NCBI RefSeq assembly: GCF_024734665.1
Contig: NZ_CP102931.1
Span: 1,176,001-1,240,000, forward strand
Direction: 5' to 3'
Length of the DNA stretch: 64,000 nucleotides
From: Variovorax paradoxus
GTDB taxonomy: Bacteria; Pseudomonadota; Gammaproteobacteria; Burkholderiales; Burkholderiaceae_C
Part shown: piece by piece, positions 1 through 64,000 of the stretch
How positions within the stretch are numbered: position 1 is the first letter of the stretch
How the letters are laid out: every line of letters begins with the position of its first letter
Translations under genes and position numbers: made by a program
The notes under the pieces: generated by a model
What the model was told of the DNA's origin: nothing
The model's database searches: none
Seen by the model: the letters and a program-made list of their open reading frames with translations, nothing else

Positions 1-7
1 GCCGCCA

Positions 8-406
8 TCAGGGCATGTTCTTCATGTCGTGCATCGAGTGCGGCATCATGTTGGTGTTCATGTGGTACATGACCCACAGCGAACCGGCCAGCGTGATGAC
101 CACGAGCACGAGCGTGAAGATCAGCGCCAGCATGTTCCAGCCGCCTTCGGACTTGGCGTCCATGTGCAGGAAGTACACCATGTGCACCACGATCTGCACC
201 ACGGCGAAGGCCAGGATGACGAGGGCGGTGGTGTTGGGCTTGTCGAAGACCTTGGCCATCACGAGCCAGAACGGAATGGCGGTGAGGATCACGGCCAGCA
301 CGAAGCCGGTCATGTAGCCCTTGAAGGTGCTGTGGCTCACCGGGCCATCGTCGTGGCTGTCATGGCCATGTGCGCCGTGGCCGGCGGTTTCGGTGTGCGC
401 GCTCAT
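8..406 (-). CDS. cyoD: Cytochrome bo-type ubiquinol oxidase subunit IV
   Basis: Accessory inner-membrane subunit of a proton-pumping quinol oxidase. The protein has 132 residues: a His-rich N-terminus (residues 4-25), three predicted membrane helices (about 31-50, 60-80 and 92-114) and a Met/His-rich tail. The size and three-helix plan fit the CyoD family, whose members are usually 110-130 residues. The ATG overlaps the TGA of cyoC by 4 bp, which indicates translational coupling and fixes the start; a longer open frame upstream is only a shadow of cyoC. It is the last gene of cyoABCD inside the window. cyoE, if present, would lie beyond the left edge. Confidence 0.95.
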   Translation of the reverse strand: MSAHTETAGHGAHGHDSHDDGPVSHSTFKGYMTGFVLAVILTAIPFWLVMAKVFDKPNTTALVILAFAVVQIVVHMVYFLHMDAKSEGGWNMLALIFTLVLVVITLAGSLWVMYHMNTNMMPHSMHDMKNMP

Positions 407-1056
407 TGCAGCGATCCCATCAGATACACGAAGGTGAAGACGCCGATCCAGACCACGTCCAGAAAGTGCCAGAACATCGACAGGCACATCAGGCGGCGGC
501 GGTTGGCGGCGGTGAAGCCGTGCTTGGGCAGCTGGATCATCAGCACGATGAGCCAGACGATGCCGAAGGTCACGTGCAGGCCGTGGGTGCCCACCAGCGC
601 GAAGAACGACGAGAGGAAGGCGCTGCGCTGCGGGCCCGCGCCTTCGTGGATCAGGTGCGCAAACTCGTACAGCTCCAGGCCGATGAAGCCCGCGCCCAGC
701 AGGCCGGTGATGGCCAGCCAGACCAGCACGGCGCCCATGCGGCGCTTCTGCATCTCGAGTACGGCAAAGCCGTACGTGATGGACGACAGCAGCAGCAGCG
801 AGGTGTTGATTGCCACCAGCGGAAGGTCGAACAGGTCGGCGCCCGAGGGGCCGGCCGCGTAGCTGCGGCCCAGCACGCCGTACACCGCGAACAGGCACGC
901 GAAGATGAGGCAGTCGCTCATCAGGTAGAGCCAGAAGCCCAGCAGCGTGCCGTTCTCGGGGTGATGGTCTTCGTTGCGGACGTTGAAGACCTCGAACGCG
1001 GGCGCGTTCGACGCATGGCCGGCGCTGCCGGCGGAAAGAGCGGTGGTGTTAGACAT
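403..1056 (-). CDS. cyoC: Cytochrome bo-type ubiquinol oxidase subunit III
   Basis: Heme-copper oxidase subunit III, 217 residues, with about five predicted transmembrane helices and no redox centre. It stabilises the core subunit. The N-terminal 30 residues are polar; the helices begin near the [10 protein letters not shown] segment, which is typical of the short CyoC form that lacks the first two helices of mitochondrial COX3. The start overlaps the end of cyoB by 8 bp and the stop overlaps cyoD by 4 bp, so the operon is tightly coupled. Nothing appears truncated. Confidence 0.96.
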
Positions 1057-3052
1057 GGGCAGCTAGCAGGCGCGTGCGCGCGTCTTCGGTGCTGACGACT
1101 TCTTCCGTGGGGATGTGATAGTCGCGCTTGTAGTTGAACGTGTGGATGATCACTGCGGCGAGCATGGCGACGAAGCCGATGCCGGCCACCAGCCACATCT
1201 GCCAGATCATTGCGAAGCCACCCACTGCGGCCAGCGCCGCGATGATGAAGCCGGCGGCCGTGTTCTTGGGCATGTGGATCGGGCTGAAGCCTTCCAGCGG
1301 ACGCTGGTAGCCGCGGGCCTTCATGTCGGACCAGGCGTCGTTGTCATGCACGCGCGGCGTGAACGCGAAGTTGTAGGCCGGCGGGGGCGACGAAGTCGAC
1401 CATTCGAGCGTGCGGCCGTTCCACGGGTCGCCCGTGGTGTCGCGCAGCGATTCGCGGCGAATGAAGCTCACCACCAGCTGGATGATGAACGAGGCGATGC
1501 CCAGCGCGATCAGCACGGCGCCGAAGGCGGCAACCTGGAACCAGATCTGCAGCGACATGTCCTGGAAGTGGTTCATGCGGCGGGTGACGCCCATCAGGCC
1601 CAGGATGTACAGCGGCATGAAGGCGAACCAGAAGCCGACGATCCAGAACCAGAACGAGCACTTGCCCCAGAACGGGTCGAGCTTGTAGCCGAAGGCCTTC
1701 GGGAACCAGTAGGTGATGCCCGCCAGCATGCCGAACAGCACGCCGCCGATGATCACGTTGTGGAAGTGGGCGATCAGGAACAGGCTGTTGTGCAGCACGA
1801 AGTCGGCCGGGGGAACGGCCAGCAGCACGCCGGTCATGCCGCCGATCACGAAGGTGATCATGAAGCCGATGGTCCACATCATGGGCAGCTCGAAACGGAT
1901 GCGGCCGCGGTACATGGTGAAGAGCCAGTTGAAGATCTTCGCGCCCGTCGGGATCGAGATGATCATCGTCGTGATGCCGAAGAACGAGTTCACGCTGGCG
2001 CCGGAGCCCATGGTGAAGAAGTGGTGCAGCCAGACGAGGTACGACAGGATGGTGATCACGACCGTGGCGTACACCATCGAGGCGTAGCCGAAGAGGCGCT
2101 TGCCGGAGAAGGTGGAGACCACTTCCGAGAAGATGCCGAAGGCCGGCAGGATCAGGATGTACACCTCGGGGTGGCCCCAGATCCAGATCAGGTTCACGTA
2201 CATCATGGCGTTGCCGCCGAGGTCATTCGTGAAGAAGTTGGTGCCGACGTAGCGGTCGAGCGACAGCAGGGCCAGCACGGCGGTCAGAACCGGGAAGGCT
2301 GCAACGATCAGAACGTTGGTGCAGAGCGCGGTCCAGGTGAACACGGGCATCTTCATCATCGTCATGCCGGGCGCGCGCATCTTCACGATGGTCGCCAGCA
2401 GGTTCACGCCAGAGAGCAAGGTTCCGACCCCCGCTATCTGCAATGACCATATGTAGTAGTCGACCCCCACGTCGGGGCTGAAGAGAATGCCCGACAGCGG
2501 CGGGTAGGCCAGCCAGCCGGTCTTGGCGAACTCGCCCACGAACAGCGACGCCATCACGAGGCCGGCGCCGAAGGTGGTCATCCAGAAGCTGAAGTTGTTC
2601 AGGAAAGGGAAGGCCACGTCGCGCGCACCGATCTGCAGCGGCACCACGAAGTTCATGAGGCCCGTGACCAGCGGCATCGCCACGAAGAAGATCATGATCA
2701 CGCCGTGGGCGGTGAAGACCTGGTCGTAGTGGTGCGGCGGAAGGAAGCCGGCGTTGTCGCCGAAGGCCATTGCCTGCTGGGCCCGCATCATCAGTGCGTC
2801 GGCAAAGCCGCGCAGCAGCATCACCAGGCCCAGGATGATGTACATGATGCCGATCTTCTTGTGGTCGATGCTGGTGATCCAGTCGCGCCACAGCATGCCC
2901 CACAGCTTGAAGTAGGTCAGTGCGCCGAGGACGGCGATGCCGCCAAGCACCACGCCCGCAAAGGTCGCGAGCAGGATCGGTTCGTGGAAGGGAATCGCCT
3001 CCCAGGTGAGGCGGCCGAAGACGAGCTTCGTCAAGTCTAGGTTCTGCAACAT
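1049..3052 (-). CDS. cyoB: Cytochrome bo-type ubiquinol oxidase subunit I
   Basis: Catalytic subunit that oxidises ubiquinol, reduces O2 to water and pumps protons. It has 667 residues, close to the E. coli length of about 663. Visible hallmarks are WGHPEVYI, with the CuB histidine and the cross-linked Tyr; a His-His pair in a [10 protein letters not shown] segment (the other CuB ligands); and [12 protein letters not shown], with the heme histidines. About 15 membrane helices are predicted. I chose the ATG at 3052 ([15 protein letters not shown]), one base after the cyoA stop. The 29 extra residues possible upstream would overlap cyoA and have no family support. Confidence 0.97.
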
Positions 3053-3053
3053 C

Positions 3054-4079
3054 TTATTCTTCGGTGGTGCACATCGCGGTGACGTACTTGCGCTTGGGCG
3101 TATCGAGTGAGTCGATCTCCCAGGCTTGCTTGGTGGCAACGTTGAAGGCGCCGGGTTTGCCCATGCCGCCGTCGGCGTCGATGGCCATCATTTCCTTCAT
3201 GCACATCTTGTTGCGGTCCACGCACAGGTTGAGGATGGCGTCGTACAGGGCGGGGTCCACGGCGGCGTAGTGGCGCACGGGCTCGCGCTCGCTCGGCACT
3301 TCGAGCTTCTTGTAGAGGTCGCGCGTGAGCTCGCCGTCCTTGCCGGCCTTGACCTTCTGGACCCACTGGTCGAAGTCGCCATTGCTCAGGCCGTGGAACT
3401 TGAAGCGCATGCCCGAGAAGCCGGCGCCGCTGTAGTTGGCGGAGAAGCCTTCGAACTCGCCCGGCTTGTTGATCACCGCGTGCAGCTTGGTTTCCATGCC
3501 CGGCATGGCGTAGATCTGGCCGGCCAGCGCGGGGATGAAGAACGAGTTCATCACCGAAGAAGCCGTGATCTTGAAGCTGATCGGGCGGTCCACCGGGGCG
3601 GCCAGCTCGTTCACCGTGGCGATGCCCTGCTCGGGGTAGATGAAGAGCCACTTCCAGTCGAGTGCCACCACTTCGACCACCAGCGGCTTGGTTTCGGCCG
3701 GAATTGCGCGCTGGGCGTCGAGGCGGCGCAGCGGCTGGTAGGGGTCGAGCGTGTGGGTGCTGATCCAGGTGATGGCGCCCAGCGCGATGATGATGAGCAG
3801 CGGCGCCGCCCAGATCGCCAGTTCGAGCTGGGTCGAGTGGTCCCAGTCGGGGCTGTAGGTGGCCTCTTTGTTCGACTGGCGATAGCGCCAGGCAAAGAAG
3901 ATGGTCAGGGCGATCACCGGGATGATGATGATCAGCATCAGCACGGTGGAGACGACGATGAGGCGTCCCTGCTGATTGGCGATGTCGCCGGATGGGTTCA
4001 TCAGCACCGTGTTGCAGCCCGCCAGGAGCATGGCGGAAAGCAGCAGGAGTGATCGGCGAAGGTTCTTGAGGATGTGCAT
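3054..4079 (-). CDS. cyoA: Cytochrome bo-type ubiquinol oxidase subunit II (lipoprotein)
   Basis: Subunit II of the quinol oxidase, 341 residues from the ATG at 4079. A signal peptide ends in an LLAGC lipobox with the lipidated Cys at position 22. Two membrane helices follow (one rich in Ile at about 40-62, another near 85-105), then a periplasmic cupredoxin-like domain. No CuA Cys/His/Met set is visible, as expected for a quinol rather than a cytochrome c oxidase. An upstream in-frame TTG at 4124 would add 15 residues and spoil the lipoprotein signal, so it was not used. This is the first gene of the operon. The divergent gap to the MFS gene (4080-4258) holds a short GGAC-N5-GTCC inverted repeat at 4154-4166 of unknown meaning. 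Confidence 0.95.
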
Positions 4080-4258
4080 GCCGAAGGAAAAGAGGTGCAG
4101 GGGCGACGCAAAAAGACCCCACAATCTACGCCTGAAGACGGGTTTCGCCTATTGGACGTTTTGTCCTATGGCGGTAAATGTGATTCGGTGCGACGCTCTG
4201 GGATCTCCATGGTCTTATGGTGTCGCGCCCCGGCGTGACACCTGAATTACAGCAAGCA

Positions 4259-5599
4259 ATGACGACGTCCAGCATCAGTCCGCAAGGCGCACAGCCGCTG
4301 CCGAACTCGCCCGAGCACGGCGGCGCCCGGCAGGGCGACGACCACTCGCACATCGCCCCCGGCGAGATCGCGGTCGGCGTGATCATCGGCCGCGCCTCCG
4401 AATATTTCGACTTCTTCGTCTACGGTATCGCCTCGGTACTGGTGTTCCCGGCGGTCTTCTTTCCGTTCGAGCAGCACCTCGAGGGCGTCCTCTATTCGTT
4501 CCTGATCTTCTCCTTCGCCTTCATCGCGCGTCCGTTCGGAACTGTCATCTCGATGGTCATCCAGCGACGATTCGGGCGGGAGGCCAAGCTCACGTCGGCA
4601 CTTTTCGTGCTGGGCACCTCCACCGCCGGCATCGCCTTCCTGCCGGGCTATGCGAGCCTGGGCTTCACGGCAATCGTGTTGCTGTCGGTGTTCCGCTTCG
4701 GCCAGGGCCTGGCGCTGGGTGCTTCCTGGGACGGCCTGCCTTCGCTGCTCGCGCTGAACGCCCCGGCCAACCGCCGCGGCTGGTACGCCATGCTGGGCCA
4801 GCTGGGCGCGCCCATCGGCTTCTTCATTGCCAGCGCGCTGTTCGCTTACCTGTATTCGAGCCTTCCGTCCGAAGACTTCCTCGACTGGGGCTGGCGCTAC
4901 AGTTTCTACGTGGCCTTCGCGATCAACGTGGTGGCGCTGTTCGCCCGCCTGCGCCTGGTGGCCACCGACGAATACTCGCGCCTGCTCGAAGAGCGTGAAC
5001 TGGAGCCCACCAGCGTGAGCGAACTGGTTCGCTCGCAGGGCGCCAACCTGCTGATCGGCGCCTTCGCCGCGCTGGCCAGCTATGCGCTGTTCCACCTGAT
5101 CACGGTGTTCCCGCTGTCGTGGATCACGCTGTATTCCGACCAGTCGGTCACCGAATTCCTGATCGTGCAGATGATCGGCGCGGTGCTCGGCGCCGCCGGC
5201 ATCGTGGCTTCGGGCCTGCTGGCCGACCGCATCGGCCGACGCTTCACGCTGGGCGGCCTGGCTGCCGTGATCGCGGCATTCAGCGGCTTCGCCCCCACGC
5301 TGCTCGATGGCGGCCGGGTCGGGCAGGACATCTTCATTCTGTTGGGCTTCGTGATCCTGGGCCTGTCGTACGGCCAGGCGGCTGGCGCCGTGACCTCGAA
5401 CTTCGCGCCCAAGTACCGCTACGTTGGCGCGGCGCTCACGGCCGACCTGGCCTGGCTGATCGGCGCGGCGTTCGCGCCGCTGGTTGCCCTCGGCCTGTCG
5501 GCCCACTTCGGTCTGGCCTACGTCAGCATCTACCTGCTGTCGGGCGCCATCGCCACGCTGGCCGCGCTGGCGCTGAACCGGGCACTGGCGCGGGACTGA
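4259..5599 (+). CDS. MFS transporter (metabolite:H+ symporter type)
   Basis: Major facilitator superfamily permease, 446 residues, with about 12 predicted helices. It carries the loop 2-3 type motif QRRFGREAK and its second-half copy ADRIGRRFT. The spacing and the GRASEYFDFFVYG entry to helix 1 recall the metabolite:H+ symporter branch (ProP/ShiA/KgtP-like). The substrate cannot be told from sequence. A polar N-terminus of about 45 residues precedes helix 1. The ATG at 4259 was chosen over an in-frame GTG-type start at 4217 because family alignment only begins later; the choice is uncertain. The gene is divergent from cyoABCD and is followed by a strong terminator. Confidence 0.85.
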   Translation: MTTSSISPQGAQPLPNSPEHGGARQGDDHSHIAPGEIAVGVIIGRASEYFDFFVYGIASVLVFPAVFFPFEQHLEGVLYSFLIFSFAFIARPFGTVISMVIQRRFGREAKLTSALFVLGTSTAGIAFLPGYASLGFTAIVLLSVFRFGQGLALGASWDGLPSLLALNAPANRRGWYAMLGQLGAPIGFFIASALFAYLYSSLPSEDFLDWGWRYSFYVAFAINVVALFARLRLVATDEYSRLLEERELEPTSVSELVRSQGANLLIGAFAALASYALFHLITVFPLSWITLYSDQSVTEFLIVQMIGAVLGAAGIVASGLLADRIGRRFTLGGLAAVIAAFSGFAPTLLDGGRVGQDIFILLGFVILGLSYGQAAGAVTSNFAPKYRYVGAALTADLAWLIGAAFAPLVALGLSAHFGLAYVSIYLLSGAIATLAALALNRALARD

Positions 5600-5631
5600 C
5601 CGGCAAGGCAGCAGCTGCCACTGTTTCTTTC

Positions 5632-5657
5632 AAAAGGGGCCGCTTCGGCCCCTTTTT
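5632..5657 (+). terminator. Rho-independent terminator after the MFS gene
   Basis: A perfect 11-bp stem (AAAAGGGGCCG / CGGCCCCTTTT) with a 3-base loop runs directly into a T tract at 5653-5657. It lies between the MFS stop and the HAD phosphatase start and should end MFS transcription. Confidence 0.9.
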
Positions 5658-5672
5658 CATTAGGATGCCCCG

Positions 5673-6359
5673 ATGTTCGCCGCCGCAATTTTCGACATGG
5701 ACGGGCTGCTGATCGATTCGGAACGCCCCATCATGGCCGCCTGGATCGAGGCCGCCCGCACGCTCGACATCGAGCTTTCGCACAGCCAGTACCTGCAGGT
5801 CGTCGGGCTGGCCATGACCGAGTCCGAACACATCCTCGCGTCGCTGCTGGGCGGTTCGGACGCCTACAACCACGCCGTGGCCCATGTCCGCCAGCGCCTG
5901 CAGCTGGAGCGTTCGGACGGTGCACCGCTGTTTCCCATCAAGCCAGGCGCGGCTGAATTCCTGAGCGCGCTGCGCGAACGCGGCACGCGCTGCGCTGTTG
6001 CTTCGTCGTCGACCAGCGGGCAGATCCAGGCTTGCCTTGGCAGCCTCGGCGTGCTGCACCATTTTTCAGCTTTTGCGGGCGGAGACGAGGTTGCGCGCGC
6101 CAAGCCCGATCCGGCGCTCTACCTGCTCGCAGCCGAACGGCTGGGCGTGGACCCGGCGGAATGCATCGCCTTCGAGGACAGCGAGAACGGCGCCAAGGCG
6201 GCGCTGGCTGCGGGCATGCGGGTCGTGGTCGTGCCCGACCTCAAGCACCCGCCCGCATCCATCATCGAGCGAGCCTTCCATGTGCTCGAGTCGCTGCACG
6301 AAGCGGTGCCGCACCTGCCGCGCTGGTTTCCAACCGAGGCAGCAACAGGGCTCTCATGA
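5673..6359 (+). CDS. HAD-superfamily phosphatase/mutase, subfamily IA
   Basis: HAD hydrolase of 228 residues, resembling beta-phosphoglucomutase, YniC and hexitol phosphatases. Motif I is FDMDGLLIDSE with the nucleophile Asp8 and acid/base Asp10. Motif II is ASSSTSG, the motif III Lys lies in ARAKPDP, and motif IV is FEDSENG. The alpha-helical C1 cap is present between motifs I and II. It probably dephosphorylates a sugar or polyol phosphate; the substrate is unknown. It starts soon after the terminator at 5632 and its stop overlaps the ATG of the next small gene (ATGA), so the two are coupled. Confidence 0.9.
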   Translation: MFAAAIFDMDGLLIDSERPIMAAWIEAARTLDIELSHSQYLQVVGLAMTESEHILASLLGGSDAYNHAVAHVRQRLQLERSDGAPLFPIKPGAAEFLSALRERGTRCAVASSSTSGQIQACLGSLGVLHHFSAFAGGDEVARAKPDPALYLLAAERLGVDPAECIAFEDSENGAKAALAAGMRVVVVPDLKHPPASIIERAFHVLESLHEAVPHLPRWFPTEAATGLS

Positions 6360-6679
6360 TCAAGATCGGCACGCTCTGCCATGTGGTCGACAGCTGCCTG
6401 GCGTCGCCCTTCACGGAGCGTGCGGTGGGCCGGATCGTGGAAGTGGTTTCGCTGCCCTACGAGGCGCCGAGCGAGCGCTACCTGCCCGGCACTTACTACG
6501 ACGTGCTGTTCGAGGGCTGGACCTTCTATTGCCGCAGCGACAAGCTCGTGCCCATTTCCGACCCCGATGCGGAAATCGAGCGCTGGGAAGACGCCTTCCT
6601 CGACGAGCCTTCGCCGGCGGTTCAGAGCACTTCGTCGCGCAATTGCGGGAACACCTTCGACACCTTCGCGAGCAGGTAG
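6356..6679 (+). CDS. Small conserved-looking protein of unknown function
   Basis: 107 residues, beginning MIKIGTLCHVVDSC. The start is fixed by a 4-bp ATGA overlap with the HAD phosphatase stop, which argues for real translation. The sequence is acidic and soluble, with no membrane helix and a beta-rich first half (GRIVEVV, TYYDVLFEGWTFYC) that could be a small SH3-like barrel. I do not recognise the family. Its last 58 bp overlap the 3' end of the convergent oxygenase gene, and the final 20 or so residues (Ser/Thr/Arg-rich) look like read-through into that gene's antisense. Confidence 0.6.
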   Translation: MIKIGTLCHVVDSCLASPFTERAVGRIVEVVSLPYEAPSERYLPGTYYDVLFEGWTFYCRSDKLVPISDPDAEIERWEDAFLDEPSPAVQSTSSRNCGNTFDTFASR

Positions 6680-7619
6680 TCGCCATAGCGCCCGCTGAAG
6701 GCATGTACGTTGGCGCGGTCCCAGCGCTCGGCGCTGTCGTCGCGCGCCTCGGCACCCGCGAGACCCTCGATGCGCTGCACGCGCGCCTCGAAGTTGGGGT
6801 CGAAGAACAGCGGAAACGACAGCCGGTCGCGCCCCGAAGTGTTGCGTTTCACGCGGTGCGGCGTCGACTTGTAGAGCCCGCCGGTCATGCGGTCGAGCAT
6901 GTCGCCGATGTTGCAGACGAACGAGCCCGGAACCGGCGGCGCGTCGATCCAGCCGCCAGGCGTGTGCACCGCTAGGCCGCCGACCTGGTTCTGGTGCAGG
7001 ATCGTGAGCAGCCCGTAGTCGGTGTGCTCGCCCACGCCCCACTGCACGTCCAGGCCCTCGGGCACGGCCTGCGTCGGATAGTTGAAGAGGCGGAACAGGA
7101 TCAGCGGGTCGGCCGTGTAGCGCTTGGCAAAGTAGTCCGCGCTCAGGCCCAGGCTCAGTGCGATGCCTTCCATCAGCCGGTGGCCCAGCTGCGTGACGGC
7201 CGCCATGTAGTCGAGGATGGTTTCGCGAAAGCCCGGCACGTCGGGGAACAGGTTGGGCCCGTGCACCGGCGTCTTCGCCTGCACCAGCGGGTGCGTGGCG
7301 GGCAGCTCGCTGCCGAGGTAGAGGCCTTCCTTCCAGTCGGGCCGGCCCGAGGTCAGCTCGCCGCCGAGCGGGAAGAAGCCGCGCCAGGCGCGCCCGCCGA
7401 GAGCCATGCGCCATTGCATCTTGGTTTCCTCGGGCAACTCGAAGAAGCGGTGGCTCAAGTCTTCGAGCCGCTTCACCAGCGCCGCATCGACGCCGTGGCC
7501 CGTCACGTAGAAGAAACCGTGCGCGCGGCAGGCGGCGCCGATCTGCGCGGCGACGGCGTCGCGCCCGGCCGTGTTTGCCACGAGTGCGGAGACATCGATG
7601 AGGGGGAGGGTGGTGTCGG

Positions 7620-7623
<4 letters not shown>
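6622..7623 (-). CDS. 2-oxoglutarate/Fe(II)-dependent oxygenase, isopenicillin N synthase family
   Basis: 333 residues. The N-terminal DIOX_N segment begins [10 protein letters not shown]. The double-stranded beta-helix core carries the iron facial triad His-x-Asp in GEHTDYGLL and the distal His in STPHRVKRN, and the 2-oxoglutarate-binding Arg-x-Ser in RLSFPLF. It should hydroxylate or oxidise a small substrate in the cytoplasm. Its ATG overlaps the ABC ATPase stop by 4 bp, so it is the last gene of an amino-acid transporter operon and may act on the imported compound (inference). The substrate is not identifiable from sequence. Confidence 0.9.
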
Positions 7624-8359
<736 letters not shown>

Positions 8360-8363
<4 letters not shown>

Positions 8364-9070
8364 GCGGACACCTTGGCGGTGGCTGTAGAGATGCCGCGGC
8401 GCGCGAGCCGGCGTTCCAGCCAGTAGGCGAAGCGCGACAGGCCGAAGCAGAGAATGAAGTACGTCCCGCCCAATATCAGGTAGATCTGCGCGGGCTTGGT
8501 GAACACCTGCGTGTTGATCTGCGTCGCGATGAACGACACCTCGGCCAGCCCGATGATGTAGCCCAGCGAGGTTTCCTTGATGGTCGAGACGAACTGGTTC
8601 ACCAGCGAGGGCAGCATGCTGCGCAGCGCCTGCGGCAGCACCACCAGCCGCATTGCGCGGCCGTAGCCCAGGCCCAGCGCGCGGGCCGTTTCCATCTGCC
8701 CGCGCGGCAGGCCTTGGATGCCGGCGCGCACGATCTCGGCGAGATAGGCGGCGTCGAACACCACGAGCGCGATCAGCATGGTGGTGAACTGGTCGGTCTT
8801 CACACCCGTGACGCTGGGTAGGAAGAAGTAGGCCCAGAAGATCACCATCAGCAGCGGCAGTCCGCGCACCACGAACACGAAGCCCGTGACCGGCCAGCGC
8901 AGCCAGCGCCACGGGCTCACGCGCGCCAGCCCGAGCACGATGCCCAGCGGCAATGCCAGCACGAGTCCGCAGGACGCCAGCAGCAGCGTGAGCACCAGCC
9001 CGCCGAGCGGGCCGTTGGGGTACTGCCCGATGAGGAAGTAGACCCAGTAGTCGTTGATGATCTGCAACAT
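8360..9070 (-). CDS. Polar amino-acid ABC transporter permease (GltK/GlnP type)
   Basis: 236 residues with about five membrane helices and the HisM/GlnP fold. The EAA loop that contacts the ATPase is seen as [21 protein letters not shown]. With the second permease (9084-9779) it should form a heterodimeric channel. The ATG follows the other permease stop after 13 bp. Substrate class (polar amino acid, perhaps acidic or glutamine-like) is inferred from family only. Confidence 0.93.
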
Positions 9071-9083
9071 CGCGTTGGCGCCC

Positions 9084-9779
9084 TCAGATGGTCCGCACCG
9101 GGTAACGGTGGTGGTACCAGGTCGCCAACCCGGTGATGGCCAGCGACACCGTCAGGTACGCCGCGCTCGCGAACGCGAACGACTCGAAGCTGCGGAAGGT
9201 CGCACTCTCGACCTGGCCCGCCTGATACATCAGCTCGGCCACGCCGATCACCGTGGCGATGGAGGTGTTCTTCCAGAGGCTCAGCGTCTGCGAGATGAGC
9301 GGCGGAATGGTCACGCGCAGCGCCTGCGGCAGCACCACGCGGCGCATGGTGGCGAGGTAGCTGAAGCCCATAGCGCGTCCGGCCTCGAACTGCACGGAAG
9401 GAATCGCGCGGATGCCGCTGCGGATGTCTTCCGCCATGAAGGCCGCCGTGTACAGCGCCAGCGCAATCACCGCGCTGTAGGCCTCGATGTGCCCCGCGTA
9501 GAGCCATTGCTTGATGCCTTCGGGCAGCAGCTCGGGTGCGCCGAAGTACCAGAACAGCATGTGCGCGAGCAGCGGGATGTTGCGGATCGATTCGACGTAC
9601 GCAAAGCCCAACCAGCGCAGCGGCGCGAAGGGCGACAGCCGCAGCAGCGCCACCATCAGCGCGATGGGCAGCGCCAGCACCAGCGCGGCCGCGAGCAACT
9701 GCAGCGACAGCAGCAGGCCCGCGATGAGCATGTCGTGGTACTTGCCGGTCAGCAGCAAGGAATAGTCGAACAGGGGCAT
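9084..9779 (-). CDS. Polar amino-acid ABC transporter permease (GltJ type)
   Basis: 231 residues, HisM-type permease with an EAA loop readable as FEAGRAMGFSYLATMRRVVLP. The start was set at MPLFDYSLLL; 54 codons of open frame upstream run into the intergenic hairpin and back into the binding-protein gene and are not coding. It is separated from the binding-protein gene by an 89-bp gap with a strong hairpin, whereas all later genes of the operon overlap or nearly overlap. Confidence 0.92.
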   Translation of the reverse strand: MPLFDYSLLLTGKYHDMLIAGLLLSLQLLAAALVLALPIALMVALLRLSPFAPLRWLGFAYVESIRNIPLLAHMLFWYFGAPELLPEGIKQWLYAGHIEAYSAVIALALYTAAFMAEDIRSGIRAIPSVQFEAGRAMGFSYLATMRRVVLPQALRVTIPPLISQTLSLWKNTSIATVIGVAELMYQAGQVESATFRSFESFAFASAAYLTVSLAITGLATWYHHRYPVRTI

Positions 9780-9835
9780 GGGGGGCGACAGTATCACCGC
9801 CGCGAAGGGCCGGGGCCGCGAGCCCCCATCCCCGG

Positions 9836-9856
9836 CCTTCCCCCAGCGGGGGAAGG
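9836..9856 (-). repeat. Palindromic hairpin between binding-protein and permease genes
   Basis: CCTTCCCCC / GGGGGAAGG forms a perfect 9-bp stem with an AGC loop, embedded in a C/G-rich intergenic stretch (about 9800-9865). No T tract follows, so it is more likely an mRNA-stabilising or attenuating element that raises binding-protein mRNA above permease mRNA. It resembles the short palindromes often scattered between genes in Comamonadaceae; that family link is from memory. Confidence 0.6.
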
Positions 9857-9868
9857 AGAAACGCGGGC

Positions 9869-10696
9869 TCAGTCGATCTTGTCGGAGTCGAGCTTGAAGT
9901 CGCGCGTCTGGAAGCCCGAAGCCGTCGTCGGGCCATACCACTTGATGAAGATCTTCTGCGCTTCGCCCGACTTCTCGAGCTCGCGCAGCGTGTCGTCCAC
10001 CACGGCCTTCAGGCCGGTCTCGCCCTTCTTGATGCCGATGGCCAGCGCCTCGGTGCTCAGGTTCTGCTTGAGCACCACGTACTGCGCCTTCTGCGGGCCC
10101 AGCTTGGCGTAGCTGCGCAGCAGCGCGGCCTCGTCGTCCACATAGCCCACGCCCTTGCCCTGCTGCAGTGCCTGGAAGGCCTGCTGGCTCGTGTCGAAGG
10201 TCACGACCTCGACGTTGGGCACGGCCTTGCGGATGTTGGGCTCCTGCGTGCCGCCGCGGATGGTCAGCACCTTCTTGCCCGCGAGCTGCGGCACCTCGTT
10301 GATACCGCTGTCCTTCTTCACGATGGCCTTCTGGCCGGTGACGAAGGTGGTGAGAGAGAAGTCGATCTGCGCCTCGCGCTCCTTGTTGTGCGTGAGGCCG
10401 GCTGCCACCAGGTCCACGTGACCTTGCTGCAGTTCCGGAATGCGCGCGGCCACCGCGATCTGCTTGAGCACAGGCTTCACGCCGATCTTCTTGGCGATGG
10501 CGTTTACCAGGTCGACTTCGTAGCCGACGATCTGGCGCGTCTTCGGATCGACGAAGGTCGCGGGCTCGTCGGTGCCGAGCACGCCGACGACCAGTTCGCC
10601 CTTTTTCTTGATGTCGGCCAACTGGTCGGCGTGGGCGACGGTGCCGAGCAGGAAGGTGGAAGCGGCGACGGCCGCGGCGAGCAGGGTGTGGCGCAT
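9869..10696 (-). CDS. Amino-acid ABC transporter periplasmic substrate-binding protein
   Basis: 275 residues, SBP_bac_3 family. The signal peptide (MRHTLLAAAVAAS...AHAD) ends near residue 24. The mature protein shows GELVVGVLGTDEPATFVD, the domain-linking GYEVDLVNAIAKKIG, and a TIRGGTQEP loop that contacts substrate carboxylates in relatives. It is the first gene of the operon. An AGGAGAG ribosome site lies at good spacing before the ATG at 10696, which decides the start over an upstream in-frame codon. The divergent gap to fabV (10697-10882) is AT-rich near 10735-10790 and should hold both promoters. Confidence 0.94.
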   Translation of the reverse strand: MRHTLLAAAVAASTFLLGTVAHADQLADIKKKGELVVGVLGTDEPATFVDPKTRQIVGYEVDLVNAIAKKIGVKPVLKQIAVAARIPELQQGHVDLVAAGLTHNKEREAQIDFSLTTFVTGQKAIVKKDSGINEVPQLAGKKVLTIRGGTQEPNIRKAVPNVEVVTFDTSQQAFQALQQGKGVGYVDDEAALLRSYAKLGPQKAQYVVLKQNLSTEALAIGIKKGETGLKAVVDDTLRELEKSGEAQKIFIKWYGPTTASGFQTRDFKLDSDKID

Positions 10697-10882
10697 GGGT
10701 TGTCTCTCTCCTAAAGGAAATTCAGGGTCGAACCATATCAATAAAACCCCTGATTATTAAATCGTCAATCGACATATGCATATGGACAAGCTGAAGGCGG
10801 TTATTGCAGGCTGGGTTAAATTCGCGGCGCCAAAAACGTGCTCCCGCCGTTTTCTTCCTGCATCTCATCCAGCGAGATACTC

Positions 10883-12079
10883 ATGATCATCAAACCCCGC
10901 GTGCGCGGCTTCATCTGCGTCACGACCCATCCCACCGGCTGCGAAGCCAACGTCAGGCAGCAGATCGACTACGTCAAGGCCCAGGGGCCCATCGCGGGCG
11001 GACCGAAGAAGGTGCTGGTGATCGGCGCATCGACCGGCTACGGCCTGGCTGCGCGCATCACAGCTGCCTTTGGTTGCGGCGCCGACACGCTAGGCGTGTT
11101 CTTCGAACGCCCGGGCAGTGAAACCAAGCCCGGCTCGCCCGGCTGGTACAACACCGCCGCCTTCCACCACGCCGCGACAGCCGAAGGCCACTACGCGAAG
11201 AGCATCAACGGCGATGGCTTTTCCGACGCCGTGAAGCAGCAGGTCATCGACACCATCCGCGCTGACCTCGGCCAGGTCGACCTCGTCGTCTACAGCCTGG
11301 CCGCGCCGCGCCGCACGCATCCGAAGACCGGCCAGGTCTTCAACTCGGTGCTCAAGCCCATCGGCAAGTCTGTGAGCCTGCGTGGCCTCGACACCGACAG
11401 CGGGACCGTGAAGGAAACGGTGCTCGAACCCGCGACACAAGAAGAAATCGACAACACCGTGGCCGTGATGGGCGGCGAAGACTGGCAGATGTGGATCGAC
11501 GCGCTGCAGCAGGCCGGCGTGCTGGCCGACGGCGCGAAGACCACGGCCTTCACCTACCTGGGCGAGCAGATCACGCACGACATCTACTGGAACGGCTCCA
11601 TTGGCGCCGCCAAGAAGGACCTGGACCAGAAGGTGCTGGGCATTCGCGCGCAACTGGCGGCCAAGGGCGGCGATGCACGCGTGTCGGTGCTGAAGGCGGT
11701 CGTCACGCAGGCCAGCTCGGCCATTCCGATGATGCCGCTGTACCTGTCGCTGCTGTTCAAGGTGATGAAGGCGCAGGGCACGCACGAGGGCTGCATCGAG
11801 CAGGTGCACGGGCTCTTTGCGGAAAGCGTCTACGGCAGCACGCCGCACATCGACGAGGAAGGCCGCCTGCGCGCGGACTACAAGGAACTGGCGCCGCAGG
11901 TACAGGCTCGCGTGCTGGAGCTCTGGCCGCAAGTGACCGGCGACAACCTCGACGAGCTCACCGATTTCGCGGGCTACAAGACCGAGTTTCTGCGCCTCTT
12001 CGGCTTCGCGGTGGAGGGCGTGGACTACGAGGCCGACGTGAACCCTGACGTGGCCATTCCAGACCTCGTGCAGGTCTAG
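10883..12079 (+). CDS. fabV: Trans-2-enoyl-CoA/ACP reductase FabV
   Basis: 398 residues, the usual FabV length, and far longer than FabI. It reduces enoyl thioesters in the last step of fatty-acid elongation using NAD(P)H. The FabV-specific Tyr-x8-Lys catalytic pair is visible as Tyr235 and Lys244 ([12 protein letters not shown]). The nucleotide-binding stretch is [16 protein letters not shown] (residues 44-59). FabV is known for conferring triclosan insensitivity. The ATG at 10883 ([10 protein letters not shown]) matches the family N-terminus; an in-frame start 45 bp upstream was discarded. It stands alone with its own divergent promoter region. Confidence 0.95.
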
Positions 12080-12106
12080 CAAGCGCCCGGAGGGATACTC
12101 CCGCCC

Positions 12107-12526
12107 ATGCAGATTCAAGAAAAGCCGCCCGCCGGCACGCCGTTCGACTGGATCGGCGGCGAACCGAAGGTAGAGGCGCTGGTCGAGCGCTTCTACGACC
12201 TGATGGACCTCGAGCCCGCCTATGCGCAGCTGCGCGCAGTGCACGGCACCAGCCTCGACAACGCGCGCCAGCGCCTGTTCTGGTTTTTGTGCGGCTGGCT
12301 CGGCGGGCCGCAGCACTACACCGACCGCTTCGGCCATCCGATGCTGCGCGCGCGCCACCTGCCGCAGAGCATCGGCGGCCACACCATCGGCATCAAGGAG
12401 CGCGACCAGTGGCTGGCCTGCATGGACCAGGCGATGGGCGAGACGGGCGTGCCGGAAGACTTGCGCGAACGTCTGCGCGACTCCTTCTTCAAGACGGCCG
12501 ACTGGATGCGCAACCGCGGCGAGTGA
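12107..12526 (+). CDS. Group II truncated haemoglobin
   Basis: 139 residues, 2-on-2 globin of the trHbO class. Seen are the B-helix Tyr in ERFYDLMD, the CD/E region FWFLCGWLGGP, the proximal-helix stretch FGHPMLRARHLP with the F8 His, and the G8 Trp in QWLACMDQAM. These proteins bind O2 or NO with high affinity. It is followed after 39 bp by a flavin-dependent reductase in the same direction, which could reduce its heme. Confidence 0.93.
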   Translation: MQIQEKPPAGTPFDWIGGEPKVEALVERFYDLMDLEPAYAQLRAVHGTSLDNARQRLFWFLCGWLGGPQHYTDRFGHPMLRARHLPQSIGGHTIGIKERDQWLACMDQAMGETGVPEDLRERLRDSFFKTADWMRNRGE

Positions 12527-12565
12527 CTGACCGACCACACAACGATTTCGAAAGACGCTTCTCTC

Positions 12566-13789
12566 ATGAATTCCATCGTCATCATCGGCGGCGGCCACGC
12601 CGCGGCCCAGCTCTGCGCGGGCCTTGCTGAAGCCGGGCAGGGCGCGCGCGTGCACCTGGTCTGCGAAGAGGCCTGCGAGCCGTATCACCGCCCGCCGCTG
12701 TCCAAGGCCTTCCTCAAGAGCGCCGAGGAAACCACGCAGCCGCACAAGGCCGCCGACTGGTACCGCGAAGCGGGCATCACGCTGCACCTGGGCGACGCGG
12801 CCGTGGCCATCGACCGCGAGGCGCACACCGTCACGCTGCGTTCGGGCGCCGTGCTGCCGTGGGAACGGCTGGTCCTGGCCACCGGCACGCGCGCGCGCCA
12901 GATGCCCGACCTGAAGCCGGGCCTGGAAAACGTCGCCAGCCTGCGCGCCGCCGACGAGGCGCATCGCCTGCGCACCCGGCTCGCATCGGCCGAGACGGTC
13001 ACGGTGCTCGGCGGCGGTTTCATCGGGCTCGAAGTGGCGGCCACCGCCAAGGCGCTGGGCAAGTCGGTGCAGGTGATCGAGAGCGCGCTGCGGCTGCTGG
13101 GGCGCGCGGTGTCGCCCGAGCTGTCGGCGCACGTGCTCGCCACGCACCGCGCGGCCGGCATCGACATCGTGCTCGGCGCGCAGACGGGCGCGTTCGAAGT
13201 CGAAGGCGACCGGCTGGTGTCGGTGCAGGTCAACGGCGTGAAGCAGCCTGTCGATCTGCTGCTGCTGGGCATCGGCGCCGTTCCTGAGACCGCGCTCGCG
13301 CAAGCAGCCGGCATCGAATGCGCGGACGGCATCGTGGTCGACGGCCACATGCAGACCAGCGCGGCCAACGTGCTCGCGGTGGGCGACTGCACGCGCTTCC
13401 CTGATCGCCGCGCGGGCCGCGCGCTGCGGCTCGAATCGGTGCAGAACGCCAACGACCAGGCACGAACGGCAGTGGCCACGCTGACCGGCGCTGCGCGCAC
13501 GCATGACGCGGTCGCGTGGTTCTGGTCCGACCAGGGCGGCATGCGGCTGCAGATGGTGGGCCTGATGCCGGCCGAAGGCACGCCGGGCCTGAGCAGCGTG
13601 CGCCGCGCGGGGCCGAAGCCCGATGCGTTCTCGTTGTTTCATTACGTCGACGGGCAGCTCGTGTGCGTGGAGTCGGTGAATGCGCCGGTCGATCACATGA
13701 TGAGCCGCAAGCTGCTCGAAGCGGGGCGCAGCCCTGATGCGGCGGCAGTGACGGATGCGGCGGTGCCGCTGAAGAACCTGCTGGCCTGA
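12566..13789 (+). CDS. FAD-dependent NAD(P)H:ferredoxin-type reductase
   Basis: 407 residues of the rubredoxin/ferredoxin reductase family. The FAD Rossmann motif is IIGGGHAAAQL at the N-terminus, and the NAD(P)H-binding VLGGGFIGLEVA falls near residue 150. The FAD ribityl motif is NVLAVGDCTRF. A C-terminal reductase domain (FWSDQGGMRLQMVGL) is present. It transfers electrons from NAD(P)H to a small redox protein. Placement after the truncated haemoglobin suggests the globin as partner (inference). No ferredoxin is nearby. Confidence 0.92.
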   Translation: MNSIVIIGGGHAAAQLCAGLAEAGQGARVHLVCEEACEPYHRPPLSKAFLKSAEETTQPHKAADWYREAGITLHLGDAAVAIDREAHTVTLRSGAVLPWERLVLATGTRARQMPDLKPGLENVASLRAADEAHRLRTRLASAETVTVLGGGFIGLEVAATAKALGKSVQVIESALRLLGRAVSPELSAHVLATHRAAGIDIVLGAQTGAFEVEGDRLVSVQVNGVKQPVDLLLLGIGAVPETALAQAAGIECADGIVVDGHMQTSAANVLAVGDCTRFPDRRAGRALRLESVQNANDQARTAVATLTGAARTHDAVAWFWSDQGGMRLQMVGLMPAEGTPGLSSVRRAGPKPDAFSLFHYVDGQLVCVESVNAPVDHMMSRKLLEAGRSPDAAAVTDAAVPLKNLLA

Positions 13790-13800
13790 GGAGAAGCGGC

Positions 13801-14457
13801 TCAGCGCCGCGCGGGCGCCAGCAGCACGACGAGTGCGCCGGCCCCGCCTTCAGCAGGCTTGGCCTGTACGAAGGCGATCACTTCGTTCTTCTGGATCAGC
13901 CAGCGCTGGGTCTTGGTCTTCAGCACAGGCTGCTTGCCCGGCGAGCCTAGGCCCTTGCCGTGCACCACGCGCACGCAGCGCAGCCCCTGCTTGTAAGCAG
14001 TGCGGATGAAGCCGCCGAGCGCTTCGCGCGCCTCGTCGCTGCGCAGCCCGTGCAGGTCGACCTGCGCCTGGATCGCCCAGTCGCCCTTGCGCAGCCGCGC
14101 CGTCACGTCGGTGCCGATGCCGGGGCGGCGGAAGCTCATGGCGTCGTCCACGTCGAGCAGCGTGGTCACGTCGAACTCGTCGGAGAGCGATTCGCGCAGC
14201 ACGCGCTGCTCGTCGAGCTGATGCTGCACGGGGATGGGTGCGGGCGGCTCCGGCGCGAGCGGCACCGCGGCCTTGCGGCGCAATGGTTCGGTGGCGCCGA
14301 TGGCTCGGGCGAACAGGTCTTTCTCGGCGGCGCGCTTGCGTTCGGCCGCTGCCTTGGCGGCGGCCTCGGCGGCTTCGCGCTCGCGGGTTTCGGCGAGCAC
14401 GCGCTGCACCTGCTTGAGGTCTGCGAGGTTCTTGAGTGAGGGCGCGCGCGAGGCCAT
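13801..14457 (-). CDS. Smr-domain protein
   Basis: 218 residues. An Ala/Arg/Lys-rich, probably coiled-coil N-terminal half (residues 15-50) leads into a C-terminal Smr domain. The domain is marked by VDLHGLRSDEAREAL and VVHGKGLGSPG (about residues 130-180). Stand-alone Smr domains are nucleic-acid nicking or binding modules; the exact role of this family (YdaL/SmrA-like) is not settled. Its ATG shares one base with the radC stop, so it is co-transcribed behind radC. Confidence 0.88.
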   Translation of the reverse strand: MASRAPSLKNLADLKQVQRVLAETREREAAEAAAKAAAERKRAAEKDLFARAIGATEPLRRKAAVPLAPEPPAPIPVQHQLDEQRVLRESLSDEFDVTTLLDVDDAMSFRRPGIGTDVTARLRKGDWAIQAQVDLHGLRSDEAREALGGFIRTAYKQGLRCVRVVHGKGLGSPGKQPVLKTKTQRWLIQKNEVIAFVQAKPAEGGAGALVVLLAPARR

Positions 14458-15134
14458 CAGAGCAGCCCCCTCTCGGCCATCGAGAAACTCTGCCCGGGGC
14501 TCACGATGATGTGGTCGAGCACCCGCACGTCCACCAGCGCCAGGGCGGCTCGCAGCGTTTGCGTGAGCGACTCGTCGGCACGCGAAGGCTCGATGTTGCC
14601 GCTCGGGTGGTTGTGCGCCAGCACCACGGCCGCAGCCTGGTGATGGATGGCGCGCGTGACGACCTCGCGCGGGTACACGCTGGTTTGCGTGAGCGTGCCG
14701 CGGAACATTTCTTCCAGCGCGATCATGCGGTGCTGCACGTCGAGGAACACCACCGCGAACACTTCATAGGGGCGTGAGCCGATGTGCAGCTGAAGGTATT
14801 GCTTGACCGCGTCGGGCGAGTCGAACACCGTGCGCTCCTTGAGCCTTTCGCCCATGGCTCGACGTGCCAGCTCGAGCACTGCGATCAGCTCGGAGCGCTT
14901 GGCGCTGCCGCCCATGCCCTTGACGGCCTTGAGGTCTTCGGCGCCGGTGTGCAGCAGCCCCGAGAGCCCGCCGAAGCGTTCGAGCAGTTGCTGCGCCAGC
15001 TGCAGCACGTTCTTGCCCGCCACACCGGTGCGCAGCAGCAGGGCCAGCAGCTCGGCATCGGCCAGCGCGGACGCCCCGCGCGAGATGAGTTTTTCGCGGG
15101 GACGGGCGTCTAGGGGGAGATCCTTGAATGACAT
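14457..15134 (-). CDS. radC: RadC family JAB/MPN-domain protein
   Basis: 225 residues. The N-terminal helix-hairpin-helix region ([24 protein letters not shown]) leads to a C-terminal JAMM metal-site motif [14 protein letters not shown] and the family-typical [18 protein letters not shown] start. The name is historical: the RadC family is not established as a recombination protein, and its metal-dependent activity is uncertain. It is divergent from the FKBP isomerase gene and coupled to the smr gene. Confidence 0.93.
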
Positions 15135-15243
15135 GAAACCCTGGGGTGAAACCTTGGCGGAGCCGGGTGGAAGCCCCGGTCCTTAAAATGAGGCCCAGTT
15201 TATCGGGACACCCACCTTGTCTTTGCCCACCTCCGCTGCCCCC

Positions 15244-15687
15244 ATGTCCCAAGTCGTGACTTCCGGCTCCTTTCTGACCCTGCACTACCGGCTGGCCGGC
15301 CCGGCGGGCGACATCATCAATACTTTTACCGACAAACCCGCGACCCTGTCACTCGGCACCGGCGAGCTTTCTCCTGCCATGGAGCAGCGCCTGATGGGCC
15401 TGGAAGAGGGCACGCACGCCACCTTCGAGCTGCCCGCCGGCGAGGCTTTCGGCGACCGCAACCCCGACATGCAGCAGTGGGTGGCCAGGAAGCTGCTCGC
15501 GCAGATGGGCGACCCCGACGAGCAGTACGCCGTTGGCGACGTCGTGCAGTTCCCCACGCCCGACGGCACCGGCAGTTATGCCGGCGCGGTGATCGAGTCG
15601 AACGAGACCGGTGTGCGTTTCGACTTCAACCACCCGCTGGCCGGCCAGCCCGTCACCTTCGAAGTGAAGCTGATCGGCGTGCTATGA
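15244..15687 (+). CDS. FKBP-type peptidyl-prolyl isomerase (SlpA/SlyD-like)
   Basis: 147 residues from the ATG at 15244. It has the split FKBP domain of SlyD/SlpA: LTLHYRL at the start, then an insert-in-flap region with FGDRNPDMQQW and a C-terminal FDFNHPLAGQPVTFEVKLIGV that is nearly invariant in the family. No His-rich metal tail exists, so it is SlpA-like rather than SlyD. A TTG at 15217 would add nine residues and cannot be excluded. The stop overlaps ispH by 4 bp, a pairing also known from other proteobacteria (slpA/fkpB-ispH). Confidence 0.9.
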   Translation: MSQVVTSGSFLTLHYRLAGPAGDIINTFTDKPATLSLGTGELSPAMEQRLMGLEEGTHATFELPAGEAFGDRNPDMQQWVARKLLAQMGDPDEQYAVGDVVQFPTPDGTGSYAGAVIESNETGVRFDFNHPLAGQPVTFEVKLIGVL

Positions 15688-16652
15688 ACTCCGAGATATC
15701 AGAAGTCATCCTGGCCGAGCCGCGCGGCTTCTGCGCGGGTGTCGACCGCGCCATCGAGATCGTCGAGCGTGCCATCGCCAAGTTTGGCGCGCCGATCTAC
15801 GTGCGTCACGAGATCGTGCACAACACCTACGTGGTGAACGAGCTCAAGGCCAAGGGTGCGATCTTCATCGAGGAACTGTCCGACGTGCCTTCCGGCGCCA
15901 CGCTGGTGTTCAGCGCGCACGGCGTGAGCAAGGCCGTGGAGCAGGAGGCGCGCGACCGCGGCTTCGAGATCTTCGATGCCACATGCCCGCTGGTGACCAA
16001 GGTGCACGTCGAGGTGGCCAAGCTCGCGAAAGAGGGCTACGAGTTCATCATGATCGGCCACAAGGGTCACCCCGAGGTCGAGGGCACGATGGGGCAGCTT
16101 TCGAGCGGCATCCACCTTGTAGAGGACGTGGGTGACGTGGCGAAGGTTTCGCCGGCGCAGACCTCCAAGCTGGCGGTAGTCACCCAGACCACGCTGAGCG
16201 TGGACGACGCCGCCGAGATCGCCGCCGCGGTGCGCGCGCGCTTCCCCGAAGTGCGCGAGCCTAAGCAGCAGGACATCTGCTACGCCACCCAGAACCGCCA
16301 GGACGCGGTGAAGATCATGAGCCCGCAGGTCGACCTCGTGATCGTGGTCGGCAGCCCCACCAGCTCCAACAGCAACCGGCTGCGCGAACTGGCGCAGCGG
16401 CTGGGCACCGAAAGCTACATGGTCGATTCGGCCGAAGAACTCAAACCCGAGTGGTTCGAGGGCAAGACGCGCATCGGCCTCACGGCCGGTGCTTCGGCCC
16501 CCGAAGTGCTGGTGCGCGAGGTGATCGATCGCGTGCGCGCGTTCGGCGCGGTGTCGGTCCGCAAGATGGACGGCATCGAGGAAACCATCAAGTTTCCGCT
16601 CCCCAAGGGCCTCAAGCTCGACGACATTCCGCCTCCAGGACACATCTCTTGA
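15684..16652 (+). CDS. ispH: 4-hydroxy-3-methylbut-2-enyl diphosphate reductase
   Basis: 322 residues. It makes IPP and DMAPP in the last step of the MEP isoprenoid pathway using a [4Fe-4S] cluster. The three cluster cysteines are Cys17 (RGFCAGV), Cys101 (DATCPLV) and Cys199 (DICYATQNRQ). The substrate-contact GSPTSSNSNRL and the catalytic Glu region TQTTLS are present. The start overlaps the FKBP stop, and the TGA overlaps the TTG start of the following dehydratase (TTGA), so three genes form one coupled operon. Confidence 0.97.
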   Translation: MNSEISEVILAEPRGFCAGVDRAIEIVERAIAKFGAPIYVRHEIVHNTYVVNELKAKGAIFIEELSDVPSGATLVFSAHGVSKAVEQEARDRGFEIFDATCPLVTKVHVEVAKLAKEGYEFIMIGHKGHPEVEGTMGQLSSGIHLVEDVGDVAKVSPAQTSKLAVVTQTTLSVDDAAEIAAAVRARFPEVREPKQQDICYATQNRQDAVKIMSPQVDLVIVVGSPTSSNSNRLRELAQRLGTESYMVDSAEELKPEWFEGKTRIGLTAGASAPEVLVREVIDRVRAFGAVSVRKMDGIEETIKFPLPKGLKLDDIPPPGHIS

Positions 16653-17614
16653 ACGACACGAAAACAACCGACTGGCGCTCTGAAATAGACAGCGCCGCCC
16701 GAAGGCTGAGCGAACGCGCCGGCCATTTCCTGCGCGAAACCCCGCTGTGGAAGCTGCCGGCAAGTGCCTTCGGCATCGCGGTGCCAGGCGCGGAGGTCTG
16801 GCTCAAGCTCGAGCACATGCAGGTCAGCGGCAGCTTCAAGGCGCGCGGCATGATGAACCGGCTGCTGGCCAACGACATTCCGCAAAGCGGCGTGGTCGTG
16901 GCTTCCGGCGGCAATGCGGGCATTGCCACGGCGGCCGCTGCGCGCGCGCTGGGCGTGCCTTGCCAGGTGTTCCTGCCGGGCGTGTCGCCCGAAGCCAAGC
17001 GCGCGCGCCTGCGGGCGCTGGGGGCGGAAGTGGTCGTGGTCGGCGAGCTGTATCCCGACGCGCTGGCTGCATGCCTGACGCGCCAGAAGGAATCCGGCGC
17101 CTTGCTCACGCATGCCTACGACCAGCCCGAAGTGGTGGCCGGCGCCGGCACGCTTGGCCGCGAGATCGAGCAGCAGGGCGGTCTGCCCGATTCGGTGCTC
17201 GTGAGCGTGGGCGGTGGCGGCCTGATCGGCGGCCTCGCCGGCTGGTTCGAGAAGCGCGCCCGCGTGGTGGCGCTCGAACCCGAGAAGGCGCCCACGCTGT
17301 TCCGCGCCCGCGAAGCCGGCGAACCGGTCGATGTGGAAGTGAGCGGCATCGCGGCCGATTCGCTCGGCGCACGCCGCATCGGTGCCATTTCCTGGGAGAT
17401 CACGCAGCAGCAGGTGCAAGACGCACTGCTGCTGTCCGACGAATCCATCCGCGCGGCCCAGCAGTGGCTCTGGAAAGAGCTGAAGCTGGCGGTGGAGCCG
17501 GCCGCAGCGCTGCCGCTGGCCGCACTGCAGACCGGCGCCTACGTGCCGCGCGAAGGCGAAAAGGTGTGCCTGATCGTCTGCGGGGCGAACGTCGATCCTG
17601 CGACGGTCGCCTGA
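16649..17614 (+). CDS. PLP-dependent threonine/serine dehydratase-like protein
   Basis: 321 residues, fold type II PLP enzyme. The Schiff-base Lys64 lies in SGSFKARG, the substrate carboxylate loop is ASGGNAGIA and the phosphate-binding glycine loop is VGGGGLIGG. There is no C-terminal ACT-like regulatory domain, so it resembles catabolic threonine dehydratases or serine racemase-like enzymes rather than biosynthetic IlvA. The start is a TTG overlapping the ispH stop. I prefer this to longer upstream frames, which overlap ispH entirely. The exact substrate is open. Confidence 0.87.
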   Translation: MNDTKTTDWRSEIDSAARRLSERAGHFLRETPLWKLPASAFGIAVPGAEVWLKLEHMQVSGSFKARGMMNRLLANDIPQSGVVVASGGNAGIATAAAARALGVPCQVFLPGVSPEAKRARLRALGAEVVVVGELYPDALAACLTRQKESGALLTHAYDQPEVVAGAGTLGREIEQQGGLPDSVLVSVGGGGLIGGLAGWFEKRARVVALEPEKAPTLFRAREAGEPVDVEVSGIAADSLGARRIGAISWEITQQQVQDALLLSDESIRAAQQWLWKELKLAVEPAAALPLAALQTGAYVPREGEKVCLIVCGANVDPATVA

Positions 17615-17621
17615 TCGGTTC

Positions 17622-18023
17622 TTACTTTTCGCAGTTGACCATCCAGGCGACGCCGAACTTGTCGGTGAGCATGCCGAAGCCCGTGGCCCAGAACTGGGGG
17701 CCATAGGGCATCGTTACTTTGCCGCCTTCGGCCAGCGCGTCGAACAGCTTCTTGCCTTCGTCGACGTTATCGGCCTGCACCGATAGCGAAAAGCCCTTGT
17801 AGCCCTCGAAGGGCCACTCGGGTGGGGCATCCGAGGCCATCAGCTTGTGGCCGCGGGCCTCGAGCGTGGCGTGCATGATCTTGTCCTTGTACGAGGCCGG
17901 CGTCTGGGCGCCTGCAGGGCTTTCGCCGAAGGTCATGCTGAAGACGACCTTGCCGTCCAGCGCCTTGGCGTAGAACGCGAGCGCTTCGGCGGCATTGCCG
18001 TTGAATGTCAGATAGGCTTCCAT
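17622..18023 (-). CDS. VOC-superfamily protein (PhnB/YjdN-like)
   Basis: 133 residues with two beta-alpha-beta-beta-beta glyoxalase modules. Family signatures are YLTFNGNAAEALAFYAKALDG at the start and GMLTDKFGVAWMVN at the end, typical of the PhnB-like 3-demethylubiquinone-9 methyltransferase-domain family. No catalytic function is established for this group. It converges with the PLP enzyme (7 bp between stops) and diverges from serS. Confidence 0.88.
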   Translation of the reverse strand: MEAYLTFNGNAAEALAFYAKALDGKVVFSMTFGESPAGAQTPASYKDKIMHATLEARGHKLMASDAPPEWPFEGYKGFSLSVQADNVDEGKKLFDALAEGGKVTMPYGPQFWATGFGMLTDKFGVAWMVNCEK

Positions 18024-18075
18024 CGTTTTTCCCTTCGAGGTGGGTCAGTGGGACCGCGATGCTACGCCCACCTAA

Positions 18076-19416
<1,341 letters not shown>

Positions 19417-19419
19417 TCG

Positions 19420-19443
19420 CGGGGCTTCAAAAGCCCCGTTTTT
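19420..19443 (+). terminator. Rho-independent terminator of serS
   Basis: CGGGGCTT / AAGCCCCG, an 8-bp stem with a CAA loop, runs into TTTTT at 19439-19443, four bases after the serS stop. Confidence 0.93.
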
Positions 19444-19473
19444 GTCTGCTAGAATCATAGGCTCGACAGCACC

Positions 19474-19563
19474 GGAGAGGTGGCAGAGTGGTCGAATGTA
19501 CCTGACTCGAAATCAGGCGTACTAGCGATAGTACCGAGGGTTCGAATCCCTCCCTCTCCTCCA
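19474..19563 (+). tRNA. tRNA-Ser (anticodon CGA)
   Basis: Complete class II tRNA of 90 nt with encoded CCA. Acceptor arms are GGAGAGG and CCTCTCC. The anticodon loop CTCGAAA gives anticodon CGA, which reads UCG. A long variable arm folds as GTACT/AGTAC, and the T arm is GAGGG-TTCGAAT-CCCTC. The discriminator base before CCA is T, whereas I expect G in most bacterial tRNA-Ser. Confidence 0.96.
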
Positions 19564-19589
19564 AATACGCTTGCAAGCGGTTGATTGCT

Positions 19590-19607
19590 AAAGGCCTTCT
19601 GGCCTTT
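19590..19607 (+). terminator. Weak hairpin after tRNA-Ser
   Basis: AAAGGCC / GGCCTTT, a 7-bp stem with a TTCT loop, lies 26 bp after the tRNA and is followed by a T-rich but broken run (TTTCATTCTTCT). It could terminate or help process the tRNA transcript. Confidence 0.5.
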
Positions 19608-19634
19608 CATTCTTCTGCTGGCAAAGCCACTATC

Positions 19635-19666
19635 AAAAGCCGCAGTGATTTTTCACTGCGGCTTTT
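19635..19666. terminator. Bidirectional terminator between tRNA-Ser and porin
   Basis: A perfect 14-bp stem (AAAAGCCGCAGTGA / TCACTGCGGCTTTT) encloses a TTTT loop. A T tract follows on the plus strand, and the A-run of the left arm serves as T tract on the minus strand. It lies 18 bp beyond the porin stop and also downstream of the tRNA, so it can end both convergent transcripts. Confidence 0.92.
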
Positions 19667-19684
19667 TTCTTGCAGCTGACCCGA

Positions 19685-20734
19685 TCAGAAGTTGTGCGAA
19701 ATGCCCAACTGCAGCCCGCGCGCTGCGCGTCCCGGCGTGCTGGCCGGCGCCGAGTCGGCAACGGTGTAGGCCGCATTGCCGCGGTTGCGGACGAGCGAGT
19801 AGGTGCCGTACAGCGCGGTGCGCTTGCTGAGGTAGTGCACGTAGCCGACGGCATATTGCGTCGCGTCGTCGCTGTCGATGCCCGGTCCGGAGCGGTTGGA
19901 GCGTGCCACCGAGGCCTTGATCACGCCCGGGCCGACCGGCACGCTCAGGCCCAGCATCACGTTGACCTGCCTGTCGCCCTCGGTCTTTTGCCGGTAGTAG
20001 TTCGCGTAGAGCTTTGCCAGCCCGAAGTCGTAAGTGCCGCCCAGGCTCGCCACGCTGTAGTCGTTGGGGCCGACCGGTGTCACGCCGTAGGCGGCCGCGA
20101 CATCGACCGTGCCGTTCGTCCAGCCCAGCCGCCCGCCGCGGTAGCGGGCGCCGTCCTCGCCTTCGGGCAGGGCGTACATCGCCTGGCCGTAGAAACCGCC
20201 CAGGCCCTTGGGCAGGAAGTAGCCCACGGAGTTGTTGGCCCGCGCCAGCGTGCGCGCGCCGCCCAGGCCGAAGGGCCAGCCTTCGACGATGTTGGCCGAG
20301 CCGCCGACGCCCACGGTGCCAAAGGGCGAGAACTGCGAGATGTTCCAGAACGTGGGCGTGTAGTCGCGCCCGAGCCGCAGTTCGCCGAAGCTGTTGTGCG
20401 ACAGGCTCACCGTCGAGCGCCGGTGGAAGCCGACGCCCTGGACCTCGCCCGTGTCGGGCAGCAGTGCCATCTCCAGCCAGAAGCTCGCGGCCAGCCCGCC
20501 GCCCAGGTCCTCAGTGCCGCGAAAGCCGAGCCGACTGGGGAAGATGTTGCCTCCCTGGTCCATCGATTTGACGGAGCGCCCGTCGCTTTTCGTGTACGTG
20601 AGGTTCATGTCCAGCGTGCCGAAGAGTTGGACGCTCGATTGCGCTGTCGCGCCGGCGCTGGCGGCGATGCAGAGTGCGCCCGCAATGGTGTGCGGCAGCC
20701 GGCGGCGAAAGGGTAGGGTGGTTGTTGTCTTCAT
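19685..20734 (-). CDS. Gram-negative general porin (outer membrane)
   Basis: 349 residues, porin_4 / OmpC-like trimeric beta-barrel family of Burkholderiales. A signal peptide (to ATAQ, about residue 31) precedes SSVQLFGTLDMNLTY, the family-typical first strand. SRLGFRGTEDLGGGLAASFWLE and the terminal aromatic FGISHNF-like end (LGISHNF) are also classic. It lets small solutes cross the outer membrane. GAGGAGA before the ATG at 20734 decides the start. It lies downstream of a Bug binding-protein gene, 137 bp apart, and the two may serve the same solute. Confidence 0.93.
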   Translation of the reverse strand: MKTTTTLPFRRRLPHTIAGALCIAASAGATAQSSVQLFGTLDMNLTYTKSDGRSVKSMDQGGNIFPSRLGFRGTEDLGGGLAASFWLEMALLPDTGEVQGVGFHRRSTVSLSHNSFGELRLGRDYTPTFWNISQFSPFGTVGVGGSANIVEGWPFGLGGARTLARANNSVGYFLPKGLGGFYGQAMYALPEGEDGARYRGGRLGWTNGTVDVAAAYGVTPVGPNDYSVASLGGTYDFGLAKLYANYYRQKTEGDRQVNVMLGLSVPVGPGVIKASVARSNRSGPGIDSDDATQYAVGYVHYLSKRTALYGTYSLVRNRGNAAYTVADSAPASTPGRAARGLQLGISHNF

Positions 20735-20784
20735 GCGTGTCTCCTCGTTGTAGAAATTGCGTGCAGAAATGGCGTGTGCCGACG

Positions 20785-20811
20785 CGCGGTGCTTGCACTG
20801 CAAGCACCGCG
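20785..20811 (-). repeat. Intergenic palindrome between Bug and porin genes
   Basis: A perfect 27-bp palindrome: arms CGCGGTGCTTGCA and TGCAAGCACCGCG around a single C. No T tract lies on either side. As RNA it would form a stable hairpin in the leader of the porin gene. It could act as a partial terminator or stabiliser between the two genes, or as a DNA operator. Confidence 0.6.
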
Positions 20812-20871
20812 GCGTGAAAACCTCAGAAGAAGAATGGGGAGCGGCGTTTGTTCAGCCGCGCCGGGTCATCG

Positions 20872-21843
20872 TCAGTCGATGCGGATGCCCTTGGCCTTGA
20901 TCAGCCGGCCCATGGTCTGGGCCTCGCGTTCGATGATGGCGCGGGTGTCGGCGGAATTCGTCGTCATCGGCTCCAGCCCGGCATCGGCGATCTGCCGCGC
21001 CATCTCCGGCGAACGCGTCACCGTGGTGATCGCCCGGTTCAATTGCTCGACGATGGCCTCGGGCGTGCGCGCGGGCACCCAGAAGCCGAGCCAGGTCGAC
21101 ACGTCGTAACCGGGATAGCGCTCTGCAACGGTCGGCACGTCGGGCAGTGCCGCGCTGCGTTGGCTGCCGGTATAGGCCAGGGCCTTCACCCGGCCCGCCT
21201 TGATGTTCGGCAATGCCGAGATCGGGGGCTCGAAGCCCAGCATCACCTGCCCACCGATCACATCGGGCATGGCGCCCTGCTTGTAGGGAACGTGCAGCAT
21301 CTCGATGGACGCCGCTTCCTGCAGCAGTTCAAAGCCCAGGTGCGATGTGCTGCCCGAGCCGTAAGACGCGAAGCTCACGTGTCCCGGCTGGCGCTTGGCC
21401 AGTGCGACCAGTTCTTCCGTGTTGCGCGCGGGCACTGCGTTGTTCGCCACGATGAAGGAGCCGCCCTTGAGCGCCTGCGTCACCGGCACAAGGTCTTCCT
21501 TCGGGTTGTAGGGAAGCTTCGAGAGAAGGAACGGTGTCATGGTGAACGGGTTGCTCGTCGAGAACAGCACCGTGTAGCCGTCGGGCGTTGCCTTGGCCAC
21601 TGCGTCCGTGCCGATGGTCGACAGTGCGCCCGGTTTGTTCTCCACGATCACGGGCACCTTCAGCAATCGCGAGAGCTGGTCGGCATAGCTGCGCGCGAAG
21701 ATGTCGGAGCCCACGCCGGGTGGCGTTGGCGTCACGATCTTGATGGCTCGTTGGGGCCAGGGCGCGCTCTGTGCAAACGCAGCGCCCATGGTGCACTGCA
21801 AGCCGGCGGCCCATAGCAAAGCCAGAGTGGTGATCCTCTTCAT
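20872..21843 (-). CDS. Bug/TctC-family periplasmic solute-binding protein
   Basis: 323 residues, tripartite tricarboxylate transporter receptor family, hugely expanded in Burkholderiales. The signal peptide ends at AFAQ (about residue 25). Family marks are APWPQRAIKIVTPTPPGVGSD, IVENKPGALSTIGTDAVA and HVPYKQGAMPDVIGGQV. It binds a carboxylate in the periplasm. No TctA/TctB membrane genes are in the window, so it is an orphan receptor, which is the rule in this group. AGGAG lies 9 bp before the ATG at 21843. A 10-bp inverted repeat lies in its promoter region. Confidence 0.94.
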   Translation of the reverse strand: MKRITTLALLWAAGLQCTMGAAFAQSAPWPQRAIKIVTPTPPGVGSDIFARSYADQLSRLLKVPVIVENKPGALSTIGTDAVAKATPDGYTVLFSTSNPFTMTPFLLSKLPYNPKEDLVPVTQALKGGSFIVANNAVPARNTEELVALAKRQPGHVSFASYGSGSTSHLGFELLQEAASIEMLHVPYKQGAMPDVIGGQVMLGFEPPISALPNIKAGRVKALAYTGSQRSAALPDVPTVAERYPGYDVSTWLGFWVPARTPEAIVEQLNRAITTVTRSPEMARQIADAGLEPMTTNSADTRAIIEREAQTMGRLIKAKGIRID

Positions 21844-21901
21844 ATGTCTCGTCTCCTGATAGTTGTGGGCGCATCCTAGGGAGACAAATCCATATCTGGA
21901 A

Positions 21902-21953
21902 ATACTCATTCGAGATGCTTTTTTATACCTCCTTCGTATTGATGAATGAGTAT
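21902..21953. promoter_or_regulatory. Inverted repeat upstream of the Bug gene (candidate operator)
   Basis: ATACTCATTC (21902-21911) and GAATGAGTAT (21944-21953) are perfect 10-bp inverted copies around a 32-bp AT-rich spacer with a T6 run. They lie 59-110 bp upstream of the Bug start. The geometry fits a paired operator or looping site; no regulator gene adjoins. Confidence 0.5.
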
Positions 21954-21972
21954 GCGAGGCCCGCCGAAGAGT

Positions 21973-22842
21973 TCATCGCTGCGCGAAGACCTCGATCTCG
22001 ACGCGGCGGTTCGGAGCGAGACAGTCGATCAGTTCTGCCCGCCGTGTCTGCGCGCATTGCACCTTCGGTTCCGACTCGCCCTTGCCCTGCACCTGCATGT
22101 TCTGCGCGGGCACGCCGGCCTGCACGAGATAGTCGCGCACGGTGTTGGCGCGCGCCAGCGAGAGTGCCTGGTTGTAGGTGCTGCTGCCGAGCCGGTCGGT
22201 GTGGCCAGTGACCCTGATCGTGTCCACTGACTTGACGCTGCCCTTGATGTCGCTTGCCAGTGCGTCCAGCTTGCGTCGCCCTTCAGGCAGCAAGTCGGCC
22301 AGCGAGCGGCCGTCGAAGCGGAAGAGGCCGTCGGCGCCGAGCGTCGTCTTCGCAGGAGCAACCGCCGGCTGAGCGGCCGCGGCAGGCCTCGTCACCACGG
22401 GTGGCTTGAGCACATCCGCGCAGCCCGGCCCCTTCCAATACATCCCGTTGGTCAGCACGTCTGCATTGAAGCGAACCATGTACTGGCAGGTGATGTACTC
22501 CGGGCCCGCGCCCGTGCGGAAGTGAAAGATGTAGTTCCATTCGCGCACGCCGCCCAGCCCTTCGCTGAAGTGCGGAAAGCTCAGCAGCTCGCGCACCTGG
22601 TCCTTGCCCAGGCCGGTGCGCATGTTGCGCAGGGCCTCGATGCTCGGGAACGCGCCCTGCTGCCATTTGGCCGAGTTCAGCGCAGGAAAGTCGTCCTCCT
22701 TCGGTGGGGGCGGGTTCTCCGCAGCGGCCCGGGCCTGCATCTCCGGCGTGATGGTGTAGCTCGGGCTGGCGCAGCCACCGGCCAGCAGTGCCGCGAGGCA
22801 GAGAACAGTGAAAGGGGTCTTGGCTTGAAGAAGCTTGTTCAT
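21973..22842 (-). CDS. TpgA-like BamE/OmpA-domain peptidoglycan-binding lipoprotein
   Basis: 289 residues. A signal peptide ends in a lipobox (LLAGGC, Cys24). A BamE/SmpA-like domain follows (about 70-155: MRTGLGKDQVRELL, REWNYIFHFR, ITCQYMVRF). The C-terminal OmpA domain (about 185-289) has TGHTDRLGSSTYNQALSLAR, the peptidoglycan-binding signature. The domain pair matches TpgA, the partner of the trimeric autotransporter AtaA in Acinetobacter. The gene sits 32 bp downstream of a trimeric autotransporter gene on the same strand, so the role in anchoring and surface display of that adhesin is well supported by context. ATGs at 22863 and 22890 are alternative starts that would push the lipobox further in. 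Confidence 0.88.
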   Translation of the reverse strand: MNKLLQAKTPFTVLCLAALLAGGCASPSYTITPEMQARAAAENPPPPKEDDFPALNSAKWQQGAFPSIEALRNMRTGLGKDQVRELLSFPHFSEGLGGVREWNYIFHFRTGAGPEYITCQYMVRFNADVLTNGMYWKGPGCADVLKPPVVTRPAAAAQPAVAPAKTTLGADGLFRFDGRSLADLLPEGRRKLDALASDIKGSVKSVDTIRVTGHTDRLGSSTYNQALSLARANTVRDYLVQAGVPAQNMQVQGKGESEPKVQCAQTRRAELIDCLAPNRRVEIEVFAQR

Positions 22843-22874
22843 GATGGAGTTCGTCCAGTTCATTCGTACGGCGA

Positions 22875-25800
22875 TCAGTTGAAGACCCATTCCGCGCCCA
22901 CGGTGGCGCCCACGCCGGCACGGCTGGTGGCCACGCCGCCGGTGATGCTCCAGGCGTTGTTCTCGGATGTGCGCCGGAAACTGACGCCCACCGCGCTCTG
23001 GCCCTTGAAGGAGCCCGCGCCGATGCGCATGACCGTCTTGCCCGGAACGTAGCTTCCGGGCATCTGCAGCGCCATGGCCGCGGCAACGCCTGCATAGGCG
23101 TTCTTCTCGACTCCGTCGAGGCGGTCGCTGAGGGCGTTGATGCGGTTGTTCAGGCCGCCGCTGACCGCATTGAGCTGGTTGACGTTGACCGCGTCGGTGC
23201 CCGCCACGCCCGGCGCCACGTTGTGCACGGTGACGGGGCCGGTGGCATTGCTACCGCCCATGGTCACGCTGTTGTAGTTGGTCGTACCGTCCGCGTTGGT
23301 GTCGTACTTGACCGTCGACTGGTCGATCACTGCCACCTGGCCTTGCACGCCCCGCAGTTGCGAGACGTTGACCGCGTCGCTGTCGGCCGTGCCCGCGGCC
23401 ACGCCGGTGATCTGCCGGAACTGGCCGTTGGCCGCATCGCCCACCGACACGGCCGCCAGCGTGCTGGTGGTCGCGCCGATGGCAATGCGCTGCGCATCTG
23501 TGGCGGTGGGCGGCACGTAGCCTGCCACGCCTGCAGCAGTCGAAGCCACCGAGCCGGCTCCCAGCGCCACGCCGCCGGCTTGCGTCACGCTGGTGCCCGC
23601 ACCCAGCGCCACGCCCTGCACCGCAGCGGCCGACGACTGCGTACCCAGCGCGATGGAGTCGGCCAGGTGCGAGGTCGCGCCCTGGCCGATTGCAATGCCG
23701 CCCGGTGCGCTCTGCTGCACGATGGCACCATTGCCGATGCCCACGCCGTTGTTGCCGTTGACCACGGTCTGCGGGCCGACCGCCACCGACTCCGTGCCGA
23801 TGGCCAGCGAGTCGGCCGCGGTGGAGTTGGCGTGGAAGTACTGGATGGGCGTGACCGCGAACGACTGCAGCGCGCCGCTGAGCTGGCGCACCGTGACGGC
23901 GTCCTGCGCCTGGGTGCCGTCGGCCACGTTGGTGATCTGGCGGTAGGTGGTGGCGCTGCCGACCGAGAGGGCGCCAAGCAGCGTGCGGTCGGTCGTGTTG
24001 AAGGGGATCAGCGAACTGCCTGCGGGAATGTTGCCTGTGCTGCCTGCGATCGCGCGGTCGGAGACGGAACCCGCGCCGAGGGCGACCCCGCCGTTGACGG
24101 TCGAGCTGGCGTCCTTGCCCACGGCGACAGCGTCGGCAGCCTGCGCGCCGAGGTTGTCTTCATTGCCGCCACCGGTGGATTGGACGCTGAAGTACCTGAT
24201 CTTGTTGGCAGTGACGGTGGTGCTGAGGTCCTCGATCGACTGATTGGTTGCGGACAACTGCGAGCCGTTGATCGCATCGGTCGAGCTGCCGGAGATCCGG
24301 CCGGCCGCCACGTTGGTGATCGTGCGCTCGCCGCCGAACGTGCCGACGCTGACAGTGCCCACCGGTGCAATGCCCTGGAAGTTGTAGACCGTGCCGTTGA
24401 TCGTCGTGCTCGGCGTCGCCACTGCCGTTGCCGTGACCGAGCCCGCACCCAGTGCCACGCTGTTGGCGGTGCCGGCCGTGGCGCCCAAACCCATGGCCAC
24501 GCTCGAGGCACCTGCGGCCGTTGCGTTCTTGCCCGATGCGATGGCATCGGCGCCGGTAGCGCCGTCGTTGGCTTCGTTGCCCCCGCCTGTGGAGTTGACC
24601 TGGTAGTACCTGGTCTTGCTGCCGGCCACCGTGGTGGTCAGCTGGTCGATATTCACGGCATCGGTACCTGCCACGCCGGGAGCCACATTGGTGATCACCT
24701 TGCTGCCGGCGTCGATGCCGGTCAGCGTCACGCTCGGACCGCCCACGATGGTCAGGCCGTTGTTGTCGATCTTCGTGTTGCCGGTGGTCACGGAATTGAA
24801 GGTCGGATCCGCCACCACATCGACCCTGATCTGGTTGCCCGTGCGCGTGACGGTCGTGTTGCTGCCGTTGGCGAAGTCCGCGGTCCCGCCCGGCGCAATA
24901 TTTTGCGGCGCCCCGCCGTTGGCGCTCAGGTTCCACCCCTTGCCCGCCGTCGTTGCCACGTCGGCGATCGCCGAGTTGGTGGCGGACAGTTGCGAGCCGT
25001 TGATCGCATCGGTCGAGGTACCGGAGATCCGCCCGGCTGCCACGTTGGTGATCGTGCGTTCGGCGCCCGCCGAGCCGACGCTGACCGTGCTCGTTGGCGT
25101 GGTGCCCTGGAAGGTGTAAGGCGTGCCGTTGATCGTTATGCCTGCTGTTCCGACCGCGGTCGCCGTCACCGAGCCCGATCCCAGCGCCACGTCACCAGCA
25201 TTGTTCGCCACCGCCGTGTCGCCGAACGCTACCGCGCCCGCAGCCAGCGCCTTGCTGGTGCTGCCGATGGCCACGCTGCCCTGGCCGACCACGGTGTTCT
25301 GGTAGCCGATGCCGACCGCGCCCTGCGCCGCCGTGCCGGGCACGCTCACGTCCTGGCCGCCGCCGCCGACCTTGTTGGTGTTGCCCATGGCCACGGAGCC
25401 GTTGCCGGTGGCGGTGTTGTCCAGGCCATTCGCGATCGCGCCGTCACCGGTTGCGGTGTTCGGGTCGCCGATTGCAACGGCGCCATTGCCGCTGGCGACG
25501 TTGCCCGAGCCGATGGCCACCGCCTTGCCACCGGTGGCCCTGGAACTGTTGCCGATCGCGACTGCATCTGCGGAGTCGGCGACGGTGCTGGTGCCCATTG
25601 CGATTGCATTGGCTGCAGAGGCCTTGGCGCTGTTGCCGATCGCGACCGCCTGCGCCGCGGATGCATTGGCGAGCGAACCCACTGCGGTGGCGTTCTGGCC
25701 GCTCGCAGCCGAGCCGAATCCCAGTGCGGTTGCGCGCGTGACGGTTGCAGCAGCGTTGTTGCCCATCGCCACGGTCCCGTCGGCCGCGGCGTTGGCTCCC

Positions 25801-27053
25801 GACCCCGCCGCGACCGAGCCGACTCCGCTCGAGAGGGCTTGATTGCCCATGGCCAGCGAGAAATCCGCCGAAGCATTGGCGAGGTTGCCGAGCGCTGCCG
25901 AGCTTGTTCCTGCCGCGTTGGCCGACGTGCCGATGGCTGCGGCATCGGCGCCTACGGCGTTGCTCCCCCAGCCGCCAGCGAACCCGCGCAAGCCGCTGGC
26001 CGTCGAGCTGACACCGACCGCTGTGGAGTTCGCGCCCGAAGCATTGGCAAAGGTGCCCAGGGCGCTGGCGCCGGCCGCGGTGGCATTGGCGGAAGCGCCG
26101 AGCGCGACAGCATTGACGTTGTTTGCGAGCGTGCCCGTCCCCAGCGCCATTGCAGAGGTGCCCGAAGCGACCGCAGTCGGCCCGACAGCCACCGCGCTTT
26201 GCCCGGTCGCCTTGCTCTGGAAGCCTATGGCTGAGGCGTTGAGCTGGGACGCCGTCACATCCGTGCCGATGGCAATGGCGCCAACCGCGGTGGCCCCCGT
26301 TCCCGCGACGGTACGCGAGCCGATGTAAACCGAGTTCAGCTGGGACGCGATCGACTGGAAGCCGACAGCGATGGCGTTCTGGGCGCCTGCGGTTGCGGTG
26401 TTGCCCTGGGCAACGGAATCCAATGCGGCGGCATTTGCCTGGAATCCAAGGGCGAGGCTGCGCAACCCGGTTGCCCTCGCGGTAACGCCGATGGAGGTTG
26501 CGTTGTCCCCGCTGGTGAGGGCCTGACTGCCAACGGCGATGGCATTGCCGCCACTCGCGGTCACGTCCGTGCCGATTCCGATGGAGCCCCCGCCCAAGGC
26601 GCCCGTGGTGGCCCCGGTGCGGGCGCCCAGATAGATGGAATTGACGCCCGTGGTGTAGGCCTGAAAACCCAGAGAAATGGAATTCTGTGCAGAACTGAGG
26701 GCGTTGTACCCCACTGCGAGCCCGCCGAGTTGTTGGGCTTGCGAGAGAGAACCAAGCGCCGTGGCCCCGATCCCCGAAGCCTGGGAGCTGAGGCCCATGC
26801 ACGAGGCGGTGCTGTTGTACGCGTTGAAGGGTGATGCCGAGCAGTCGACCGACTGCGCCTGCGCCAGCGAGGACCATCCGGCCCCGCCCATCGCCAGCAG
26901 CGCGGTCATGAGCCCCGCGCGCAGGCGCCCCGACGGGGGCAATGTAAGCGCGGCACGACTACCGCTGCGCTTGCCGCAGGCGCGAGTGTTTTCCGACGCC
27001 GCTACCCAGGCGCCAAGGGATTCGTTCCAGAGCGAGCGATAAGTTGTGTTCAT
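22875..27053 (-). CDS. YadA-like trimeric autotransporter adhesin
   Basis: 1392 residues. An extended signal peptide begins MNTTYRSLWNESLGAWVA and ends near AQAQ (about residue 66). The passenger is built of many Ala/Gly/Ser YadA-head repeats (pattern AxAxGxxAxA/S), interrupted by neck/connector motifs such as TDAINGSQLSATN (three copies) and GTDAVN(I/V)xQL. A last neck and short coiled coil (LNNRINALSDRLDGVEKNAY) leads to the C-terminal YadA anchor of about 90 residues ending in WVFN. It is exported by Sec, trimerises in the outer membrane and mediates adhesion or autoagglutination. The ATG at 27053 gives the exact extended signal peptide. It is followed by a TpgA-like gene and preceded by an unusually AT-rich upstream region. 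Confidence 0.96.
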   Translation of the reverse strand: MNTTYRSLWNESLGAWVAASENTRACGKRSGSRAALTLPPSGRLRAGLMTALLAMGGAGWSSLAQAQSVDCSASPFNAYNSTASCMGLSSQASGIGATALGSLSQAQQLGGLAVGYNALSSAQNSISLGFQAYTTGVNSIYLGARTGATTGALGGGSIGIGTDVTASGGNAIAVGSQALTSGDNATSIGVTARATGLRSLALGFQANAAALDSVAQGNTATAGAQNAIAVGFQSIASQLNSVYIGSRTVAGTGATAVGAIAIGTDVTASQLNASAIGFQSKATGQSAVAVGPTAVASGTSAMALGTGTLANNVNAVALGASANATAAGASALGTFANASGANSTAVGVSSTASGLRGFAGGWGSNAVGADAAAIGTSANAAGTSSAALGNLANASADFSLAMGNQALSSGVGSVAAGSGANAAADGTVAMGNNAAATVTRATALGFGSAASGQNATAVGSLANASAAQAVAIGNSAKASAANAIAMGTSTVADSADAVAIGNSSRATGGKAVAIGSGNVASGNGAVAIGDPNTATGDGAIANGLDNTATGNGSVAMGNTNKVGGGGQDVSVPGTAAQGAVGIGYQNTVVGQGSVAIGSTSKALAAGAVAFGDTAVANNAGDVALGSGSVTATAVGTAGITINGTPYTFQGTTPTSTVSVGSAGAERTITNVAAGRISGTSTDAINGSQLSATNSAIADVATTAGKGWNLSANGGAPQNIAPGGTADFANGSNTTVTRTGNQIRVDVVADPTFNSVTTGNTKIDNNGLTIVGGPSVTLTGIDAGSKVITNVAPGVAGTDAVNIDQLTTTVAGSKTRYYQVNSTGGGNEANDGATGADAIASGKNATAAGASSVAMGLGATAGTANSVALGAGSVTATAVATPSTTINGTVYNFQGIAPVGTVSVGTFGGERTITNVAAGRISGSSTDAINGSQLSATNQSIEDLSTTVTANKIRYFSVQSTGGGNEDNLGAQAADAVAVGKDASSTVNGGVALGAGSVSDRAIAGSTGNIPAGSSLIPFNTTDRTLLGALSVGSATTYRQITNVADGTQAQDAVTVRQLSGALQSFAVTPIQYFHANSTAADSLAIGTESVAVGPQTVVNGNNGVGIGNGAIVQQSAPGGIAIGQGATSHLADSIALGTQSSAAAVQGVALGAGTSVTQAGGVALGAGSVASTAAGVAGYVPPTATDAQRIAIGATTSTLAAVSVGDAANGQFRQITGVAAGTADSDAVNVSQLRGVQGQVAVIDQSTVKYDTNADGTTNYNSVTMGGSNATGPVTVHNVAPGVAGTDAVNVNQLNAVSGGLNNRINALSDRLDGVEKNAYAGVAAAMALQMPGSYVPGKTVMRIGAGSFKGQSAVGVSFRRTSENNAWSITGGVATSRAGVGATVGAEWVFN

Positions 27054-27491
27054 GAGCCCCATCCATCCGTTGGAAAACTACTGAATGGTCGTGAGGCCAT
27101 TCCACTTTAAGAAACACTTGGAAATCATTATTTCTAAATAAATCTTAGGAGGAAGTCAGGCATTTGCAACTAGTCGTGTTGCATTTTGGAGCCATTGTGT
27201 TGAATTGATTTAAATTCTATATCGGATATTGTTAATGAATAGTAATATTAAAATACTAATGAATTAAATGGTTATCACAGTCGCTTTATTTTTTCAATGT
27301 AGTTATTTTTCTGAATCACTATTTTGATATCGGTAGCGATAAAAACGTGATGCCACATATTGGTGCATCATTGATTTTGTTGAAGTTTTTTCTTAATTTG
27401 CGATTTCCTGTGAATAGTCATTCAACCGGGCCCGCCTCCTAGAATCGGGCAGTAGCGCTCGAACAATGGCGCGCGAATCAGGGAGTTCCAG
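27054..27491. promoter_or_regulatory. AT-rich divergent intergenic region
   Basis: 438 bp between the adhesin gene (leftwards) and the unknown gene at 27492 (rightwards). From about 27105 to 27420 it is strikingly AT-rich against the surrounding high-GC DNA, with runs such as TAATATTAAAATACTAATG near 27243-27261. No gene or RNA is recognised. It should carry both promoters. The composition is what xenogeneic silencers (H-NS/MvaT-like) bind, so silencing of the adhesin is a reasonable inference. Confidence 0.6.
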
Positions 27492-28319
27492 ATGGCCAAC
27501 CGTTCCTATCTCTACAGCGTCAGCAATCGGCCCGGCTCATATGCCGACCGCCCGGAAACAATTTCGGGCCTGTCCGAATGGCCGTACGACGTTCCGTTCA
27601 TGTACCGGCTTCTCATGTCGGGCGATCCGCAGTTGTGTGCCTCGCTGGTGTCGGACGGCTTCGATGACGACGAGCCGGAGCACAAGGTCAGGCTCCATGC
27701 GATCAGCAGCAGCTTCGACCCGGGCTTCGAGCGCGTGCGGCGTTTCATCGACGTCGTGCGGTCTCTCCTGGCGGCGCAAGCATCGGCGCCCGAGCCACAG
27801 CCTGCCGTTGCAGCGCAGCCGGTGTCTTTCCTCGGGCGTCTCAAGCGGCTTGTTTCGCCACAGACGGAAACCGCCCCCGCTGAGCCAGCGAGTGCGTCCA
27901 CGGCATCGGTGCATCTGCCGGTCTGGCTCGACGAGACGATCGCCTTCCTCGAAGCCCATCGCGACCGCTACCTGCTGCTGGAGACGATCGAGCTCGACAC
28001 CATGTCCGAGTCAGATGAGGCGGCGCTGCGAGCCTGCGTGGAGCAGGAGATCGCGCGATGCCTGCGCGTGGGCGCCGCCATCGATGCCCTGCCGGCCGAC
28101 ATCGCTGAGGCGGGGCGGCAGCTGAAACAGGCAACCACGCAGAAGTGCGCCGCCCCGCTCGACGCCTTTTTCGGGCTGCGGCTGGACGATGACTGCGACA
28201 GCACCCGCACCGGCGCCACGGAACACCCGCTCGGCTTGCAGTGGTCGGAGGTGCTGTATTTCGGCCTGTGGAACCGGGCCGAATTCGAGGCGGAGCGCGG
28301 TCAGTCAGCCGCTGAGTAG
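27492..28319 (+). CDS. Protein of unknown function
   Basis: 275 residues, beginning MANRSYLYSVSNRPGSYADR. It is soluble, with no signal peptide or membrane helix. The N-terminal 60 residues (SGLSEWPYDVPFMYRLLMSGDPQLC) and the C-terminal end (GLQWSEVLYFGLWNRAEFEAE) look conserved in style. The middle is Ala/Pro-rich (residues 95-135), so it probably has two globular parts joined by a linker. I recall similar uncharacterised proteins in pseudomonads and Burkholderia but no function. An in-frame start lies slightly upstream in another frame only. Its TAG abuts the TGA of the convergent PPTase gene with no spacer. Confidence 0.75.
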   Translation: MANRSYLYSVSNRPGSYADRPETISGLSEWPYDVPFMYRLLMSGDPQLCASLVSDGFDDDEPEHKVRLHAISSSFDPGFERVRRFIDVVRSLLAAQASAPEPQPAVAAQPVSFLGRLKRLVSPQTETAPAEPASASTASVHLPVWLDETIAFLEAHRDRYLLLETIELDTMSESDEAALRACVEQEIARCLRVGAAIDALPADIAEAGRQLKQATTQKCAAPLDAFFGLRLDDDCDSTRTGATEHPLGLQWSEVLYFGLWNRAEFEAERGQSAAE

Positions 28320-29111
28320 TCAGCTGCCCGCTGACCGGCGCGTCACCGTGCCCTGAAATTCCCCGAACGACGCAAGCAGCGGCGTTGCCTTCCAGCACAA
28401 GACTTGCACGTCTTGCGGTTGAGTTCGCTCAAGACAGAGGGCCACGGCATGCGCGTTGTCCGGCTGAAGCTGCCAGAACTGCCATCGCGCCGCGGAATCT
28501 TCGAGGCTGTCCTCGAAGTCGATTGCCACGCTGTGGGCACCATCGAAACTGAAGGAAAACCGGTCCAGCGGCAGAGACAGCCCCATTCCGCGCGCCTTGA
28601 TATAGCTTTCCTTGAGCGTCCAGAGATCCCAGAAGCGTGAAGGCTGAAGCCCGGCCGGAAGCTGCTGGAGTGCCTTCGCCTCCCTGGCGGAGAAGAAGTT
28701 CTCCGCAATCTCCAGCGGGGCATTCCTTGCCGTGTGCTCGACGTCCACGCCCACTTCGCGCTCCACCGTCAGCGCCGCCACGATGAGCGAGGCGCTGTGC
28801 GAAATATTGAAGCGAAGGCGCTGCGCCTGAGGCAGTGCGTTGGCGATCCGCGGGCGCCCATAAGCGTTGTTCTCGAATTGCCAGTCCTGCGGGGCGACGG
28901 GCGCATAGCAGGAGAGAAGCGAACGGATCAGCCCCCGCGTCATGAGATACCGGCGCCGGTCACGGGCGAAGTGAAAGCGTCCGTGCCTTTCGCGCTCTTC
29001 GGGCGCCAGCAGAGCCATGCCCTTTTCTTCGCAGGTGGCATCGTCGTCCTGTTCGGGGACGTACAGGTGCCACAGGTGGACCTGGTGCGAGTCGATCTGC
29101 AGTTGTTGCAT
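28320..29111 (-). CDS. 4'-phosphopantetheinyl transferase, Sfp type
   Basis: 263 residues. It moves phosphopantetheine from CoA to carrier proteins of polyketide, peptide or fatty-acid synthases. Motifs in order: GRPRI, FNISHS, GVDVE with the Mg-binding Asp-x-Glu, and FWDLWTLKESYIKARGMGL with the catalytic Glu and Lys. The two-domain length fits the Sfp/Gsp class rather than the AcpS class. No carrier-protein or synthase genes adjoin, so its clients are elsewhere. The ATG at 29111 was chosen because the 45 residues before it have no family likeness. Confidence 0.92.
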   Translation of the reverse strand: MQQLQIDSHQVHLWHLYVPEQDDDATCEEKGMALLAPEERERHGRFHFARDRRRYLMTRGLIRSLLSCYAPVAPQDWQFENNAYGRPRIANALPQAQRLRFNISHSASLIVAALTVEREVGVDVEHTARNAPLEIAENFFSAREAKALQQLPAGLQPSRFWDLWTLKESYIKARGMGLSLPLDRFSFSFDGAHSVAIDFEDSLEDSAARWQFWQLQPDNAHAVALCLERTQPQDVQVLCWKATPLLASFGEFQGTVTRRSAGS

Positions 29112-29390
29112 TCGCAATTCTTGCTCGGGTGGCGCGATCTTCCATGACGCCAGCGTTCTTATTTTCCGGCCTTCAGTTCGGCTTAAGGTTGCCGGCCGAT
29201 ACTCGGGTTGACGGTCTGCTGGCGTTGGTAGAGGTCGCCCAGGCACCCGCCCATTGGTGGCGGTTCCTCGAGGCTGGCGATCGTCACATTTTCAAGCGGC
29301 CCCGGTTCCACGCCCGGTATTTCGTCGACGAATGGACGACCCGGCGCCGCCGCGGGGACCGTGGGGACGACTCCCAGGCCTGACAGGTTC
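29112..29390. other. Intergenic gap with a hairpin
   Basis: 279 bp with no convincing gene. A 10-bp stem, CTCCCAGGCC (29371-29380) with GGCCTGGGAG (29400-29409), straddles the stop codon of the regulator gene to its right. It may act as the end of the flgM operon transcript, but no T tract follows on the minus strand. The PPTase promoter should lie nearer 29112. Confidence 0.5.
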
Positions 29391-30230
29391 CTACGCCCGG
29401 GCCTGGGAGGCCCGGGAGATTTCCCCCAGCCAGATCGGCTCGTTCGACGTATCCGGAAATCCCGAGTCGTCCACGGTGCCCGCAATCGGCGAGCCCGGCA
29501 CATGGCGAAGCTCGTAGCCCCGTCCGTACACCGAGTGCAGCACGAACTCGCTGTCCTTGTGCAGCGACAGCTTTCGGCGGATGTTCGCCACGCAGCAGTC
29601 GAGCACCCGGCTCCTGCGCTCGACCTGCGAGTCCATCCATAGCGAGCCCAGCAGCCAGTCGCGCTCCAGCAGCCGGCCGGTATTGCGAAACAGCAGCAGC
29701 GCCAGCTCGAACTCGCGCGGCTTCAGGCGGATGTCCTGCCCCTTGTGAACCACCACCTTGCGGCTGCCGATGAACTGGTAGTCACCGAACAGCGCATTCA
29801 CCGATGGCGGATGCAGCAGCGTTTCGTTGCGCCGCAGCGCTTCGCGCACGCGCAGCTCCACCTCGAAGTCGTCGACCGGCAGCACCGCGAAATCGATGCT
29901 CGCGCCCTGTGCTTCGGGCTCCGCCGCCAGCAGCACCTCGGCCAGCAGATCGCGCTGCAGTGCGTTGGCAACCAGGAAGACCGGCAGGCGCAGCGCCTTG
30001 CACATCGACGTCAGCACCGGCCACGCGCCCTCGTCCTTCAGCACGACCAGCAGCAGGTCGAAGTGGCTGCCGTGCGTGCGCGTTACCGCGCGCAGAAAGT
30101 CGTCGCTGCTGTCGAAGGGAACCGGCGTGCAGCCCATCAGGCCCAGACTGTGGCCCCACGCCTGCGCCTGGGCCTCGTCGCAACCCACCATGGCCACCTG
30201 GCGCGAGCCGCCGTGAGTGTCGTTGTTCAT
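29391..30230 (-). CDS. OmpR-type winged-helix regulator with degenerate receiver domain
   Basis: 279 residues. Residues 10-132 follow a receiver fold (VAMVGCDEAQ, FDLLLVVLKDEG, LPVFLVANA, FAVLPVDDF). The phospho-acceptor Asp is replaced by Val63, the conserved Thr/Ser is Val87 or Ala88, and the conserved Lys is Leu117. Phosphorylation control is therefore unlikely. Residues 145-243 are a clear OmpR/PhoB DNA-binding domain (RLKPREFELALLLFRNTGR, RRSRVLDCCVANIRRKL, VYGRGYEL). A tail of about 35 residues follows. No sensor kinase adjoins. It is the last gene of the flgA-flgM-flgN-mini-YadA series, 50 bp downstream of the mini-YadA gene on the same strand. Target genes are unknown. Confidence 0.88.
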   Translation of the reverse strand: MNNDTHGGSRQVAMVGCDEAQAQAWGHSLGLMGCTPVPFDSSDDFLRAVTRTHGSHFDLLLVVLKDEGAWPVLTSMCKALRLPVFLVANALQRDLLAEVLLAAEPEAQGASIDFAVLPVDDFEVELRVREALRRNETLLHPPSVNALFGDYQFIGSRKVVVHKGQDIRLKPREFELALLLFRNTGRLLERDWLLGSLWMDSQVERRSRVLDCCVANIRRKLSLHKDSEFVLHSVYGRGYELRHVPGSPIAGTVDDSGFPDTSNEPIWLGEISRASQARA

Positions 30231-30280
30231 GATGTCGAAGGCTTCCGTGTGTTGGTGGTGGTGAGGGTGGAAGGGCCGCC

Positions 30281-30703
30281 TCAGCGGTCGCCCGCGCGCG
30301 GCAGCTTCCAGCCGATGCCGGCGTTGAAGCCCCAGTCCCGGCCAGCGTTGGCGATGGCCATGCCCCAGGCCATCTGTCCGTCGTCCGACAGGGTCTTGAA
30401 GCCGAGGCTCGCCGCCGTGTAGCCCTTGTAGGTGCCGACGGCCAGGCCCACCGTCTTCTCGCCGGGGTAGAGCGTGGGCACATACGCAGCCGTCATGGCC
30501 ACAGCCATCGCCGTGCCCGAGTAAGCGATGCGTTCCACGTCGCGCAGGACCGCGGGTACTTGGTTCAGCTGGCCGAGGTTGACCGCGTCGCCCGGCAGGA
30601 CGCCCGGCGCCACGTTCGTGACAAGCACGCCGTCCGCCGCGCTGGCCACGCCATGCAGGGCGGTGGCGCACAGCCACAGCATGACCAGCAGCCCGGCCCG
30701 CAC
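30281..30703 (-). CDS. Passenger-less YadA-type trimeric anchor protein
   Basis: 140 residues from a GTG at 30703, five bases after the flgN stop. The N-terminus is a signal peptide (about 22 residues, ending ASA). After it come only one neck/connector motif (NVAPGVLPGDAVNLGQLNQV), a very short helix (VLRDVERIAYSG) and the YadA C-terminal anchor (AMAVAMTAAYVPTLYPGEKT to GIGWKLPRA). It has no head and no coiled-coil stalk. An ATG at 30682 is possible but would remove the basic n-region of the signal. A trimer would form a 12-stranded outer-membrane pore with almost nothing outside. It lies within the flgM-flgN operon, downstream of a sigma-28 promoter. The role is unknown. Confidence 0.85.
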   Translation of the reverse strand: MRAGLLVMLWLCATALHGVASAADGVLVTNVAPGVLPGDAVNLGQLNQVPAVLRDVERIAYSGTAMAVAMTAAYVPTLYPGEKTVGLAVGTYKGYTAASLGFKTLSDDGQMAWGMAIANAGRDWGFNAGIGWKLPRAGDR

Positions 30704-30708
30704 GGCGA

Positions 30709-31167
30709 TCAGCCCGCCGCGAGGCGGTTGCCGCTGCTCGCCTGTGTCTTGCGCACGCCGTCCGGTCCGTAGAACAGCTGCGCGCTGGCCTGCAGGAAGT
30801 GCAGGGCCTGTTGCGTGAAATCGAGATGCGCGTAGACCATCGAGCCGTTGCGCAGGTTGTGGCTTCTTGCCTGCCCGGCCAGCTCCAGCAGCGCCGCCCA
30901 GGCTTGCGCTGCGTCTGGGCCGCCGGCTGCCGCGGCGGCATCGGCGCCCGCGCGGCCAGGCCCGAAGCCCAGCGCCGCCTGCATGGCTTCGCGCTGCGTG
31001 TCCAGCTCGGCCATGCGGTCGAGCAGCACGGTTTTCTGGCCGGCAATGGCCGCCAGGTCGGTGAATGCGCCGTCCGACATCGCCTGGGCCTCGCGGTCCA
31101 GCACCGACAGGAATTCCTCGATGCAGGCAGTCTCGGTGCGCAGGTGGGTCAGCAGGGTGGGTTTCAT
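30709..31167 (-). CDS. flgN: Flagellar export chaperone FlgN
   Basis: 152 residues, mostly helical, and matching FlgN in the order flgA-flgM-flgN. It escorts the hook-junction proteins FlgK and FlgL to the export gate. The family-like parts are LRTETACIEEFLSVLDREAQAM at the start and the long second helix (AMQAALGF onwards). An Ala/Gly-rich insertion lies at about residues 70-90. Its start overlaps the flgM stop by 4 bp. Confidence 0.88.
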   Translation of the reverse strand: MKPTLLTHLRTETACIEEFLSVLDREAQAMSDGAFTDLAAIAGQKTVLLDRMAELDTQREAMQAALGFGPGRAGADAAAAAGGPDAAQAWAALLELAGQARSHNLRNGSMVYAHLDFTQQALHFLQASAQLFYGPDGVRKTQASSGNRLAAG

Positions 31168-31487
31168 TCGCTGCCGCCCTTGCCGCTGTTCGGGTCGAGC
31201 TTGGGGTCCAGCAGGTCGCGCACGCTCGCCAGCAGGCCGTCGGCGATGCGCTCGGGGCGGATCTGGTAGCGCCCCGCGCGGATGTCCTCGCGGATCGCCG
31301 CCACGCGGGCCGCGTCGAAATCGCTGGCAGTGCCCGCGGCGCTGGGCAGCGAATGAACGTGCGCGGAAGCCGGCGCCGCCTCCTTGGGGCGCTGGGCGGC
31401 ATCGGCGCCGGTCACCGTAGCCGCGCCCGGCGCGGGCGTTGGGCGATGAGGGGGCGTGGCCGAAGGGGCGGGTTGATCGATTTTCAA
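31164..31487 (-). CDS. flgM: Anti-sigma-28 factor FlgM
   Basis: 107 residues. The N-terminal half is Pro/Ala-rich and disordered. The C-terminal half holds the sigma-28-binding helices (ARVAAIREDIRAGRYQIRPERIADGLLASVRDLL), as in FlgM of Salmonella. It holds FliA inactive until the hook is complete, when it is exported. A sigma-28 promoter precedes it at 31513-31539, giving the usual feedback loop. Confidence 0.93.
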   Translation of the reverse strand: MKIDQPAPSATPPHRPTPAPGAATVTGADAAQRPKEAAPASAHVHSLPSAAGTASDFDAARVAAIREDIRAGRYQIRPERIADGLLASVRDLLDPKLDPNSGKGGSE

Positions 31488-31512
31488 GGTGATTCCTCAG
31501 GGGCTGACCCGT

Positions 31513-31539
31513 ATATCGGCAGCTTGGGCAAGAACTTTA
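31513..31539 (-). promoter_or_regulatory. Sigma-28 (FliA) promoter for flgM-flgN and downstream genes
   Basis: Read on the minus strand: TAAAGTTC at the -35, an 11-bp spacer, and GCCGATAT at the -10. This differs from the enterobacterial consensus TAAAGTTT-N11-GCCGATAA at two positions. It lies 26 bp upstream of the flgM start. Confidence 0.9.
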
Positions 31540-31561
31540 GGCAGGGCGTGCACGAAGCTGC

Positions 31562-32254
31562 TTACTGGGCGAGCTGGATCTGTCCCTCTTCGTCCGCCAC
31601 GCCGCTGACCAGCCGCCCGTCGCGGGTCTTGGCCTGCACCACGGCGCCGACGACGGCCCCGGTCATGGCCTTGCCCTCGGTGCTGACGACAAAGCCCTGG
31701 CCCTGCGCCACGACCTTCACCGCCTGCCCCTGCTGGATGACGGTAACGCCGCGTACCAGCTCCTTGCGCAGCGGCGCGCCCGGCGCCACGCGGTTGACCG
31801 TCACCACCCCGGCCAGTTCGGCCGCGCTGGTGATGACCGAGCGCGGCAGCTTCGTGAGGTCGCCGGTGCGCTCGGTAACGTCGCCTGCGCCCAGCGGCCG
31901 GCCCGAATCGATGGCGCGCGCGGCAACGAAATAGCTGCCTTCCACCGCCACATGCGCCTGCACGAAGCGCGTCCACGGCCGCTCCGCCTGGCAGCGAACG
32001 CCCACCGACACGCGCCCCCAGGGCGTCGCGCCCGGCGGCAGAAAGGCTTCGGGCGCATCGCAGGCGGGCAGGTTGGAGGTGCTGCGTGCGTCGATGTTGA
32101 TCGACACCTTGCCCGGCAAACCCGCCGTCTGCACCTGCAGGTATTTCTCGATGACCTTGTTGGCGTCGGCAGTGTCGGCGGCGAACGCGGACGCCGTGCA
32201 GGCCACGGCCACCAGTGCCGGCAGGCCGCAGTTGCGAAGCTTGAAAAAGGTCAT
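31562..32254 (-). CDS. flgA: Flagellar P-ring assembly chaperone FlgA
   Basis: 230 residues, exported by a Sec signal peptide (ASAFAAD, cleavage about residue 24). The SAF-like domain (SYFVAARAIDSGRPLGAGDV) and the C-terminal beta domain (QGQAVKVVAQGQGFVVSTEG, GAVVQAKTRDGRLVSG) are typical. It acts in the periplasm to help FlgI form the P ring. The ATG at 32254 was preferred to a TTG four codons upstream. It is divergent from flgB, with the shared control region between them. Confidence 0.93.
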   Translation of the reverse strand: MTFFKLRNCGLPALVAVACTASAFAADTADANKVIEKYLQVQTAGLPGKVSINIDARSTSNLPACDAPEAFLPPGATPWGRVSVGVRCQAERPWTRFVQAHVAVEGSYFVAARAIDSGRPLGAGDVTERTGDLTKLPRSVITSAAELAGVVTVNRVAPGAPLRKELVRGVTVIQQGQAVKVVAQGQGFVVSTEGKAMTGAVVGAVVQAKTRDGRLVSGVADEEGQIQLAQ

Positions 32255-32473
32255 CGGTGTGTGCAAAAGAATGGCTTGTATAGCGGCGCGTCATGACAAG
32301 AGGACGCAAGCCGCCGCCCGGAAATTCTAGAAATCCGCCCGCCGATCGAAGGTGCGAGCAGCAGGCGAAAACCCCCTTTGTTCGGGCGATTGCAAACGCG
32401 ATGCATGCATAGACTCGCTTTCCATCTGTCGCTGCGCTTGCGCATTGGCGACGCCTCAACGGATGGAAAAAAG
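32255..32473. promoter_or_regulatory. Divergent flgA/flgB control region
   Basis: 219 bp between the leftward flgA and rightward flgB genes. No sigma-28 or sigma-54 element with correct spacing could be read here. Class II promoters (FlhDC-activated sigma-70 type) are expected but cannot be placed from sequence alone. Confidence 0.5.
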
Positions 32474-32884
32474 ATGATCGACAAGCTGGATGCGGCGCTT
32501 CGTTTCAACCGCGAAGCCCTCAACCTCCGCGCTGAGCGCCAGGAGGTGCTCGCGGCCAATATCGCCCATGCAGACACGCCCAACTACAAGGCGCGCGACT
32601 TCGACTTCGGCTCGCGCCTGAGCGAAGCCGTCGAGCGCGGCCGCGCGTCGGCGCAGTCGGTGTCGCTGGCCACCACTTCGTCGCGCCACCTTGCAGGACA
32701 GGCGCAAGCCATGTCCGACAAAGACCTGCTCTACCGCGTGCCCAACCAGTCGAGCCTCGACGGCAACACCGTCGAGATGGACGTCGAGCGCATCGCCTTT
32801 GCCGACAACGCGCTGCGCTACGAGTCGAACCTCACCGTCATCAATTCGAAGATCAAGTCGCTGCTCTCGGCGATCCAGCAGTAA
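32474..32884 (+). CDS. flgB: Flagellar basal-body rod protein FlgB
   Basis: 136 residues, proximal rod. It begins MIDKLDAALRFNREALNLRA, has the rod signature NIAHADTPNYKARDFDF, and ends in the D0 C-terminal helix (LRYESNLTVINSKIKSLLSAI). The ATG at 32474 matches the family start; a longer frame upstream is non-coding. It is the first gene of the rod/hook series flgBCDEFGHIJ. Confidence 0.96.
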   Translation: MIDKLDAALRFNREALNLRAERQEVLAANIAHADTPNYKARDFDFGSRLSEAVERGRASAQSVSLATTSSRHLAGQAQAMSDKDLLYRVPNQSSLDGNTVEMDVERIAFADNALRYESNLTVINSKIKSLLSAIQQ

Positions 32885-32908
32885 CAAGAAAAAAGAGCGG
32901 CCGCCACC

Positions 32909-33331
32909 ATGCCCTTCAACAGCACTTCCATGAACATCTTCAACGTGGCGGGCTCCGCCATGACCGCGCAATCGCAGCGCATGAACGTGACCGCCAGCAA
33001 CATGGCCAACGCCGAGAGCGTGGCCGGCCCCGACGGCATGCCCTACCGCGCGAAGCAGGTGGTGTTCCAGGTCGAGCCATCGGCATACGGCGCCGGGGAC
33101 ATCGGCGGCGTCAAGGTTGCGGGCGTCATCGAAGACCAGTCGCCGCCGCGGCTCGTGTTCGACCCGAAGAGCCCGCACGCCAACGCCGAAGGCTACGTGG
33201 CGATGCCCAACGTCAACGTGGTCGAAGAGATGACCAACATGATCTCCGCCTCGCGCAGCTACCAGGCCAACGTCGAGGTGCTCAACACGGCCAAGACGCT
33301 GATGGTCAAGACGCTGTCCATCGGCCAGTAA
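32909..33331 (+). CDS. flgC: Flagellar basal-body rod protein FlgC
   Basis: 140 residues, proximal rod. Family marks: [31 protein letters not shown] near the N-terminus, [21 protein letters not shown] and the C-terminal [15 protein letters not shown] helix. ATG at 32909; a second ATG at 32930 is possible. It lies 24 bp after flgB. Confidence 0.96.
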
Positions 33332-33390
33332 ACCTCCCGCCAGATTCGCCAGATTCATCAGATCCACCAGAACAGAACAGGCACCACGCC

Positions 33391-34074
33391 ATGGCCATCT
33401 CCGACACCTCGTCCATCACCGGTCAGAACGCCACTTCAGCGGCGACCAGCAGCAACGTCTCGAACGAAGACAGCGAGCAGCGCTTTCTCAAGCTGCTCGT
33501 CACGCAGCTGAACAACCAGGACCCGCTCAACCCGATGCAGAACGCAGAGCTCACCTCGCAGCTCGCACAGATGAGCACCGTGAGCGGCATCGAGAAGCTC
33601 AACAGCACGCTCTCGGGCCTGGTGAACCAGACCAGCTCCAACCAGCTGCTGCAGGCTACCTCGCTGATTGGCTACAACGTGCTGTCGCCGGGCGACACGC
33701 TCACCACCAAGGCTCCCGAAGACGGCAAGGAACCTGCCTCGCAGGCCTTTGCCGTGGAGCTGCCCGGCACCGCCTCCGACGTCGACATCAAGATCGTCGA
33801 CGGCACCGGCAAGGTCGTTCGCACCATCAGCGCCGGTTCCATGACCGAAGGCGTCAACGCCGTCACCTGGGACGGCAAGGACGACACGGGCGCTGTGGTG
33901 CCGGCGGGTGCCTACCGCTTCACCGTGGACGCCACCAACGGCAGCGCGACCGTGAAGGCCACCTCGCTCACCTTCTCGCAGGTGGCCGCGGTCAAGCAGG
34001 GCACCAGCGGGGTCTCGCTTGAACTGATGACGGGCAACAACATCAGCCTGTCCGACGTGCGGCTGTTCCTCTGA
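33391..34074 (+). CDS. flgD: Flagellar hook-assembly scaffold FlgD
   Basis: 227 residues. The N-terminal FlgD domain shows FLKLLVTQLNNQDPLNPM and AELTSQLAQMSTVSGIEKLN. The rest forms the FlgD tudor/Ig-like region (VVRTISAGSMTEGVNAVTWDGKDD). It caps the growing hook and is discarded afterwards. Confidence 0.96.
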   Translation: MAISDTSSITGQNATSAATSSNVSNEDSEQRFLKLLVTQLNNQDPLNPMQNAELTSQLAQMSTVSGIEKLNSTLSGLVNQTSSNQLLQATSLIGYNVLSPGDTLTTKAPEDGKEPASQAFAVELPGTASDVDIKIVDGTGKVVRTISAGSMTEGVNAVTWDGKDDTGAVVPAGAYRFTVDATNGSATVKATSLTFSQVAAVKQGTSGVSLELMTGNNISLSDVRLFL

Positions 34075-34123
34075 GCTTTTTCCTCAAAACGCATTCAACG
34101 CAGCATCGAACCAAGGAACCAAC

Positions 34124-35344
34124 ATGGCTTTTTCCCAGGGCATCAGCGGACTCGGCGTGGCCGCAGCCAACCTCGACGTCATCGGCAACAACATCGCCAA
34201 CTCGGGCACCGTCGGCTTCAAGTCGGCCGCCGCCACCTTCCAGGACGTGTACGCCGGCTCGCGCGTCGGCTTGGGCGCATCGGTGTCGGGTGTGACGCAG
34301 AACTTCACGCAGGGCGTGACGCAGTCGAGCAGCCGCCCGCTGGACGTGGCCATCCTCAACGGCGACGGCTTCTTTCGCCTGAGCAGCCCCAGCGGCGAAG
34401 TCATGTACTCGCGCAACGGCCAGTTCACGCGCGACAAGGACGGCTACATCGTCAACGCATCGGGCCTGCGCCTCACCGGCTTCGGCGTGAACGCCAGCGG
34501 CGGCATCAGCGGCGGCACGCCGGCGGCCATCCAGATCCCGACCGCGGCCATGACGCCCAAGGCCACGAGCGGCATCAACGCCGAGTTCAACCTCGACGCG
34601 CGCCTCACCACGCCCACCAAGACGCCCTTCAACGCGGCCGACTCCGACACCTTCAATTACTCGAACGCCGTCGGCCCCATCTACGACTCGCTGGGCAACC
34701 CGCACGACGTGTCCGTGTACTTCGTGAAGAGCGCCACCCCCGCCAACACCTGGAGCGTGTACGGCACGTCCGACGGCGCGGCGCTCAACGCCGGTGCTGC
34801 GCTCACCACGCTGACCTTCGACTCCGCCGGCAAGATGACCGCGCCGGCCAACGGCCAGCTGAACATCGGCCCCATCACCTTCACCAACGGCGCCGCGGCG
34901 CTGAGCGCAACGGTCGACCTCTCGGGCACCACGCAGTTCGGCGCAGCCAATGCGATGAGCAAGCTCGCGCAGGACGGCTACCGCTCGGGCGAACTCACCT
35001 CGTTCTCGATCAACGCCGACGGCACCATCACCGGCAAGTTCTCCAACGAACAGACCAAGCTGCTGGGCCAGATCGTGCTGTCGTCGTTCGCCAACCCGAA
35101 CGGCCTTGAGCCCAAGGGCGACAACGTGTGGGCCGAAACGCAGGCCTCGGGCAACGCGCTCACCGGCACCCCGGGCGAAGGCACCAAGCTCGGCGCGCTG
35201 CAGTCGGGCGCGCTCGAATCGTCCAACGTCGACCTCACCTCCGAGCTGGTCAACCTGATCGTTGCGCAGCGCAACTATCAGGCCAATGCGCAGACCGTGA
35301 AGACGCAGGACCAGGTCATGCAGACGCTGATGAACATCCGCTGA
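34124..35344 (+). CDS. flgE: Flagellar hook protein FlgE
   Basis: 406 residues. The start MAFSQGISGLGVAAANLDVI and the NNIANSGTVGFKS stretch are the rod/hook signature. The C-terminal QSGALESSNVDLTSELVNLI and ANAQTVKTQDQVMQTLMNIR helix closes the D0 domain. It polymerises into the curved hook. The length is the usual one for the group. Confidence 0.97.
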   Translation: MAFSQGISGLGVAAANLDVIGNNIANSGTVGFKSAAATFQDVYAGSRVGLGASVSGVTQNFTQGVTQSSSRPLDVAILNGDGFFRLSSPSGEVMYSRNGQFTRDKDGYIVNASGLRLTGFGVNASGGISGGTPAAIQIPTAAMTPKATSGINAEFNLDARLTTPTKTPFNAADSDTFNYSNAVGPIYDSLGNPHDVSVYFVKSATPANTWSVYGTSDGAALNAGAALTTLTFDSAGKMTAPANGQLNIGPITFTNGAAALSATVDLSGTTQFGAANAMSKLAQDGYRSGELTSFSINADGTITGKFSNEQTKLLGQIVLSSFANPNGLEPKGDNVWAETQASGNALTGTPGEGTKLGALQSGALESSNVDLTSELVNLIVAQRNYQANAQTVKTQDQVMQTLMNIR

Positions 35345-35387
35345 CGCGGCAACAGCAACGCAGAACGACTGATACCAGGAGCACCCA

Positions 35388-36134
35388 GTGGATCGAATGT
35401 TGTATGTCGCCATGAGCGGCGCCAAGCAGGTCATGGAACAGCAGGCCTCGGTTGCCAACAACATGGCGAACGTTTCTACGCCGGGCTTCCGCGCGCAGAT
35501 TGCCAACTTCCGCGCGGTGCCCGTGGTCGGGCAGGAGGCGCCCACGCGCGCCTTCGTGGCGGCCACCACGCCCGGCGCCGACTTCACCCACGGCCCGCTG
35601 ACCGAAACCGGCCGCGAGCTCGACGTGGCTGTGAGCGGCGAGGGCTGGCTGGTGGTGCAGACGGCCGATGGCGCAGAGGCCTACACCCGCGTGGGCAACC
35701 TGCAGATCAGCGCCGACGGCCAGCTCACCACCATGGGCGGGCGCCCGGTGGTAGGCGACAACGGCGCGCTCACCGTTCCGCCCGGCTCCAGCGTGAGCAT
35801 TGCCACCAACGGGCTGGTGGGTTCGCGCGACGCATCTTCGACCACGCTCACGGGCATTGCCGAAGTCGGCCGCCTCAAGCTGGTCAACCCGCCGGTCACC
35901 GATCTCGAACGCGGCGACGACGGCCTGTTCCGCATGCGCGCCGGCCAGCCGCCCGCCGAGGCCGACGAGGCCGTCACGCTCGTTACCGGCGTGGTCGAGG
36001 GCAGCAACGTCAACCCGGTCGAGGCCATGGTGGCAATGATCGCCAACGCGCGCAGCTTCGAGATGCAGATGAAGTCTCTGCAGACCGCCGACACCAACGC
36101 GCAGGCCGCCAACAAGCTGCTGGCCTACGGCTGA
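35388..36134 (+). CDS. flgF: Flagellar basal-body rod protein FlgF
   Basis: 248 residues, distal rod. It begins at a GTG giving MDRMLYVAMSGAKQVMEQQ, the conserved FlgF start, with AGGAG 6 bp before it; this decides the start over the ATG three codons later. NNMANVSTPGFRAQ and the C-terminal GSNVNPVEAMVAMIANARSFEMQMK are typical. Confidence 0.95.
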   Translation: MDRMLYVAMSGAKQVMEQQASVANNMANVSTPGFRAQIANFRAVPVVGQEAPTRAFVAATTPGADFTHGPLTETGRELDVAVSGEGWLVVQTADGAEAYTRVGNLQISADGQLTTMGGRPVVGDNGALTVPPGSSVSIATNGLVGSRDASSTTLTGIAEVGRLKLVNPPVTDLERGDDGLFRMRAGQPPAEADEAVTLVTGVVEGSNVNPVEAMVAMIANARSFEMQMKSLQTADTNAQAANKLLAYG

Positions 36135-36188
36135 TTCGCTGATCCGTAGCAGCCCGCCCCGCAACACACCCGCAGGATTCTTCAAAAA

Positions 36189-36971
36189 ATGATTCGCTCC
36201 CTCTACATCGCCAAGACCGGCCTCGACGCGCAGCAGACGCAGCTCGACGTGGTTTCCAACAACCTCGCCAACGTCGGCACCACCGGCTTCAAGCGCAGCC
36301 GCGCCGTGTTCGAAGACCTGGTCTACCAGAACCTGCGCCAGGTCGGCGGCCAGTCGTCGGACCAGACCCGCCTGCCTTCGGGCCTGCAGGTCGGCACCGG
36401 CGTGCACGTGGTCGCCACCGAGCGCATCCACTCGCAAGGCAACCTCACCAAGACCGACAAGCCCACCGACGTGGCCATCAACGGCAGCGGCTTCTTCCAG
36501 GTGCTGATGCCCGACGGCACCACCTCGTACACGCGCGACGGCTCGTTCCAGACCGACCGCGACGGCCAGCTCGTTACCGCCAGCGGCTTTCCTGTGCAGC
36601 CGGCCATCACCATTCCGGCCAACGCCACCAGCATCACCGTGGGCCGCGACGGCATCGTCTCGGTGGTGCAGGCGGGCAGCACGAACACCGTGCAGGTCGG
36701 CCAGCTTCAGCTCGCGACCTTCGTGAACCCGACGGGCCTGCAGAGCAAGGGCGAGAACCTGTATGCCGAGACCGACGCTTCCGGTGCGCCCAACCAGGTG
36801 AACCCCGGCATCGACGGCGCGGGCGTGCTGAGCCAGGGCTACGTCGAAGCCTCGAACGTGAACGTGGTGGAAGAGCTGGTCAACATGATCGCGACCCAGC
36901 GTTCGTACGAAATCAACAGCAAGGCGGTCCAGACTTCGGACCAGATGCTGCAGCGCCTGGCCCAGCTGTGA
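36189..36971 (+). CDS. flgG: Flagellar distal rod protein FlgG
   Basis: 260 residues, exactly the family length. It begins [20 protein letters not shown] and has [20 protein letters not shown] and the C-terminal [22 protein letters not shown]. It forms the distal rod. Its TGA ends on the A of the flgH ATG. Confidence 0.97.
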
Positions 36972-37690
36972 TGTTGCGGGGTGTGCGTCTTCTTCGTGGG
37001 AGTGGCGCGGCCGCGAGGGCGCTGCTGCTCCCGATGCTTGCTGCCGCGGTGCTGGCCACCGGCTGCGCGCAGATTCCGCGCGAGCCGCTGGTGCACCAGC
37101 CGATGACTGCGCGCGCCGACAACTACGCGGCTATGCAGCCGCGGCGCGCGCCCGGCGCGATCTTCCAGGACGGCCCCGGCGCCAATGCACTGTTCGAAGA
37201 CCGCCGCCCGCGCAACGTCGGCGACATCCTGACCATCGTCATCAGCGAGAAGGTCAACGCCACCAAGAATTCCGGCGCCAACGCCAGCCGCACGGGCAGC
37301 ACGACCGGCGTGTTCTCCGCCATTCCCAAGCTCATCGGCGGCCTGCTCGACGGGCAGGGCACGAATCTCTCGGGCACCAACAAGCTCGACGCCAAGGGCG
37401 GAGCCAACGCCAACAACACCTTCAACGGCGTGATCACGGTCACGGTGACGGATGTGATGGGCAACGGCAACCTGCTGGTGAGCGGCGAGAAGCAGATGGG
37501 CATCAACCAGGGCACCGAGTACATCCGCTTCTCGGGCGTGGTGAACCCGCGCACCGTGTCGGGCAACAACACCGTGCCCTCGACGCTGGTGGCCGATGCG
37601 CGCATCGAGTACTCGGCCAAGGGCTACATCGACGAGGCGCAGACCATGGGATGGATGCAGCGCATCTTCCTCAACGTCATGCCATTCTGA
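36971..37690 (+). CDS. flgH: Flagellar L-ring lipoprotein FlgH
   Basis: 239 residues. The signal peptide ends VLATGC (lipidated Cys32). The family core [20 protein letters not shown] and the C-terminal [21 protein letters not shown] and [13 protein letters not shown] are intact. It forms the outer-membrane L ring. The ATG at 36971 shares one base with the flgG stop; the GTG three bases earlier would also work. Confidence 0.96.
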
Positions 37691-37692
37691 AT

Positions 37693-38901
37693 ATGAAAAA
37701 CCCCCAGGCTTCGCGCACTTCGTGTCGCTACTCCCCCCCCCTTGCAGGGGGCAACGCCTGCGGCCCGGCAAAGCCGGTTCCGCGGCATTCCACGAATTTT
37801 TCGGCTCGCTTGCGCATCGCGGCGGTTGCTGTGTTTGGCGCACTGCTTTTTGCTCCCGCGTATGCGGAGCGGCTCAAAGAGCTCGCCAGCATTCAGGGCG
37901 TGCGGGACAACCCGTTGATCGGATACGGGCTGATGGTGGGTCTGGACGGCACTGGCGACCAGACGATGCAGACGCCGTTCACCACGCAGAGCCTGAACAA
38001 CATGCTGCAGCAGCTGGGCATCACGATTCCGCAGGGCGTGAACATGCAGTTGAAGAACGTGGCGGCGGTGATGGTGACGGCCACGCTGCCTTCGTTTGCG
38101 CGGCCGGGGCAGAACATCGACGTGACTGTGTCTTCGATGGGCAATGCGAAGAGCCTGCGCGGGGGCACGCTGCTGATGACGCCGCTGAAGGGTGTCGATG
38201 GGGCGACCTATGCGGTGGCGCAAGGGAACATGGTGGTTGGCGGCGCGGGTGCCGCGGCCAACGGGAGCAAGGTGCAGGTCAACCAGCTGAGCTCGGGGCG
38301 CATTCCGGCCGGGGCGCTGGTGGAGCGCACGGTGGAAGCACCGGTGGGTGCGGAAGGCACGTTCTCGATCGAGCTCAACCGGTCGGACTTCGGCACCACG
38401 CAGCGCGCGGTCGATGCGATCAACCGGCAGTTCGGTTCGGGCACGGCCGAGGCGGTGGATGCGCGGTTGATTCGCGTGCGTGCACCGGAGCCGCAGCAGC
38501 GCGTGGGTTTTCTCGCGCGGCTCGAAGATATTGAAGTAACGCCTACGCAGGCCGGGGCGCGGGTGGTGGTCAATGCGCGCACCGGGTCGGTGGTGATGAA
38601 CCAGGCGGTACGCGTGAAGGACTGTGCCGTTGCGCACGGCAACCTGTCGGTGGTCATCAACACTGAACCCGTCATCAGCCAGCCGGGGGCGCTCTCGGGC
38701 GGCAGCACGGTGGTGGCGCAGACATCGCAGATCTCGGTGAACCAGGGCGGCGGCGCGATCCAGATGGTGCGCGGCGGTGCTTCGCTGTCGGACGTGGTCA
38801 AGGGCCTGAACAGCCTGGGCGCGAATCCGCAGGATCTGGTGTCCATCCTCCAGGCCATGAAGTCGGCCGGCGCGTTGAGCGCCGAGCTGGAAATCATCTG
38901 A
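37693..38901 (+). CDS. flgI: Flagellar P-ring protein FlgI, with unusual N-terminal extension
   Basis: 402 residues from the ATG at 37693. The mature part is standard FlgI ([52 protein letters not shown]). It builds the periplasmic P ring. The first 39 codons are translated from a C/G-rich palindromic element (37701-37785) and give a Cys/Pro/Gly-rich stretch unlike any signal peptide. The real signal, [19 protein letters not shown], starts at codon 40, where a TTG (37810) is in frame. Either the true start is that TTG or a long n-region is tolerated. flgI follows flgH after 2 bp. Confidence 0.93.
37701..37785. repeat. C/G-rich double-hairpin intergenic element between flgH and flgI
   Basis: Two adjacent hairpins: CCCCCT/AGGGGG (37737-37742 with 37746-37751) and CCGGC-AAA-GCCGG (37765-37777), preceded by a conserved-looking GGCTTCGCGCACTTCGTGTC. 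I recall near-copies of this unit between genes in Variovorax and Acidovorax-type genomes. No second copy of the whole unit was seen in this window. Confidence 0.55.
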
Positions 38902-38911
38902 GGTCGATGCG

Positions 38912-39889
38912 ATGACGCTACCGGCCACTACCGATCGCAGCGGCGCGCTTGACCAACGCTTTGCGCTCGACGTGCAGGGCGTCGATGCCCTGCGGCGCAC
39001 CGTGCGCACCTCGCCGGAAGAAGGCCTGCAGCAGGTCTCGCGGCAGTTCGAGGCGCTGTTCATGAACATGGTGCTCAAGAGCATGCGCGAGGCAACGCCC
39101 TCCAGCGGGCTGTTCGAGAGCCAGGACCAGAAGGTGTATCTCTCGATGTTCGACCAGCAGCTCACGCAGAACCTTTCGGGGCGCGGCGTGGGGCTGGCCG
39201 AAGCGATGCTCGCGCAGCTGCGGCGCAGCATGCCGTCGGGCACGCCCGATGCGGATGCCGATGCTGAAATCGGCACCAAGCCCATGTCGCTCGAACCGCG
39301 TGTTGGCTTGCCGTACGGTCCGCGTGCAGGCATTCCCCTTGGCTCGGCGCCGACTGCCCGCGTGGGTGCCGATCTCAGCGTCTATCAATTCAACAGCGAG
39401 CGCCGCGCACCCGGTGCTGGTGCGAATGCTTCGTTGCAAGGGCAGGTCGACGATTTCGTCGGCCGCATGGGTGCGTCCGCGCAGGCCGCCAGCACGGCCA
39501 GCGGTGTGCCGGCGCCGCTGATCCTTGCGCAGGCCGCGCTCGAATCCGGCTGGGGCAAGCGGGAGATCCGCGCCGACGACGGTACGCAGAGCTTCAACCT
39601 GTTCGGCATCAAGGCCGACCGCAGCTGGAAGGGCGCGACGGTCGAAACCACCACCACCGAATACGTCGACGGCGAGCCGCAGAAGGTGCGCGCCAAGTTC
39701 CGCGCCTACGCCTCGTACGAAGAAGCCTTCACCGACTACGCACGCTTCATCACCCGCAACCCGCGCTACGCGAACGTGCTGGCCACCGACGACCCGACCG
39801 AGGCCGCGCACGGCCTGCAGCGCGCGGGCTACGCCACCGATCCGCGCTACGGCGAGAAGCTCGTTCGCATCATGCAGAAATTCGGGTGA
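38912..39889 (+). CDS. flgJ: Peptidoglycan hydrolase/rod cap FlgJ
   Basis: 325 residues, bifunctional form. The N-terminal rod-scaffold domain (about 35-108: [38 protein letters not shown]) is joined by a variable linker (109-172) to a C-terminal glucosaminidase/muramidase domain. The likely catalytic Glu211 lies in [14 protein letters not shown]. It opens the cell wall for the rod. It is the last structural gene before the chemotaxis insert; flgK would normally follow. Confidence 0.96.
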
Positions 39890-39923
39890 GCCGCGCTCGC
39901 GCCCACCACATCAAGGAAACCCC

Positions 39924-40406
39924 ATGGCAAAGACCCAAGAAACCGCAGCAGGCAGCCGCCTGGAGGTCGTGACCTTCAAGCTGGGCGAAGAGGAATACGG
40001 CATAGACATCCAGAAGGTGCAGGAGCTGCGCGGCTACGACGCGGTGACGCGCATTGCAAACGCGCCGGAATACATCAAGGGTGTGGTGAACCTGCGCGGG
40101 ATCATCGTGCCGATCATCGACATGCGCATCAAGTTCAAGCTGGGCGACCCGACGTACGACCAGTTCACGGTGGTGATCGTGCTGAACATCGCAGGGCGCG
40201 TGGTGGGCATGGTGGTGGACAGCGTGTCGGACGTGATCACGCTGACGGGCGAGCAGATCAAGCCTGCGCCGGAGATGGGCTCGGTGCTGGACGCCGACTA
40301 CCTGATCGGGCTGGGCACGCTGGACGAGCGGATGCTGATTCTGGTGGACATCGACCGGCTGATGTCCAGCGACGAGATGGGTCTCGTCGAAAAGATCGCC
40401 GCCTGA
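39924..40406 (+). CDS. cheW: CheW chemotaxis coupling protein, copy 1
   Basis: 160 residues. It couples receptors to the CheA kinase. CheW marks are [36 protein letters not shown] and the second subdomain [19 protein letters not shown]. The ATG at 39924 is 34 bp after flgJ. DNA and protein are nearly identical to the second cheW at 44142 from residue 13 on, including a shared uncommon ATA codon in GIDI. No cheA is in the window. Confidence 0.95.
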
Positions 40407-40472
40407 CGGCCGGGCGCGCACGCCAACGCCAATCAGAACAACGACACACAGAGGTTCCGCGAGGAGACGCAC

Positions 40473-42038
40473 ATGAAAGACTGGAAGATCGGACGGCGCC
40501 TGGGCGCCGGCTTTGCACTGGTGCTGGCGCTGGTGGTCATTACCGCGGGCATCGGCGTGCTGCGCCTGCAGGGCGTGGGCGATGCGACGGAGGCCATGGC
40601 CGGACAGTCGCTGACAAAGGAACGGCTGGCGGCCGCCTGGCAGCTGGGCACCAACACCAACAGCGTTCGCACTTTCGCACTGCTCAAGAGCGACGACGTG
40701 GCCGTGCAGGAGTATCTGCAGAAGAACATCACGGCCACCAGCGCCGTCATCACCGAAACGCAGAAGAAGCTCGAGGCCATGCTGGTCTCGCCAGAAGAGT
40801 TGGCGCTGAGCGCCGACATCAAGAAGAAGCGCGGCGAATACGTCGAGCTGCGCAACCAGATCCTCAAGCTCAAGGCCGACGGCCGCAAGGAAGAGGCCAC
40901 GAAGCTGACCGACACGCAACTGCTGCCCGCGCTCGACGGCTACGACGCGAGCATCCGCGCCATGGTGGGCCACCAGCAGAAGGAGATCGACAGGACCGCT
41001 GCCGGCATTGGCGCGCAGTACCGGTCGGGCCGGGCCTGGCTCGTCGGGCTGGCCGCTTTCGCGGTCGCTGCCGGATCGGTGATTGCGTGGCTGCTGACGC
41101 GCAGCATCGTGCAGCCCATCGCCGAGGCGCTGCTGATCGCCGAGACCGTGGCCTCGGGCGACCTGAGCCAGGAATTCGAGACCGAGCGCGGAGGCGACTT
41201 CGGCCGGCTGCTGCGCGGTATGGGCGAGATGGAAGACACCCTCACCGACCTGGTGACCCGCATCAAGGCTTCGACCGATTCGATCGCGGTGGCCTCGCGG
41301 CAGATTGCGGCCGGCAACGAGGACCTGTCTTCGCGCACCGAACAGCAGGCGAGTTCGCTGGAGCAGACGGCGGCCTCCATGGAAGAGCTGACTTCGACGG
41401 TGAAGCAGAACGCCGACAACGCACGTCAGGCGAACCAGTTGGCCGTCTCGGCCTCCGAGGTCGCGGTAAAGGGCGGCAGTGTCGTGTCGCAAGTGGTCGA
41501 CACCATGAGCTCGATCAACGCGTCGTCGAAAAAGATCGTGGACATCATCGGCGTGATCGACGGCATTGCGTTCCAGACCAACATCCTCGCGCTGAACGCA
41601 GCGGTGGAAGCCGCCCGCGCCGGCGAGCAGGGCAAGGGCTTTGCCGTCGTTGCGTCCGAGGTGCGCAACCTGGCGCAGCGCTCGGCGGCGGCGGCCAAGG
41701 AAATCAAGACGCTCATCGGTGACTCGGTCGAAAAAGTCGAGGCCGGCAGCAAGCAGGTTGGTGAAGCCGGCCGCACGATGCAGGAAATCGTGGGCAGCGT
41801 GCGCCGCGTGACCGACATCATGGGCGAGATCACCGCCGCCAGCCAGGAGCAGACCTCGGGCATCGAGCAGATCAACCAGGCCATCACGCAGATGGATCAG
41901 GTCACGCAGCAGAACGCCGCGCTGGTCGAAGAGGCCTCGGCCGCAGCACAGTCGTTGCAGGAGCAGGCCGACAACCTCGTGCGCGCCGTGAGCACTTTCA
42001 AGCTCGACGCCGACGTCGAAGAAGTAGAGACGGTCTGA
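40473..42038 (+). CDS. Methyl-accepting chemotaxis protein 1
   Basis: 521 residues. TM1 is about 10-30, a periplasmic four-helix-bundle sensor runs about 31-186, TM2 about 187-209 and HAMP about 210-262. The cytoplasmic signalling domain has the hairpin tip [20 protein letters not shown]. The protein ends VEEVETV without the CheR/CheB-docking pentapeptide seen in four of its neighbours. GAGGAG lies 7 bp before the ATG. The ligand is unknown. Confidence 0.95.
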   Translation: MKDWKIGRRLGAGFALVLALVVITAGIGVLRLQGVGDATEAMAGQSLTKERLAAAWQLGTNTNSVRTFALLKSDDVAVQEYLQKNITATSAVITETQKKLEAMLVSPEELALSADIKKKRGEYVELRNQILKLKADGRKEEATKLTDTQLLPALDGYDASIRAMVGHQQKEIDRTAAGIGAQYRSGRAWLVGLAAFAVAAGSVIAWLLTRSIVQPIAEALLIAETVASGDLSQEFETERGGDFGRLLRGMGEMEDTLTDLVTRIKASTDSIAVASRQIAAGNEDLSSRTEQQASSLEQTAASMEELTSTVKQNADNARQANQLAVSASEVAVKGGSVVSQVVDTMSSINASSKKIVDIIGVIDGIAFQTNILALNAAVEAARAGEQGKGFAVVASEVRNLAQRSAAAAKEIKTLIGDSVEKVEAGSKQVGEAGRTMQEIVGSVRRVTDIMGEITAASQEQTSGIEQINQAITQMDQVTQQNAALVEEASAAAQSLQEQADNLVRAVSTFKLDADVEEVETV

Positions 42039-42045
42039 AGCACCC

Positions 42046-42327
42046 ATGCGCACACGTCTCAGCCCCAGGCTTGCCCTGCGCCTTGGCGTGGGCTTCGCCA
42101 TTCTGTTGCTCTTGCTGGCCGTCGCGCTGAGCCTCGGCTTCAAGGCCGGTGCCGGCTACGAATGGGCGCGCCTGACGGTGTGTGCATTGGGCGTGGCTGC
42201 ATTGCTCACCGCCGGTGTCGTCGCATGGCTCGTCACGAGTTCGGTCACCCGTTCGACCCACGACGCCGCGAAGGTCTCCGACCGGCTCGACAGGGTCTTC
42301 CAGCACGTCAATGCCCAGGATTCCTGA
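42046..42327 (+). CDS. Receptor remnant: two membrane helices of an MCP without sensor or signalling domain
   Basis: 93 residues. Residues 7-31 (PRLALRLGVGFAILLLLLAV) match the TM1 region of the next receptor, and residues 43-68 (LTVCALGVAALLTAGVVAWL followed by VTSSVTRS) match its TM2 and HAMP entry. Only about 11 residues lie between the helices, so the periplasmic bundle is gone. The tail of about 25 residues stops inside what would be HAMP. Start and stop are intact and the gene fits neatly between two receptor genes (7 and 18 bp gaps). It could be a relic of internal deletion or a small membrane protein that inserts into receptor assemblies; I cannot tell which. Confidence 0.7.
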   Translation: MRTRLSPRLALRLGVGFAILLLLLAVALSLGFKAGAGYEWARLTVCALGVAALLTAGVVAWLVTSSVTRSTHDAAKVSDRLDRVFQHVNAQDS

Positions 42328-42345
42328 AAACAAGCTCTCCACCCC

Positions 42346-44064
42346 ATGAACTCATTCATCAATCTCAAGATCGGTACCCGTCTCGGCGCGGGCTTTGCCA
42401 CCGTGCTCCTGCTGCTCGCCGGCATTGCCGGCCTCGGCCTCAGCGCGATGTCGGACATCCAGTTGCGGCTGGACGGCATCGTCAACGGCAACAACGTCAA
42501 GGTGGCCTCGGTCAACAAGATGCTGGACGCGGTCCGCGACATCGCCATCCTCGATGGCAACCTGATCCTGCTGAGCGACGCTGACGCCATGCGCGAAGAG
42601 GCGAAGAAGGTTGCCGCCGCGCGCGACCGCTTCACCGAAAACCGCGCCGTGCTGGCGAAGCTGCTGGCCACTTCCGATGGCAAGGCGCTGCTCGCGCGCA
42701 TCGACGAGAAGGTGGCCGCGCTCGTGCCGCTGAGCGCTCAGCTGTCCGAATTCGCGTTGCAGAACAGGAACGACGAGGCAACCGCAATCTTCATCTCGAA
42801 GTTCCAGCCGGCCACGCGGGCGCTGCTCGAGGAGCTCGACGCCATGAGCCAACGCCAGAGCAAGCTGTCGCAGGAGGCCGAGGCGGAGGCCCACGCCGGC
42901 TACGTATGGTCGCGCAATCTGATGCTGGCACTGGGCGCTCTCGCAGTCCTGGTTGGTGCGGCCATTGCATGGCTCATCACGCGCTCGATCACCCGGCCCA
43001 TCGGCGAGGCTGTGCAGGTGGCCGAGAAGGTGGCTGCGGGCGACATCAGCTCGCGCATCGAGGTGCAGTCGAAGGACGAGACCGGCAGGCTGATGCTCGC
43101 GCTCAAGGAGATGAACGAGAGCCTGGTGAAGATCGTCAGTGAAGTGCGCACGGGCACTGAGACGATTGCGACGGCTTCGAACCAGATCGCCTCGGGCAAT
43201 CAGGACTTGTCTTCGCGCACGGAAGAGCAGGCGAGTTCACTGGAGCAGACGGCTGCTTCGATGGAGGAGCTGACCTCGACGGTGAAGCAGAACGCCGACA
43301 ACGCACGGCAGGCGAACCAGCTTGCGGTCTCGGCTTCGGAGGTGGCTGTGAAGGGCGGCAGCGTCGTCTCGCAAGTGGTCGATACCATGGGCTCGATCAA
43401 TACGTCGTCGAAAAAGATCGTCGACATCATCGGCGTGATCGACGGCATCGCTTTCCAGACCAACATCCTTGCGCTGAACGCAGCAGTCGAAGCCGCCCGC
43501 GCCGGTGAGCAGGGCCGTGGCTTCGCAGTGGTGGCATCGGAAGTCCGCAGCCTCGCACAACGCTCGGCAGCCGCCGCCAAGGAAATCAAGACGCTCATCG
43601 GCGATTCGGTCGAGAAGGTCGAAGAGGGAAGCAAGCAGGTCGCAGAGGCCGGCCGCACGATGGACGAAATCGTCGGCAGCGTGAAGCGCGTGACGGACAT
43701 CATGGGCGAGATCACCGCTGCCAGCCAGGAACAGACCTCGGGCATCGAACAGATCAACCAGGCCATCACGCAGATGGACCAGGTCACGCAGCAGAACGCA
43801 GCACTGGTCGAAGAAGCCTCGGCCGCAGCCCAGTCGTTGCAGGAGCAAGCCAGCAGCCTCGTGCGCGCTGTGAGCGTCTTCAAGCTCGACGCCAACGCCG
43901 TGGCTACCGTGCGCCCCAGTTTCACGCGCATCACGCCGATCCCCAAGCCAGCCAAGCCCGCACCGAAGCGCCCGGCCAAGGCCTTGCCTACCCGCCGCGA
44001 ACCTGCAGCAGCGCCACAACTCGCCATGGCCGGCAACGCCAAGGGCGAATGGACCGAGTTTTGA
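42346..44064 (+). CDS. Methyl-accepting chemotaxis protein 2
   Basis: 572 residues. TM1 about 12-33, four-helix-bundle sensor about 34-189, TM2 about 191-212, HAMP about 213-265, then the signalling domain. The C-terminus is a Pro/Lys/Arg-rich tether ([20 protein letters not shown]) ending in EWTEF, a pentapeptide of the x-W-x-x-F type that docks CheR/CheB. The signalling half is almost identical to those of receptors 3, 5 and 6. Confidence 0.95.
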
Positions 44065-44075
44065 GAAAAAAGGAC

Positions 44076-44102
44076 TCAAGTTCAGCGATCCGATGCCGAT
44101 AA
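44076..44102 (+). promoter_or_regulatory. Sigma-28 (FliA) promoter before cheW copy 2
   Basis: TCAAGTTC at the -35, an 11-bp spacer and GCCGATAA at the -10; the -10 is a perfect match to the enterobacterial consensus. It lies in the 77-bp gap after receptor 2 and should drive cheW copy 2 and receptors 3-6. Confidence 0.9.
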
Positions 44103-44127
44103 CAGGATGAACCCGTTCCCTGTTATC
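44098..44127 (+). promoter_or_regulatory. Inverted repeat overlapping the sigma-28 -10 box
   Basis: GATAACAG (44098-44105) and CTGTTATC (44120-44127) are perfect 8-bp inverted arms with a 14-bp spacer. The left arm covers the 3' half of the -10 element, and the right arm lies in the early transcribed region 15 bp before the cheW ATG. It could be an operator, or a 5' hairpin near the ribosome site (GGAAGAGAG). Confidence 0.55.
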
Positions 44128-44141
44128 GAAGGAAGAGAGCA

Positions 44142-44666
44142 ATGAGTCTGAACAAGGCAAGAGATCCACTGCAGCAAGCCACCTCGGCTTCGCCCGCGTC
44201 CACCGGCGTGAACCGCCTGGAGGTCGTGACCTTCAAGCTGGGCGAAGAGGAATACGGCATAGACATCCAGAAGGTGCAGGAGCTGCGCGGCTACGACGCG
44301 GTGACGCGCATTGCCAATGCACCGGAATACATCAAGGGAGTGGTGAACCTGCGCGGGATCATCGTGCCGATCATCGACATGCGCATCAAGTTCAAGCTGG
44401 GCGAGCCGACGTACGACCAGTTCACGGTGGTGATCGTGCTGAACATCGCGGGCCGGGTGGTGGGCATGGTGGTGGACAGCGTGTCGGACGTGATCACACT
44501 GACGGGCGATCAGATCAAGCCCGCACCGGAGATGGGCTCGGTGCTGGACGCCGACTACCTGATCGGGCTGGGCACGCTGGAAGAGCGGATGCTGATCCTG
44601 GTGGACATCGACCGGCTCATGTCCAGTGAAGAAATGGGCCTCGTCGAAGCTGCCGCAGCCACCTGA
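44142..44666 (+). CDS. cheW: CheW chemotaxis coupling protein, copy 2
   Basis: 174 residues. It has the same CheW domain as copy 1, with only a handful of differences (for example EP for DP near residue 88, and DQIK for EQIK), but a different 25-residue N-terminus ([20 protein letters not shown]). It starts 40 bp after its own sigma-28 promoter. Both copies keep the receptor- and CheA-contact surfaces, so both look functional. Confidence 0.95.
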
Positions 44667-44729
44667 CCCCTGCGCCATGGCCGCACGGCCTGGTTTGGCT
44701 CCACAACCTCACATTTCAACGCCTGCACC

Positions 44730-46397
44730 ATGAAATTCCTCTCCAACCTCCGCATCGGCAACCGGCTGGCCATGGCCTTCGCCATCGTCCTCGGCCTGAC
44801 CATCATCTCGACCGCCATCGCGCTGGTCTCGGCGCGCAACAACGCGGAAGCCACCCGGGTCATGATGCAGAGCCCGCTTGCGAAGGAGCGGCTCATCTCC
44901 GACTGGTACGTGCTCACCTACTCGGCCATCGCCCGCACCTCGATGATCGCGCGCACGACCGACGAGACCCTGCCGGTCGTTTTTGCCGACGTGATCTCCG
45001 ACAGCGTGAAGAAGGGCAGTGAGACCATAGCGAAGGTCGAGAAGCTGCTGGTGACGGACGAGGAGAAGGCGACGTACAAGTCCATCGTCGAACTGCGCGT
45101 GAAGTACCAGGCTGCCAAGGACGACGTGGGCAAGGCCAAGGCCAGCGGCAATGCGGTGGACACCGCGCGCGCCTTCAAGGAGTCGTTCCAGCCGGCCGCC
45201 AAGGCCTATGAAACCCGCGTGCTCGACCTGCTGTCGATGGAGCGCAAGGCCATCGACGACATGAGCGTGGCCATCGATGCCGCGAACACGCGCAGCTTCA
45301 ACCTGCAGTTGCTGCTGACGGTGCTGACGGTGCTCAGCGGCGGCATCCTCGCGTTCTTCATCTCGCGCAGCATCGTGCGCCCGTTGACGCAGGCTGTGCA
45401 GGTGGCAGAGACAGTGGCCGCTGGAGACCTGAGTACGCACATCGAGGTGGAAAGCCGCGATGAGGCGGGGCAGCTCATGCAGGCGCTGAAGAACATGAAT
45501 GCCAACCTGGCAAAGGTTGTCGGCGAGGTGCGCACGGGCACGGAGACGATTGCTACGGCCTCGGGGCAGATTGCTTCGGGGAACCAGGATCTGTCTTCGC
45601 GCACCGAACAGCAGGCAAGTTCGCTGGAGCAGACGGCCGCTTCGATGGAAGAGCTGACCTCGACGGTCAAGCAGAACGCGGACAACGCACGGCAGGCTAA
45701 CCAGCTCGCTGTGTCTGCTTCGGAAGTCGCGGTGAAGGGTGGCAGCGTTGTCTCCCAGGTAGTCGACACGATGGGCTCGATCAATGCGTCGTCCAAGAAG
45801 ATCGTCGACATCATCGGCGTGATCGATGGCATTGCATTCCAGACCAACATCCTCGCGCTGAATGCAGCGGTTGAAGCTGCACGCGCTGGTGAACAAGGCC
45901 GTGGCTTCGCAGTGGTGGCCTCGGAAGTCCGCAGCCTGGCTCAACGCTCCGCTGCAGCAGCCAAGGAAATCAAGACTCTCATCGGCAACTCGGTCGAGAA
46001 AGTCGAAGAGGGCAGCAAGCAGGTTGCAGAAGCCGGCCGCACGATGGACGAAATCGTCGGCAGCGTGAAGCGCGTGACGGACATCATGGGCGAGATCACT
46101 GCAGCGAGCCAGGAACAGACTTCCGGAATCGAGCAGATCAACCAGGCCATCACGCAGATGGACCAGGTCACGCAGCAGAACGCCGCACTCGTCGAAGAAG
46201 CCTCGGCCGCAGCCCAGTCGTTGCAGGAGCAGGCCGGCAGCCTCGTGCAGGCAGTCAGCATCTTCAAGCTCGACGAAGGCCATCAGGCCGCGCCTCGCAC
46301 GCAGGCGAGAACGCAGCCGGCCAAGCGCGTCGGGTCGTCGTTGCCCGCGACACCGCAGCTTGCGGTGGCCGGTGCCGGTGACTGGCGCGAGTTCTGA
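44730..46397 (+). CDS. Methyl-accepting chemotaxis protein 3
   Basis: 555 residues. TM1 about 12-34, four-helix-bundle sensor, TM2 about 193-211, HAMP, then a signalling domain nearly identical to receptors 2, 5 and 6. It ends in DWREF, a CheR/CheB-docking pentapeptide, on a shorter tether than the others. The sensor domain ([20 protein letters not shown]) differs clearly from its neighbours, so the ligand probably differs. Confidence 0.95.
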
Positions 46398-46417
46398 ACC
46401 ATAGGCTCTCTGTAGTT

Positions 46418-48415
46418 ATGAAAACCGCGAACCCCGCGAGGCGTGATCCCGCCTTCGTCTCCCTGGCTCGCACCATGACCCTCGGCACCGTCGCGGGAAT
46501 GCTCCTGGTGGTGACGCTGGTGCTGGCAGTCTTCTACGCGCTGGCCTCTTCGCAGCAGCAGCGCAGTGCCGCGCAGTACGCCAATGCCAAGGCCGAAGCC
46601 ATCGCCCGCTCGCTGGACATCTTCGACCAGACCATGCGCCTCACGGCGGAGAACGCCTTCGGCGTCTTCCGGCGCCAGTTCGCGTCCAGCTTCGTTCTCG
46701 ACGCAGCCGCGCAAGGGGCGTTGAGCAGCGACGGCACGCCCATCGACGCCACGCGCATCGCGGAAGTGGATGCCTTCGCGCGCGATTTCCCCGGCGCCAA
46801 TGCCACTGTGTTCGTAGCGCAAGGCGAAGATTTCCGTCGCGTCACCACCTCGGTGAAGAAGGAAAGCGGCGAACGCGCCGTCGGCACACTGCTGGACCGC
46901 AAGAGTGCTGCCTATCCGGTCCTGCGCGAGGGCAAGCGCTTCGTGGGGCGCGTCATGCTGTTCGGGCGCCCGTACATGACGGTCTACGAGCCGGTGCGCG
47001 ATACGGCCGGCCGCGTCGTGGCGGTGCTCTACATCGGGCTGGACATCTCGCAACAGCAGGCTTCCTTCGGCGAAGCCGTGGGCAAGACGCGGATATTCGA
47101 GACTGGCGGGCTCTACATCGTCAACCCCAGCGGTGGTGCCGATGCGGCGACGCTGGTCTTTCATCCGACGGCGGCCGGCAAGAAGCTGAGCGAGCTTCTG
47201 CCGGGTGACGGGTCGGCCGCCTGGCTGTCGCGAGTCGCGGCGCCTAGCGCGATGTGGATCGACGACGCGCTGGCGGTGCTCGCGTCAGCGGCGAACGGGC
47301 AGCGGCGCTATGCCTCTGTGGCCAGGAGCGAAGCGACTGGCTGGCTGGTGGTGGCCGAGCTTCCCGCTTCGGAGGTGCTCGCCGGGCTCTATCGCCAGAT
47401 GGCCTGGATCGGCGCCTGCATTGCGCTGGCGGCCCTCGTGTTGGGGGCGGCGCTGGTCGTTTTCATCCGCCGCACCGTGCGGCCGCTGAGCCTGCTGAGC
47501 GAGCACGTACAGGCACTCGGCCAGGGCGACCTGTCGCAGCGATTGGACTCGGCCCGTCGCGACGAGATGGGCGTGATCACCCGCGCCGTGGAAAGCATGC
47601 GCGAAGGCCTGGCCAGCGTGGTGGGCGGCGTGCGCGAGGGCACCGATGCCATCGCGACCGCCTCGGGCCAGATCTCTGCCGGCAACCAGGATCTTTCGAC
47701 GCGCACGGAGGAACAGGCGAGCTCCCTGCAGCAGACCGCTGCGTCGATGGAAGAGCTCACCAGCACCGTCAAGCAGAACGCAGACAACGCGCGGCAGGCC
47801 AACCAGCTGGCGCTGTCGGCCTCCGAGGTGGCGCTCAAGGGCGGCGATGTGGTCAGCCAGGTGGTGGACACCATGGCCTCGATTCATGCCTCGTCGAAAA
47901 AGATCGTGGACATCACCGGCGTGATCGACGGCATTGCCTTCCAGACCAACATCCTCGCGCTGAACGCAGCGGTCGAAGCCGCGCGCGCGGGCGAGCAGGG
48001 CAGGGGCTTCGCCGTGGTGGCCGCCGAAGTGCGCAACCTCGCGCAGCGCTCGGCAGCAGCGGCCAAGGAAATCAAGGGCCTGATCGACGACTCGGTCGGC
48101 AAGGTCGATGCAGGCACTGCCCTGGTGGGCGAGGCCGGAAGGACCATGGAAGAGATCGTGGGCAGCGTGAAGCGGGTCACCGACATCATCGGTGAGATCA
48201 GCGCTGCGAGCCACGAGCAGACATCAGGCATCGAACAGATCAACCAGGCCATCACGCAGATGGACCAGGTCACGCAGCAGAACGCGGCACTGGTCGAGGA
48301 AGCCTCGGCCGCGGCCCAGTCGCTGCAGGAGCAGGCCGGCAACCTTGTGCAGGCCGTCAGCATTTTCAAACTCGGCGAAGGCCGGCAACACGCGATATCG
48401 GCCTCGACGGCCTGA
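46418..48415 (+). CDS. Methyl-accepting chemotaxis protein 4 with Cache-type sensor
   Basis: 665 residues, the longest of the six. TM1 is about 22-43 and TM2 about 328-350. The periplasmic part of about 285 residues looks like a Cache domain of the Cache_3/Cache_2 kind ([40 protein letters not shown]) rather than a helix bundle. The signalling domain differs more than in the other receptors ([22 protein letters not shown]). There is no docking pentapeptide; it ends AISASTA. A small-molecule acid is a common ligand for this sensor class. Confidence 0.94.
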
Positions 48416-48422
48416 AGAAAAA

Positions 48423-50141
48423 GTGATCAAGTCTTTCTACAACCTCAGGATTGCGACAAAGCTGCTTGTGTCGTTCATGGCGGTCCTCGTGCTGACGGCC
48501 TGCCTCGGCGTGATTTCGGTGATGCAGCTCGGCAAGGTCCACCAGATGTCCACCGACCTCTCGACCAACTGGCTGCCCGCCACGCGCTCGCTGCTGGAGC
48601 TGAAGGGCCTGGTGGCGAGCTACCGCGCGCAGGAGACGGAGCACGTCCTGTTGGGTTCGTTCACCGAAATGACTGCGCATGAGAAGACGATGGACGAGTC
48701 GTGGGCGGCGCTGCAGAAGAAGCGCGCCGAATATGCGGCGCTCATCACGGAACCAGAGGAGCGCGAGCTCTATCCGGTGTTCGAAAAGCTGCTCGCGCAA
48801 TACGCGCTCGAGCACAACAAGATCGTCGCCATCTCCAATACGCAGGACATCGACCAGACGGCCAATCTGATTCGCGGCAAGTCGCAGACATTGAGCCGCG
48901 AGATGAACGCGACACTCGACAAGCTGACGCAGATGAACCTGGCGGGCGCCCTGCGCGCAAGCCAGACGGCCGATGCGGTGCACGGGCGAGCCAGGCTCTG
49001 GGTGCTGGGCCTTCTGCTGGGCAGCATCGCGCTTGGCCTGGGGCTGGCGCTGTGGATCGCACGCATCGTCGCGCGGCCACTGGCGCAAGCCGTGAAGGTG
49101 GCGCAGTCGGTGGCCGCGGGCGACCTGACCAGCCACATCGAGGCGCACACGACGGACGAAACCGGGCAGTTGCTGGAGGCCCTGAAGGGCATGAACGACA
49201 GCCTCGTGAAGATCGTGAGCGAAGTGCGCACGGGGACCGACACGATCGCTACGGCTTCGAGCCAGATTGCTTCGGGGAATCAGGATCTGTCTTCGCGTAC
49301 GGAAGAGCAGGCGAGTTCGCTGGAGCAGACGGCTGCTTCGATGGAAGAGCTGACTTCGACGGTGAAACAGAACGCGGACAACGCGCGTCAAGCCAACCAG
49401 CTAGCGGTTTCCGCTTCGGAAGTTGCGGTGAAGGGCGGCAGCGTGGTCTCTCAGGTGGTCGACACGATGGGCTCGATCAATGCATCGTCCAAGAAGATCG
49501 TCGACATCATCGGCGTGATCGACGGCATCGCGTTCCAGACCAACATCCTTGCGCTGAACGCAGCGGTCGAAGCTGCACGGGCCGGTGAACAAGGCCGTGG
49601 CTTTGCTGTCGTCGCTTCGGAAGTCCGCAGCCTGGCTCAACGCTCCGCTGCTGCAGCCAAGGAAATCAAGACGCTGATCGGCGACTCGGTCGAAAAGGTC
49701 GAAGAGGGCAGCAAGCAGGTCGCAGAAGCTGGTCGCACGATGGACGAAATCGTCGGCAGTGTCCGCCGCGTGACGGACATCATGGGCGAGATCACAGCAG
49801 CGAGCCAGGAGCAAACGTCGGGCATCGAGCAGATCAACCAGGCCATCACGCAGATGGATCAGGTCACGCAACAAAACGCCGCGCTTGTCGAAGAAGCCTC
49901 AGCAGCCGCCCAGTCGCTGCAAGAGCAGGCCGGCAGCCTCGTGCAGTCCGTCAGCATCTTCAAGCTCGGCGCGGGCGGCGCGGCCGAGCGCACCGCCTTC
50001 ACCCGCATCACGCCGATCCCGAAGCCCGCCAAGCCAGCGCCGAAGCGTCCCGCCAAGGCCTTGCCCACCCGCCGCGAACCCTCCGCCGCCCCACAGCTTT
50101 CCATGGCTGGGGATGCGAAGGGCGACTGGACGGAATTCTGA
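48423..50141 (+). CDS. Methyl-accepting chemotaxis protein 5
   Basis: 572 residues from a GTG seven bases after receptor 4; no ATG fits TM1. TM1 is about 12-34, the four-helix-bundle sensor includes [20 protein letters not shown] (Tar-like 4HB_MCP_1 style), and TM2 is about 190-213. HAMP and signalling domains follow. It ends with the Pro/Lys tether and DWTEF. Confidence 0.93.
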
Positions 50142-50160
50142 GTCCCAAGGAGCTAACCAA

Positions 50161-51876
50161 ATGAATCTGAAGAACCTGAAAATCGGCACCCGCCTGGGCC
50201 TCGGCTTCGCGGTCGTGCTGCTCCTGATGCTGGTCATCGCCGCCACCGGCGTGATGCGCCTTGCGAGCGTGGGCAAGGCCACGGAAGACATGATGCAGAA
50301 CGCGCTGGTCAAGGAGCGCCTGGCCAACCAGTGGTCCAACCTGCTCGGGCCGGCAATCGTCAATTCGTTCGCGATGGTCAAGGCGACAGACCCCAAGGCG
50401 GTCGCCTACTTCGAGAAGGGCCGGGCCGACAAGTCGGCGCTTATCAACCCGGTGCAGAAGAAGCTCGAGGAACTGCTGACCTCTCCGGAAGAGAAGAAGC
50501 TGTATGCCGGCGTGGCCGATGCTCGCGGCGTCGTGCTCGCGACCATCGGGAAGATCAACAAGCTCAAGACCGAGGGGAAGAACGAAGAGGCCATGGAAAT
50601 GGCCGACAACCAGTTCGCGCCCGCACTCACCGTCTACGAGGAGGCCGTGGCCAAGCTCGCGGCGTATCAGCGCGACCGCATCGACGAACTGGCGCAAGAC
50701 ATCGAAGCCAACCATACGACCGGCGAGACCACGTTGATGGTGCTGTCGGGCATTGCGCTGGTGCTGGGGGCGTTGTTTGCATGGCGCCTGACACTGGGCA
50801 TCGTGCGTCCGCTGGGGCATGCGGTGGAAGTGGCAGAGACGGTGGCCGCGGGCGACCTGAGCACGCATATCGAGGTGGAAAGCCGCGACGAGACGGGGCA
50901 GCTGATGCACGCGCTGCGAGAGATGAATGCGAGCCTGGCGAAGGTGGTTGGTGAGGTGCGTACGGGCACGGAGACGATCGCCACTGCTTCGGGGCAGATC
51001 GCCTCTGGCAATCAGGATCTATCTTCGCGCACGGAAGAGCAGGCGAGTTCGCTGGAGCAGACGGCTGCTTCGATGGAGGAGCTGACCAGCACCGTCAAGC
51101 AGAACGCGGACAACGCGCGGCAGGCGAACCAGTTGGCCGTCTCGGCCTCCGAGGTCGCCGTGAAGGGCGGCAGCGTCGTCTCCCAAGTGGTGGACACCAT
51201 GGGCTCGATCAATGCATCGTCCAAGAAGATCGTCGACATCATCGGCGTGATCGACGGCATTGCCTTCCAGACCAACATCCTGGCGCTGAACGCGGCGGTC
51301 GAAGCCGCGCGTGCGGGTGAACAAGGCCGTGGCTTCGCAGTGGTGGCCTCGGAAGTCCGCAGCCTCGCACAACGCTCCGCTGCTGCAGCCAAGGAGATCA
51401 AGACCCTGATCGGCGACTCGGTAGAAAAGGTCGAAGAAGGCAGCAAGCAGGTGGAAGAAGCTGGCCGCACGATGGACGAGATCGTCGGCAGCGTGAAGCG
51501 CGTGACCGACATCATGGGCGAGATCACCGCTGCCAGCCAGGAGCAAACCTCGGGCATTGAGCAGATCAACCAGGCCATCACGCAGATGGACCAGGTCACG
51601 CAGCAGAACGCCGCACTGGTTGAAGAGGCTTCGGCAGCCGCTCAATCGCTGCAGGAGCAGGCCGGCAGCCTCGTACAGGCGGTGAGCGTCTTCAAGCTCG
51701 ATGCCAACGCCGTCGCCACCACACGCCCCGGCTTCACGCGTATCACCCCAATCCCGAAGCCCGCCAAGCCAGCACCCAAGCGCCCCGCCAAGGCCTTGCC
51801 CACCCGGCGCGAGCCTTCTGGCGCCCCGCAACTCGCCATGGCCAACGACGCCAAGGGCGACTGGACCGAGTTCTGA
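50161..51876 (+). CDS. Methyl-accepting chemotaxis protein 6
   Basis: 571 residues. TM1 about 11-33, four-helix-bundle sensor ([20 protein letters not shown]) resembling that of receptor 1, TM2 about 190-211, HAMP, then the shared signalling domain. It has the same Pro/Lys tether and DWTEF ending as receptor 5. CAAGGAG lies before the ATG at 50161. It is the last receptor before flgK. Confidence 0.95.
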
Positions 51877-51888
51877 CCCGATCGACCC

Positions 51889-51915
51889 TCAACTTTCGGC
51901 TGGCGCTGCCGATAT
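51889..51915 (+). promoter_or_regulatory. Sigma-28 (FliA) promoter for flgK-flgL
   Basis: TCAACTTT at the -35, an 11-bp spacer and GCCGATAT at the -10, 63 bp before the flgK ATG. The hook-junction genes can therefore be expressed late, independently of the upstream receptors. Confidence 0.9.
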
Positions 51916-51978
51916 AGACCCAGAGGCATCCAGGCGATGCCACCTCATTTCACACACCTCATCGACAGGTAAAGCCAT

Positions 51979-53943
51979 ATGTCCGGAAGTTTGTTCTACA
52001 CGGGTCTGAGCGGCCTCGGCGTTGCACGCACCGCGCTGATGACCACGGCCCACAACACAGCCAACGTGTACACCGCCGGCTACAGCCGCCAGGTGGCAGA
52101 GATCGCCACGGGCAACGCCACTGGCACAGGCTCGGGCTTCATCGGCTCGGGCGCCAACGTCACGACCGTCTCGCGCAGCTACGACCGCTACCTGACGGCG
52201 CAGCTCTCTATTGCGCAGTCGACCTCGGCTGCGCTTGCCACCAACAGCACGCAGATCAACCGCATCGACACCCTGCTGGCCGACAAGACCTCGGGCATCG
52301 CGCCGCTGATGCAGAGCTTCTTCACCAGCGTGCAGGGCGTGGCCAACACACCGGCCGACCCGGCGGCGCGCCAGCAGATGATCAGCTCGGCGCAGGCGCT
52401 GGCCAGCAAGTTTCGCGCGACCGACCAATACCTGTCGGACCTGAACTCCTCCGTCAATGAGCAGATCGTTGGCAGCGTGGACCAGATCAACACCTACGCC
52501 AGCAAGATCGCCAGCCTCAACCAGCAGATCAGCCAGATCAGCGCCATGGCCGGCGGCCAGCCTCCCAACGACCTGCTCGACCAGCGCGACCAGCTCGTGA
52601 GCGAGCTGAGCCAGGTGGTCGACGTGAAGGTGCTGCAGCAGGACAACGGCAAGTACAACGTGTTCATCGCCACCGGCCAGTCTTTGGTGACGGGCGACTA
52701 CGCCGCCACTATGGCCGCGGTGAACTCCGCCGCCGACCCGTCGCGCAAGGCCGTGGCGCTGCAGGGCTTTGCCGGCAACACGACCGAGCTGTCAGATGGC
52801 GTCATCACCGGCGGCACGCTCGGCGGGCTCATGAGCTTTCGACGTGACACGCTCATTCCCACGCAAAACTCCATCGGCCGGCTCGCCATGTCGGTGGCCG
52901 ACGCCGTGAACGCGCAGAGCAAGCTGGGCGTGGACCTCAGCGGCGCACTGGGCAAAGACTTTTTCACGCAGTCCGTGCCGGGCGTGCTCTCCAACGCAAA
53001 GAACGCGGGCAACCTCGAGCTCACCGGCACGCTCTCGAACGCGTCGCAACTCACGACCAGCGACTACAACGTGAGCGTCACCGACGTGGCCGGCACGCTG
53101 ACCTACTCGGTCACCCGCCTGTCGGACAAGCAGTCGATGGGCTCCTTCACCACCTTCCCCATTACCTTCGACGGCGTGAGCCTCGCGGCCGCCAGCGGTA
53201 CCGCGCAGGCCGGCGATTCGTTTCTGGTGCAGCCCACGCGCACCGGCGCGCGCGACCTTGACGTGCTGACGCTCGACCCCGCCAAGGTGGCCGCGGCATC
53301 GCCCATCGTCACCGGCAATACCGTCGGCAACAAGGGCTCCGGCGCGCTGGGCGCGGCCACGGTGGATGCGAGCTACCCCGCAACGCCGCTGGGCGGCACC
53401 GTCACGCTGAGCTACGACGCGACCACCGGCAACCTGACCGGCTTTCCGGCCACCTCGGCCGTGACCGTCACGCTGGCCGATGGCACCAGCACCAGCTACG
53501 CGGCCGGCACGCCCGTGCCCTACACCGCCGGCGCGAAGATGAGCTTCGACGGCGTCACCGTTGCAATGACCGGCGCGCCCGCGCAAGGCGACACCTTCAC
53601 CATCGGCAAGAACACCGCGGGCGTGTCAGACGGCAGCAACGCGCTGCTGCTGGGCGCGCTGCAGCGCAAGACCACCATGGCCAACGGCACGGCCACCTTC
53701 AACGGCGCCTACTCGCAGATCGTCAGCGAAGTCGGCAACCGCGCCATGGCAGTGAAGGTGGCGGGCACCACGCAAGACAGCGTTACCAGCCAGATCAAGG
53801 CCAGCCAGCAGGCCATCTCGGGCGTGAACCAGGACGAGGAAACCGCCAACCTGCTGATGTTCCAGCAGATGTACCAGGCCAATGCGAAGGTGATCCAGAC
53901 CGCCTCGACCATCTTCGACACCATCCTCGGCATCGGCAGCTGA
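51979..53943 (+). CDS. flgK: Flagellar hook-filament junction protein FlgK
   Basis: 654 residues (HAP1). The N-terminus FYTGLSGLGVARTALMTTAHN and NTANVYTAGYSRQ and the C-terminus SGVNQDEETANLLMFQQMYQ and AKVIQTASTIFDTILGI are the conserved D0/D1 ends. The variable middle (about 330-560) is longer than in Salmonella. It is exported with FlgN help and joins the hook to the filament. Confidence 0.97.
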   Translation: MSGSLFYTGLSGLGVARTALMTTAHNTANVYTAGYSRQVAEIATGNATGTGSGFIGSGANVTTVSRSYDRYLTAQLSIAQSTSAALATNSTQINRIDTLLADKTSGIAPLMQSFFTSVQGVANTPADPAARQQMISSAQALASKFRATDQYLSDLNSSVNEQIVGSVDQINTYASKIASLNQQISQISAMAGGQPPNDLLDQRDQLVSELSQVVDVKVLQQDNGKYNVFIATGQSLVTGDYAATMAAVNSAADPSRKAVALQGFAGNTTELSDGVITGGTLGGLMSFRRDTLIPTQNSIGRLAMSVADAVNAQSKLGVDLSGALGKDFFTQSVPGVLSNAKNAGNLELTGTLSNASQLTTSDYNVSVTDVAGTLTYSVTRLSDKQSMGSFTTFPITFDGVSLAAASGTAQAGDSFLVQPTRTGARDLDVLTLDPAKVAAASPIVTGNTVGNKGSGALGAATVDASYPATPLGGTVTLSYDATTGNLTGFPATSAVTVTLADGTSTSYAAGTPVPYTAGAKMSFDGVTVAMTGAPAQGDTFTIGKNTAGVSDGSNALLLGALQRKTTMANGTATFNGAYSQIVSEVGNRAMAVKVAGTTQDSVTSQIKASQQAISGVNQDEETANLLMFQQMYQANAKVIQTASTIFDTILGIGS

Positions 53944-53981
53944 GCCCGCCCAACGTCCAGCAGATCCACTAAGGCAAAGCG

Positions 53982-55193
53982 ATGCGCATCAGCACCCAAT
54001 CCTTCTACGAACAGAACGTACTGGCCATGGGCCAGCAGCAGCAGAAACTGTTCAGGGTCCAGCAGCAGCTGGCGACCAACTCGAAGTTCCTCACGGCCGG
54101 CGACGACCCTGTGGGCGCCGCTCGCGCACTCGGCGTCAGCCAGACGCTGTCGGAAATTTCGCAGTACGCCACCAGCCGCCAGCGCGCGTCGCGCTCGCTC
54201 TCCACCGAAGAGAACGCGCTCAACTCGGTGACCTCGATCCTGCAGAACATCAAGGCTCTTACCGTGCAGGCCGGCAACGGCACGCTGTCGGACGCCGACC
54301 GCGCATCGCTCGCCACCACCATCCAGAGCAGCTACGACCAGCTGGTGGGTATCGCCAACTCCGACGACGGCAACGGCCAATACCTGTTCGCGGGCTTCAA
54401 GAGCGGCTCCCCGCCCTTCGTGGCCACGACCAGCGGCGGCGTGCAGTACGTGGGCGACCAGGGCCAGCGGCTGATGCAGGTCGACGTGGCGCGCCAGATG
54501 TCTACATCGGACGACGGCCGCAGCGTCTTCCAGTCGGTGCAGGGCGGCGCGGGCTATGTTGCGTCAGGCGCCGCGGGCAACACCGGCACCGGCGTGTTCG
54601 GCTCCGTCAGCGTGACCGACGCCACCGCGCCTAACTACGGCAAGGACTTCACCATCACCTTCAGCGCCACCGACTACACGGTGACGACCAAGGACACGCC
54701 ACCCGTGGTCGCAGCCACCGGCCCGATCGCGGCGGACACGCCCATCAACTTCGGCGGCGTGCAGATCAAGATCACCGGCACGCCGGCGGCTGGGGACAGC
54801 TTCGATGTGTCTACCGCGAAGAACGCTGGTACCGATGTGTTCGCTGCCATCGGCGAGCTGGTGAGTGCGCTGCGCACGCCGCTGAGCGGTGGTGGGGCGG
54901 CTGCGCAGGCGAAGCTGCAGAACGCGCTGGCTACGGCCAATGTGAAAGTGACGAATGCGCACGACAACGTGCTGACAGTGCTTTCTTCTGTGGGCTCGCG
55001 GCAGAGCGAGATCGATGCGCTGGATTCGGGTGGCGGGGACCGCAAGCTGCAGGAAGAGTCTTATCTGTCTTCTATTGAGGATCTGGACCCGTATAGCGCG
55101 ATTGCGGAGTTCTATCAGCGGCAGTCTTCGTTGCAGGCTACGCAGATGACGTTTGCTAAGTTGAATAGCATTTCGCTTTTTAATTACTTGTGA
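53982..55193 (+). CDS. flgL: Flagellar hook-filament junction protein FlgL
   Basis: 403 residues (HAP3). The flagellin-like N-terminus MRISTQSFYEQNVLAMGQQQ, the SLSTEENALNSVTSILQNIK helix, and the C-terminal LSSIEDLDPYSAIAEFYQRQ-type ending are typical. It sits between FlgK and flagellin and lies 38 bp after flgK. The last 300 bp use noticeably more T-ending codons than the rest of the flg genes. Confidence 0.96.
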   Translation: MRISTQSFYEQNVLAMGQQQQKLFRVQQQLATNSKFLTAGDDPVGAARALGVSQTLSEISQYATSRQRASRSLSTEENALNSVTSILQNIKALTVQAGNGTLSDADRASLATTIQSSYDQLVGIANSDDGNGQYLFAGFKSGSPPFVATTSGGVQYVGDQGQRLMQVDVARQMSTSDDGRSVFQSVQGGAGYVASGAAGNTGTGVFGSVSVTDATAPNYGKDFTITFSATDYTVTTKDTPPVVAATGPIAADTPINFGGVQIKITGTPAAGDSFDVSTAKNAGTDVFAAIGELVSALRTPLSGGGAAAQAKLQNALATANVKVTNAHDNVLTVLSSVGSRQSEIDALDSGGGDRKLQEESYLSSIEDLDPYSAIAEFYQRQSSLQATQMTFAKLNSISLFNYL

Positions 55194-55629
55194 ATGGCTC
55201 GGCTTTACGGCTCGCATCGTGTCGCTTGGACTTGAATATATTTCGTGAAAGTCCGGAGTAGCCGGTAGCGGTTCTTGTCGAGGCATGCTAGAGAGTTGCA
55301 GCGGCACCTCGTGTGCTGAGAGGTGCGCTCTATGCCCAGATCGAAAGTTTACGAGGGGCATCATTGCTGACCGTTGGCTCAAGATCCGCCTCCCGTAGGC
55401 GCGACCGAACAACCCGGAACTGCGGGAAGCAGTACCTTTATTTTCAGCTTGACGAAGACCCCGTGTGTGTCGTTGCGCAGTCGTTGTTCTGATCCTGGCT
55501 TTCAGGCATCTTGAAACGGTACGATCGATCTTCGTCCAGTTGACTGGTTGGCAATGAATCGTGTGTGCTGTGCTTCTCAGGTTGCGGTAGCAACGGGGGC
55601 CGCTATCTAAGTAGCAAGAGGGAGGGGAT
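55194..55629. other. Intergenic region between flgL and the Rhs gene
   Basis: 436 bp without a convincing gene on either strand. A 7-bp stem GCACCTC/GAGGTGC (55304-55310 with 55320-55326) could fold but has no T tract. Composition is lower in GC than the flagellar genes and similar to the start of the Rhs gene. A strong GGAGGGG ribosome site at its right end precedes the Rhs ATG. Confidence 0.6.
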
Positions 55630-58600
55630 ATGTCAAAGGAAATCGCGAGAGGAATAAGAGGACTCAGGTACATCGTGCGCGGGGTCTTCGCAATTTACAT
55701 CGTGGTTCTTTGCGGTGGTGCCTTTGCAGGTCCTAATTCCACGTGGAGCTTTACCACTCAAGCTGATGCTGAAGCTGATTGCTTGCGGACAATCGGCATG
55801 CCGAACCAAGGTTGGCTGTCAGCAACCTGCACGCTTTCGTCCGGATACTATGTTGGCTACTACAACTGGTACACGCTGCTAATCACCAGAGACACGGGCG
55901 TGTACGAGCAATGGAATCTCTTTCCCGGATTGCAGCCAAAGCCGTGTGCGCAGTGCGAGAAGAGCGCAAAGACTGAGGCCGCACTTTCTGCGACTCAACC
56001 TGCACCAGGCCAAAGTTGCCGGGCTGATGGGCTTTTCACCAAGAATCCTATCGATCTGGTGACTGCAGAGAAGTATCGCAATGAGGTCGATTGGCGCGAT
56101 TCAGGGCCATCCCCCCTTGGTTTTTCGCGCATATACAGAAGCAACTGGGGATTCGACCCCAATCATCCGAATGTTGGCCTAGGTCAAAGCTGGACCCACA
56201 GCTACGCGTTTCGTCTGGTTGCAACGCCAAGTGGAAATCCGGTGGATGTTGCCGTAGTCGCACCAGAAGGAAACGTCCGCCTCTTTAGTAGAAGCAGCAA
56301 CTCAACCAGTTGGATAACCACTGGAAGTGGGGACTCTCTGACGCAGCTCTCCTCCGGAGGTTGGTTCTACCAACGAGCTGATGACAATGTTGTTCTTACT
56401 TTTGATGCTGCGGGGAAGATCGTAAGTCAGATGGAGCGGAATGGCTGGATCACGACCTTCGCTTACGACAGCACCGATCGACTAGCCGTGGTTGCCAATG
56501 GCTTTGGTCGAAGCCTCGTTATTTCTTACAACTCGTTGGGGCAATTGGGCTCCATCGTGACTTCTGATGCTCGACTGATTGGGTATTCCTATGATGCACT
56601 GGGCAGACTGTCCTCTGTAACCCGCGCTGATGGCACATCGCGCACTTTTCTGTACGAGAACACTGCATTTCCGCAGGCCTTGACAGGAATCAACAGCGAA
56701 TCGGGAGACCGCTGGGGGACGTTTACATACGATGCGAAGGGCCGACCTATAACGAGCGAACTGGCCGGTGGCGCCGAGCGGTATGAGGTTGCTTATCCAG
56801 CAAACTCAAACCCTGGTTCGACGGTGAAGGATCCGCTTGGTACGACCCGAACCTACTGGTATGACACCAGGGAGCGTAGCGCTGTCGTGACCAGCGGCTC
56901 GTTGCCATCATCTGATGGCGCAGCAGACGCGAGTAGTCGCGTACAAAACACCTACGGTCTTACGACATCAGAGACTGACTTCAAGGGTTCCGTTACTACG
57001 ACGACATGGGATACCGCCCGTCGCCTTCCTACGACCGTGGTGTACGCCTCTGGCACTCCCGACGCACGGACAGTGACAACTCAATGGCACTCGACCTTTA
57101 GCCTACCAATCTTGGTAACTGAGTCTGGACGCACCAGCGCCTATAACTACGACGCGCTCGGCAACACGTTGTCGAGAACCATCACCGACACGGCGACCAA
57201 CAAGGCCCAGCTCTGGCAGTGGACCTACAACACGTCGCAGCTCGTTGACACAGCCACAGAACCCAACGGCGCAGTCACCAGTTACACCTACGACACCCGG
57301 GGCAACGTCCTCACATCGACGAACGCGCTGGGTCACGTCACTACGTACACCTACGATAACGCCAACCGTGTTGCAGGTTCGACAGCCCCCAACGGCCTCG
57401 TTGCCACCTACACCTACGACCTGCGCGACCGCCTGCTGACCCAGACTGTCGGTGGACAGCAAACCACGATCACCTACAAGCCCTTTGGCAATGTCGAAAC
57501 AGTGACGCTGCCCACAGGCCTCGTCCAGACCTACACCTACGACGCAGCTCATCGACTCACGGGCTGGAGCAACAACCGAGGCGAGAGCGGCACCTACACC
57601 CTGGACGGCATGGGCAATCGCACCGCCGAGCAGATCAAGGACAGCGCCGGTAATGTCGCCTGGAGCGTGGCTCGGACGATCAATAGCATCAACCGACTGT
57701 CAAGCAAGACCGAAGGCACAAACCAGACTGAATCCTTTGAGTACGACGGCAACGGTGATTTGGGTCGAACAAAAAATGCATTGAACCAATACACGCAGTA
57801 CGGCTTAGACAGATTGCGTCGTCTGAAGGATTTCACCAATGCTGAAGGACGGACCGCGTCCTTCAAGTACAACGCCCTGGACGCCGTCACCGAAGCCAAA
57901 GACTTCAAGGGCGTGGCCACCGCCTACACCCGCGACGCCCAAGGCAACGCGACGGCCGAGAGCAGCGCCGATACGGGTGGAGCGAGCACCCAGTACGACA
58001 ACCTCGGCCTGCCCAGCCAGATCACCGACGCCCTGGGCCAGGCGACAACCATCACCCGCGATGCCCTGGGCCGCCCGACCGGCCTGGTCTTCGCCGACGG
58101 CAAGACCACCACCCTGCGCTACGACCTCACGGCCAACAGCAAGGGATACCTGTCCGAGATCGTCGACCGCAGCGGCACCACCGAGTACACCCGCGACACC
58201 TTCGGCCGGGTCACCCTCAAGAAGCAGACCCTGGCCAACGGAAGCGTCCAGCAGGTCAGCTACGCCTACAACCCCAACGGCACGCTGGCCAGCATCGGCT
58301 ACCCCAACGGCGGCGGCGTGCTCACGCACAGCTACGACAGCACCGGTCGCCTCACAGGCCTGAGCCTGAACGGCAACCCGCTGGTCACCGGCATCGCCTG
58401 GAACCCGCTGGGCCAGCCCACGGCATGGAGCTGGGCGTTCGCGAGCCCCTCCATCGCAGCCAGCCGCACCTACGACACCGCAGGCCGCCTGACCGCCACC
58501 GAGTTCAGCAGCTACACCTACGACGCAGCCGGGCGCATCACGAGCCTCACGCAGAACCTCTACCAGCCCGGCGACACCGACCCGACCCACAGCACCGTCG

Positions 58601-60147
58601 CCAATGCCAACGTCACCTGGAGCGTGGGCTACAGCGCGGTGGGGCGCATCGTGAGCTTCAACGCCACGGGCAACACGGCCGGCTTCGGCTACGACGCCAA
58701 CGGCAACCGCAGCAGCACCACCCGGGCACTCAATGGCACGAGCACCAACCGCACCTACACGGTGGGGTCAGCAAGCAACCAGCTCACGGGCTTCACCCAG
58801 ACCATCAACGGCGCGAGCAGCACCAGCGTCACCTACGGCTACAACGCCAACGGCGACCTGCTCACCGATGGCCTGCGCAGCTACACCTACGACGCTGAAG
58901 GCCGGCTGGCGGCAGCGACGACGGGCGCGACCGATGTCAGCCCGACCACGCGGTATGCGCACAACGCGCTGGGGCAGCGGGTGTTCAAGACGGAGCCGCT
59001 GTATCCGCCCAGCCAGGGCGATGAGGCCGACCCGGGCTTCATGCAGAGCCTGATCGCGTTCTTCACGAAGCTGTGGAGCCCGGCCAACAACCAAGCAGAG
59101 CAGTTGGGCTACGCGTATGTCTACGACGAGCAGGGCACGCTGATCGCGGAGGTGGGCAGCGGGGGCACGAACAGTGCGGGGCAGAGCCAGTACATCTATC
59201 TGCCGACGGGCAATGGGCCGATGCCGATTGCGGCGGTGATCAATGGCAACACCTACGCCGTTCACAGTGACCACCTGAACACGCCGAGGAAGCTGACGAA
59301 CGCAGACGGCCAGGCTGTCTGGCAGTGGGGCTACAGCGCGTTCGGGGAGGACAAGCCGACGCTGGCGAGGTACCGGTTTGCCAACACTGAAACAACACCA
59401 AACCCGGGCACCACGAGCATCTCGGAGGTGAAGTTCAACCTGAGGTATCCGGGGCAGTATGCGGATGAAGAGTCGGGGCTGTTCTACAACGGGTACAGGA
59501 CCTACATCCCGACCATCGGGCGGTATACGCAGGGCGACCCTATCGGGCTCGATGGTGGATGGAATCGGTTCGGCTATGTCGATGCGGACCCTCTGAATTG
59601 GGCTGATCCAGATGGATTGGCAGCGAAGCCCATGCAGCCACTTGATTTCGAGCCAATGCGAGGCGGCGGTGGTGGCCCGGGTGGTCCAACTGGACCAGTT
59701 GGCGGTGGGAATGGGCTGACGGGGGTCGGTCGTGGCGGCGGTGGTGGCACCGGTGGCGGCGGTAGTGGTACCGGTGGTAGTAGCGCCAGTGGTGGATTTT
59801 GTCCTCGGCTGCCGCAAGATGTTCGTGTAAACCCAACGCCGCCCCCACCGCTGCCGACCAATCGTCCAATCGGTAAGAGCCCAACCCAGAATCAGGCGGC
59901 GCAGGATGAAGTTAGGCGCATGCGTGAGGCTAACTATCGTGATATACGAGTTAACCAACAGCAAGTAGATGCGAACGGGACGCGAGTTGGAATCGGTCGG
60001 CCTGATGTTCAGGGTACAAACCAGGCCACAAGGAGGAGAGAGTATGTTGAATTTGATGGATCAAATTCAAATCGCGGCCCTGGGCACGCTGATCGACTCA
60101 ATGCAAATGATCCGAATGGATTGGTCGATCTACGAAGAATAGATTGA
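55630..60147 (+). CDS. Rhs/YD-repeat polymorphic toxin with Sec signal
   Basis: 1505 residues. A signal peptide (about 1-33, ending AFA) is followed by an N-terminal region with a DUF6531-like entry (NPIDLVTAEKYRNEVDW). Many YD repeats follow (GNxxxxTYDxxGRL style), then the Rhs core (DHLNTPRKLTNADGQAVW to DPLNWADPDGL, about residues 1213-1329). After the core come a Gly-rich linker (about 1340-1390) and a variable C-terminal domain with NRPIGKSPTQNQ, RPDVQGTN, YVEFDGS and GPGHADRLNANDP. No PAAR/VgrG or T6SS-like N-terminus is present, so export by Sec is suggested. The C-terminal part is likely the toxin; RPD...EFD hints at a nuclease, at low confidence. Candidate immunity genes follow at once. 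Confidence 0.92.
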   Translation: MSKEIARGIRGLRYIVRGVFAIYIVVLCGGAFAGPNSTWSFTTQADAEADCLRTIGMPNQGWLSATCTLSSGYYVGYYNWYTLLITRDTGVYEQWNLFPGLQPKPCAQCEKSAKTEAALSATQPAPGQSCRADGLFTKNPIDLVTAEKYRNEVDWRDSGPSPLGFSRIYRSNWGFDPNHPNVGLGQSWTHSYAFRLVATPSGNPVDVAVVAPEGNVRLFSRSSNSTSWITTGSGDSLTQLSSGGWFYQRADDNVVLTFDAAGKIVSQMERNGWITTFAYDSTDRLAVVANGFGRSLVISYNSLGQLGSIVTSDARLIGYSYDALGRLSSVTRADGTSRTFLYENTAFPQALTGINSESGDRWGTFTYDAKGRPITSELAGGAERYEVAYPANSNPGSTVKDPLGTTRTYWYDTRERSAVVTSGSLPSSDGAADASSRVQNTYGLTTSETDFKGSVTTTTWDTARRLPTTVVYASGTPDARTVTTQWHSTFSLPILVTESGRTSAYNYDALGNTLSRTITDTATNKAQLWQWTYNTSQLVDTATEPNGAVTSYTYDTRGNVLTSTNALGHVTTYTYDNANRVAGSTAPNGLVATYTYDLRDRLLTQTVGGQQTTITYKPFGNVETVTLPTGLVQTYTYDAAHRLTGWSNNRGESGTYTLDGMGNRTAEQIKDSAGNVAWSVARTINSINRLSSKTEGTNQTESFEYDGNGDLGRTKNALNQYTQYGLDRLRRLKDFTNAEGRTASFKYNALDAVTEAKDFKGVATAYTRDAQGNATAESSADTGGASTQYDNLGLPSQITDALGQATTITRDALGRPTGLVFADGKTTTLRYDLTANSKGYLSEIVDRSGTTEYTRDTFGRVTLKKQTLANGSVQQVSYAYNPNGTLASIGYPNGGGVLTHSYDSTGRLTGLSLNGNPLVTGIAWNPLGQPTAWSWAFASPSIAASRTYDTAGRLTATEFSSYTYDAAGRITSLTQNLYQPGDTDPTHSTVANANVTWSVGYSAVGRIVSFNATGNTAGFGYDANGNRSSTTRALNGTSTNRTYTVGSASNQLTGFTQTINGASSTSVTYGYNANGDLLTDGLRSYTYDAEGRLAAATTGATDVSPTTRYAHNALGQRVFKTEPLYPPSQGDEADPGFMQSLIAFFTKLWSPANNQAEQLGYAYVYDEQGTLIAEVGSGGTNSAGQSQYIYLPTGNGPMPIAAVINGNTYAVHSDHLNTPRKLTNADGQAVWQWGYSAFGEDKPTLARYRFANTETTPNPGTTSISEVKFNLRYPGQYADEESGLFYNGYRTYIPTIGRYTQGDPIGLDGGWNRFGYVDADPLNWADPDGLAAKPMQPLDFEPMRGGGGGPGGPTGPVGGGNGLTGVGRGGGGGTGGGGSGTGGSSASGGFCPRLPQDVRVNPTPPPPLPTNRPIGKSPTQNQAAQDEVRRMREANYRDIRVNQQQVDANGTRVGIGRPDVQGTNQATRRREYVEFDGSNSNRGPGHADRLNANDPNGLVDLRRID

Positions 60148-60157
60148 ATTGCCGCTT

Positions 60158-60850
60158 ATGAGTCAAAGTTTTTATGATCGAATCCTGGTCGGAGGATTTT
60201 GTGCTTTCAAAACCGATTTGAAGTTACTCGCCGAGGTTTTTTCCGAATGGCAAAATAATGTAGTTCTTTCTTCGGTGCCAGACAAGGTTGTTATTGAAAA
60301 ATTGAGCGGAGCGCCCAGTCAACTTCTCGACATCATCAATCCTTTGGTTTCCCCGGTAATAACAAAATGGTTGTTTTTAGAGATTGGCAACGGATGGATT
60401 CTTGCAGTCGACAATGGGCGAGGAGGCACGGATGCTGGCATTGCGCCAATTTTATCGAGGAAATGTGAATGTCTCGCGATAAGAGTTTTGTCTGTCCTTC
60501 ATACATTTAATGCTAAAAATGGCTCGGGCCGATATGGCGCAGAGATTTTTGAATCATATTTGAATGGTGATGAGACGAGAGTAATATATTGCGCCAATGA
60601 TGGTGGGAAATGGAAGTTTGGCCAAAGTGGGGTGCCTTATTCAATTGAAGACGTAAGCCGGTACAGTCAAAAGCCAATTCGCGAGCGCTTTACTCAAAAA
60701 GAACTACAGGTCATTTTGCAGCACCTCGATGTGCACGCCGATCGATTGAGAGAAAATACAACAAGCCATACTGTCGGTTTTCTGGTCACAAGAATAGGGC
60801 CAGCTTTCGGAGAGTACAAAGAATACAGCGAGCGTTTTGGCGAGGACTAA
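60158..60850 (+). CDS. Candidate immunity protein for the Rhs toxin
   Basis: 230 residues, soluble, no signal peptide. The family is not recognised. The ATG lies 10 bp after the Rhs stop, and the low GC matches the toxin-encoding 3' end, the usual arrangement of a cognate immunity gene. The sequence mixes hydrophobic strands (KWLFLEIGNGWILAVDNGRG) with an acidic surface. A TTG at 60149 would add three residues. Function is inferred from position only. Confidence 0.7.
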   Translation: MSQSFYDRILVGGFCAFKTDLKLLAEVFSEWQNNVVLSSVPDKVVIEKLSGAPSQLLDIINPLVSPVITKWLFLEIGNGWILAVDNGRGGTDAGIAPILSRKCECLAIRVLSVLHTFNAKNGSGRYGAEIFESYLNGDETRVIYCANDGGKWKFGQSGVPYSIEDVSRYSQKPIRERFTQKELQVILQHLDVHADRLRENTTSHTVGFLVTRIGPAFGEYKEYSERFGED

Positions 60851-60911
60851 GGGGATTTTCTTCAATAGAGCACATCTCGAGAGAGTCCGCTTGTCCAGTT
60901 ATTGAGCATTC

Positions 60912-61346
60912 ATGGAACAAAAAATCGAAGTACCATCGCATGCAGAGTATCAAGCTATATTGGCACAGATTGAGCATGCTTCGGAATTGGCGTTGGCGGC
61001 TTCAGGCGTTTCTCTAGTGGGCAATCGAACTGATCTAGCAACGATTCAGAATGTCCTCGACTCTAAGCTCCTTGAGCCAGAGGCTACTTATTTGCTTCAG
61101 GCACTAGGTTTGGCTTTTGGCAGGATTTTTATCAAATCGCAAGATGATTATGAATGGTGCATGGTTGACGATGAGTATGGTCGAGATCCTGCAATTAGAT
61201 ATAAACAGACTTCGTTATTGTTATTTCCGCTGACAATAATTTCTAAGCGGTTTGAGCGAGGCGAAAATGTCAATGTGACAGAGATGTTCGAAAAGTTGCA
61301 GGAAACCGTCGACGATTTGCGAGCAAAAAACTATTCCACCGAATAA
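60912..61346 (+). CDS. DUF3806-like protein, possible second immunity protein
   Basis: 144 residues. The middle and C-terminal parts (LLQALGLAFGRIFIKSQDDY, WCMVDDEYGRDPAIRYKQTS, LLFPLTIISKRFERGENV) fit the DUF3806 family. Proteins of this family often stand next to polymorphic toxin genes, and here it follows the first candidate by 61 bp at similarly low GC. It may protect against the same or a previously carried toxin. Confidence 0.75.
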   Translation: MEQKIEVPSHAEYQAILAQIEHASELALAASGVSLVGNRTDLATIQNVLDSKLLEPEATYLLQALGLAFGRIFIKSQDDYEWCMVDDEYGRDPAIRYKQTSLLLFPLTIISKRFERGENVNVTEMFEKLQETVDDLRAKNYSTE

Positions 61347-61530
61347 TCGTCGTGTCGAGTTGATGTGGCTGATAAAGCGGGACGGAGAGCTACCCGGCGA
61401 AGACTTGGGTCATGACTCCCTGCTGGTCAGGGCTGGGTCACTGCCGGTTTGGTGACGCCGGCCCTAAGCTTTGAGCTTTCTAGAACTCTGTTGGGCAGAC
61501 GCACCCAAGCATCAACAACCTTGAAGGCAT

Positions 61531-61845
61531 TCATTGCACGTCGCCTCCGCCCAAGGCAACACGCAGCGACTGCATCGTGATATCGGCTGTTGCGATCCGC
61601 CGCTGCAGTTCCTCATTGACCACCCGCACCAACGCGCTAAGTTCGGTGCGTGTCGGATAAACCTCTTCCGTATCGTTCACTCCCTGTGGAACGATGAGCT
61701 TCTCGAGGCCCGCATACGCGCGCTGCACCTCGTGAAGACTGTCGATGTCATCGCATGCCTGTAGCGCAAGCGATTCAACACTGGCAGTTTCAGAAGATTC
61801 GGGAAATGAAGAGACGTGCGCGGACGCGCGAGCGGATGCAGCCAT
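61531..61845 (-). CDS. Small protein of unknown function
   Basis: 104 residues from the ATG at 61845, with GGAGG 7 bp upstream, which decides it against longer frames. Mostly helical and acidic: SLALQACDDIDSLHEVQRAY, ELSALVRVVNEELQRRIATA. No membrane helix or known motif. It stands alone between the toxin cluster and the amidase gene, behind a structured upstream region. I do not recognise the family. Confidence 0.65.
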   Translation of the reverse strand: MAASARASAHVSSFPESSETASVESLALQACDDIDSLHEVQRAYAGLEKLIVPQGVNDTEEVYPTRTELSALVRVVNEELQRRIATADITMQSLRVALGGGDVQ

Positions 61846-62193
61846 GAATGGCCTCCAAACAGTTCGGTTTTGCATAAACCGCCGCACCCAACGCCAATTG
61901 GAGGCGGCAGCTCGAACAGGTTGGCGTACCGGGAACTGCTTGCGCAAACCGGCGAGCCTCGCGGCTCCCTGCTCGAGCCGCCAAAACTGGAGGCACGAAC
62001 GACAAAGCCGCAGAGTCTCTGCGAAGAAATCTGCGGCTTTCGTCGCAGCAGTTACTCGGGACGCCAATCCCGATCACGCCTGTTTTTGACATGACGGGCG
62101 CAGTATAGCCACGCAGACATCTGCGATCGAGAGGAGCGAGATGCCCCTGTGGCCCGCAGTTCCAACCCAAATGCCGGGTGGAACCTCCTCATT
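61846..62193. promoter_or_regulatory. Structured intergenic region upstream of the small unknown gene
   Basis: 348 bp with no gene. It contains an 11-bp perfect stem AAAGCCGCAGA (62004-62014) with TCTGCGGCTTT (62030-62040) and a 15-base loop, plus several shorter G/C-rich arms between 61880 and 61990. The stem could be the end of the amidase transcript (minus strand) or part of the leader of the gene at 61845. No known riboswitch class was recognised. Confidence 0.5.
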
Positions 62194-63606
62194 TCAGCCC
62201 GTTGAGCGAAACCCTTCGTCCCACAGCGCAGGCCATGGAAAGGCCTCCTCATACTGCATGGCCAATGCCAGCAGTTCGGCATCGTGGCCGGCCGATGCGA
62301 CCAACTGGATGCCGGTCGGCAGGCCCTCTGCATGCGCGCTTGGCAATGCAATGGCCGGCAGGCCCGCGGCATTGGCGAAGGCGGTGAAGACGGCATGCCC
62401 GCGCGGGCCGACTTCCGTGTCCGCAATCCGCTCGGGGTGGCTCTGCTCGCAGGGCCAGGGCAGGGCGGCCGTCGCCGGTGTGAGGATGAAGTCGTAGCGG
62501 GCGAAGACGACTTCCATCTGTCGCTCGAGCTCACGCACTTCCGCCAGTACATCGAACAGGCCGGATGCATCGAGCTTCAGGCCGGCGTCGAAATTCGCCT
62601 GCGCGACCGCGCCGCAGCGTGAGAGATCCGGGTGAACGCCTTCGGGCAATCCGAACTCGGGCCATTGCCATGCGCGCTGGAGCATCCAGGCGAGCCCTGC
62701 ATTGGAAAGCGTCGGCCACAGTGCGTTGATCGCCTCCGACCAGTTCACCTGCTGTTGTGCTTCGTCCACTGCATGCCCCAACGCGGCGAAACCTTCGGCC
62801 GCGCGACGCACCGACGCGGCGATGCGAGGGTCGACGGCATGGGTGCCGAAGCGGGGCACGAAAAGAATGCGAGACAGCGAGGGCCGGCTGGCCTCCAGGC
62901 GCGATCCCGCGATCGCCGCCGTCAGATGCTGTACGTCTTTCACGCAGCGACCGATTCCGCCGGCCACTTCGTAGTCGAGGAATATCTCGGGCAAGCTGCG
63001 CTCCCTGCGCACGAGGCCCCGCGAAGGCTTGAATCCCACAAGACCGCAATGCGATGCAGGCCGGCGGATGGAGCCGCCGCCATCGGTAGCCAAGGCCAGC
63101 GGCCCCAGGCCCGCCGCGACCGCCGCCGCAGCGCCGCCCGACGATCCGCCCGGCGTCAGCGCGGTGTGCCAGGGGTTCCGGGTCGTGCCGTGCAGGGCGT
63201 TGGAGGTGTAGCCCTGCATCGCGAATTCAGGCAGGTTCGATTTGCCGAACAGCACGGCGCCTGCCGCGCGTAGGCGCGCCACGGGCAGCTCGTCGTGCGA
63301 CGCGACAAAGCCCTGCAGCAGCTTGCTTCCCCACGACGTGGGAAGACCCGCGACGTGCATGTTGTCCTTGACGCTCATTGGCACGCCGTCGAGCGGGCCC
63401 AGCGGCCGGCCGGTGGCCCAGCGTGCCGCGCTGGACGCCGCCGCGCGCCGCGCACCTTCCCGGTCGAGTGCCACGAAGGCGTTGAGCGACGGCTCGCAAA
63501 CCTCGGCGCGTGCCAGGCACGCCTGCAGCGCGTCGAGGGGCGTGAACAACTGCTTTGCGTACCCGGCGGTCAACTGCGCCGCACTGAGGCGCCATGGCTC
63601 GTTCAT
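62194..63606 (-). CDS. Amidase, amidase-signature family
   Basis: 470 residues. It hydrolyses an amide to acid plus ammonia with a Ser-cisSer-Lys triad. The Lys is seen in GVPMSVKDNMHVAG, the cis-Ser in the TPGGSSGGAAAAVAAG loop and the nucleophile region is ATDGGGSIRRPASHCG. It is close to the AtzF/GatA-like amidases but has no glutamyl-tRNA context. The ATG at 63606 lies 14 bp after the stop of an amino-acid binding-protein gene, so uptake and cleavage of an amide may be coupled (inference). Confidence 0.93.
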   Translation of the reverse strand: MNEPWRLSAAQLTAGYAKQLFTPLDALQACLARAEVCEPSLNAFVALDREGARRAAASSAARWATGRPLGPLDGVPMSVKDNMHVAGLPTSWGSKLLQGFVASHDELPVARLRAAGAVLFGKSNLPEFAMQGYTSNALHGTTRNPWHTALTPGGSSGGAAAAVAAGLGPLALATDGGGSIRRPASHCGLVGFKPSRGLVRRERSLPEIFLDYEVAGGIGRCVKDVQHLTAAIAGSRLEASRPSLSRILFVPRFGTHAVDPRIAASVRRAAEGFAALGHAVDEAQQQVNWSEAINALWPTLSNAGLAWMLQRAWQWPEFGLPEGVHPDLSRCGAVAQANFDAGLKLDASGLFDVLAEVRELERQMEVVFARYDFILTPATAALPWPCEQSHPERIADTEVGPRGHAVFTAFANAAGLPAIALPSAHAEGLPTGIQLVASAGHDAELLALAMQYEEAFPWPALWDEGFRSTG

Positions 63607-63620
63607 GTCGTGGGCGCGCC

Positions 63621-64000
63621 TTACTGCGGCAAATCGCCGGCGGGGCGGCCCAGCCACTTGACAGCCAGCTTGTCGAGTTCGCCGCTCTTCTTCGCATCGA
63701 GCAAGATCTCGTTGACCTTGAGCCGCAGCGCGTCCTCTCCCTTGGCCACGCCGACGAAGTTCGGGGAATCCTTCAGCACGAACTTGAGCTCGCTCCCAAG
63801 TTGCGGGTTCTTCGCCATCATGGTGCTCGCCACCTGGGCGCTGGTTGCCACCAGCTGCGTCTGTCCGGCGACAAAGGCCGAGATGGTCGCGTTGTTGTCC
63901 TCGAAGCGGCGCAACTCCACGGAGGCCGGTGCCACCTTGGTGAGTTCCGCGTCGTCCACGGAGCCGCGCGTGACGGAGATGGACTTGCCCGCGAGCTCGG
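63621..64000 (-). CDS. Amino-acid ABC transporter substrate-binding protein (partial, 5' end beyond window)
   Basis: Only the C-terminal 125 or so residues are in the window; the frame stays open to the right edge. It matches SBP_bac_3 C-terminal lobes: ELAGKSISVTRGSVDDAEL, ELRRFEDNNATISAFVAGQT, KFVLKDSPNFVGVAKGEDA, SGELDKLAVKWLGRPAGDLP. It is a different protein from the binding protein at 9869-10696. It is probably followed in one operon by the amidase gene. Confidence 0.9.
   Translation of the reverse strand, partial: ELAGKSISVTRGSVDDAELTKVAPASVELRRFEDNNATISAFVAGQTQLVATSAQVASTMMAKNPQLGSELKFVLKDSPNFVGVAKGEDALRLKVNEILLDAKKSGELDKLAVKWLGRPAGDLPQ

Follow-up and report, generated by a model that had tools for sequence, protein, structure and literature searches.

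A conserved, passenger-free trimeric-autotransporter anchor situated within a flagellar operon of Variovorax

Judged from its sequence, the short gene called yadS here (yadS and YadS are labels of this study only) is a real, conserved variant of the anchor of trimeric autotransporter adhesins (TAAs, type Vc), and it sits within a flagellar operon. Its reading frame is on the reverse strand of the 64,000-nucleotide stretch of Variovorax paradoxus DNA that was analysed as a whole, i.e., the window, and YadS has so far been seen only in Variovorax among the sequences searched. TAAs reduced to the anchor were reported earlier from sequence in Brucellaceae, so that the anchor-only architecture itself has already been noted; according to the same source, extended coiled coils are found in sequences of about 200 aa, and the available part of that source makes no mention of a flagellar linkage or of a change in the β-signal (PMC7688925). 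The flagellar-operon version with an altered β-signal appears to be new, since the literature searched yielded no report of an anchor-only autotransporter from a flagellar operon or from Variovorax. In what follows, G denotes genomes of the genus set, L loci and P protein relatives; some of the named loci and G genomes are the same genomes.

The gene, its protein and its operon

The preliminary description of YadS as a signal peptide, one neck motif and a complete YadA anchor without a passenger agrees with both Pfam and the sequence (Table 1). The N-terminus, VRAGLLVMLWLCATALHGVASA followed across the cleavage site by AD, is by eye an ordinary signal peptide, in agreement with a hydropathy scan of relatives that share it; Pfam found no extended signal peptide region (ESPR). 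One neck motif alone stands between the signal peptide and the anchor, with neither head nor stalk in sequence or Pfam matches, and beyond YadA_stalk and YadA_anchor no other Pfam family was matched at E ≤ 0.01. The PF03895 score of 34 bits exceeds the Pfam cut-off of 22.7. The monomer model, with a mean pLDDT of 51, consists of a signal helix, a single long helix and four strands; in this low-confidence model the anchor strands span residues 83-92, 95-105, 112-121 and 126-133 and are preceded by a helix at residues 53-72, i.e., the helix and four C-terminal β-strands of a TAA anchor. A Foldseek search with the model gave four PDB matches at E ≤ 0.001, which are the anchors of Hia (3emo, 2gr7, 2gr8) and AtaA (9vnj), and a profile of 26 family members matched the Hia anchor chains by sequence as well (3emo, E 1.6e-6; 2gr7, E 1.9e-6). 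The match to TAA anchors is thus not due to chance, given these structure matches and the 40 protein relatives found at E ≤ 0.01. A longer gene reading through flgN was rejected. Although the open frame extends upstream as far as 31402, it would run over flgM and flgN, which are read in another frame, and the relatives have short starts.

Table 1. Features of the yadS locus in window coordinates
Feature	Position	Strand	Details
yadS, short YadA-anchor gene	30281..30703	-	GTG start at 30703, stop 30281-30283, 140 aa
YadS signal peptide, residues 1-22	30638..30703	-	cleavage site by eye; hydropathy scan of relatives; model helix 2-17
YadS single neck/YadA_stalk motif, residues 28-49	30557..30622	-	Pfam PF05662, E 9.4e-8
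YadA anchor of YadS, residues 80-133	30305..30466	-	Pfam PF03895, E 3e-8; low-confidence model
YadS six-residue tail PRAGDR after Leu134	30284..30301	-	Leu134 at the position of the terminal aromatic in TAAs
flgA	31562-32266	-	FlgA by Pfam
Sigma-28-type promoter site upstream of flgM	31513..31539	-	TAAAGTTC-N11-GCCGATAT; 14/16 consensus matches
flgM (anti-sigma-28 factor)	31164..31487	-	Pfam PF04316, E 8.2e-11
flgN (flagellar export chaperone)	30709..31167	-	Pfam PF05130, E 3.9e-26
OmpR-type regulator, degenerate (pseudo-)receiver and winged-helix domain	29391..30230	-	279 aa; 50 bases 3' of yadS
Phosphopantetheinyl-transferase gene	inside frame 28320-29246		start ambiguous; residues from 28320-29147 scanned by Pfam

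The genes follow one another in the order of transcription as flgA, flgM, flgN, yadS, the regulator gene and the phosphopantetheinyl-transferase gene, with a gap of 5 bases between the end of flgN at 30709 and yadS; flgB, flgC and flgD, presumably so named since place is their support, run in the opposite direction from about 32450. A position five bases after flgN and downstream of a sigma-28 promoter had been proposed earlier, and the coordinates and the score of the promoter site, which is of sigma-28 type by the consensus that we assume for this factor, bear this out. A site scoring 13-16 of 16 stands in the flgM region of 62 of the 63 flgN loci (the miss is G095, with 10), and the best score among 315 letter-shuffled controls was 12. 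No terminator-like stem was found in 28200-31700. No sigma-70-like promoter was found there either, a result of little weight, since shuffled sequences yield only 0.2 promoters on average. As read from the sequence, yadS thus has the upstream sigma-28-type site, the tight spacing and the terminator-free course of a class 3 (sigma-28) operon; it is placed behind the sigma-28-type flgM-flgN promoter site, and its co-transcription with flgMN is putative. Elsewhere in the window, further sigma-28-type sites lie at 44076 (+) and 51889 (+), scoring 14 and 13 of 16; a DUF7822 gene (27492-28319, +), with matches at several yadS loci and none at others, adjoins the phosphopantetheinyl-transferase gene, and an RHS-repeat protein of 1505 aa with DUF6531 is encoded at 55630-60147 (+).

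Distribution, gain and loss of yadS

The 40 relatives returned by the protein search are from Variovorax wherever a genus is named, and several are the tails of full TAAs. However, 27 of them are 139-165 aa long, so that the possibility raised in the preliminary description, that all homologues are longer and this gene is a truncation, does not hold. Nor is the neighbourhood peculiar to a single strain, as intact YadS (a full-length match of 210 bits or more) is present in 13 of the 101 genus genomes searched, the genus being read from the named loci; the lower-scoring matches, among the matches listed, are other anchors. In all 13 intact cases yadS lies between flgN and the gene for the pseudo-receiver regulator, and the same arrangement recurs in 10 of 11 named loci, the eleventh (L045) being a TAA. 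The named carriers are V. gossypii, V. guangxiensis, V. boronicumulans, V. paradoxus 110B and Variovorax sp. strains.

A recurrence beside flgN in other Comamonadaceae, which had been suggested as a check, was not seen. Within a sample of 399 genomes from 141 genera of the family, with the 10 best candidates scored per genome, nine had a YadS match at E ≤ 1e-12 and six of these lie outside Variovorax; none of the six is full length, all being partial from model position 18 or later, and no flgN was found within the 2.0-3.3 kb examined around each. The regulator, for which six candidates were scored per genome, was matched at E ≤ 1e-30 in three of the 399 genomes, all Variovorax. On plasmids, a tblastn search in which records near the window's genome may be missing gave 8 records, seven from Burkholderia and one from Variovorax, with a highest identity of 42.7%. 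Finally, among 125 short YadA-like proteins (the 40 of the first search and 85 new ones from 120 listed of 382 hits), a simple hydropathy rule picks out 33 with a signal-like N-terminus, 30 of them members of the YadS family or its decayed or cut forms. By their sequences, self-contained anchor-only proteins are therefore uncommon among the listed short YadA-like proteins, many of the others there being fragments. One of the proteins met with, P0104, is a mini-TAA of 218 aa with an ESPR, one neck and an anchor, i.e., a nearly passenger-less protein of another TAA type.

Of the 101 genomes, 63 have a flgN match and 20 an orthologue of the regulator (394 bits or more). In a tree of flagellar proteins from 62 genomes, from which G095 was left out as it gave no flgA hit, these 20 lie together on one side of a branch with a bootstrap of 100. 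The regulator gene stands directly behind flgN or yadS in 19 of the 20, and in G061 it is at the end of another contig. Within this clade YadS is intact in 13 genomes and absent in five (G035, G044, G049, G080 and G089), where the regulator follows directly 3' of flgN. In G099 (L169) what is apparently the last strand alone remains, in a 145-base gap after flgN, and in G061 (L149) a decayed yadS without the neck motif lies just after flgN and is cut by the contig end. The regulator thus outlives intact YadS in seven of 20 genomes, and YadS, lost or decayed in these seven, is dispensable. A single gain of yadS followed by losses is our reading of these sequence patterns; parsimony requires three changes, and, as support is weak (66-89) on several of the clade's inner branches, the number of losses is provisional.

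The altered C-terminus and the A-type adhesins

Like the type Vc TAAs (YadA, Hia, AtaA, UpaG), YadS has the neck, the helix and the four-stranded anchor, with both PF03895 and PF05662, and it is placed among them by its match to Hia in sequence and to Hia and AtaA in fold; it differs in having no head or stalk, no ESPR match, a place in a flagellar operon and a leucine with a tail where these proteins have an aromatic residue. This last change is consistent. In each of the 14 distinct YadS C-termini, a count without incomplete matches such as those of G061 and G099, Leu stands in place of the β-signal's terminal aromatic and is followed by a tail of 6-9 residues that begins with Pro. The 33 distinct TAA C-termini, by comparison, have Trp or Phe as their last or last-but-one residue without exception, and none of them has Leu with a tail. 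YadS thus lacks the aromatic ending of the β-signal that marks a TAA anchor. Both Leu134 and Pro135 are among the residues of the 38 columns that are invariant across 26 aligned family members.

The anchors nearest to YadS in the tree are those of a set of Variovorax TAAs called A-type here, i.e., with an anchor of 200 bits or more, a limit that was chosen after the scores had been seen (the lowest above it is 207 and the next non-YadS match 152). The YadS sequences form one clade (100/99), and the fork joining them to the A-type anchors (87/82) is drawn open, so that YadS may nest inside or beside the A-type anchors. In contrast to YadS, the A-type TAAs are long, carry ESPR, head and stalk, lie at other loci and have anchors ending in ...GWKWK. 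An example is the 2043-aa protein at L182:6010-12141, with adjoining DUF2827 genes; Pfam found an ESPR in it and in the 1395-aa TAA of the window, and no ESPR match in the frame scanned for a 666-aa A-type TAA. Two or three DUF2827 genes, possibly serving adhesin modification, flank A-type TAA genes in two genomes (L182:3652-5927 and L182:12644-13780; L186:7252-9548). The window's own full-length TAA (22875-27062, -; 1395 aa, ESPR-head-stalk-anchor) has a frame that overlaps by 16 bases a gene with OmpA/BamE domains that resembles TpgA (21973-22890, -), whose TpgA model score of 183.7 bits is below the cut-off of 350. No TpgA above the NCBI cut-off was found in any of the 101 genomes, and TpgA-like matches at E ≤ 1e-30 occur in 61 of them. 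A TpgA-based tether was considered as a general function of YadS and is unlikely, since such a match is missing from the YadS-bearing G027 and G041.

Every one of the 13 YadS genomes has an A-type TAA, and none of the 46 flgN-positive genomes without an A-type TAA carries YadS. A-type anchors occur in 30 of the 101 genomes. These comprise all 13 YadS genomes, both genomes with remnants, G035 and G033, and a further 13 in which flgN was not found. Within the 20-genome clade an A-type TAA is present in 15 of 15 genomes with YadS or a remnant and in one of five without; Fisher's test gives p = 0.001 with the two remnants counted as present and 0.007 as absent, values which ignore descent and for which no significance is claimed, as the co-occurrence comprises only two or three independent pairs, is confounded by descent and has no statistical power. 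YadS is 60-63% identical to the A-type anchors of the window's own genome, and other YadS are 52-64% identical to the same reference A-type anchor. Strands 1-4 are 52, 51, 42 and 87% identical between the two groups and the helix 70%, the strand values being unchanged in a repeat run with 14 YadS and 21 A-type sequences, the latter chosen without using the last strand. As strand 4 is both the β-signal strand and the inter-subunit strand, its identity does not separate these two uses, and its conservation may reflect recognition by BAM alone.

The preliminary description offered three roles, and of these the one as a partner for another TAA stands best, in view of the nearest A-type anchors, the altered β-signal and the co-occurring genes. 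On the reading that we tentatively put first, while holding it at well under even confidence, YadS is a secreted subunit without a passenger that forms mixed trimers with A-type subunits and reduces the display of adhesin while the cell builds flagella. The gene would have arisen from an A-type adhesin that lost its passenger. When sigma-28 is active, YadS subunits would reach the periplasm and co-assemble with full-length A-type subunits; the mixed trimers would have fewer than three passengers and no functional fibre, so that adhesin display would fall during motility. With its altered β-signal, the short subunit would need a full-length partner to enter the outer membrane, and fewer empty homotrimers would form. 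In motile cells YadS could thus hitch-hike on A-type adhesins and act on them as a dominant-negative or dosage-setting subunit. A more specific version, a sigma-28-timed dominant-negative subunit with a weakened β-signal that hitch-hikes on the full-length adhesin, so that swimming cells make crippled mixed trimers and shed or withhold fibres, is less probable still and is put forward as a suggestion. TAA transmembrane domains are reported to be sufficient for trimerisation and able to form mixed trimers (PMC3297439), and mutation of the C-terminal Trp of UpaG to Ala impaired targeting and was rescued by wild-type subunits in stable heterotrimers (PMC5670179). The truncated construct of the latter study, HA-UpaG-delta-2, resembles YadS in having a signal peptide, a short passenger and an anchor, and it trimerises, with the Trp mutant rescued in heterotrimers; it differs in being an engineered laboratory construct that keeps about 80 passenger residues. 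Taken together with the loss of the passenger, the sigma-28-type site, the altered terminal residue and the co-occurrence, this mixed-trimer literature makes a hitch-hiking subunit the most economical active role. Several observations speak against mixed trimers. G035 and G033 have flgN and an A-type TAA and no YadS; G099 and G061 both keep A-type TAAs with their YadS remnant or decayed; strand 1, which would be expected to pair with strand 4 of the neighbouring subunit, is the 52%-identical one; the constraint on YadS is looser than that on flgN; and the β-signal may still be functional, Leu being hydrophobic. Every step beyond the secretion of YadS is something that we infer, and a homotrimeric barrel and a decaying leftover are close rivals.

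The first of these, a homotrimeric outer-membrane protein with a 12-stranded barrel and three helices in the pore, which would serve as a small pore, a plug or an envelope stabiliser in motile cells, is possible and on balance improbable. It agrees with the completeness of the anchor and its match to the structures of isolated Hia anchors, and with the report that about 80 C-terminal TAA residues suffice for a stable trimer (PMC5670179). In addition, the neck motif is visible in all three kinds of N-terminus in the YadS alignment, although it has no Pfam score in P0030 and is below the cut-off in P0020. However, just about 25-30 residues per chain would lie outside the barrel, and we know of no function for such a passenger-free barrel. 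The altered β-signal, together with an A-type adhesin in all 13 genomes and a last strand so nearly shared with it, speaks against a plain pore.

A slowly decaying leftover is slightly less probable again: a TAA would have lost its passenger after landing behind flgN, the selected unit would be the regulator, and the anchor would be tolerated or have a minor role. The absences, the remnant and the decayed copy in the regulator clade fit this account, as does P0041, a relative of the decayed form that has no Pfam match at E ≤ 0.01. Pairwise dN/dS, from simple Nei-Gojobori counts with the signal-peptide ends of six YadS trimmed, is above that of flgN in seven of nine pairs. However, it is below 0.5 in all nine (0.17-0.48), pairs that share branches; for the same pairs it is 0.04-0.39 for flgN, 0.17-0.75 for flgM, 0.09-0.42 for flgA and 0.13-0.34 for the regulator. 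In the genomes compared, YadS has therefore been kept under a looser constraint than flgN, and other genomes have lost it. The retention of reading frame, anchor and tail in 13 genomes and the invariant columns also argue against mere decay.

The regulator and the meaning of a passenger-free anchor

In the regulator encoded behind yadS, Pfam finds the winged-helix domain only, Response_reg giving no hit up to E 10. The Asp and Lys at what we take to be the phospho-receiver motif positions are lost in 20 of 20 orthologues, and each is kept in eight of 10 control regulators, so that by its sequence this OmpR-type protein lacks a phospho-accepting receiver. It is possibly a phosphorylation-independent flagellar or adhesin regulator. 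That yadS and this gene form a reduced adhesin and regulator cassette, in which a TAA-linked regulator arrived along with the TAA and now couples flagellar timing to adhesin genes, YadS being a signal or a bystander, is quite improbable and was rejected as the main account. A TAA anchor lies within 6 kb in five of the 40 top non-orthologous relatives of the regulator vs none of 20 lower-scoring controls, which is weak, and three more TAA-near regulators (L171, L172, L181) come from regions chosen for a nearby TAA anchor; a TAA followed by a regulator on one strand is seen in L170, L171 and L172. However, no anchor lies within 6 kb of any of the three closest paralogues (45%), and none of 17 A-type TAAs (L020-L036) has the regulator within the roughly 1.5 kb examined. 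A second scan for regulator-TAA neighbours used too narrow a motif pattern and gave 0/60 regions, even among those with known TAAs. The flagellum-linked structure proposed in the preliminary description, here taken as part of the flagellar base or a collar around it, is the least credible account: operon position and the sigma-28-type site are all that favour it, and 50 of the 63 flgN-bearing genomes of the genus have no intact copy (two of them with remnants), no full-length relative occurs outside Variovorax in the family sample, and the closest relatives are adhesin anchors.

If the mixed-trimer reading were true, YadS would be a protein-level link between flagellar assembly and adhesin display that needs no second messenger, and a natural dominant-negative for trimeric autotransporters; in its hitch-hiking form, it would switch cells between motility and adhesion post-translationally, by means of a piece of the adhesin itself. 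Even without mixed trimers, YadS is a natural, selectively maintained counterpart of the anchors whose structures were determined on fragments cut from Hia, and it can be used to ask what a passenger-free anchor does.
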